In this document: one piece after another, positions 1 through 32,482 of the stretch
Position numbering within the stretch: the stretch's first letter is position 1
Layout: each line of letters starts with the position of its first letter
Virus record (IMG/VR): IMGVR_UViG_3300029787_000199
Coordinates: 1 to 32,482 of that record
From: a virus
Direction: 5' to 3' (one strand)
DNA: 32,482 bases
Position numbers and translations under genes: made by a program
Notes under the pieces: generated by a model
What the model saw: only the letters and a program-made list of their open reading frames with translations
The model's database searches: none
Told to the model about the DNA's origin: nothing

Positions 1-198
1 CAAATCGAGTGAAATTTTGAAAGTCTATCCTACGCGCGTAGCTTAATATAGTATCTCTATATAGTATAGCTATACTAAGACAACTAAGACTAGTAGTAGC
101 CAGTGCTATACTTCTACTAATATAATTAATCTCTACAAGGCATCAGGGCTCTACTAGGTAAGGCTCGACAGTGCATTATGGCTGGCAACTAACACTAG

Positions 199-250
199 GG
201 CTCTACAAAGATGAGCTTTATTTTGCAAGGGGGGGAGCTTTAGTAGAGCC
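199..250. repeat. Inverted repeat GGCTCTACAAAG
   Basis: The left arm 199-210 and right arm 238-250 are reverse complements except for one extra A in the right arm. The 27-base spacer contains a run of seven G. As RNA this would be a 12-bp hairpin; as DNA it could be a protein-binding site. No gene overlaps it. Confidence 0.6.
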
Positions 251-295
251 TAATTGCCTTAATAGAGCCAATAGTGCTACTATGCAGCCCGAAAA

Positions 296-313
296 GAGCG
301 AAACCTTTATATA
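296..313 (+). promoter_or_regulatory. Archaeal BRE/TATA promoter for the 337 gene
   Basis: GAGCGAAACCTTTATATA has a purine-rich BRE-like block followed by a TATA box. The box starts 31 bases before the ATG at 337, so the transcript would be almost leaderless. The same block recurs at 1811, 4027, 6474 and 21902. Confidence 0.75.
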
Positions 314-336
314 GCCTAGCTGTCTTCTAGGATTAT

Positions 337-639
337 ATGAAAACATCTACGAAGATAGCAAAGGAATGCGAAATGATAAAAGACTTGCTCTTAGAAAAGA
401 ATGCAAGTTATGGAGACTCGGCACTCACGCCGATACAAGTCTTCTCTAAACTAAACAGCGAGGAAGCGATATGTGCTCGAATCGATGACAAGATGTCACG
501 AATCAAGAACAAAGGTATAACTTCTGACACAGCAGATACTGTTGACGACTTGATTGGATATCTAATTTTGCTAAAAATAGCACGAAAGGACAGAATCAAG
601 GGTAATATCAAGCTTGACCCTCTAGGAGTGACCTGTTAA
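337..639 (+). CDS. Nmad1/DUF1599-like protein
   Basis: This 100-aa soluble, all-helical protein has the order of motifs of the DUF1599/Nmad1 family: a Lys-Asn-x-x-Tyr-Gly-Asp-Ser stretch (residues 21-27), a central R-I-D-D-K-M-S-R-I-K block (about 48-57), then a D-T-x-D-D-L-I-G-Y-L-I-L-L helix (about 67-79). In phages such small MazG-like folds are linked to nucleotide hydrolysis or modified-nucleotide metabolism; the reaction here is inferred from the family only. It starts right behind a TATA box, lacks a Shine-Dalgarno, and its stop overlaps the next ATG by one base (TAATG), so it is translationally coupled to the nuclease. Confidence 0.65.
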   Translation: MKTSTKIAKECEMIKDLLLEKNASYGDSALTPIQVFSKLNSEEAICARIDDKMSRIKNKGITSDTADTVDDLIGYLILLKIARKDRIKGNIKLDPLGVTC

Positions 640-1625
640 TGTCCAAAACAACCGAATGGGAACCAAGTTCAATGCGTTTATCGCCTTCTAAGATAAATAC
701 TTTTAGAAAATGTGAGCGAGAGTTCTATTACAAGTACATTGCTAAGTTGCCAGAACAGAAGACCATCCATCTTTTTAGAGGTTCGTTAGTGCATGCCATA
801 CTTGAAGACCTTTTTAAAATACAATTCAAGACTTTCAAGGCATGGGAAACTGGTTCGCCTCAAGATTGGATACTCGAACAGTTCGAAAGTGGATGGGCTG
901 ACAAGATAGATTCACAAAAATGGCTTTGGGATGTACATACAAGCGAAGAAATAGCAGCAATGAGAGTCGAAACACATGATATTTTGGTCAATTTCGTTGC
1001 AGCAGTCGATAAAAAGTTAAATGAAATGGTCGAATGGAAGATTTACAAGTCAAAATGGCAAGCATGGAACAGCGTAGCGCCTAAATATGCAGAAAAGTGG
1101 GTTAAATCACAAAAATATAACGTTATAGGTATCGTAGATGTAGTCTGTAACGACTTTGATGGTGGTACTACACTACTGGATTACAAAACAAGTAAGCGTT
1201 ATGGTCCATACTTGCCTGATGACTACTACGTACAATTGATAATTTACGCTTTTTTGTACACTTTAGAGATGGGTGACATGCCAAATTTCGTTGGCGTCTC
1301 GTATTTACGTTTCGATGACACGTTTTATGTCAAAGTAAACCAGCAGGTTTTGGACGAAGCGAAAGATATTATCATGGGAGTGCATGATTTAATCAAAGAA
1401 AAGCACGAAGAAGAGGATTGGAAGCAAACTCCACAGAATCTTTGCAAGTGGTGTTCGTTTCACAGCAGCAAAGGTGGTCCATGTGATGCTAAAATACCTG
1501 TTTGGAAGCCGAAAGGTGGATACAAAGGTAAGAAAAAGTACCCAAAAGCTATAGAAGCACCACTATCAGAGGATGATATATCTAAATATTTACCACAACC
1601 AGCAGAAGAAGAGGTGAAAAAGTGA
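639..1625 (+). CDS. Cas4/RecB-type PD-(D/E)XK nuclease with Fe-S cysteines
   Basis: This 328-aa protein is a PD-(D/E)XK superfamily nuclease (PDDEXK_1, Cas4/AddB-like). Visible catalytic elements are His52 in GSLVHAILE, Asp167 in GIVDVV, Asp181-x-Lys183 in LLDYKTSK, and the QxxxY motif Q199-Y203. One cysteine near the N-terminus (C25) and three near the C-terminus (C269, C272, C282) match the split pattern that binds a 4Fe-4S cluster in Cas4 and AddB. The expected activity is a metal-dependent exonuclease on single-stranded or resected DNA, serving viral replication, recombination or packaging; that role is inferred. No helicase domain or Cas1 gene is nearby. The tail after residue 290 is Lys/Pro-rich. 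A GTG-start microprotein overlaps the stop. Confidence 0.88.
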   Translation: MSKTTEWEPSSMRLSPSKINTFRKCEREFYYKYIAKLPEQKTIHLFRGSLVHAILEDLFKIQFKTFKAWETGSPQDWILEQFESGWADKIDSQKWLWDVHTSEEIAAMRVETHDILVNFVAAVDKKLNEMVEWKIYKSKWQAWNSVAPKYAEKWVKSQKYNVIGIVDVVCNDFDGGTTLLDYKTSKRYGPYLPDDYYVQLIIYAFLYTLEMGDMPNFVGVSYLRFDDTFYVKVNQQVLDEAKDIIMGVHDLIKEKHEEEDWKQTPQNLCKWCSFHSSKGGPCDAKIPVWKPKGGYKGKKKYPKAIEAPLSEDDISKYLPQPAEEEVKK

Positions 1626-1720
1626 TTGATGGACCAATGGTACAGTCCGTAGCAGCAATGTTTGGATTACTTATGTTATCTGCTGGGTTCTGGTTAGCGT
1701 TAAGATATGCAGACCGATGA
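1622..1720 (+). CDS. 32-aa single-TM microprotein (GTG start)
   Basis: A GTG start overlaps the nuclease stop codon (GTGA) and follows GAGGTGAAAAA, a good ribosome site. The 32-residue product has one membrane helix from about residue 9 to 27 (VAAMFGLLMLSAGFW) and a short charged end, RYADR. No family is recognised. The overlap suggests translational coupling. It may be a small membrane effector or a lysis accessory, but the sequence shows only the membrane anchor. Confidence 0.55.
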   Translation: MIDGPMVQSVAAMFGLLMLSAGFWLALRYADR

Positions 1721-1832
1721 AGTATTTTGGGTAGACCAACCATATGTGATGGACGTATATACGTATGTTCGCATTTATACTCTTCAATTAGGCTGGTATA
1801 TAGGTATGTTCAGCGAAAGCTTTATATACTAG
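1707..1832 (+). CDS. Possible 41-aa Tyr-rich small protein
   Basis: An ATG lies inside the end of the previous microprotein gene, and the frame stays open for 41 codons, rich in Tyr, Val and Trp. Its last codons (Ser-Phe-Ile-Tyr) are spelled by the TATA box of the next transcription unit. No clear Shine-Dalgarno and no family are seen. It could be a chance open frame; I list it because it would fill an otherwise empty gap in a dense genome. Confidence 0.35.
   Translation: MQTDEVFWVDQPYVMDVYTYVRIYTLQLGWYIGMFSESFIY
1811..1830 (+). promoter_or_regulatory. Archaeal promoter for the surface-protein unit
   Basis: CAGCGAAAGCTTTATATACT shares 18-19 bases with the boxes at 6474 and 21902. The TATA box begins 33 bases before the ATG at 1854, giving a very short leader. 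Confidence 0.8.
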
Positions 1833-1853
1833 CGTCGTCTACTAGTAATATCC

Positions 1854-2951
1854 ATGTCGAGTCGCGATGACTATGGTGCGATAAGCGTTATTTCAGACGA
1901 GGAGCGTGAGGCTCTTGGTCTTGGTGGACGCGGAAGGCGCCGAAAGCCAGATGAAGAAGAAGAAGAAGGCCTTTTCGAGACAATCGGAAAAGCTGGTGAT
2001 AAATTAGGAGAAACTAAGTTAGGTCAAAAGATTGGTTCCATACTTACTGTTTTGATTTTAGCATTCTTTGGTAGCGGCAGCGTAGATATGGATTTTTTAG
2101 ATAACATTTTTGGTGAGGAGGAAGAACCAATGCTGAAGGGTGGCTGCACTGAGCCAACGGCTATTAATTATAAACCTGATGCAGATTTTGATAATGGCAG
2201 TTGTGCATTCCCCCCACCTGTTATTTATGGTTGTATGGACCAAAATGCTTTGAATTATAACTCACAAGCTACACATTCTAACAACCAATGTAGTTACCCA
2301 CCAAATCAAAATGGAACCAACAACAACACTGCAACCAATGAAACTGTATATGGCTGCATGGATATAGACGCTAATAATTTTAATGATAGAGCCACAGAAG
2401 ATGATGGTTCTTGCGACTATGAAAATGAATCAAATCACTGTAATCACACCGAATTGATAGTATGGGATGGCTTAGAATATGAAGCTGTATTATACCGAAA
2501 TGATGGTGAAAATGGAAGCGTCGTAAGCTTCGGACGGGATAGCGAGTCTAGCTTGGAACTTTACATCGACATGGATACCGACTGTAATGACCACGTTGAC
2601 CAGCTACCCGTTATGATGTATTACGACATAGGACATCTGATACCTCAGTTCGACGACAACGATACTTTTATGTATTATGGATATGATAATATGTCATATG
2701 GACAATACCAATACAATGTATCTGGTTGGGAAGAAGACGAACATGTTATGCCTTCAAACGCAGAACCTTATGAGGAAACGTTTAACAACATGTATGATGG
2801 AGTATATTTCTTTTATGCTTCATTGTATGTAGATTGGAATGGAACTGGAGAGTATGAATATCATGGCTATATGACTAATTATCCACAGACATGGGTAGAG
2901 GATTGGGAGTATAGCGAAGAATATGGTATTAAACTTGAGGAGGATGTATGA
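1854..2951 (+). CDS. Membrane-anchored surface protein with GCxD...GSC repeats
   Basis: This 365-aa protein has an acidic/basic cytoplasmic N-terminus (RGRRRK at 26-31, then a Glu run), a helix and one membrane segment at about 60-74, and a large, probably external, C-terminal part. Three short repeats at about 97-118, 126-147 and 167-188 share the pattern Gly-Cys-x-(D/E)...Asn-Tyr/Phe-(N/K)...Ala-x-x-(D/N)...Cys, a repeat common in secreted proteins of marine Bacteroidetes and Marine Group II archaea. Between them is an N-x-T sequon cluster (about 153-163). The rest (about 195-365) is rich in Tyr, Asp and Asn and unrecognised. It heads its own promoter. A virion or host-surface adhesin, or a superinfection factor, is possible; the function is not established. 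The repeat type suggests acquisition from the host lineage. Confidence 0.7.
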   Translation: MSSRDDYGAISVISDEEREALGLGGRGRRRKPDEEEEEGLFETIGKAGDKLGETKLGQKIGSILTVLILAFFGSGSVDMDFLDNIFGEEEEPMLKGGCTEPTAINYKPDADFDNGSCAFPPPVIYGCMDQNALNYNSQATHSNNQCSYPPNQNGTNNNTATNETVYGCMDIDANNFNDRATEDDGSCDYENESNHCNHTELIVWDGLEYEAVLYRNDGENGSVVSFGRDSESSLELYIDMDTDCNDHVDQLPVMMYYDIGHLIPQFDDNDTFMYYGYDNMSYGQYQYNVSGWEEDEHVMPSNAEPYEETFNNMYDGVYFFYASLYVDWNGTGEYEYHGYMTNYPQTWVEDWEYSEEYGIKLEEDV

Positions 2952-2954
2952 GCA

Positions 2955-3536
2955 ATGGTGGACCTAGCTACAAATATACTTTTAATGTTGATAATAACAC
3001 TATTAGCAGTAGCAACTACGGCATTCATTATAGCAATGGTTACAAAGATATGGAAATTATTTTCAGGTATAAGTTTACCCAAGGTAAAGTTACCGAAGAT
3101 GGAACTTCCAGAGAAAAAGAAACAAAAAGTAAGGAGGACTGAATATATGAGTAAAGAAGCAAGTGAAGGAATAACATTCAACGACATCTTTATGTTTATG
3201 ATAGCTGTACCCCTAGTTTTGCTATGGGTAGGGTTTGCAGGTTTCGTTATACATACGGGACTTAATAACTCCGCTGTTCTTGAAAACATTGAAGCATATA
3301 CTACTTTGATAGCTATATTAGGTGGACCAGCTCTGCTTATTATCAAAGATGCTTTAGATGTGTGGAAACAAGAACAAGCAGAAAAAACAGCTTTCTATAA
3401 AGTAAAAGCACAAGCAGTTATAGATTATAATGATGCAAGCCAGAAACAAGCTCAAATGATTGAAGCAAATGCACAATCGCAAGAGCATAAGATGGAAACA
3501 TCAAGTTTAACTAAAGCAACAGCAAAGAAGAAATAA
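2955..3536 (+). CDS. Three-TM membrane protein with an internal start; holin-like
   Basis: This 193-aa protein has a membrane helix at about 5-29, a Lys-rich LPKVKLPKMELPEKKK linker, two more membrane helices at about 77-98 and 112-130, and a charged helical C-terminal tail. GAGGAGG at 2938-2944 can serve this ATG, or an ATG at 2948 that opens a polar 64-codon frame which I consider a shadow. AAGGAGGA at 3131-3138 precedes an in-frame ATG at 3147, so a 129-aa short form (two helices plus tail) could also be made. Paired long and short membrane products and the two-helix layout recall holins, but no family match is claimed. It sits between the surface protein and a 56-aa gene. Confidence 0.65.
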   Translation: MVDLATNILLMLIITLLAVATTAFIIAMVTKIWKLFSGISLPKVKLPKMELPEKKKQKVRRTEYMSKEASEGITFNDIFMFMIAVPLVLLWVGFAGFVIHTGLNNSAVLENIEAYTTLIAILGGPALLIIKDALDVWKQEQAEKTAFYKVKAQAVIDYNDASQKQAQMIEANAQSQEHKMETSSLTKATAKKK

Positions 3537-3549
3537 TAAGGAGGAATAA

Positions 3550-3720
3550 ATGGCAAATTACGCAGTAAACGATTTTACCGAACAAGCAGAGAACCTAGCG
3601 GCATGTTTAGCATTACTAGAAACTAAATTGGAAACAATAGATGACGGTAAGACTATACGTCTTGTAGAGATACACAAGGTCGGTAATAAGTTCCAATACG
3701 CTCTAGTTATAGACGCATAA
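3550..3720 (+). CDS. 56-aa hypothetical protein
   Basis: An ATG preceded by AAGGAGG (ten bases upstream) opens 56 codons. The product begins MANYAVNDFTEQ, then an amphipathic helix (about 10-30) and two predicted beta strands (IRLVEIHKV and FQYALVID). No membrane segment or known motif is seen. It is too small to assign; spacing and ribosome site support a real gene in the accessory operon. Confidence 0.65.
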   Translation: MANYAVNDFTEQAENLAACLALLETKLETIDDGKTIRLVEIHKVGNKFQYALVIDA

Positions 3721-3722
3721 AC

Positions 3723-3806
3723 ATGAAATGTTATATATGTGGCAAGAGGACATTAGGCTACTTGTATAATAGCGAAGTACGTTGTTATACATGTCGTCCT
3801 CTATAA
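3723..3806 (+). CDS. 27-aa zinc-ribbon microprotein
   Basis: The 27-residue product carries two CxxC knuckles (C3/C6 and C21/C24), the minimal spacing for a zinc ribbon. It starts two bases after the previous stop and is followed three bases later by a second CxxC protein. Such tiny ribbons in archaeal viruses can act as DNA- or protein-binding regulators; that is inference. Confidence 0.55.
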   Translation: MKCYICGKRTLGYLYNSEVRCYTCRPL

Positions 3807-3808
3807 AT

Positions 3809-3958
3809 ATGAAATGTAAAATATGTTACCAAAAGAATTTTTATCTCGCTAGAGATATGCAGAAAGTATATAGTGATATAGAGAAGGTTATTTGGGAATG
3901 CCCTGACTGTAAATTGCAAATAACCACAGCAAACTTTATATACTCAGGCCCACTATAA
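3809..3958 (+). CDS. 49-aa zinc-ribbon microprotein
   Basis: This 49-aa protein again starts MKCKIC and ends its core with CPDC (C3, C6, C31, C34), a four-cysteine zinc-ribbon layout with a longer insert than its neighbour. The end of the reading frame (Asn-Phe-Ile-Tyr) is encoded by a TATA box, so the promoter at 3928 is embedded in it. It is probably related to the 27-aa gene, possibly by duplication. A regulatory role is a guess from size and fold. Confidence 0.6.
   Translation: MKCKICYQKNFYLARDMQKVYSDIEKVIWECPDCKLQITTANFIYSGPL
3928..3944 (+). promoter_or_regulatory. Archaeal TATA promoter, no ORF directly downstream
   Basis: AGCAAACTTTATATACT matches the TATA half of the other boxes, with the BRE part slightly changed. 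Counting about 25-30 bases from the TATA box puts initiation near 3962-3966, where a paired RNA begins. No open frame starts before the next promoter at 4027. Confidence 0.6.
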
Positions 3959-3964
3959 TATATT

Positions 3965-4025
3965 GTGGCTCTACGGACCACGAACCCACAGAGAAGATAT
4001 ACGCAATAGGCGTCTCTAGGGCCAC
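3965..4025 (+). ncRNA. Candidate structured small RNA
   Basis: The ends GTGGCTCT (3965-3972) and AGGGCCAC (4018-4025) form an 8-bp closing stem with one G-U pair. Inside, ACGC (4001-4004) pairs with GCGT (4010-4013) around a five-base loop, extended by AGAG (3990-3993) with CTCT (4014-4017) across a seven-base bulge. The fold starts where the 3928 promoter should initiate. The 7-8 bp end stem over 61 bases recalls a shortened tRNA, but no proper D arm, T arm or anticodon arm can be drawn on either strand, so I do not call it a tRNA. Confidence 0.45.
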
Positions 4026-4026
4026 G

Positions 4027-4046
4027 CAACGAAACCTTTATATACT
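4027..4046 (+). promoter_or_regulatory. Archaeal promoter for the 4078 unit (terminase operon)
   Basis: CAACGAAACCTTTATATACT is the same BRE/TATA type as the box at 296. The ATG lies 41 bases after the TATA start, so the mRNA would have a short leader holding AGGTGA at about 4065, a ribosome site. Confidence 0.78.
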
Positions 4047-4077
4047 CCCACGAGTTATAAGGATTAGGTGAAAACCT

Positions 4078-4503
4078 ATGGCAAACGAAACATCAAATCA
4101 AACAGCTGAAAATAATGAGACAACTGAGGGAAACCTTACTGCTATTATTGACACTGTAGAAGAATCAGGCTTATTAGATACTTTGATGGACGAACCATTA
4201 TTAATGGCTTTAGTTGCTTTGCTTTTAGCAGCTGCTGGGTATATAGCATACACAGTTCCTGCAGTAAAAGCTTTAGTATTCAAATACTTGAAAAACAACG
4301 AAGAAGAATTGATGGGACTTCTAGATAAGAATCTAACCAAAGCTCAAATGAAGGTCTATGACAAATTAGATGAACAAGCACAGATGCACGTTAAAGACTC
4401 TTTAGTCAAAAACGTATTAATGACAGCTTGGGACGAAAAGGATGACGAACTAGCTAGTTTAGTCAAATCTAAAGTTAAGGCCGCACTTGACGAACAAAAG
4501 TAA
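4078..4503 (+). CDS. Single-TM protein with sequon-rich N-terminus
   Basis: This 141-aa protein has a polar N-terminus with four N-x-T/S sequons within the first 20 residues (N3, N7, N13 and N19), one membrane helix at about 40-58 (LLMALVALLLAAAGYIAY) and a charged helical tail of about 75 residues. The layout suggests an outward, possibly glycosylated N-terminus and a cytoplasmic coiled tail. No family is recognised. Its stop overlaps the ATG of the putative small terminase, so it heads the packaging operon. Options include a lysis/holin-type protein or a membrane-located assembly factor. Confidence 0.65.
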   Translation: MANETSNQTAENNETTEGNLTAIIDTVEESGLLDTLMDEPLLMALVALLLAAAGYIAYTVPAVKALVFKYLKNNEEELMGLLDKNLTKAQMKVYDKLDEQAQMHVKDSLVKNVLMTAWDEKDDELASLVKSKVKAALDEQK

Positions 4504-4841
4504 TGAACGTCAAGGAATACGAGGAGCGATTACGGGAGCGAGTAGGTGAAGGAGAATACGAGCGTCACAAAGAGCTTGTACTTCTTCTTGCTCGCAATCT
4601 CGCTCTTGAAGACATTTTGTGGGAAGAAATTCTTGTATCTATCGGGGATGTTGACAAGAGAACAGAGCTCCTTAGACAGCGAAATGCAATTGTTAAAGAT
4701 ATTCATACGGAATTTAGAGCGTTGAATATAGAAGTACCAACGATAGTAGAAAAGAACACAGAAAGTTTTAGTAATATATTAGAAGGATTAATGGATGACG
4801 ATGATAAAGAACGAGCAGAAGAAACTAAACGCAGCGATTAG
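4503..4841 (+). CDS. Putative small terminase subunit
   Basis: This 112-aa, strongly helical and charged protein lies directly before the large terminase and overlaps it by 47 bases, the usual place for TerS. Helices run through about 3-40 and 48-75, with a C-terminal acidic stretch DDDDKE. TerS proteins form rings that recognise viral DNA and load the motor. I see no definite helix-turn-helix, and the call rests on position, size and helix content. Confidence 0.5.
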   Translation: MNVKEYEERLRERVGEGEYERHKELVLLLARNLALEDILWEEILVSIGDVDKRTELLRQRNAIVKDIHTEFRALNIEVPTIVEKNTESFSNILEGLMDDDDKERAEETKRSD

Positions 4842-6465
4842 CGGTATAGCAGCTCATGATTCTATTGCCTTAGAAAAGATTTTTGAAAAATGTAGAACTG
4901 ATTCAAAGAAGATGACTTTGTTAGTTCGTGCATTCTGTGAATGTTATTTAATTGATAATAAACGTAGACCACTTAAATTAAGACCTATGCAAGAGGATAT
5001 TGTTGTAGAATCTCTGACATATCCTGATGGAGACCCTGAAAAGCATCGTAAAGTTGCAATATTGGCTCCACGTGGCTCAGGCAAATCTTTCGCACTTTCG
5101 GTAGCTGTAGTAGTCTATTTGTTCTTTAAGAGATTTAGAGACTTGGTTTTTGTACTTGCACCAAGTGAAGACCAAGCAAGTTTGATATTTAATTACTGTT
5201 ACAGGCATTTTGCTGATAATGCCTTTTTATCAGGCTTAGTTAAGAATTACCGTTTCCATAACAAGCCTAATATCACAATGAAGGGAGGAAGTGTGCTACG
5301 TAGAGCTCCTATAGCTGCATCTAATCAGGGGCAGGCTATACGAGGACAGCACCCTACTTTTTTAATAGTGGATGAGAGTCCGTTAATAGATGACAAGTTA
5401 TTTATAGACAATGTAGAACCATCGATTATATCTAACACAGCGCCATTTATTAACTTAGGTACTCCAAAATCAAAAGAAAACCACATGTTTAGATATTTGT
5501 ATGATGAAGCTTATGCGGATTCTTTTACAAGATTACATTATACGTGGAGAGATGCTGTGAATAGAGGTAGGGCTTATGAGCCACCTTATACTGAAGAAGA
5601 TATGTTAACAAAAATGATGGAATGGGGAGAAGATTCAATATATTGGAGGACAGAATATGAATGTGATTTCGTTGAGTCGTCGTCTAATATCTTCAATTCG
5701 GAATTATTACGAGCAACTTTCAGACCCGGCCTTGGATTTCACGAGTTCGGAACGAAAATTGATAATTGTACTGTGGGTGTGGATATTGGTAAATCCGTTA
5801 ATAGCACTGTTATTAGTGTATGGGCTTGTCAAAAATCAACTTCACAGAACGTTGCAAGACTTGTTTATTTGGAAGAAATTAGTCCAAGAACAGGTGGACA
5901 TGATATACCATACCAACGAGAACGCATTATGGATGTTACTAGGGGCTTTGGTGCCGATAGGCTTATTATTGATGCGACGGGTATGGGTGGAGCGATTGAA
6001 CAAGATATAAGATTGGCGTGTATAGAGAGTGGTATACAGTTTATACCATTCATTTTTACAGGTGGAGCGAAAGGTACTAAAACCCAAGTCTACAGAGACA
6101 TGGTGTCATATCTACAAAAGAACCAAGTTGTAGTACCAGACCCAAAAGACTTACCAGCTGACCAAGCAAAACTGGTAAACAAGTGGTATAGAGAGCACGT
6201 AGATTTAGAGTATACAATGGATGCTGCTAACAAAACAGAGAAAATAAGTGCTCCTACTGGTAAACATGACGATTATTGTGATAGTACAGCTATAGCATTG
6301 CATGGGGCTTTGTCAATGTTACCTATTTCAGGTAATTTTGCAGCGGTTTCAATGCCAGCTAAAAGAAACGCACAGCAAAGTGGTGCTGGATGGACAGGAC
6401 AAGGCTTATATACTTCGAGAAGAGGTCAAAGTTCGCTAAATAAACACTCGCCCGGAGGTATTTAA
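4795..6465 (+). CDS. terL: Large terminase subunit (packaging ATPase/nuclease)
   Basis: This 556-aa protein has the full terminase layout. The ATPase part has Walker A APRGSGKS at 91-98, Walker B FLIVDE at 189-194 followed by Ser-Pro, and the coupling motif LGTP at 221-224. The RNase H-like nuclease part has Asp330 in GVDIG, Glu360/361 in YLEEIS, Asp393 in IIDATGMGG and the Asp pair 492-493 in KHDDYCDS. It pumps DNA into the prohead and cuts it to length. The ATG at 4795 follows GAAGGA and overlaps the putative small subunit; a second ATG at 4801 is possible. The 117-aa open frame inside it is a shadow. Confidence 0.96.
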   Translation: MTMIKNEQKKLNAAISGIAAHDSIALEKIFEKCRTDSKKMTLLVRAFCECYLIDNKRRPLKLRPMQEDIVVESLTYPDGDPEKHRKVAILAPRGSGKSFALSVAVVVYLFFKRFRDLVFVLAPSEDQASLIFNYCYRHFADNAFLSGLVKNYRFHNKPNITMKGGSVLRRAPIAASNQGQAIRGQHPTFLIVDESPLIDDKLFIDNVEPSIISNTAPFINLGTPKSKENHMFRYLYDEAYADSFTRLHYTWRDAVNRGRAYEPPYTEEDMLTKMMEWGEDSIYWRTEYECDFVESSSNIFNSELLRATFRPGLGFHEFGTKIDNCTVGVDIGKSVNSTVISVWACQKSTSQNVARLVYLEEISPRTGGHDIPYQRERIMDVTRGFGADRLIIDATGMGGAIEQDIRLACIESGIQFIPFIFTGGAKGTKTQVYRDMVSYLQKNQVVVPDPKDLPADQAKLVNKWYREHVDLEYTMDAANKTEKISAPTGKHDDYCDSTAIALHGALSMLPISGNFAAVSMPAKRNAQQSGAGWTGQGLYTSRRGQSSLNKHSPGGI

Positions 6466-6473
6466 GTAGTTTT

Positions 6474-6493
6474 GAGCGAAAGCTTTATATACT
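6474..6493 (+). promoter_or_regulatory. Archaeal promoter for the portal/capsid unit
   Basis: GAGCGAAAGCTTTATATACT is identical to the box at 21902 over 20 bases. The TATA start lies about 37 bases before the portal ATG at 6521. It sits in the short gap after the terminase gene. Confidence 0.82.
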
Positions 6494-6520
6494 CACCCCG
6501 TCTACTATTACTTGATAGCC

Positions 6521-7780
6521 ATGCCTCTACGTGATTATCTGCCTTTCGGCAGAAGAAGAGAATTCGCAACAGTAGGAGAAAACCCACCTTTTGAAAAGGA
6601 CAGTCCACGCAGTTATGGAGCCGGTGTTATTAAACGCATCAAACTTCAAAACAACGGGGGAGGTTTCGGAGGCGGAGCTAACAAAGAACCACAGATTGGG
6701 GATGCAAGAACTTACATGAATGTGTATCTTTCTGACCCTATAATCAGAACTTTGATAGATTTACCTTGTATTTATGCAGCGAAAGACGGTTATGACATCG
6801 TCACTGACTCAGATGAAGAGCGCGAGGCTATCACTAATTTTTTCGATGAAGTAAACATCGACCAGTTAATTTACTCTTGGTTACGTAACGGTAGAATATT
6901 TGGTACATCATATCTTGAATATACAGGAGATAACCTAGTTTTAAGGTCATCTCAGAATATGTTCATTCAAAGAAATGAAAACGGTCAAATTATGTATTAC
7001 TACCAAGATTTAGGAGACGACAAAGAAAATGTTAGATTTGAAGAAACAGAAATTATTGCGTTTAGAAACAATCCATTTGATGATTATGCATATGGCCTTA
7101 GTGACATTCATCCAGTATTATATCTCGTTGACCTCAAAGATTATGCCGAGAGGGATATTGGCGCTGCTCTTAATAAGTACGCCACTAGCCGTTTTGACAT
7201 ATCTGCTGGTCTACCCGATATGCCATATGGTCCAGATAAGATTAATGAAATCGTCGACGCCTTTAATTCATTAGAACCCGGCGAAGATATTATACATGGT
7301 AATGATATAACCATCAAAGAGATGCAGGGTACACAAAGAGCATTTGAGTATGGTAAATATACAGATGACATTTTAAAGAAAATACACATAGCATTGAAAG
7401 TCCCTGTCACTATGTTTGACAAACCAGAACAAGCACGTGCTATTTTCGAACCTTACGTGAAACATTTACAAAGTGCAGTTGAAGCAGCTTTGAATTCACA
7501 ACTGATGCCACAGTTAGAAAGTGGTGCAGCTAAATTTTCATTCCGTCAAATTAATGTAGAGGATGCCTTTACAAAAGCTAAGACGGATATGATTTATCTA
7601 TCTGAGGGTGTTTTGACACCCGGTGAAGCTAGATTAGAACGTGGTCTAGACCCGGAAGGTATAGTAGAACTGCGACCAACAGCAGAAAACGCTAATATTT
7701 CTGGTGGTAAAGACCAAGACAAGACAGAAGAATCTGTCCGTGTCGAAAACAGAAACCTAACAGGAGATAGAGAAGCATGA
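6521..7780 (+). CDS. Portal protein
   Basis: The portal forms the twelve-subunit ring through which DNA enters the head. From the ATG at 6521 it is 419 aa; a TTG at 6512 would add three residues but lies at the expected transcription start, so I prefer the ATG. Typical features are the early D-A-R-T-Y-M-N-V-Y-L-S-D-P-I-I-R region, the G-R-I-F-G-T-S-Y-L-E-Y strand pair, a long central helix (DLKDYAERDIGAALNKYA) and the late I-A-L-K-V-P-V-T-M-F segment. The tail beyond about 385 is polar. Residues 11-16 read R-R-R-E-F-A, sharing the R-x-F-[A/G] motif of the protease. The stop overlaps the protease ATG (ATGA). Confidence 0.92.
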   Translation: MPLRDYLPFGRRREFATVGENPPFEKDSPRSYGAGVIKRIKLQNNGGGFGGGANKEPQIGDARTYMNVYLSDPIIRTLIDLPCIYAAKDGYDIVTDSDEEREAITNFFDEVNIDQLIYSWLRNGRIFGTSYLEYTGDNLVLRSSQNMFIQRNENGQIMYYYQDLGDDKENVRFEETEIIAFRNNPFDDYAYGLSDIHPVLYLVDLKDYAERDIGAALNKYATSRFDISAGLPDMPYGPDKINEIVDAFNSLEPGEDIIHGNDITIKEMQGTQRAFEYGKYTDDILKKIHIALKVPVTMFDKPEQARAIFEPYVKHLQSAVEAALNSQLMPQLESGAAKFSFRQINVEDAFTKAKTDMIYLSEGVLTPGEARLERGLDPEGIVELRPTAENANISGGKDQDKTEESVRVENRNLTGDREA

Positions 7781-9006
7781 GCGAACAATACGTATACGAA
7801 GAATGTCTCATAGATTTAGCACCTAGACTTAAGAAAAAGGGTGTTGACGACTATAAAGACATGGCGGCAAAATTATGTCGCATGAGAGTGGAAGAAGGTA
7901 CTGTTAGAGAATTTGCAGAACCACAAACTCTGGAAGACTCGAAACGTACATTTGCCCAAGAGCTAGACACACCTTTAAATATTGGTAAGGAAACAATAGA
8001 CTATCCAGTCATTGCTATAACTTCAGGAGTACATGATGAAGATGGCGACCAGAAAGTTTTTATAGAACCTTCAATATTAAAAGACAATTTGGAGGCCTTT
8101 AGTGAGCTTCCAGTTTACTTTAATCACCAGCGAACCGATGAAGATTTGATTGGCAAGGCTATCAATCCAGAATTAATCGAATTGGAAGATGGTAAAACTG
8201 GTATTAAGATGCTAGCACAAATCCACAAGGATGCCGCTAGAACAAGTGAAGTGATGGGAAAACTAGAAAACGGTGATATGACACATGTCAGTATCGATTG
8301 GTTTTCAAAGGATGTTGAAGTCCTTGGAGAACCCTTTGCTACGAACATCCGTCCTATCGAGGTGAGCTTCATTGATAATGAAACTCGAAACCCCGTTTGT
8401 GAAGCATGTACAATTGAAGGGGAATGTGAAAGTAATGAACACCGTGAATTCGGTGAAGGTTCAGAATCGAAAGAAGATGAATCATGTGCCTGTGAATCAC
8501 ACGGGAACAGCAGCGAGGTAGAAACTATGGCTGAAGAAGAAAACAAAATATCAGAAGCAGAGACTATCACAGAGCGTGAATTCGCATCTATGAAGTCTAA
8601 GCTAGACGAAATGACGACATCTTTCGAAGAGTTGAACACCAAGCACGAGGAAGCCCTTGCTTTAATCACAAAGTTTGAAGACGCTGACGCAGAAAGAGCT
8701 GAGAAAGAAATCTTAGCTAAAAAGAATGCATTAGTTAACACAATCATTGAGAAAGAAGCTCTACTCGGAAAAGTCGAGGATGAAAACAAGGATGCTCGTG
8801 TAGAGGAACTCTCCGCATGGGATGACGTTAAGCTAGAAGGATTCAGCATCGCAATGGAATCTATGCCGGTACCAGAAGACTCCGAAAGGACATTCGGTAA
8901 AGGCAAAGCCCACGATGTTGAAGAAAGCCCAGTAGAAGCAGAAGAGTCCGAGCGAATGTTCGCTATGAAAAACGGAAAAATCTCTTTTACAGGAGTAAAC
9001 AAATAG
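7777..9006 (+). CDS. Prohead serine protease fused to scaffold
   Basis: This 409-aa protein combines an S78-type prohead protease and a scaffold. In the protease part, His117 in YFNHQ and Ser172 in THVSIDW fit the catalytic pair, followed by IRPIEVSFIDNETRNP, the usual strand near the active site. A cysteine group (C208, C211, C217, C237, C239) follows. Residues about 250-360 are a charged coiled coil, as in scaffolds. An in-frame ATG at 8527 (Met251) follows GAGGT and could give a separate 159-aa scaffold, as Nu3 lies inside lambda C. R-x-F-[A/G] occurs at residues 44, 57, 223, 267, 371 and 393 and may mark self-cleavage sites. The capsid protein downstream lacks a delta domain, in keeping with a separate scaffold. 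Confidence 0.87.
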   Translation: MSEQYVYEECLIDLAPRLKKKGVDDYKDMAAKLCRMRVEEGTVREFAEPQTLEDSKRTFAQELDTPLNIGKETIDYPVIAITSGVHDEDGDQKVFIEPSILKDNLEAFSELPVYFNHQRTDEDLIGKAINPELIELEDGKTGIKMLAQIHKDAARTSEVMGKLENGDMTHVSIDWFSKDVEVLGEPFATNIRPIEVSFIDNETRNPVCEACTIEGECESNEHREFGEGSESKEDESCACESHGNSSEVETMAEEENKISEAETITEREFASMKSKLDEMTTSFEELNTKHEEALALITKFEDADAERAEKEILAKKNALVNTIIEKEALLGKVEDENKDARVEELSAWDDVKLEGFSIAMESMPVPEDSERTFGKGKAHDVEESPVEAEESERMFAMKNGKISFTGVNK

Positions 9007-9016
9007 GTAAGTAAAT

Positions 9017-9445
9017 ATGACAACAGAAGTATTAATAAATGACGGTGGTGCTCCAGCAAGGATAATGAACCTTGGTGCAGCAAACGTCGCATTAGAAGCA
9101 GGACTGTTCGTTGATATAAACTCAAGTGGTAAAATCATCGCAATGGCCGATGACCAAAAGGACGGAACTAACCAAGCTCAAGCCGCAGGTTTGGGTGTAT
9201 TGTTAGTAGACGCCGTAGCAGGTGAACCAACCTCTATCGTAACCGGTAAAGGAATCGTCTGTAACGTTCAATCTGTAGCAAGTTTAGCTGCAGGTGACGA
9301 ATTGGTTATCGACGGAGCTGGTAAATTAGAAAAACCAACTAACGATGATACCGACAGAGTTGTGGCAATTGCATTAGCAGCAACATTTGCAGGAGTTGGA
9401 ACCGACGGAGTCGCTAACAACTTTACAAAGGTGTTATTAATTTAA
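9017..9445 (+). CDS. Capsid cement/decoration protein (DUF2190-like)
   Basis: This 142-aa beta-rich, Ala/Gly/Val-rich protein has no Cys-rich or membrane parts beyond one Cys. The sequence order A-G-L-G-V-L-L-V-D-A (about 57-66), G-E-P-T-S-I-V-T-G-K-G-I-V, L-A-A-G-D-E-L-V-I-D-G-A-G-K-L and V-V-A-I-A-L-A-A follows capsid cement proteins of the DUF2190 type. Such trimers sit on the outside of HK97-fold heads and stabilise them. Its place between protease-scaffold and major capsid gene agrees. AGGTAAG precedes the ATG. Confidence 0.75.
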   Translation: MTTEVLINDGGAPARIMNLGAANVALEAGLFVDINSSGKIIAMADDQKDGTNQAQAAGLGVLLVDAVAGEPTSIVTGKGIVCNVQSVASLAAGDELVIDGAGKLEKPTNDDTDRVVAIALAATFAGVGTDGVANNFTKVLLI

Positions 9446-9456
9446 GGTGATGTATT

Positions 9457-10584
9457 ATGGTTACAGCTAAAGAAGGAATATTAACGACCAACAATGTAGG
9501 TAGTGGAAGCACACAAGCAAACCGCGTACTTGTAGATTACAAAGACGCACTTCAGGATTACAGAGTAACAGAATTACCAGTAATTCAGATGTTTGCAGAA
9601 AACTTCACAACCGAAACTGGTGGAGATATAGACATAACATTCGCAAAACAAAGCATGGTTATGGAGCAAATCGAAGAAGGAACAACTCCAAAGTTCCAAC
9701 ACACCGATATGCGAAATGAGCGTGTCAACGTTAAAGAATGGGGTATCGCAGTAGGTGTTACCCGAAGAATGATTGAAGATTCAAGATTCTCTGAAGTAGA
9801 ACTTGCATTGAACGAAGCAAGAAGGGCAACTGACAGACACGTCACAAGCCACTTCATCAAAGCTTTATTCGGTGTAGGAGATGCTACATTAGGAACTGGT
9901 GTTAATGTAAGTGGAACTCAGACCACAATTAACTCTTCAGGAGACGTAGACGCAGAAGCAGAAATTACTGTCTTCTCATCTAACCCACACGGTGCTTTCT
10001 TCGGAGAAGCACCCGGTACAGCAGCATCTGGTCAAGATGTAAGACTTGTAGATTATGGATTGTATTCAGCAACTGAGTACGGTTCAATGGGAACCAACAA
10101 CGGTTCACACTACATATCTTCAGCATCTGGATTGGGTAGTGCTTCTACCGCTGAGTTAGCCCTTGGGGATATCACAACCGCTATGGAATTGATTGCAACC
10201 AAAGGATTAAACCCAGACACAATCTTGATTTCACCATCTCACTACAAACTGCTATTAGACTTAGCAGACTTCACTATACCATTTGCAGGTTCAGCAGCTC
10301 ATGACAGTCAATCGAAAGGTGGATTGGAATATGTTGATGACGTAGCAAAAACTGGATTAGTTGGACAATTATACGGTATGAACGTTTTCGTTAATGCCTA
10401 TGTCCCAATGACCAAGTTTGGTGTATTTGATATGTCTGTCAAACCTATGGCATACGTAGAAAGACGTGGAATGACCGTCGAGGAAGCAAACCCCGGTTTC
10501 GGAATCGTTGGTTCATACATGTCTATGAGATACGGTATGAAGATTATTAGACCAGAAGCTGGTGTTATTGTAACATCCGCTTAG
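9457..10584 (+). CDS. Major capsid protein, HK97 fold
   Basis: This 375-aa protein is the shell subunit. After a short N-arm comes the E-loop-like segment (T-G-G-D-I-D-I-T-F to K-F-Q-H-T-D), a spine helix (about 117-145, VELALNEARRATDRHVTSHF), a variable insertion (about 150-225), then the A-domain (T-I-L-I-S-P-S-H-Y-K-L-L and G-L-V-G-Q-L-Y-G-M-N-V-F-V) and a P-domain end (Y-G-M-K-I-I-R-P-E-A-G-V-I). No N-terminal delta domain is present, so scaffolding must come from the preceding protein. AAGGTGAT gives a strong ribosome site. No promoter lies directly ahead; it belongs to the unit begun at 6474. Confidence 0.93.
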   Translation: MVTAKEGILTTNNVGSGSTQANRVLVDYKDALQDYRVTELPVIQMFAENFTTETGGDIDITFAKQSMVMEQIEEGTTPKFQHTDMRNERVNVKEWGIAVGVTRRMIEDSRFSEVELALNEARRATDRHVTSHFIKALFGVGDATLGTGVNVSGTQTTINSSGDVDAEAEITVFSSNPHGAFFGEAPGTAASGQDVRLVDYGLYSATEYGSMGTNNGSHYISSASGLGSASTAELALGDITTAMELIATKGLNPDTILISPSHYKLLLDLADFTIPFAGSAAHDSQSKGGLEYVDDVAKTGLVGQLYGMNVFVNAYVPMTKFGVFDMSVKPMAYVERRGMTVEEANPGFGIVGSYMSMRYGMKIIRPEAGVIVTSA

Positions 10585-10595
10585 ATTTAATAACC

Positions 10596-10602
10596 TTTAA
10601 AT
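10596..10602 (+). promoter_or_regulatory. Possible TATA box of a second type (TTTAAAT)
   Basis: CCTTTAAATCA lies in the gap after the capsid gene. It lacks the GCGAAA block of the main promoters. The same heptamer occurs at 14926, each time about 50-70 bases before a fibre gene and just before a hairpin. It could be a late or weaker promoter, or only AT-rich spacer. Confidence 0.4.
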
Positions 10603-10613
10603 CAGTATAAACC

Positions 10614-10648
10614 GTTCGGGCGACTACGGTAGAATAATGTCGCCCAAC
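10614..10648 (+). promoter_or_regulatory. Hairpin ahead of the first fibre gene
   Basis: GTT-c-GGGCGAC (10614-10624) pairs with GTCGCCC-AAC (10639-10648), a 10-bp stem with one bulged C and a 14-base loop. It ends five bases before AAGGAGA (10654-10660), the ribosome site for the ATG at 10664. An earlier in-frame ATG at 10637 lies inside the hairpin and is unlikely to be used. It could be a leader structure, a processing site or a DNA operator. Confidence 0.6.
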
Positions 10649-10663
10649 TTTACAAGGAGAAAT

Positions 10664-12247
10664 ATGCCTGTACCAAAAAAACAACAAGGTAAACCGTTAG
10701 GCGGCGTCGGAGCCGAACGCATGAAAGGAAAGAGAAACTACAGTCTCGTTCTAGACGACAGGCTACTCTCTAAACAATTCGTTACAGCCAAAGCTGATGG
10801 TAAAGTAGATAATACTGCTTTTGCTTCTAGTTGGGCTACGGAAGAAACTACAGCACCGACTAAAGCTGCTGTTTTTAATAAAATTAACTCTCTAAGTGTA
10901 GATACATCTGCTTTCACACAAGAAGACACTGACTCTTCTTCTTCTGATGTCAGAGCATTTAGAACTGGTAACTATGGATTTGGTTCAGGTTCTAATTTGG
11001 CATATACAGAAATAACACACAAAGTAACTATAGATGGCGATTTGAGAGTAGGAGCTATTGATGGCTCAAACAAAGATATTTATCTAGATGATGGGGCTAT
11101 ATTATACAAGTATGGCTCTGGCGGTAGTACAGCTATGCTTACACTTGACAGTAGTAATGGTAACAAATCTGCTCAAAAGTTCGCCATAGGCTCTACTAAT
11201 CCCTCGGTACCTCTCGAAGTAAGCTTATCAGGCTCTAATGCTACATTGAGCGATGGTACTGGTATAGCTCAGTTCGGAGCTGATGGTGGAGCTAACTTAG
11301 GTATAGATGCTAATGATATACAAGCAAGAAGTGGTGGAGCAGAAGCAGACATAACTATCAATGGACTTGGTGGAGATGTAACCTTAGGTGCAGATACTAA
11401 TGATACTATAACTGCACGAGGACATATGGTAGTCAATGGTAACTTAACTGTAAGTGGAACTGCTACAGCTATAAACACAACACAAACAACAATTAACGAT
11501 AATATTATTACATTAAATAATGATGTAACTGGAACACCTAGTGAAAACGCTGGAATAGAAGTAGAGCGTGGTGACTCTGATAACGTAGCACTACGATGGA
11601 ACGAATCTACAGATAGATGGCAAATCACTAACGACGGTAGTAGTTACGCAAATATTGCAACTGGTGATACAACACATGACGCAGTTACAATTGACAATCA
11701 AGGTACTGGTTTATTATCTCTAAGTACACAAGCTATAACAGTCAACGACGTTATGGTTAAAAGTGCTGGAGATACTATGACAGGTACTTTAACACTATCT
11801 GGTACATCAGGAGGCAGTGGTACAACTGCTCTAAGTGTTACAGGTGGTAACTCTGCAGCTTCAAACCCTGCAGTAAGTATAACAGGACATTTGTCAGCAA
11901 CGACAAAATCTTTTAACATACCACATCCACTATATGAAGACAAACGTTTAGTATATGGATGTTTAGAAGGTCCAGAGTATGGTATGTACGCACGCGGTAC
12001 CGGCGTTATAGGTGATGGAGAGGAAAGCAGAAGGATTGGAATAGAGTTGCCGGATTATTGGTTCAAGATGGTTGGTAAAGATTATACAGTATCTTTAACA
12101 CCACATGGTAACTACAATGTATGGATAGGTAGAAAAACAGAGGACGGATTTTATGTTATGACTAATACAAAAGCAACAGCAGAATTCGACTGGACTGTGA
12201 TTGGTGGAAGATTAGATGCAAAGTTGGAGGTAGAACCACGTGGCTGA
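10664..12247 (+). CDS. Fibre-like structural protein with cyanophage-type C-terminal domain
   Basis: From the ATG at 10664 (behind AAGGAGA) this is 527 aa; the frame is open from 10637. The N-terminus is basic (MPVPKKQQGKPLGG), followed by a long Gly/Ser/Thr/Asp-rich beta region. About residues 270-335 carry a block seen in marine phage fibres (I-N-D-N-I-I-T-L-N-N, then E-V-E-R-G...L-R-W-N-E...W). The last 110 residues (K-S-F-N-I-P-H-P-L-Y ... C-L-E-G-P-E-Y-G-M-Y ... L-P-D-Y-W) match a domain common at the ends of marine cyanophage structural proteins. It may be a head or tail fibre; its place after the capsid gene favours a head appendage. Confidence 0.75.
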   Translation: MPVPKKQQGKPLGGVGAERMKGKRNYSLVLDDRLLSKQFVTAKADGKVDNTAFASSWATEETTAPTKAAVFNKINSLSVDTSAFTQEDTDSSSSDVRAFRTGNYGFGSGSNLAYTEITHKVTIDGDLRVGAIDGSNKDIYLDDGAILYKYGSGGSTAMLTLDSSNGNKSAQKFAIGSTNPSVPLEVSLSGSNATLSDGTGIAQFGADGGANLGIDANDIQARSGGAEADITINGLGGDVTLGADTNDTITARGHMVVNGNLTVSGTATAINTTQTTINDNIITLNNDVTGTPSENAGIEVERGDSDNVALRWNESTDRWQITNDGSSYANIATGDTTHDAVTIDNQGTGLLSLSTQAITVNDVMVKSAGDTMTGTLTLSGTSGGSGTTALSVTGGNSAASNPAVSITGHLSATTKSFNIPHPLYEDKRLVYGCLEGPEYGMYARGTGVIGDGEESRRIGIELPDYWFKMVGKDYTVSLTPHGNYNVWIGRKTEDGFYVMTNTKATAEFDWTVIGGRLDAKLEVEPRG

Positions 12248-12416
12248 TAAAGTAGTAGTTACACCGGCAGACGGAAAGATAATATTCAACAATGCTGCTG
12301 GGACTGAAATAGGTAGTATAGATACTTCAGATGACGGTAGTGGTGGCAACAATGATGAAATCACAATCAACAAAGCGAAACTAACGAATGGAAAGATAGA
12401 TGGAGGTACCTTCTAA
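12240..12416 (+). CDS. 58-aa structural microprotein (GTG start)
   Basis: A GTG six bases after GGAGGTA opens 58 codons and overlaps the fibre gene by eight bases. The product is Gly/Asp/Asn-rich with alternating beta-like residues and ends N-G-K-I-D-G-G-T-F, close to the end of the next fibre (N-I-D-G-G-A-I). The shared ending suggests a common oligomerisation or attachment element. It is probably a minor fibre part or chaperone; no family is recognised. Confidence 0.65.
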   Translation: MADKVVVTPADGKIIFNNAAGTEIGSIDTSDDGSGGNNDEITINKAKLTNGKIDGGTF

Positions 12417-12434
12417 GCAAGGTAAAAACATAAG

Positions 12435-14906
12435 ATGGCAAATACAATACAATTAAGAAGAGGTACTTCGGATGTAGTAGTAAGCGGTGGTGGCGAAACG
12501 GCAGTAAACACAGGTGAACCTTTAGTTTACTTACCAAGCAGTGGCGACCAAAAATTATACATTGCAAAAAGTGGTACCGCAGGGGACGTAGTATGGATGG
12601 GTGCGCCTATCACTACAGACGGAACCTCAAGCTCAGCTACAAAGCTGATGACAGCAAGCGCAGTTCAAGCTGCTATAGATGCAGAAGACACTTTAGCAGA
12701 AATGGGAGATACGGACATAAGTTCGCTTTCCTCAGGACATATAATAGTATATGATGGTTCAGACTCATTTGACAACGTAGCAGTTTCTGGCGATGCAACA
12801 CTTGCAGCCAATGGTGCTTTAAGTATTGGTAATCAAAAAGTTACAAATACAATGCTTGCAGATGATGCTGTAGGAGCTGATGAATTAGCTGCAAACGCAG
12901 TTGTATCTGCTTCTATAGTAGATGGGACAATAGCTACAGGTGATATAGCTGATAATGCAATAACAGCTGCTAAGTTTAATATATCTGGTAATGGTACAAG
13001 CGGACAAATAATTCAAACTGATGGAGATGGTTCTTTCAGTTACACTAACGCTGCTTCAGCAAACGATTCAACAATTACACTTACAGCCGGAGACGGTTTG
13101 CAAACAGGTGGTAGTTTTACTACAAACGCGAGTGGCAATTCAGAAATAACTTTTAATTTTGATGCTAGTGATGTCGTTGCGGCAAACAGTGGAATGGCAG
13201 CTAACGGAGAAAATTTAGAAGTAGATATAAATAATTTGACAGCAGCTACACTTGCATCTGGCGATTTCATCGCATTTTCGGATGAAGGTGAATCTGGTGA
13301 CCCTACCAGAAAAGAAAGTATAGATGATGTTGCAACATTATTTGCAGGAGATGGGTTAACTGCTTCGAGCGCAGTCCTCGCTGTAAATGTTGATGATTCT
13401 TCTATAGAAACAAATTCAGATGCAATTAGAGTCAAAGCAAGTGGTGTTACTAACGCTATGTTAGCTGGTTCGATTGCTATATCTAAACTAGCTTCTGATG
13501 ATGTTACAATCGCAGCAGATTCAGGAACTGCTCATGCTATTGATTTAGGTGAGACTTTGACTGTTAGCGGAACTTCAAACGAAGTAGAAACATCTATCAG
13601 TAACAATACATTAACAATCGGTTTACCAAACAACGTTACAATCGGTGGTAATTTAACAGTTTCAGGAACTACAACCACAGTTGCTTCAACAACTGTAGCT
13701 ATTGCAGATTCTATGTTGAAACTGGCAAAAGACCAAGGAAGCAGTGCTGACGACCTTGATTTTGGTGTATATGGACAGTATGGTACTGGTGGAACAGCAA
13801 AATATGCAGGTATTTTCAGAGATGTAAGTGCTACAGGTAATGCTTTTACTTTCTTCGATGAATTACAAGCAGAACCCGGCACAACTGTTAACACAAGTGG
13901 AACTGGATATGCATTAGCACCTATAATAGCTGGTGAAATCACAGGTACATTACAAACAGCTGCACAGACAAACATAACATCTGTAGGTGCATTAGGTGGA
14001 GGTTCTATTTCATCAGGATTCGGAAACATTGATAATGGTTCAAGTACAATCACAACTACAGGACTTATTAGTGGTGGTTCATTAGATATAGATAATGTTC
14101 TTATCAACGGAACTACTATCGGACATACCGATGATACAGACTTGATGACTGTAGCAAATGGTTTACTTACTGTCGCAGGAGAAATCAGTGTAACTACTTT
14201 GGATATAGGTGGAACAAATGTTACATCTACAGCAGCAGAACTTAACATCCTAGATGGTGTAACGTCCACAGCAACAGAACTTAACATCATGGATGGTGAT
14301 ACATCAGCCAGTTCAACAACTGTTGCAGATGCTGATAGAGTAGTATTCAATGATAATGGAACTATGAAACAAGTTGCAGTTACAGATTTAGCAGCATATT
14401 TCGATGACGAAATTACTGCAATGCCAAATCTTGTTCAATCAGGAGCTTTAAACGCTGGTACTATTACATCAGGATTCGGAAACATTAATAATGGTTCATC
14501 AACTATTACAACCACGGGATTAATTAGCGGTGGTTCATTAGATATAGACAACGTTCTTATTAACGGAACTACCATTGGACACACAGATGATACAGACTTA
14601 ATGACTGTAGCAGACGGTTTACTTACTGTTGCAGGTGAAATATCTGTAACTACTTTAGACATAGGTGGGGTAAATGTTTCATCTACAGCTGCAGAACTTA
14701 ACATCTTAGATGGAGTAACTTCTACCGCAACAGAACTTAACATCATGGATGGTGATACATCCGCAACTTCCACAACATTAGCTAGTGCTGATAGAATGGT
14801 TATGAACGATGCCGGCACTATGAAGCAAGTAGCATTATCTGACCTTGTAACTTACTTGGAAAATGGTAGTACATCTGGCTTTAACATTGATGGTGGAGCA
14901 ATATAA
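12435..14906 (+). CDS. Long fibre protein with Mtd-N-like start and internal duplication
   Basis: This 823-aa fibre starts M-A-N-T-I-Q-L-R-R-G-T with later G-E-P-L-V-Y and L-Y-I-A-K, as in the N-terminal attachment domain of the major tropism determinant family. A collagen-like region of A-D-x-A-V-x-x-x-E-L and D-N-A-I-T-A-A-K-F units spans about 125-185. A roughly 130-aa unit (S-G-F-G-N-I ... T-M-K-Q-V-A) occurs twice, at about 526-657 and 678-808, near-identical in protein but with many silent differences. The elements A-E-L-N-I-L-D-G-V-T and T-E-L-N-I-M-D-G-D-T occur in both units. Predicted trimeric beta fibre, probably a host-contact appendage. A 92-base stretch (13066-13157) is identical to the next fibre gene. 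Confidence 0.8.
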   Translation: MANTIQLRRGTSDVVVSGGGETAVNTGEPLVYLPSSGDQKLYIAKSGTAGDVVWMGAPITTDGTSSSATKLMTASAVQAAIDAEDTLAEMGDTDISSLSSGHIIVYDGSDSFDNVAVSGDATLAANGALSIGNQKVTNTMLADDAVGADELAANAVVSASIVDGTIATGDIADNAITAAKFNISGNGTSGQIIQTDGDGSFSYTNAASANDSTITLTAGDGLQTGGSFTTNASGNSEITFNFDASDVVAANSGMAANGENLEVDINNLTAATLASGDFIAFSDEGESGDPTRKESIDDVATLFAGDGLTASSAVLAVNVDDSSIETNSDAIRVKASGVTNAMLAGSIAISKLASDDVTIAADSGTAHAIDLGETLTVSGTSNEVETSISNNTLTIGLPNNVTIGGNLTVSGTTTTVASTTVAIADSMLKLAKDQGSSADDLDFGVYGQYGTGGTAKYAGIFRDVSATGNAFTFFDELQAEPGTTVNTSGTGYALAPIIAGEITGTLQTAAQTNITSVGALGGGSISSGFGNIDNGSSTITTTGLISGGSLDIDNVLINGTTIGHTDDTDLMTVANGLLTVAGEISVTTLDIGGTNVTSTAAELNILDGVTSTATELNIMDGDTSASSTTVADADRVVFNDNGTMKQVAVTDLAAYFDDEITAMPNLVQSGALNAGTITSGFGNINNGSSTITTTGLISGGSLDIDNVLINGTTIGHTDDTDLMTVADGLLTVAGEISVTTLDIGGVNVSSTAAELNILDGVTSTATELNIMDGDTSATSTTLASADRMVMNDAGTMKQVALSDLVTYLENGSTSGFNIDGGAI
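13066..13157 (+). repeat. 92-base direct repeat, copy 1
   Basis: These 92 bases, coding for part of the fibre shaft, are identical to 15498-15589 in the neighbouring fibre gene while flanking sequence differs. Perfect identity including third codon positions suggests recent gene conversion or duplication. Confidence 0.9.
14011..14860 (+). repeat. Tandem coding duplication in the fibre gene
   Basis: Two units beginning at about 14011 and 14467 (offset 456 bases, 152 codons) encode almost the same 130 residues. Nucleotides differ mainly at silent positions, so the duplication is older than the 92-base repeat. Confidence 0.85.
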
Positions 14907-14925
14907 GCACAATAACACAGTAAAC

Positions 14926-14932
14926 TTTAAAT
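14926..14932 (+). promoter_or_regulatory. Possible TATA box of a second type (TTTAAAT)
   Basis: AAACTTTAAATAG lies 43-49 bases before the ATG at 14975 and matches the element at 10596. It has no GCGAAA block. The left arm of the next hairpin overlaps its last two bases. Confidence 0.4.
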
Positions 14933-14963
14933 AGTGCCTGAGCTATAGCTGTGATGGCACTAT
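14931..14963 (+). promoter_or_regulatory. Hairpin/inverted repeat ahead of the second long fibre gene
   Basis: ATAGTGCC (14931-14938) and GGCACTAT (14956-14963) make a perfect 8-bp stem. The 17-base loop contains the palindrome AGCTATAGCT (14941-14950). AAGGAGA (14964-14970) follows directly and serves the ATG at 14975. If the TTTAAAT box is active the left arm would lie upstream of the start site, so a DNA operator or a structure in read-through mRNA are both possible. Confidence 0.6.
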
Positions 14964-14974
14964 AAGGAGACATT

Positions 14975-17062
14975 ATGACAAACACAATCCAACTTAAAAG
15001 AAAGACCACAGCTGGTCAAAGCCCCCCTAGTACCCTAGCAGTAGGTGAATTAGTTATAAACACGGGAGACGGTTTAATTTTTTACGGAGATTCGAGTGGA
15101 GATAGAGCTAGTTTATCTGATACATACTCTGTAAAAGCAGGTAACACTTCTCTTACAACAACAGGAACAGTTAGTAATGGTACATGGAATAGTTCTTTTG
15201 GAAGTAGCGCCTATGCTAGTACATCTGCTAAAGGTGTTGCTAGTTTTAATAGTGATAATTTTGCTGTATCAAGTGGAGTAGTAACTATCAAAGATGGTGG
15301 TGTTGTTACCGCAGAAATTGCCGATAACGCAGTCACTTTGGCTAAAATGGCAAGTGGTACTGATGGAACTATAATTACATTTGATGCATCTGGTAATCCA
15401 GTTGCAGTAGGACCGGGTAGTGATGGTCAAGTATTAACTTCTACAGGAGCAGGTTCACCTCCAGCTTTTGAAGACGCTACTGGTGGAAGTGCAAACAATT
15501 CAACAATTACACTTACAGCCGGAGACGGTTTGCAAACAGGTGGTAGTTTTACTACAAACGCGAGTGGCAATTCAGAAATAACTTTTAATATAGATGTTAG
15601 TGATTTTGCTGGTGCTGGATTAGCAGATGGAGGTTCAGAAAATCTTGCTATAGATATATCTGAATATTCAGCAGTAACACCTACATCAGGAGATTCATTC
15701 CTTACATTAGATTCAAATGGTTCTACTGAACAACTTACTACAGTTGATGCTTTAGCAACTCTTCTTGCAGGAACTAACATTTCTGCATCGAGTGGAGTAC
15801 TTTCAGTAGGAACATTAAATCAAAATACTACAGGTAGCGCAGCTACTTTAACAACAGCTAGGGCAATAGGTGGTGTAAACTTTGATGGTTCTGCTGCTAT
15901 TAATTTACCCGGTGTAAATACAGGTGGTAATCAAGACACAAGTGGAACAGCTGCAATAGCAACTACAGTTACTGTAGCAGATGAATCAAGTGACACATCT
16001 TGTTTCCCATTATTTTCAACAGCAGCGTCAGGAAATCTAGCACCCAAGTCTGGTAGTAACTTAACATTTAATTCTAACACAGGGACTTTAGCTGCTACTG
16101 ACTTCAGTGGTAAATTGACTATAGGTGGACACACGGTTGATGACATTGATATAACTAGTGAGTTTGTAGATAGTGATGAACATTTGATGTCAGCGAAAGC
16201 TATCAATGCCAGAATACAAGATTTTTTCGTTGATGAAAACAATATGGCTTCTGACTCGGCCAGTTTAGTGCCAACACAACAATCTGTAAAGGCTTATGTT
16301 GATACTGAAGTAGCAGGAGCAGGTGGAGGAACTGGTAATATTTCATTCTCTGATACAACTATGGCTGGTAATGCTATGACTTTAGATTCTGCTGGTGAAA
16401 TAGCTTTGGATGCTGATGATAACGGTGAAGTTAAATTCTTTGATGGTGGTGCTCATTATGCTACAATGCAGAAAAATTCAACTCAAGGTTTGAAACTTAC
16501 AGCAGGAAGTGAGAGTAAAGTAATTTTAACAACAGAAGATACGGGAATCTTGGCGACTACTGGACACCAATGGATACAAGCACACCACTTTGGTATTTCC
16601 AACTTAGATAATAATACACCGGTTTTTTTAAGCTGGGCATCTTCTAATAGTAACCAAAGTGACATTGCTAACCACAGACCTCTTATGCCTTGTGCAGGTA
16701 GAATTTTAAAATGTTTAATTACATGTCAAAATAGTAACAGTAATGCACTAGCAACAATGACTAACGGTAGTAATGATTTTGAGATGGAATTGTCAGGAAG
16801 TTCAACATTTTCAGATGTAGGTCACGGTGCAGGTATTCAAAAAATCGGAGACCCCGGTAGAATATTCGAAAACACAAGTAATTATCCGGTTGACCTTTCA
16901 CCACTTCAAACTGCAGTGGACAATGGTTCAGCTGGAATTGACGCAACATTACTGGGTTATACATGGGCTGCTGGAGATACTATAGTAGGAAAGATAAAAA
17001 ATCACAGTGGTAATAGTAACCAAAGAGCATCCATGACGATGTTAGTAGAATGGACGGTATAG
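14975..17062 (+). CDS. Fibre protein with Mtd-N-like start
   Basis: This 695-aa fibre begins M-T-N-T-I-Q-L-K-R-K-T with G-E-L-V-I-N-T-G-D-G-L-I-F-Y, the same attachment-type N-terminus as the previous fibre. A Ser/Thr/Gly-rich beta shaft follows, with an A-E-I-A-D-N-A-V-T-L-A-K-M unit near residue 107 and the 92-base shared block near 175-205. The last 170 residues (from about G-H-Q-W-I-Q-A-H-H-F-G) are a distinct, compact domain unlike the shaft and may be the receptor-binding tip. It ends six bases before a 33-aa gene. Placement before the connector genes favours a head fibre or a tail fibre whose gene has moved. Confidence 0.78.
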   Translation: MTNTIQLKRKTTAGQSPPSTLAVGELVINTGDGLIFYGDSSGDRASLSDTYSVKAGNTSLTTTGTVSNGTWNSSFGSSAYASTSAKGVASFNSDNFAVSSGVVTIKDGGVVTAEIADNAVTLAKMASGTDGTIITFDASGNPVAVGPGSDGQVLTSTGAGSPPAFEDATGGSANNSTITLTAGDGLQTGGSFTTNASGNSEITFNIDVSDFAGAGLADGGSENLAIDISEYSAVTPTSGDSFLTLDSNGSTEQLTTVDALATLLAGTNISASSGVLSVGTLNQNTTGSAATLTTARAIGGVNFDGSAAINLPGVNTGGNQDTSGTAAIATTVTVADESSDTSCFPLFSTAASGNLAPKSGSNLTFNSNTGTLAATDFSGKLTIGGHTVDDIDITSEFVDSDEHLMSAKAINARIQDFFVDENNMASDSASLVPTQQSVKAYVDTEVAGAGGGTGNISFSDTTMAGNAMTLDSAGEIALDADDNGEVKFFDGGAHYATMQKNSTQGLKLTAGSESKVILTTEDTGILATTGHQWIQAHHFGISNLDNNTPVFLSWASSNSNQSDIANHRPLMPCAGRILKCLITCQNSNSNALATMTNGSNDFEMELSGSSTFSDVGHGAGIQKIGDPGRIFENTSNYPVDLSPLQTAVDNGSAGIDATLLGYTWAAGDTIVGKIKNHSGNSNQRASMTMLVEWTV
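15498..15589 (+). repeat. 92-base direct repeat, copy 2
   Basis: Identical to 13066-13157; see that entry. The match ends sharply on both sides. Confidence 0.9.
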
Positions 17063-17067
17063 ATAAT

Positions 17068-17169
17068 ATGGCAGAATTAACAGACTTTACAATAGCAGAT
17101 GATGCAGATATAGACGCAATAAGAGCAAAACTAAAAGAAATTTTAGAACATTTAGAGGCAGCAAGATAA
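17068..17169 (+). CDS. 33-aa acidic helical microprotein
   Basis: MAELTDFTIADDADIDAI is followed by a charged amphipathic helix (R-A-K-L-K-E-I-L-E-H-L-E). It lies between the fibre and the coiled-coil/membrane gene with tight spacing on both sides. No family is known; it may be a small coiled-coil partner of the next protein. Confidence 0.55.
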   Translation: MAELTDFTIADDADIDAIRAKLKEILEHLEAAR

Positions 17170-17170
17170 T

Positions 17171-17380
17171 ATGGACGATAAAAAAAGAGAAGAATTATTG
17201 ATTCGAATGGATGAAAGGATTAAGAACATTTATAATAGAATGGATAAGTTCGAAACTCTTTTCACAAACCATTTGACGCACCACGAAATGTGGGAGAACG
17301 ATATGAAGACATCAGTTCACAGATGGTTAGCAGCAATAGTTGCAGCAGCTGGTGGTGCTGGTGCAATGGGGATGATGTAA
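17171..17380 (+). CDS. XhlA-like small coiled-coil/membrane protein
   Basis: This 69-aa protein has an N-terminal coiled coil (about 1-35, with R-M-D-E-R-I and R-M-D-K-F-E-T-L heptads), a His/Trp-rich joint (T-H-H-E-M-W) and a C-terminal membrane helix (about 52-68, Ala/Gly-rich). Phage proteins of this shape (XhlA/haemolysin type) accompany holins and assist membrane release; that role is inferred from shape and not from a firm match. It starts two bases after the preceding stop. Confidence 0.5.
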   Translation: MDDKKREELLIRMDERIKNIYNRMDKFETLFTNHLTHHEMWENDMKTSVHRWLAAIVAAAGGAGAMGMM

Positions 17381-17381
17381 T

Positions 17382-17852
17382 ATGGCAATAACAAGAGACT
17401 CAACACAAGATTTAGACCAGATAGGTAAAAGAGTACGTATATTGACAGGTATAGAATCCACAGAGATAGATGACACAGACTTGTCAGAATTGATAACTAT
17501 GGCTTCGGAATGGTTTGAAACACAGTCAGGTTTAACATATACTGTAAACACTGAAGATGCTTATGATAACGCAGTAGTATTCTACGCAAGTTATCTAGGT
17601 TCTATAGCACAAAACGGTATGGGTGTTGAAAATCTAAAGATTGGAGATATATTTATACAATATACTGACGACGAACCTTACATAAAGTTTTTAAAGATGG
17701 CACAGGATGCACTGAACTCTCAGATAGCAACCTCAGTAAAGCGCACTACCTATAACGCTGACGCAAGTAAAGGTAGCGTAGATTGGAAGAAGAATATAGA
17801 CGGGTCAAGTAGTACACTTAATGTACGTCAGTCGCCCCGCAATATAGGATAG
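17382..17852 (+). CDS. Head-tail connector/adaptor protein
   Basis: This 156-aa protein resembles gp6-type adaptors: an N-terminal helix with V-R-I-L-T-G-I followed by D-D-T-D-L-S-E-L-I-T-M-A-S-E-W-F, a middle helix (D-N-A-V-V-F-Y-A-S-Y-L-G) and a polar tail. The adaptor ring binds under the portal and receives the tail. Gene order (before the tail-terminator gene) supports the call. The ATG follows one base after the previous TAA. Confidence 0.65.
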   Translation: MAITRDSTQDLDQIGKRVRILTGIESTEIDDTDLSELITMASEWFETQSGLTYTVNTEDAYDNAVVFYASYLGSIAQNGMGVENLKIGDIFIQYTDDEPYIKFLKMAQDALNSQIATSVKRTTYNADASKGSVDWKKNIDGSSSTLNVRQSPRNIG

Positions 17853-17853
17853 T

Positions 17854-18879
17854 ATGGCAAACACCGTAAAGTTAGGTTCAGTTAACTTCCCCAAGTTGAT
17901 GAGACATGTGGGACACCGCACAAATCAAGTGCGTGACCTAGTCTTTGCGAGAGATGCTATCCAAAATAAAAGTACTAAAACAACAGGACAGAGTAGTTCT
18001 ACACAAGGCAGTGGTTCTACGCTAGCTGGTCCAGCTGTAAACTTTGGTTATGAAAAGGGTAACACTGCAGCTAATAATTTCGCAGGTGGTACTAGCGTCA
18101 CTTCTGACACTACTGACAGCCTTTACCATGTTATCACACCAGAATTAATATTACCGGGCTTAAAAGCCGTGCAAACGCCTATTATCAGCCGTTCTGGTGA
18201 GCTAGAGAGAACTGGTAATAGAATAACAGGTTCATGTACCTTTTACATGCCTTCATTAAGTTATATCAGAGCTTTACCTGAATTTAGTGAAACTACTCAG
18301 TTTGATGAATTAGAAACCTATGATAAACTTATTGACATAGAAAGAATAATTTATGACATTGATGATTATTCTGCAACAACTACATCACATACACTAAAAA
18401 CATTTGATGATAAAGCTGCAGGATATGAAGTCGATAGATTACAATTTAAAATAAAATCAGGCACTACTTTGACTAAGATAGCTCTAAGTGGTAATCATGG
18501 AGGCTCAACTAAGAGTCTTACATGGAGCGGTTCATTGGCTCTATCAAGCAGTGAGTATATCACTATTGATGTACCTCTCAAAGATATAGTTGCTAACGAT
18601 GTAACTTCTGTTTACAAAGATGGTACTAGAACTGCTTTTACAGCTGGTACAGATAATACTATATTAGATATAGACAAGCTTTATGGAGATTCCACATTTG
18701 ATTTATTGAGCTTAGTGCTTACTACAAGCTCTGGCTTAGTAGAGGCTAAAGAGATATATCTATATAAGAGTGCTGAGTGGAGAGTAGAAACCATTAAAGA
18801 TTTTAGAGATGAATATATGGAAGTAGGAGCTGTTAGAGTAAGAGGAGACAGAACAAGCAGGAGAAGAGCATATGGTTAA
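17854..18879 (+). CDS. Structural protein, possible head-closure (stopper) role
   Basis: This 341-aa protein is not recognised. The N-terminus is basic (M-A-N-T-V-K-L-G-S-V-N-F-P-K-L-M-R-H-V-G-H-R) with a Ser/Thr/Gly linker at about 45-85. A strand pair G-N-R-I-T-G-S-C-T-F-Y-M-P-S-L follows at about 126-140. Residues about 180-315 look like a beta-sandwich. The end is Arg-rich (V-R-G-D-R-T-S-R-R-R-A-Y). Position between adaptor and tail-terminator genes suggests a head-closure or neck protein. It overlaps the next gene by eight bases. Confidence 0.45.
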   Translation: MANTVKLGSVNFPKLMRHVGHRTNQVRDLVFARDAIQNKSTKTTGQSSSTQGSGSTLAGPAVNFGYEKGNTAANNFAGGTSVTSDTTDSLYHVITPELILPGLKAVQTPIISRSGELERTGNRITGSCTFYMPSLSYIRALPEFSETTQFDELETYDKLIDIERIIYDIDDYSATTTSHTLKTFDDKAAGYEVDRLQFKIKSGTTLTKIALSGNHGGSTKSLTWSGSLALSSSEYITIDVPLKDIVANDVTSVYKDGTRTAFTAGTDNTILDIDKLYGDSTFDLLSLVLTTSSGLVEAKEIYLYKSAEWRVETIKDFRDEYMEVGAVRVRGDRTSRRRAYG

Positions 18880-19066
18880 AAGAAAAGCTAAAAAGAAATC
18901 AAGGGTAAACGAAGCAGGAAATTACACTCAACCATCTATGAGAAAAAGATTATTTCAAAGAATCAAAGCTGGTAGTAAGGGTGGAGCACCCGGACAATGG
19001 TCCGCTAGGAAAGCACAAATGCTAGCAAAACAATATAAAGCAAAGGGTGGAGGATACCGTAACTAA
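18872..19066 (+). CDS. Basic protein of a marine-virus family (GQWSARKAQ type)
   Basis: This 64-aa, Lys/Arg-rich protein contains M-R-K-R-L-F-Q-R-I-K-A-G-S-K-G-G followed by P-G-Q-W-S-A-R-K-A-Q-M-L-A-K-Q-Y-K, a block I know from hypothetical proteins of marine phages and large DNA viruses. It is one of five small basic genes in a row, joined by TAATG overlaps. Likely DNA-binding; it may be packed in the virion or act on host nucleic acids. The function of the family is not established. Confidence 0.65.
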   Translation: MVKRKAKKKSRVNEAGNYTQPSMRKRLFQRIKAGSKGGAPGQWSARKAQMLAKQYKAKGGGYRN

Positions 19067-19311
19067 TGGTTAAGAAAAAGTCACAAAAGTCATTAACTAA
19101 ATGGACTAATCAAAAATGGGATTATATTACTAAGGCTGATAAGAAGAAGCCTAAATCAAAAAGAGGACGTTACCTACCTAAGAGTGTTAGAGCAAAAATG
19201 ACACCAAGTCAAAAAGCAGCATCGAATCGTAAGAAACGTAAGGCTGGAGGAGTTGGTAGTCGTGCTAAATACTCAAAAAAGGTAAAAAAAGCAGTAAGGA
19301 GGGCTAAGTAA
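19066..19311 (+). CDS. Basic protein, DUF5872-like
   Basis: This 81-aa protein has the block S-L-T-K-W-T-N-Q-K-W-D, later R-Y-L-P-K-S-V-R-A and S-Q-K-A-A-S-N-R-K-K-R-K, the order seen in the DUF5872-type proteins of marine phages. The family has no known function; the domain number is from memory and should be checked. Very high Lys/Arg content implies nucleic acid binding. It overlaps the preceding and following genes by one base each. Confidence 0.65.
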   Translation: MVKKKSQKSLTKWTNQKWDYITKADKKKPKSKRGRYLPKSVRAKMTPSQKAASNRKKRKAGGVGSRAKYSKKVKKAVRRAK

Positions 19312-19370
19312 TGGCATACAAAGTTAAGAAGAAGAAGAAAACGAAAAAAACCATGAAAAAGAAATACTAA
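19311..19370 (+). CDS. 19-aa lysine-rich peptide
   Basis: An ATG overlapping the previous TAA opens 19 codons giving MAYKVKKKKKTKKTMKKKY, over half lysine, before a TAATG overlap with the next gene. Both overlaps and the preceding GGAGG site argue for translation. It would bind nucleic acid or acidic surfaces by charge alone. Confidence 0.5.
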   Translation: MAYKVKKKKKTKKTMKKKY

Positions 19371-19543
19371 TGAGAAAACACTATAAGAAAGATGGAACTG
19401 TGTTTAAAGGTGGCGTGCATAAAATGCCTAATGGGCATATACATTCTGGCAAAACTCACACTAAGTCTTCTCAAAGAATATTTCATTATGGTGAATTATC
19501 TAAAAAAGCACAAGCTAAGGCAAGAACTCAGCGAGGTAAATAA
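19370..19543 (+). CDS. 57-aa His/Lys-rich basic protein
   Basis: The ATG overlaps the preceding stop (TAATG). The 57-aa product is rich in His, Lys and Gly, with a beta-like F-K-G-G-V-H-K-M-P-N-G-H-I-H-S-G core and a basic helix at the end (K-K-A-Q-A-K-A-R-T-Q-R). The five His residues between 17 and 30 could bind metal. It is unrecognised, but fits the basic cluster. Another open frame at 19392 is a shadow. Confidence 0.6.
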   Translation: MRKHYKKDGTVFKGGVHKMPNGHIHSGKTHTKSSQRIFHYGELSKKAQAKARTQRGK

Positions 19544-19840
19544 ATGGCACCAAGAAAAAAGAAAGATGCAAAACTAACAAGAGCAGGAGTAACAGCTTAC
19601 AACAAACCTAAAAGAACTCCTAACCATCCTAAAAAGTCACACGTGGTTGTAGCTAAAGAAGGTGGTAAAACTAAACTTATTAGATTTGGACAGCAAGGTG
19701 TTACAACTGCAGGTAAACCTAAAAAGGGAGAATCTGCAAGACAAAAGGCAAGACGTAAATCTTTCAAAGCACGTCATGCTAAAAATATAAAGAAAGGAAA
19801 GATGTCAGCCGCTTACTGGGCTAACAAGGTGAAGTGGTAG
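19544..19840 (+). CDS. Basic protein, DUF6321-like
   Basis: This 98-aa protein starts directly after the previous stop. It carries L-T-R-A-G-V-T-A-Y-N-K-P-K-R-T-P-N-H-P, then H-V-V-V-A-K-E-G and I-R-F-G-Q-Q-G, and ends F-K-A-R-H-A-K-N-I followed by M-S-A-A-Y-W-A-N-K-V-K-W. This whole pattern is well conserved among phage hypothetical proteins (DUF6321, number from memory). The function is unknown; its constant neighbourhood with structural genes suggests a virion or packaging role. Confidence 0.7.
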   Translation: MAPRKKKDAKLTRAGVTAYNKPKRTPNHPKKSHVVVAKEGGKTKLIRFGQQGVTTAGKPKKGESARQKARRKSFKARHAKNIKKGKMSAAYWANKVKW

Positions 19841-19841
19841 T

Positions 19842-20366
19842 ATGGCAAAAGATTTCCTTAATGTTATAGAACGTGCCATAATGATGGGTATAAGTGACAA
19901 TATAAACGGTTTGACTGAGGATGGCCAAGACATACATGTCTTTGGTGAGTTTCCAGAAGTTGAAGAACTTAAATTCCCTGCAATTATAGTAGAACATACT
20001 GGTTCAGGCTTTGAAGAACAGTTTATGGGTCAGAGCGTAACATTAGGGTCATCTTCAGGCACTGGTGAAATATATGGTGCTAGTTATACTTTACATGTTA
20101 TATGTGAAAAAGAGTCACAACTACAAGTAAAAAGTACAGCATCATCTGCCAGCGATGTATATTACAAACAAAGAAGACTTTTGAATTGGTTGATGTTAAA
20201 TGTAGCAAACTCTGTTATGGATATTAACTTTGACACATATGAAGAAGAAGATACACAAGTTATAGAAAGACATCTTAATTCTTGGCAGAGTGTTGGTTTC
20301 ATACCTAATTTACAATGGTATGGGGCTTCTGCTGACTTTACTATAACCTTTACCAATATTAGATGA
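19842..20366 (+). CDS. Tail-terminator/tail-completion-like protein
   Basis: This 174-aa protein has an N-terminal helix (F-L-N-V-I-E-R-A-I-M-M-G-I), a central beta sheet with A-I-I-V-E-H-T-G and Y-G-A-S-Y-T-L-H-V-I-C, a helix Y-K-Q-R-R-L-L-N-W-L-M-L-N, and a final strand A-D-F-T-I-T-F. The layout fits tail terminators (gpU-like), which cap the tail tube and join it to the head. It lies before the tail-tube genes. It overlaps the next gene by four bases (ATGA). The call rests on layout and synteny. Confidence 0.55.
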   Translation: MAKDFLNVIERAIMMGISDNINGLTEDGQDIHVFGEFPEVEELKFPAIIVEHTGSGFEEQFMGQSVTLGSSSGTGEIYGASYTLHVICEKESQLQVKSTASSASDVYYKQRRLLNWLMLNVANSVMDINFDTYEEEDTQVIERHLNSWQSVGFIPNLQWYGASADFTITFTNIR

Positions 20367-21814
20367 AACCTAACATAATAATACATAAGTATGGTAAAGT
20401 AGCTGAGCCTATATATTCTGTAGGTGCAGGATATCAATCTTATTACCCTTGGTCTAAAAATTTTCAACCACACATCGATGGTAGCGTTCGTAGAGATACG
20501 ATGGGTAAAAAAGACAGTCAGGTTCTATATAATATAACAAGTCAAGAACTGATGGGCCAAGGTGTAAATCAATATATGAATGCTTCACCAGTATTAGGTT
20601 TTTATATTGGTAATCGTATATTATCAGAAAGGTATAAAGATAATGAAGCAGGTTATTTGACAAGAAATCAAGCTAATGCTATGGCTATCAATTTTAAGTC
20701 ACAGTACGGTGGACGTGCGCTACCAATATTAAATACTTATTTGGAGGGCACAACACCTGATTTCAAAGGAGTTATGGATAAGGCCATCAAAACTTCTATG
20801 GTACCTGCAGGAGAAGAACAAACTCAAGCGATAGGGCATAGAGATGTACCCAGCCCTACAGGTATACAACATATTCAACCTATTGATATAGTTAATGCAC
20901 CACATTTTGGTAACATACAAGTTACTACAGAAAGAATAGATAAAATTGGACATCACGGTATATATGGCGAACTTGGTGGGAAAATGAGTAAAAATATACA
21001 AGAGTTGAAACAGTTGTACCGTAAAGGTATAATAAGACGTGACGAAATGCATAAAGAAATAGCTAGAGACGGTCTTAACTATTTTAAATCTAGGTTGCCT
21101 ACTGTTAACAGTGCTTTAGCTGAAATCAAAAAGGATATGATAAAGGCTGGTAAACAGCCCACAGTTAAATCAATGGCAAGTGAAATACAAAGGATGGCAG
21201 CAATAAGTAGTAGTAGTTTGGCTGGTAAAGCATCTACCATAGTTTTACAAGCTATAGGTAATCTGTCATATTTCAATAATGGTGTAACTTATAGTTATGC
21301 AATAAGTCCTTTCACACATGTAGCTATTTCACAATTTATTATGAATCCTACTACATATCAATTTAAGTTAGCTAATTTAAATACAGCTGAAGTTGTTGAT
21401 GGAACATATGATGTAACTGATATGTTTTTTGCTCAGGGTAGTTCATTGATGACAGCTCAAGACATTGCAGAAAAAAGAGCTTTTGCAAACAATCATGCTA
21501 GAGCTTCGGGAATCGCAGGAACAACAGAGGTCAATGCTTTGAATGTAGCACACGTTGGCGGCCAACTAGCTAATGCAAGTCGTTCTCAAGCTTCTATTGA
21601 TATGTTTCACGCATCTAAAGATATGCACAAATTAATTACCAAAGGTATAATACCCGAAGTTAGAAGAGCTATGAAAAAATCTGCTAAAAAATATACCTCT
21701 AATAAATTATCACAACATAGGGGGCCTATCAATTTTGGGCACAGAAAAAACGCTTGGGCTTTACCTTATATTACTATTTTTGATACAACACTAGAAAAGA
21801 CTGGTAAAAGATAG
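20363..21814 (+). CDS. Unrecognised 483-aa structural-region protein
   Basis: No family is recognised. The N-terminal third is polar with many Tyr/Gly (S-V-G-A-G-Y-Q-S-Y-Y-P-W); the middle (about 215-300) is helical (L-K-Q-L-Y-R-K-G-I, then A-L-A-E-I-K-K-D-M-I-K-A-G); the last 100 residues are basic and helical and end R-K-N-A-W-A-L-P-Y-I-T-I-F. It lies between the tail-terminator and tail-tube genes, where gp10-like neck proteins often occur, possibly fused to more. A promoter gap follows it. It uses more A/T-ending codons than the capsid genes. Confidence 0.5.
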   Translation: MKPNIIIHKYGKVAEPIYSVGAGYQSYYPWSKNFQPHIDGSVRRDTMGKKDSQVLYNITSQELMGQGVNQYMNASPVLGFYIGNRILSERYKDNEAGYLTRNQANAMAINFKSQYGGRALPILNTYLEGTTPDFKGVMDKAIKTSMVPAGEEQTQAIGHRDVPSPTGIQHIQPIDIVNAPHFGNIQVTTERIDKIGHHGIYGELGGKMSKNIQELKQLYRKGIIRRDEMHKEIARDGLNYFKSRLPTVNSALAEIKKDMIKAGKQPTVKSMASEIQRMAAISSSSLAGKASTIVLQAIGNLSYFNNGVTYSYAISPFTHVAISQFIMNPTTYQFKLANLNTAEVVDGTYDVTDMFFAQGSSLMTAQDIAEKRAFANNHARASGIAGTTEVNALNVAHVGGQLANASRSQASIDMFHASKDMHKLITKGIIPEVRRAMKKSAKKYTSNKLSQHRGPINFGHRKNAWALPYITIFDTTLEKTGKR

Positions 21815-21901
21815 CTCTACTAAGACATATAGCTATATTATACTAATAAAGGGAGATAAATAGAGCTTATATTGCTTCAATGGAGCCCAAATGCACCTAT
21901 T

Positions 21902-21921
21902 GAGCGAAAGCTTTATATACT
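21902..21921 (+). promoter_or_regulatory. Archaeal promoter for the tail unit
   Basis: GAGCGAAAGCTTTATATACT is identical to the portal promoter at 6474. The ATG at 21979 is about 67 bases from the TATA start, so this mRNA has a longer leader than the others, and the leader begins with a hairpin. Confidence 0.82.
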
Positions 21922-21943
21922 AGCCCCACCATATAATAATTAC

Positions 21944-21964
21944 TTAGCGTATCGCGAACGCTAA
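21944..21964 (+). promoter_or_regulatory. Leader hairpin ahead of the tail-tube gene
   Basis: TTAGCGT (21944-21950) and ACGCTAA (21958-21964) form a perfect 7-bp stem with a 7-base loop. It starts about where transcription from 21902 should begin and runs directly into AAGGAGA (21964-21970). It may protect the 5' end of an abundant mRNA or control access to the ribosome site. Confidence 0.65.
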
Positions 21965-21978
21965 AGGAGAAAATAAAT

Positions 21979-22587
21979 ATGGCATATTTCCTAGGAAGAG
22001 ATGTAAAGGTTGCAATCACAACTGAGCACGATGGTACAGAAGACGCAGGAACTTCAAGCGACCATGGAATCAACAGTTCCATAGCCGCAGCTACAAGTTC
22101 ATTAGTTATACCAGCACGTGAAGTATCGACGTTGTTCGATTCAGGTGAAGCAGCAAACCCAGTACAAGATGTTATAAGTGTAGACCTCACACTCGGCGCA
22201 GTCGATGAGGACATCGCTTATATGGGACAGAGAACTGCATTAAAAGCAGAGATTAAAAAAGAGAATACAATAACCATCACCAAGAAAAAAGATGGTAGAT
22301 TCTTCGATGACTTGTTCAAAGCAGCAAGATATGGATTAATGAAAAGGGATGGAGACACACCTACTATCAACGATGGTTTAACACAACCAGATAATGTTTA
22401 TGGGTACAGACTCCACGTTCAATTAATGTTATCCGGCGAAGTTATTTCTTTCCCAATGTGTTCAATGACAGAATTTAATGTTACATTGAATGCTGACGGA
22501 GTTCAAGAAGAGTCACTGACCTTTATGGGTCACGCAACACCAGTTATCGCAGCAACAGGCAACCAAGCAGTTTGCTCTACTGTGTGA
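21979..22587 (+). CDS. Major tail protein (tail tube), paralogue 1
   Basis: This 202-aa protein begins M-A-Y-F-L-G-R-D-V-K-V and carries V-D-E-D-I-A-Y-M-G-Q-R-T-A-L-K-A-E-I-K-K-E, then T-I-T-K-K-K-D and L-T-F-M-G-H-A at the end: a compact beta-barrel layout typical of tail-tube subunits. Its own promoter, leader hairpin and strong AAGGAGA site fit a high-copy protein. The next gene is a longer paralogue with the same blocks. No sheath gene is seen, so a siphovirus-like tail is likely. Confidence 0.72.
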   Translation: MAYFLGRDVKVAITTEHDGTEDAGTSSDHGINSSIAAATSSLVIPAREVSTLFDSGEAANPVQDVISVDLTLGAVDEDIAYMGQRTALKAEIKKENTITITKKKDGRFFDDLFKAARYGLMKRDGDTPTINDGLTQPDNVYGYRLHVQLMLSGEVISFPMCSMTEFNVTLNADGVQEESLTFMGHATPVIAATGNQAVCSTV

Positions 22588-22595
22588 GGTGATTT

Positions 22596-23678
22596 GTGAC
22601 TTACTTCCTTGGTAGAGATATTAAAGTAGGTCTGTCTACTGAACAGGCTAACTATGGTATCAAATTCGCAAGCGGAGCTATAACTATATCTAACACTAGT
22701 TCTACGACTGGAGATTTGGGTGGAGCTTATGCTGACCCTGATTTTATTCCACGAAGAACTGGTGTAGCAGAAGTATCAACTATTACTGTAGTATCTACTA
22801 ACAAAGCACAATTTGCATCGACAACAAGTAATAATAAATATGTTTTAATTTATGATGCAGATGGGCAAAAGTATTTAGTATGGTTTGACCATGATGGTAA
22901 TGGAACACAACCGGCAAGTATAGATGAAGATTTTCAACAAGAAATTGATTTATCAGCAATTAGTAGTGGTAACGCTTCTAACATAGCAGGAGCAATCAAA
23001 ACTCAATTAGCTGCTGATAGTGATTTTGCAGCAGCTTTCACTATTACTCAATCTGGTGCTGTAGTTACAATTACAGATAAAGACACTGGTGCAGCAACTG
23101 ATATAGCCAGAGGGTCTGGTTTTGCTGACAGTGATATGACTGTTGCTACAACTACAGAAGGTACAGGTGGAGACGCTAGTGTAGGCATAGTTTCTGACGA
23201 ATTGAAAATAGAAGATATTACAGGAGTAGATTTCACATTCGGAACTGTTGATGAAGATATAGCATATATGGGTCAACGAACTGCTTTGAAGGCAGAAATC
23301 AAGAAAGAAATAACCCTAACAATAACTAAGAAAAAGAAGGACAATTCTTTTTCAAATCTTTTCAACAAAGCACGATGTGGTATAAGAGCAACTAGTGGTG
23401 CCACAGCTCTAGCAGGTGGTACAGATACTGTAGCTTTTGACAACAATTTAAATCAACCTATAGCAGATGCAAGTGGCAGTGCTTTTGGATATAGATTATA
23501 TCTGGCATTGAAAGAAGGTTCGGAAGTGATGACTTTACCTAATATGTGTATTACAGAATACGGTGTTACTTTGAATGCAGATGCAGTGCACGAAGAAACA
23601 ATAACTTTTTATGGTAATGTTGCACCAGTTGTAGGAACTACAATGGATTACACCACAACCGGAAGCACAGCATTCTGA
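22596..23678 (+). CDS. Second tail-tube paralogue with inserted domain (GTG start)
   Basis: This 360-aa protein starts at GTG eight bases after the previous stop, behind GAGGTGAT. Its ends match the first tail protein (Y-F-L-G-R-D-I-K-V; V-D-E-D-I-A-Y-M-G-Q-R-T-A-L-K-A-E-I-K-K-E). About 140 residues (55-195) are inserted, containing Y-V-L-I-Y-D-A-D-G-Q-K-Y-L-V-W-F-D and V-V-T-I-T-D-K-D-T-G, a domain common in marine phage structural proteins. It could form a decorated tube, a tube end piece, or mix with the short form as lambda gpV carries an extra domain. Shared blocks show an in-place duplication. Confidence 0.7.
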   Translation: MTYFLGRDIKVGLSTEQANYGIKFASGAITISNTSSTTGDLGGAYADPDFIPRRTGVAEVSTITVVSTNKAQFASTTSNNKYVLIYDADGQKYLVWFDHDGNGTQPASIDEDFQQEIDLSAISSGNASNIAGAIKTQLAADSDFAAAFTITQSGAVVTITDKDTGAATDIARGSGFADSDMTVATTTEGTGGDASVGIVSDELKIEDITGVDFTFGTVDEDIAYMGQRTALKAEIKKEITLTITKKKKDNSFSNLFNKARCGIRATSGATALAGGTDTVAFDNNLNQPIADASGSAFGYRLYLALKEGSEVMTLPNMCITEYGVTLNADAVHEETITFYGNVAPVVGTTMDYTTTGSTAF

Positions 23679-23687
23679 GGTAAATAA

Positions 23688-23867
23688 ATGGTATATGAAG
23701 TTAAGGAAATCAATCACGTCTTTCAACTATCGAAAGGTAACGAGATTGTAGGAGTCTTCAGAAGCGAAGCAGCTCTGAATGACGCACTTAAGAGACTGGA
23801 GGCAGAAGAAAAAGTATCTGCCCCAGTCAAAAAGCCTAAAAATAAAAAGAAGGCTAAAAAGAAATAG
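23688..23867 (+). CDS. 59-aa protein with Lys-rich tail
   Basis: The 59 residues hold a beta-beta-alpha core (V-F-Q-L-S-K-G-N-E-I-V-G-V-F and A-A-L-N-D-A-L-K-R-L-E-A-E) and a lysine tail (K-K-P-K-N-K-K-K-A-K-K-K). It sits between tail-tube and chaperone genes with AGGTAAATAA upstream. No family is known. Confidence 0.6.
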   Translation: MVYEVKEINHVFQLSKGNEIVGVFRSEAALNDALKRLEAEEKVSAPVKKPKNKKKAKKK

Positions 23868-23876
23868 GAAACAACA

Positions 23877-24230
23877 ATGGAAGAAGAGAAACAGTACTGG
23901 ACTGTTGAGGACCTTGAGTCTTTAACAGATACAGTCCAAGAAGCAGAAGTAAAGTATCAGGAAAAATACATCAAGATATCTTGGTGTGAATTGACAGAGA
24001 GTGAAGAACCAAAGGCAATTGTCGTAGACGATTCTCTTTCTGAGGAAGAAAAGAACGAGCAATATCTAGAATTAGCTAAAGAGAGAATAGGGCTTATGAT
24101 GAAAAAAGCTCAGGATAAAAAGCCTGACCTAAGCGTATTATCTATGGATGTTTATGAAAAATTACCATCCTCAGCTAAATTTATTGTAACTAATAAAATG
24201 CTAGGTATAGACGACCCAAACGTACAATAG
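23877..24230 (+). CDS. Tail assembly chaperone, G-type
   Basis: This 117-aa acidic helical protein lies just before the tape measure, the place of gpG-type chaperones. It has an acidic N-terminus, a beta-like K-Y-I-K-I-S-W-C-E-L and long helices (about 60-82 and 88-108). Three codons before its stop is CCCAAAC (24215-24221) in the right frame for a -1 shift (C CCA AAC); the -1 frame is open from 24197 through 24541. Most ribosomes would make 117 aa; a fraction would continue. The chaperone coats the tape measure while the tube is built. Confidence 0.75.
   Translation: MEEEKQYWTVEDLESLTDTVQEAEVKYQEKYIKISWCELTESEEPKAIVVDDSLSEEEKNEQYLELAKERIGLMMKKAQDKKPDLSVLSMDVYEKLPSSAKFIVTNKMLGIDDPNVQ
24215..24221 (+). 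other. -1 ribosomal slippery site CCCAAAC
   Basis: The heptamer fits X-XXY-YYZ in the frame of the upstream gene (Pro CCA, Asn AAC). A -1 slip leads into the open frame with the second chaperone. Only a weak hairpin (GTCA/TGAC around ACACCC, 24237-24250) is visible downstream. Confidence 0.75.
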
Positions 24231-24541
24231 CGTTCGGTCAACACCCTGACGTGGTTTTGGTTTACATGCCACTGATGAAAGAGTTAGGGATGAGTCTTAA
24301 AGAAATCAAGGCAACTCCTAGATATGAACTGGACGGATTGTTATACGCCTTTAATGTATACAAAACAATACACGCATACGACGGTTATACCGAAGAAGAT
24401 ATACAACAAATGTCAAAAGGTAGACCTGAAGTAAGAGCTGCATACAATAAAAGTGTAAACATGAAACGAAAATATGAAAGATTATCTGGATTAACAAAAC
24501 CTCACCAAAAAGGTAAATCTTTTAAAGATTTACTAATTTAA
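24221..24541 (+). CDS. Tail assembly chaperone T-part, made by -1 frameshift
   Basis: This frame adds 106 residues to the first 115 of the upstream protein, giving a fusion of about 221 aa. It continues after Asp-Asp-Pro-Asn as R-T-I-A-F-G-Q-H-P-D-V-V-L-V-Y-M, then two helices, a D-G-Y-T-E-E-D-I turn and a basic end. No ATG with a ribosome site begins this frame; a GTG at 24251 and an ATG at 24266 lack one, which supports frameshifting. In lambda, the matching GT fusion binds both tape measure and tube protein. Confidence 0.72.
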   Translation, partial: RTIAFGQHPDVVLVYMPLMKELGMSLKEIKATPRYELDGLLYAFNVYKTIHAYDGYTEEDIQQMSKGRPEVRAAYNKSVNMKRKYERLSGLTKPHQKGKSFKDLLI

Positions 24542-24553
24542 GGAAAGTAAAAC

Positions 24554-27286
24554 ATGGTAATGAGTGCACTTACAGTGCGTGCGAACATGCGAATGATGTT
24601 CGACGAAGGTTCCGCAAACAGAGCGCAAGCTAAGTATATGGCGCGCATTGCTCAGATGGAACAAGGTGCATCAAATGCAACAGGTAGAGCTAATCAACAT
24701 TTACTAAATAATCACAAAATGTTAGTATCACAGTTGATGGCTCAAAATAAAGCAGCTGATAAACAATTGTCTGATTCTAAAGAACAAATAGCTAAAAAAA
24801 TTAGTGCTGCATCTAGACGCGCTTTGAAAGCAATCAAACCACCTTCGGCTTTGGCTAAAGACGACCCTGATAAATATAAAAAAGAAGAAGCAAGGTATAA
24901 AGCAGCTGCCCTCAAAATTAAAGCCATAAACAAAGACATGTTGGCAGATGCTAAGAAACTTGGAGCTGTTGGTCTAACTGGTAATAAAATATCTACCAGA
25001 CAATTTTTAGAACAAGAAGCTCATATTAGGAAGAAGATTATAGCTTTAGCAGAAGCTGAAGTTAAAGCTCAAAGACACGGTTCTGCTGAAAGAAAATTAG
25101 CACAAAGAGAATTAGATAGATATCTAGGTGCACAAAAGATGATTAACGCCGAAGAGCATAAGCACGGCGAAACCATAAAAAAGAACATGGCTGCAATACG
25201 TATGTCTCAAATGTTAGTTAACAAAGGTACTAGTAGAAACAATGTCCTTTTGAAAGAACAAATGGCTCTTTTACAACGTATAAATCAAGCTTATAGTTCT
25301 GTTGCTATGCAGTTAACAGGTGCCTTTACGGGTGCACTTATGGCTAGTGGTATAGCATTGATGACATTTGGTTTTAGATTACAAAGTGTCATATCAGATT
25401 TTATTTCTTTTGAAAAAGAATTGATGAATGCACAATCTATTTATCAAAAATCATTCGACATTTTGTTTGATTTGTCAGATGATATAATTAATTTTAGTAC
25501 ACAGTATGGTGTTACATTACAAGATGCTTCTGAAGGTTTATATACTTTGGCATCGGCTGGTCTGACTGCAAGTGAATCGCAAGAAGTATTAACTAACACT
25601 TTGAAGTTAGCAATGGCTGTTCAAGGTGACCACGACACTATTGCTAAATTAACCACGCAGACTTTATTTGGTTTTGGTAAAGAGATGTCAGAATCTGCCA
25701 GAATTACAGATATGTTTGCACATTCTATTAACAAGTCTTTGATTGAATACCAAGATTTAGCTAGTTCTGTTAAGTTCGCTATGCCGTTCTTTGTTGCTAC
25801 AAATCAAGAGGTAGAGCAATTACTTGGTGCTTTACAAATATTGAGTAATCGTGCTTTAGAAGCAGGTATTGCAGGTCGTGGTTTACGTCAGACTTTAGCT
25901 GAGTTCGCACAACATGCTGAAGATAATACTGCCGCATTTGCAAAATTAGGTATAGAATTAGTAAATCAAGAAGGTATGTTTAAAGATTTGACTGTGATAG
26001 CTAAAGAATTTCATGATGCATTCCCAGATATTAACGACAACGTAGACTTGATGACTACTTTGTTAGAAGATTTGAATGTTCGTGGTGCTACTGCTTTCGT
26101 CCATTTAGTAAGAGAGGCAGATACCTTCAAAGATGCTGTCGATGATTTACAGAACTCTACAGGTGCTGCTACTGAAATGGCAAACGTTCAGCAAAAATCT
26201 TTATCTAACCAAATACAAGTGATTAAAAACGCACTTATGGCTCCATTTTTGCTCTCAGATGAGGTTGGTAGAACAAATGAGACGTTGAATACTTTTGGTA
26301 ATCAATTGCACGAAATAACACAAGAATTTGAAGATTTATTTTTAATTAAAATGGACGACGGAACTAGAGCTCTTACTAATTTAGGTGCAGAATTGAGAGA
26401 TAGTGTAATATTACTTGTGAAAGATTTGTCTGGTTTACTCAGAGATTTATTAAAAGGTTTTGCTCAAATGAATAAAGGTTCTAACTCACTTAGAACGACC
26501 ATACATGCACTGTTGATACCTTTGAGAGCGGTAGGTTTATTGTTTAGAGTGTTCGGTGATGGTATGTTAGAAGCTATTCTAATGATGAAAGTTATGAATG
26601 GACTATTACCTATATCACAAGCGCATACTGTTGCATTTACTTTAGCAACTCTTTCTTCTAAAAATGCTACGGCTGCTTCTGGTATAGCTAGTGATATAAA
26701 AACAAAAATGTTAATATTAGAGAATGGACAAATGGCACTAAACGCTAGGCAACAAGCTATATTAACAACTGTACAATTAGGTGCTAATGTGGCCATGTTT
26801 GCAGGTATAACTTTACTTAACAAGTCTTCACAAGCTTATCAAATTCTTGGAGCAGCGCTTTTGGTGGCAGCAGGAGGTATGATGGCTTTCAATATCGCTA
26901 GAGCAGCAGGAGTGGAAGCAACATTTGGTATGACAGCCATGACAGCAGCAGTTGCTGCAGGTGCTGGAACTATGTTAACATTAGGTGTAGCTACTAGAGC
27001 GTTTATGAAACCACCGAAAATAGAAACTCCTAGTACACCTATGGCTGATTTAGGTATGAGAATGTATGATATGGGTGGAAGTTTAGGTGGTAGACATTTC
27101 CCAGTTATGGTAGAACCCGGTGAATCAATCGTATCAAAAACTCAAAATATGTTGGGTGGCGGTTCAGGCATAACTTTAAATATACAGGGCGACATAGTAA
27201 CTAATGATGCCGATGACTTTGCAGAGCGTATAGCTGTTGCACTGCCTGAAGCATTAAGAAAAGTTAACGACGTAGGAGGAATATAA
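24554..27286 (+). CDS. Tail tape measure protein
   Basis: This 910-aa protein sets tail length. A helical N-terminal third (to about 240) is rich in Lys, Ala and Gln. A membrane-like segment (about 252-275, A-L-M-A-S-G-I-A-L-M-T-F) precedes the TP901-type tape-measure core (about 290-560: Q-Y-G-V-T-L-Q-D-A-S-E-G-L-Y-T-L-A-S-A-G-L and A-G-I-A-G-R-G-L-R-Q-T-L). Further hydrophobic helices occur at about 760-815. The end has M-V-E-P-G-E-S-I-V-S and a strand-rich tip. At about 0.15 nm per residue it predicts a tail near 135 nm, a rule-of-thumb estimate. It lies directly after the chaperone pair. Confidence 0.9.
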   Translation: MVMSALTVRANMRMMFDEGSANRAQAKYMARIAQMEQGASNATGRANQHLLNNHKMLVSQLMAQNKAADKQLSDSKEQIAKKISAASRRALKAIKPPSALAKDDPDKYKKEEARYKAAALKIKAINKDMLADAKKLGAVGLTGNKISTRQFLEQEAHIRKKIIALAEAEVKAQRHGSAERKLAQRELDRYLGAQKMINAEEHKHGETIKKNMAAIRMSQMLVNKGTSRNNVLLKEQMALLQRINQAYSSVAMQLTGAFTGALMASGIALMTFGFRLQSVISDFISFEKELMNAQSIYQKSFDILFDLSDDIINFSTQYGVTLQDASEGLYTLASAGLTASESQEVLTNTLKLAMAVQGDHDTIAKLTTQTLFGFGKEMSESARITDMFAHSINKSLIEYQDLASSVKFAMPFFVATNQEVEQLLGALQILSNRALEAGIAGRGLRQTLAEFAQHAEDNTAAFAKLGIELVNQEGMFKDLTVIAKEFHDAFPDINDNVDLMTTLLEDLNVRGATAFVHLVREADTFKDAVDDLQNSTGAATEMANVQQKSLSNQIQVIKNALMAPFLLSDEVGRTNETLNTFGNQLHEITQEFEDLFLIKMDDGTRALTNLGAELRDSVILLVKDLSGLLRDLLKGFAQMNKGSNSLRTTIHALLIPLRAVGLLFRVFGDGMLEAILMMKVMNGLLPISQAHTVAFTLATLSSKNATAASGIASDIKTKMLILENGQMALNARQQAILTTVQLGANVAMFAGITLLNKSSQAYQILGAALLVAAGGMMAFNIARAAGVEATFGMTAMTAAVAAGAGTMLTLGVATRAFMKPPKIETPSTPMADLGMRMYDMGGSLGGRHFPVMVEPGESIVSKTQNMLGGGSGITLNIQGDIVTNDADDFAERIAVALPEALRKVNDVGGI

Positions 27287-27287
27287 T

Positions 27288-30200
27288 ATGACAAAAATGA
27301 AACTTAATTTAACAGATTTAGATATAGGTAAACTGTTTGTTGATGCAGCTTTCCAAAAATTGGAAGAAATGGGATTAAGAGAAGTGCCCGGTACACCAGC
27401 GGAAGAACATGCTATTGTAGGAGGTAGAAGAGTTGCTTCTACTGGTGCAATTTTCAAAAGAGAGTTGAAGACTACAGATTCATTCCAAAGTATTACAGAT
27501 TTAGTAGTTTCTCCTAAATTTAAAGATATTTATGATGGTCAAGGTACTATTTTGGGACCAATGGACACTGAAGAAACTATAGAGACTGGTGAAATAACAT
27601 TTGGTAGTCATTACACAAATTCAGAATATATTATAGAAAGTCCAGTAAAGAGAGCACCAGATTTTGGTGCCGGTGATTTGATTGGTCTTGATTTAAATAT
27701 TTATCATGATAATGTTGGTTATGATAAACATATAACTGTGCCTGATATAGAAGTTTACAAATTCAAAACTAGTTTAGAAAGCGCTAAAACAGAAGGTACT
27801 TTCGGAGTGCCTACTGCAGCTAAAGCAAATGTTATTGTAGGTTCTATGTCTTACAAAGGAGCAAATACTTCTAGTATAACTGAATCTTTTGACGGTGCTT
27901 CTATCTTTACTGGTAATTTAGCTAGAGGTAATCAAAAAAGAGGTATAAACTCTAAGGAAGTAAACGATGGAGACGCTTATTTACTTTTAGATGATGCATG
28001 GGCAATACAAGAAGGTGATAAGGGTGACCATAAAAGTAGAGATAGGTCACAAGGTATAAGCAAAAAGTCATCATTTAGAAAACAACATTGTGTAGAATAT
28101 CAAGGTCAATGGATATTACCTTTGAAAAAGGGTTATGGAGATAAATTAGAAGCTTCTGAAGGTAGAAGAAGATTCCTTGGTGATTTTGCTATACAAAGAC
28201 ATTATTACGACAAAGCTTATTGTGAAAGTCGAGAAATTAATTTGAAGTTTCTGATTGAAGACCTTCTTAAATTTAAAAACGACAAATTTGCTAATTTAGA
28301 AGAAACTAATTTAACATCCAAAGTTTTACAAAGTTCTCTTATAAATACTACAGATACATTTTTACATAGTATAAGATATACTAATTATATACAAAATGGA
28401 ACATCGGACGACGGTTCCCCAAAAATATCTGCATATTCTTTGCCAGTGTTTTCAGATTTCAATACTCCTAAAACAGGGACATGTATGCAAATGTCTAGTT
28501 TATACCCAAATGCACAAGCTGCTCAAAAACTTACACTTGGTAAGGCAAGTATAGATTATCAATCTATGGTCGCTGTGATGAAAATACCTAAACCTTTGAC
28601 TTTGGCTAGAATACAGGATGAAGATGAGCCTATGGATAGCATGGAAGTATCTATAAGCTTTTCTATACCAAGATTAGATATGTACCATAGACAAGGATTG
28701 AATACTAGTGATGCTTTTGGTCATAATTTAAATAGGTCTTTTGGTGTGTTTTGTGCTACAAGACCTATGGACGGTAGTGAAGATTTGTCTGCTATGTTAA
28801 ATAGGATGAATACAGGACCATCTGTTGATTATAGAAACAGAATTTCACGTGCTGAAAATAAAAATTTAAAAGTTAATAGTTATAATGGGTTGTTTTTTAT
28901 AAGACATACTACAGACCAAAATAATACTAATGCAGCAACAGGAGAAATAAAAATAATACATACTGGTGACACAAGAGGTAGTTATAATGTACACGGCCAG
29001 TTAAGCAGTAGTGCACCTAGTGGTCCTGCTTTCATTGTAAAAGATGGAGGTCAAGGCGGAGGAACCATAACTGATAGTGCAATAGAGCCTAATATTTTGA
29101 AAACAATAGGAACTGATGGTGAACCTAATACAGCTTATGATACTGGTGCATGGTATACTTTAAAAATACATATTAACCATAGAGATGCTACCAACGGTTA
29201 TATGCGTTGGACTCTTCTTAATTCCGATGGACAAATAATGTTTACACAAAGGCAAAAACATCAAGGTATGGCTAATTTTACAGATGCCACATGTGATGTT
29301 ACAAGTGGTGATGCAACAGTTACACATGATGCTAATGCTGCAATCGTTGAAGGATTAGGTGTAAGTGGAACTGGTATACCTGATGGTGCTGTTGTACAAA
29401 GTATAACTAATTCAACTACATTCGAACTTAATGTTAATGCTACTGCAAGTAATAATAATACAACTTTAACTTTCGGTGCTCCTGATGTTTCTAATACTGG
29501 TGACCAATTTCCTAGCTATTTACATTTTGTCGTAAATGGTTGTAAAGTTGGTGCAGATGGAGAAGTAGGTGGTTCAGACCATCTTTATGCCAGTGGTCTT
29601 GATTCTCAAACAGATGTTTGTATAGAAACTGTATCTATAAGAGGATTTGAAGGAGATATGTACAATTCATCTATATCTCCAAAAAATTTAAATCCTAGTG
29701 CTATGCGTATAAGTGCTACCAGTGAATTTGATTTGATTGATGATAGTGGAGGCACTTTTGCTAAAGGCGCTGATTTCCTTGGTGAAGACACGCGTTTTGC
29801 GCATACCACTTCGGCTAACGATAGAGCTGTGGTTCCTTCATATCTTTACTGGGGTACGGTAGATGATATATGGAGTAGTAAAACAAACCATATTTTTATG
29901 GGAGATTTTGATACATTAAATTACGTTGAAAATGATGCATCTGACGCTGCGAAATCTATGGAGTTTTCTTCTAGTGGTGCTGGTGCTAACACTTCATCCG
30001 ATGTTATATTCTTTATACCTGATGATAGTGCTAATAATGATTTAGGTATGTGGTTAATACAAGATAGAGACCAGAATTTAGGTACAGACCATCATTTAAA
30101 TGATAAAATTACTTTGGAGGGAACTAATTTTTGTGATAAGTTTACTAAACCCGGTTTTTGGACATTAACCAATAGTGGTGCTTTATCTGATGAAGTTGGC

Positions 30201-32087
30201 GGTAATTATGTGGCTAGAGAAAATCCAGCTTGTTCTACAAAAATAACAAGTATAATAGATGCAGCTAAAGGTCAAGTTACTGTTTCTAACCCAAGTATAC
30301 TAAAACAATTCAGTGGTGAAAAATTCATAATATATAGAGCAGGTAGACCATATGATAATAGGTTTTTCCGAGATGATTATGTGATGGACGATTCTACAAT
30401 ATATGGAGGAGTTTCTGGTAATACATTTACATTTAGGAAAAGAGATGGTTATCACAATGGTGATGCTGATGATGGTAGTACACCTTTGATACATTTAGAT
30501 AATCTTTCAGAATTATATGTAAGTCCTCTCAGATATTGGATAGTTGCTGAAATTTATAATAAAGCTGAAACAGGGAATGCTTTATTAGCTGATAAAACAT
30601 ATGGTTATTCTGTAGTTACATTAGGTACTGGAGGCACTGCAATAGCTCCAGCATCTACTACTAAAGGTACTACATTTTCTGAAACACTATACTCAGACAG
30701 TTCTGAGTTGAGTAATAAATGGAGTTTATCATTTTCTTCTGCTGGTGGTTTAGTAGAAGATAGTATTGATTATGGTTATCGTAAAGCTGGTGACGAGCAA
30801 GGTGCTTTGGATGGAGAGACAAGTTTAGGATATATTCAAAAATACAGTCCAGTAACTGGATACAATACGGTAAGTCTTGATAGTCTTATTCAAGTTGAAA
30901 ACACTAGACTTAAAAAACCCGATGAAAAAGTATCATTATATTTAAAAGTGTCTCCTGAGTTGAGAGGGGTTTCTTCATTAACTACTACTAAATATACTGG
31001 TTCTAGTAAAGACCCATTTTTTACATATTATTATGTTGACAAATTGCCAGTTGTAGAAAGTTTCAATATATTACCAAATAAAGATGACCCATTTTATGCT
31101 GATTTTACTTGGTCTTCCAAAGATGATGATTTATGGTATGGTTTCTTAATGTTAAGTAATGCAGAAATAAAGCATCAATATCACGATGCCGTTGCTGTTA
31201 TACATTTAAACGAAACAGATGTTTCATCTGCTAGTAATATAAAATTAAAAAGATATTCAGGTATACATAATGGTACTGAAGTCAATGCTGCTGCTATTGG
31301 TGGTGGTATGGCTACCTCTAGAGAAGGTTTAGCAGGTAACGCATTACTTACGGACGCAGGAGAAGATTGTTTTGTTACTTTCCCAGATGCAGTTACTAAC
31401 AATTCTAACAGTGGTAGTTATACTCAACCTACCGATGAATTCAGTTTAGTAGCACATTTTACTTGTGATAGTATTGCACATACTGGTTTTGTAGTAGGTA
31501 AACATGGTGAGTTTGATATATCTGTAGATACTAGTGGTAATATAAATGCAGCTATCACTCCACAAGGTGGTACTGAAGTTACACTAAAATCTACATCTGT
31601 TATAAACACTGATGGAGAAACACCCACAAATGTTATATTAACTTTCGATGGTAGTTTGATTTCTGGTAACGTAAAACTATTTATAAATGGTAAATTAGAA
31701 GACCAAAGTGGTTTAAAAACTACAGCAGGTAGTGCTAACAATTGGAAAGTTGATACTAATTTAGCAAACGCTTCTAGTAGATTAACAGTAGGTATAGAAC
31801 CTGTAACTGGAACAGGTGCTCCAAGTGCTAATGGTTTTTCAGGTAAAATAGAAGAAATTGTATTGTACAACAAAGCAATATATCCAGTTGTCCCTAAAAC
31901 GGGTAAGTTTACATTTACAAAACCTTTAGAAGAGTTATCAACTGCTTCTATAGCAACAGGTATATCTAATGTTGCAAGGTTATTTGTTAAAGATTATCAT
32001 AACATAAGAGGTACTTCTTCAACCGAGGTAGCTTCTTCAAGTAACGTGGCTTTTAAGAAAGCAGGGTTGGGGTTGAAAACGAATTAG
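27288..32087 (+). CDS. Giant tail-tip protein with LamG-like domain
   Basis: This 1599-aa protein starts two bases after the tape measure, where the distal tail/tip proteins lie. The first 300 residues are unrecognised. About 530-660 resemble a lectin-like beta sandwich (Y-T-L-K-I-H-I-N-H and W-T-L-L-N-S-D-G). About 668-728 holds a short module known in marine phages (D-V-T-S-G-D-A-T-V-T ... V-S-G-T-G-I-P-D-G-A). About 1300-1525 is a LamG/concanavalin-like domain (F-S-L-V-A-H-F-T, V-I-L-T-F-D-G, V-K-L-F-I-N-G-K-L, G-K-I-E-E-I-V-L-Y-N-K-A), predicted to bind host glycans. No enzyme motif was found. Likely the main adhesion or tail-tip scaffold. Confidence 0.75.
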   Translation: MTKMKLNLTDLDIGKLFVDAAFQKLEEMGLREVPGTPAEEHAIVGGRRVASTGAIFKRELKTTDSFQSITDLVVSPKFKDIYDGQGTILGPMDTEETIETGEITFGSHYTNSEYIIESPVKRAPDFGAGDLIGLDLNIYHDNVGYDKHITVPDIEVYKFKTSLESAKTEGTFGVPTAAKANVIVGSMSYKGANTSSITESFDGASIFTGNLARGNQKRGINSKEVNDGDAYLLLDDAWAIQEGDKGDHKSRDRSQGISKKSSFRKQHCVEYQGQWILPLKKGYGDKLEASEGRRRFLGDFAIQRHYYDKAYCESREINLKFLIEDLLKFKNDKFANLEETNLTSKVLQSSLINTTDTFLHSIRYTNYIQNGTSDDGSPKISAYSLPVFSDFNTPKTGTCMQMSSLYPNAQAAQKLTLGKASIDYQSMVAVMKIPKPLTLARIQDEDEPMDSMEVSISFSIPRLDMYHRQGLNTSDAFGHNLNRSFGVFCATRPMDGSEDLSAMLNRMNTGPSVDYRNRISRAENKNLKVNSYNGLFFIRHTTDQNNTNAATGEIKIIHTGDTRGSYNVHGQLSSSAPSGPAFIVKDGGQGGGTITDSAIEPNILKTIGTDGEPNTAYDTGAWYTLKIHINHRDATNGYMRWTLLNSDGQIMFTQRQKHQGMANFTDATCDVTSGDATVTHDANAAIVEGLGVSGTGIPDGAVVQSITNSTTFELNVNATASNNNTTLTFGAPDVSNTGDQFPSYLHFVVNGCKVGADGEVGGSDHLYASGLDSQTDVCIETVSIRGFEGDMYNSSISPKNLNPSAMRISATSEFDLIDDSGGTFAKGADFLGEDTRFAHTTSANDRAVVPSYLYWGTVDDIWSSKTNHIFMGDFDTLNYVENDASDAAKSMEFSSSGAGANTSSDVIFFIPDDSANNDLGMWLIQDRDQNLGTDHHLNDKITLEGTNFCDKFTKPGFWTLTNSGALSDEVGGNYVARENPACSTKITSIIDAAKGQVTVSNPSILKQFSGEKFIIYRAGRPYDNRFFRDDYVMDDSTIYGGVSGNTFTFRKRDGYHNGDADDGSTPLIHLDNLSELYVSPLRYWIVAEIYNKAETGNALLADKTYGYSVVTLGTGGTAIAPASTTKGTTFSETLYSDSSELSNKWSLSFSSAGGLVEDSIDYGYRKAGDEQGALDGETSLGYIQKYSPVTGYNTVSLDSLIQVENTRLKKPDEKVSLYLKVSPELRGVSSLTTTKYTGSSKDPFFTYYYVDKLPVVESFNILPNKDDPFYADFTWSSKDDDLWYGFLMLSNAEIKHQYHDAVAVIHLNETDVSSASNIKLKRYSGIHNGTEVNAAAIGGGMATSREGLAGNALLTDAGEDCFVTFPDAVTNNSNSGSYTQPTDEFSLVAHFTCDSIAHTGFVVGKHGEFDISVDTSGNINAAITPQGGTEVTLKSTSVINTDGETPTNVILTFDGSLISGNVKLFINGKLEDQSGLKTTAGSANNWKVDTNLANASSRLTVGIEPVTGTGAPSANGFSGKIEEIVLYNKAIYPVVPKTGKFTFTKPLEELSTASIATGISNVARLFVKDYHNIRGTSSTEVASSSNVAFKKAGLGLKTN

Positions 32088-32097
32088 GTGAAAAGAT

Positions 32098-32482
32098 ATG
32101 GCAGCAAATGATACAATACCAGTAAATTTTATAATAAAAGTATACGAAACAAAAGCCTTAGCAGAAGAAGGTGATGAGTTAAACGCTCTTTTTGTATTCA
32201 ATAACGGTATAGATGGTGACACAAGTAATCCTACAATTGCTAACGGTGCACAGTTTATTAGTGGAACTACAAGCGCAGACACAACAGATAAGTTAGAAGA
32301 TAGTGACGGTAGGTTTGGTAGTCGTCTGAAAGGTAAAACCGTACGAGACTCGTCAGGTAACACGGCAACTATTACAAATGTAGATAGTTCTACAATATTG
32401 TCTTTGAGTTCAGATATAATGGGTAACAATGAGTTTTACTCTATCTTAGAACCCGGCTTTTACTATACTTATACTAAATACT
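32098..32482 (+). CDS. Partial gene after the tail-tip protein
   Basis: An ATG at 32098 behind GGTGAAAAG opens a frame that runs off the window (128 codons seen). The N-terminus has beta-like strands (I-P-V-N-F-I-I-K-V-Y-E-T), then G-A-Q-F-I-S-G-T-T-S and a G-K-T-V-R-D-S-S-G-N-T-A-T-I-T strand pair. It is probably another tail or baseplate part; no family is clear. Confidence 0.6.
   Translation, partial: MAANDTIPVNFIIKVYETKALAEEGDELNALFVFNNGIDGDTSNPTIANGAQFISGTTSADTTDKLEDSDGRFGSRLKGKTVRDSSGNTATITNVDSSTILSLSSDIMGNNEFYSILEPGFYYTYTKY

Follow-up and report, generated by a model that had tools for sequence, protein, structure and literature searches.

Two small reading frames overlap ahead of a tape-measure gene in a viral genome recovered from a metagenome assembly, which raises the question of whether both are read from one start by ribosomal frameshifting, and whether archaeal ribosomes would perform the shift. 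The window, i.e. the whole stretch of DNA that was analysed, comprises positions 1 to 32,482 of IMG/VR record IMGVR_UViG_3300029787_000199 on one strand. Our analysis indicates that this tailed virus with archaeal-type promoters very probably uses a programmed -1 ribosomal frameshift to produce a pair of tail-assembly chaperones from a single start.

Gene setting and the predicted chaperone proteins

The terminase, portal and capsid genes precede the tail genes in the usual order, and the tail region continues from the probable tail-tube gene through the G-like and T-like frames to the tape-measure gene (Table 1), which is the standard location of G/GT chaperones. The probable tail-tube ORF is a tandem paralogue of the preceding ORF 21979-22587, to which it is 48% identical over about 130 residues, and carries an inserted domain. 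The proposal of a sequence-only reading that a -1 shift joins two frames of the tail-chaperone type agrees with the Pfam and PHROG matches of the downstream tape-measure gene and with the -1 geometry that relatives keep.

The G-like protein is predicted to fold with a mean pLDDT of 88, and the T-like part is predicted to be all-helical (mean pLDDT 87). Neither G nor T matched a Pfam or PHROG family, the chaperones of HCTV-1 or the deposited phages, and comparison of their models by Foldseek and VIA-align returned weak matches only and no convincing relatives. G/GT tail-chaperone families are known to diverge beyond sequence detection.

Other genes of the window were noted in passing. ORF 23688-23867, located between the tail-tube gene and G, encodes 59 amino acids with a lysine-rich end and is kept in the near relative (L001:1058-1240). 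The large, fibre-like ORFs at 12435-17062 contain long direct repeats (300 nt at 84% and 121 nt at 94%), as if they were internally duplicated. A putative membrane protein with repeated GC-D--A-NY---A---GSC motifs is encoded at 1854-2951.

Table 1. Positions of the chaperone locus, its neighbours and promoter elements in the window
Feature	Position	Strand	Basis and remarks
Probable tail-tube protein	22596-23678	+	Position ahead of chaperones; paralogue of ORF 21979-22587; function inferred
First (G-like) tail-chaperone ORF, zero frame, 117 aa	23877-24230	+	48-member protein alignment; predicted fold
Open -1 frame	24197-24541	+	T-like part 24221-24538 (106 aa), stop TAA 24539-24541; 54-member T alignment
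Slippery heptamer C_CCA_AAC	24215-24221	+	Sequence; kept in nearest relative at L002:1578-1584; A_AAU_UUU there in most distant relatives
GTG, sole nearby own-start candidate of second frame	24251-24253	+	Judged unused; without ribosome site
Tape-measure gene, 910 aa	24554-27286	+	Pfam PhageMin_Tail 2.9e-27; phrog_1533 4.5e-32
Archaeal BRE/TATA element CGAAAGCTTTATATA of tail operon	21905-21919	+	Sequence match and spacing
Archaeal BRE/TATA element	1814-1828	+	26 nt ahead of start (1854 ATG) without Shine-Dalgarno site
Further near-identical BRE/TATA elements	299-313, 4030-4044, 6477-6491

The slippery heptamer and the -1 frame

The sequence-only reading had placed CCCAAAC in register at the end of the first frame and had described the -1 frame as open across the overlap. 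Both statements are borne out by the codons of the G-like ORF, which run GAC GAC CCA AAC GTA CAA TAG and thus set the register as C_CCA_AAC, with two sense codons between the heptamer and the G stop. The -1 frame is open past this stop, and its product, read from 24197 to the TAA, includes ...PKRTIAFGQHPDVV.... Slippage at the heptamer would join 115 residues of the first frame to 106 residues of the second, giving a predicted fusion of 221 aa with the junction DPN/RTIAFGQHPD, i.e. DPN/RTIAFGQHPDVV.

Canonical heptamers in register occur at approximately 0.4% of the codons in the window's genes, and approximately 4% of simulated overlaps as long as the one observed contain any such heptamer. 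With this chance of occurrence, the heptamer alone is suggestive and is not a proof. The window's genes contain 43 canonical heptamers in register, and only from the one at 24215-24221 does the -1 frame continue for 40 codons or beyond the gene end. Downstream RNA structure did not exceed chance in a test of pseudoknot-free folds, with a fold z of 0.21 in the window and of about -0.4 to -1.9 at other loci. The slippage rate in the window may be low, which would fit a minor GT product.

In the mechanism that we propose, most ribosomes would finish the first ORF and release the 117-aa G-like protein. A minority would pause while tRNA-Pro occupies CCA and tRNA-Asn occupies AAC, and both tRNAs would move back by one base to pair with CCC and AAA, in a simultaneous two-tRNA slippage at C_CCA_AAC. 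Ribosomes that have slipped would then continue in the -1 frame and produce the GT-like fusion. By analogy with lambda, many G and few GT would be expected to assemble on the 910-aa tape-measure protein, and the T part of GT would be expected to recruit the tail-tube protein.

Conservation of the -1 geometry in relatives

When viral contigs were scanned with the tape measure and with G as single proteins, and with a two-row tape-measure alignment, one relative only was retrieved. The family was opened by T alignments, which found 76 loci in IMG/VR, 55 of them non-redundant. In the nearest relative, IMGVR_UViG_3300030330_004258, G is 69% and T 56% identical, and CCCAAAC is kept.

In 54 of the 55 non-redundant loci the second frame lies at -1 relative to the first, and 42 of these 54 carry a canonical X_XXY_YYZ heptamer, located 0-3 sense codons from the G stop. 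AAATTTT accounts for 39 of the canonical sites, AAATTTG for one and CCCAAAC for two, the latter being those of the window and its nearest relative, to which these exact letters are confined. The remaining 12 loci have only a degenerate site at the same place (AAGUUUU, AGUUUUU or GGAUUUU). The U_UUU before the stop in the GGATTTT group would possibly suit P-site slippage ahead of a stop codon. No canonical heptamer is present in L090, L094, L096, L097 and L098, where G ends with GAU UUU immediately before UAG or UGA.

Canonical in-register heptamers occupy 42 of 378 codons in the last eight codons of G versus 22 of 6120 in its body (0.36%), which is an enrichment of about thirtyfold. As far as aligned sequences go, the relatives lift the heptamer far above chance, and the comparison settles this observation. 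The sequence-only reading had proposed to look for conservation of both the heptamer and the open -1 frame in related contigs, and had regarded loss of the heptamer with retention of both frames as evidence against a frameshift. The expectation for the geometry held, and that for the exact letters failed in the wider family; where CCCAAAC is lost, most loci have A_AAU_UUU and 12 of 54 a weaker, U_UUU-containing site, and the -1 geometry is kept.

Exchange of slippery sites between lineages

In a G+T tree from which the junction columns were excluded, the two CCCAAAC loci fall within AAATTTT lineages (98/95 and 100/99 support), and the tree as a whole requires eight changes of site type. On this topology, one slippery heptamer was swapped for another at the same place in the window's lineage. 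Without selection for slippage, it would be difficult to account for one heptamer taking the place of another at a single fixed point.

The sole relative with the second frame at +1 is L022/L069, in which the zero frame reads UCU_UUU_CGU (L022:7620-8320, and the same place in L069 and L118). A search for a second copy of L022 found none. If the TTTT run (IMG/VR 3300030329_002466) were longer by one T, the usual -1 geometry and a typical stop overlap would return, so that an undercall is possible; the +1 geometry reflects either a change in the direction of the shift or a sequencing undercall.

Promoters and gene content

Archaeal promoters, already claimed from the sequence alone, are present in the window by sequence match and spacing. 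In archaeal promoters, a BRE and TATA box lie about 25 nt ahead of the transcript start. The window has six copies of the element CGAAANCTTTATATA, which combines a BRE and a TATA box, when two mismatches at most are allowed, against 0.48 expected; five copies are exact, and four of these five stand 21-34 nt before an ORF start. Several of the starts preceded by CGAAANCTTTATATA are devoid of a Shine-Dalgarno site (1854 ATG and 6512 TTG), which suggests leaderless transcripts for the first genes of operons at such starts. Like elements precede starts in the relatives too, and sigma-70-like sites in the window are not above chance. It is from the promoters that we infer an archaeal host, and they support it.

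Five large relatives encode a family-B DNA polymerase (PolB), a B12-type RNR, a Cas4/Dna2-like nuclease, a RecU-like resolvase and an ATP-dependent ligase, a gene content that does not decide the host. Rad51/RadA was not found in 39 records, which says little because many of these are fragments.

Alternative explanations

The second frame could be a separate gene that starts at GTG 24251 (or ATG 24266), either independently or by coupled reinitiation after the first stop. In line with this, the nearest relative has a GTG at the corresponding alignment position, and in many distant relatives a -1-frame ATG overlaps the G stop (TGATG or ATGA), where reinitiation may occur in addition. The sequence-only reading had seen no good start of the second frame itself, and this judgement stands. 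GTG 24251 is the first ATG, GTG or TTG in the -1 frame and lies 21 nt beyond the stop of the first ORF; its Shine-Dalgarno score of -2.9 is background (random-sequence mean about -2.7), whereas many other genes of the window score -7 or stronger, and because it has no ribosome site we judge it not to be used. Family-wide, a Shine-Dalgarno score of -5 kcal/mol or below is found at 4% of second-frame starts, 70% of G starts and 30% of tape-measure starts, and the first -1-frame ATG scores even weaker than random sequence, while G starts are strong. The window and L013, L086, L089, L096, L098 and L026 have no start at the G stop at all. Furthermore, the residues from the heptamer to the first start are conserved across the family (F, P and V columns of the T alignment). 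In the nearest relative a -1-frame TGA lies immediately upstream of CCCAAAC, so that these residues can be reached there only via slippage, and a -1-frame stop abuts the heptamer in 11 loci, which makes entry into the frame before it impossible except by slippage. A separate gene would also leave the heptamers unexplained, and we consider it improbable. For a single contig from a metagenome assembly, one might suspect that the split arose from a sequencing error or from the disruption of a single gene; this is refuted by the relatives, in which the same -1 geometry recurs at 54 of 55 non-redundant loci and both frames are conserved as proteins, and its probability is negligible. Transcriptional rather than ribosomal slippage could in principle make the fused product, and some relatives have a TTTT or TTTTT run. 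The window offers only the runs CCC and AAA, which are too short for known polymerase slippage, and the conserved feature is the codon register and not the run length, so that we give this explanation very little credence.

A further alternative accepts the programmed frameshift and assigns it to a bacterial host, in which case it would have no bearing on archaeal ribosomes. G/GT frameshifting is standard in bacterial phages, Shine-Dalgarno sites and the tape-measure homology are common to phages, and no host genome match was found in the genome contigs scanned with TerL and T. Against a bacterial host stand the repeated CGAAANCTTTATATA at archaeal distance before starts in the window and its relatives, some of these starts lacking a Shine-Dalgarno site, and the missing excess of sigma-70 sites. 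Moreover, the solved structures nearest in sequence to the PolB of a relative are archaeal PolBs, with mixed bacterial and haloarchaeal matches among phages, and the terminase matches comprise, besides bacterial phages, Halogranum tailed virus 1 and an Altiarchaeum virus. We therefore regard a bacterial host as rather unlikely, and prefer a programmed -1 frameshift in a virus that probably infects archaea.

Significance of the family

What appears to be new, judged from the database searches and the tree, is a G/GT family in archaeal-type viruses that has no database match and shows exchange of the slippery site from one lineage to another. More tentatively, and with considerable doubt, the family could have a generally exchangeable site, with A_AAU_UUU as the main form, C_CCA_AAC, U_UUU before the stop and the +1 site of L022 as further forms, and the fusion point fixed throughout. 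If this were true, slippage of archaeal ribosomes would be a common and evolvable device outside the haloarchaea.

Archaeal recoding comprises very few cases so far: a single gene has been tested, and the haloarchaeal viruses are known from their sequences. The about 55 loci with a fixed slip point provide a natural series of sites (A_AAU_UUU, C_CCA_AAC and weaker ones) for testing the tolerance of archaeal ribosomes. The A-site codons in the family are UUU and AAC and never AAG, a choice that resembles the eukaryotic rather than the E. coli pattern and that may be tied to archaeal tRNA modification.

Comparison with known systems

The sequence-only reading had called the site a direct sign of archaeal -1 slippage. 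This is too strong, because the slippage is deduced from sequence, the host from promoters, and earlier cases are on record. Archaeal ribosomes perform -1 slippage in vitro, at about 10%, on Saccharolobus fucA1 (PMC8211752), which differs from the window in being a cellular enzyme gene with the site A_AAA_AAT and no virus. Frameshifting of the -1 G/GT type has already been recorded for HVTV-1 and HCTV-1, -2 and -5 (2016 review PMC5009743; 2021 review PMC8211752). Together with fucA1, these reports mean that the window is not the first sign of -1 slippage in archaea.

In the halovirus Hardycor1, the first chaperone gene of HrrHc1_110/115 ends with a classical -1 heptamer, G_GGA_AAT (PMC7911831), as in the window, although the site differs. 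For the HF1-group haloviruses a +1 shift at UUU_CGC has been proposed (PMC7230728); this motif is the closest parallel to UCU_UUU_CGU of L022/L069 and does not represent the window's mechanism.

The haloarchaeal siphoviruses HCTV-1, -2, -5 and HVTV-1 (Druskaviridae and kin) resemble the window in that their chaperone gene has two frames and is located between the tail-tube position and the tape measure. In the HCTV-1 record the chaperone CDS is annotated as joined, with GGGAAAC at the junction (L120:23351-23357). HCTV-1 thus shares a -1 X_XXY_YYZ site with the window, but its heptamer is G_GGA_AAC, its chaperone and tape measure are separated by two further ORFs, the chaperones have no sequence relation, and the window's virus is AT-rich with a host from another group.

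In lambda, gpG/gpGT are made in a bacterial host by a low-level -1 fusion at G_GGA_AAG, and T has no start of its own. Although site and host differ and the proteins are not detectably related, the window shares with lambda the gene order, a T without its own start and an expected low-level -1 fusion.
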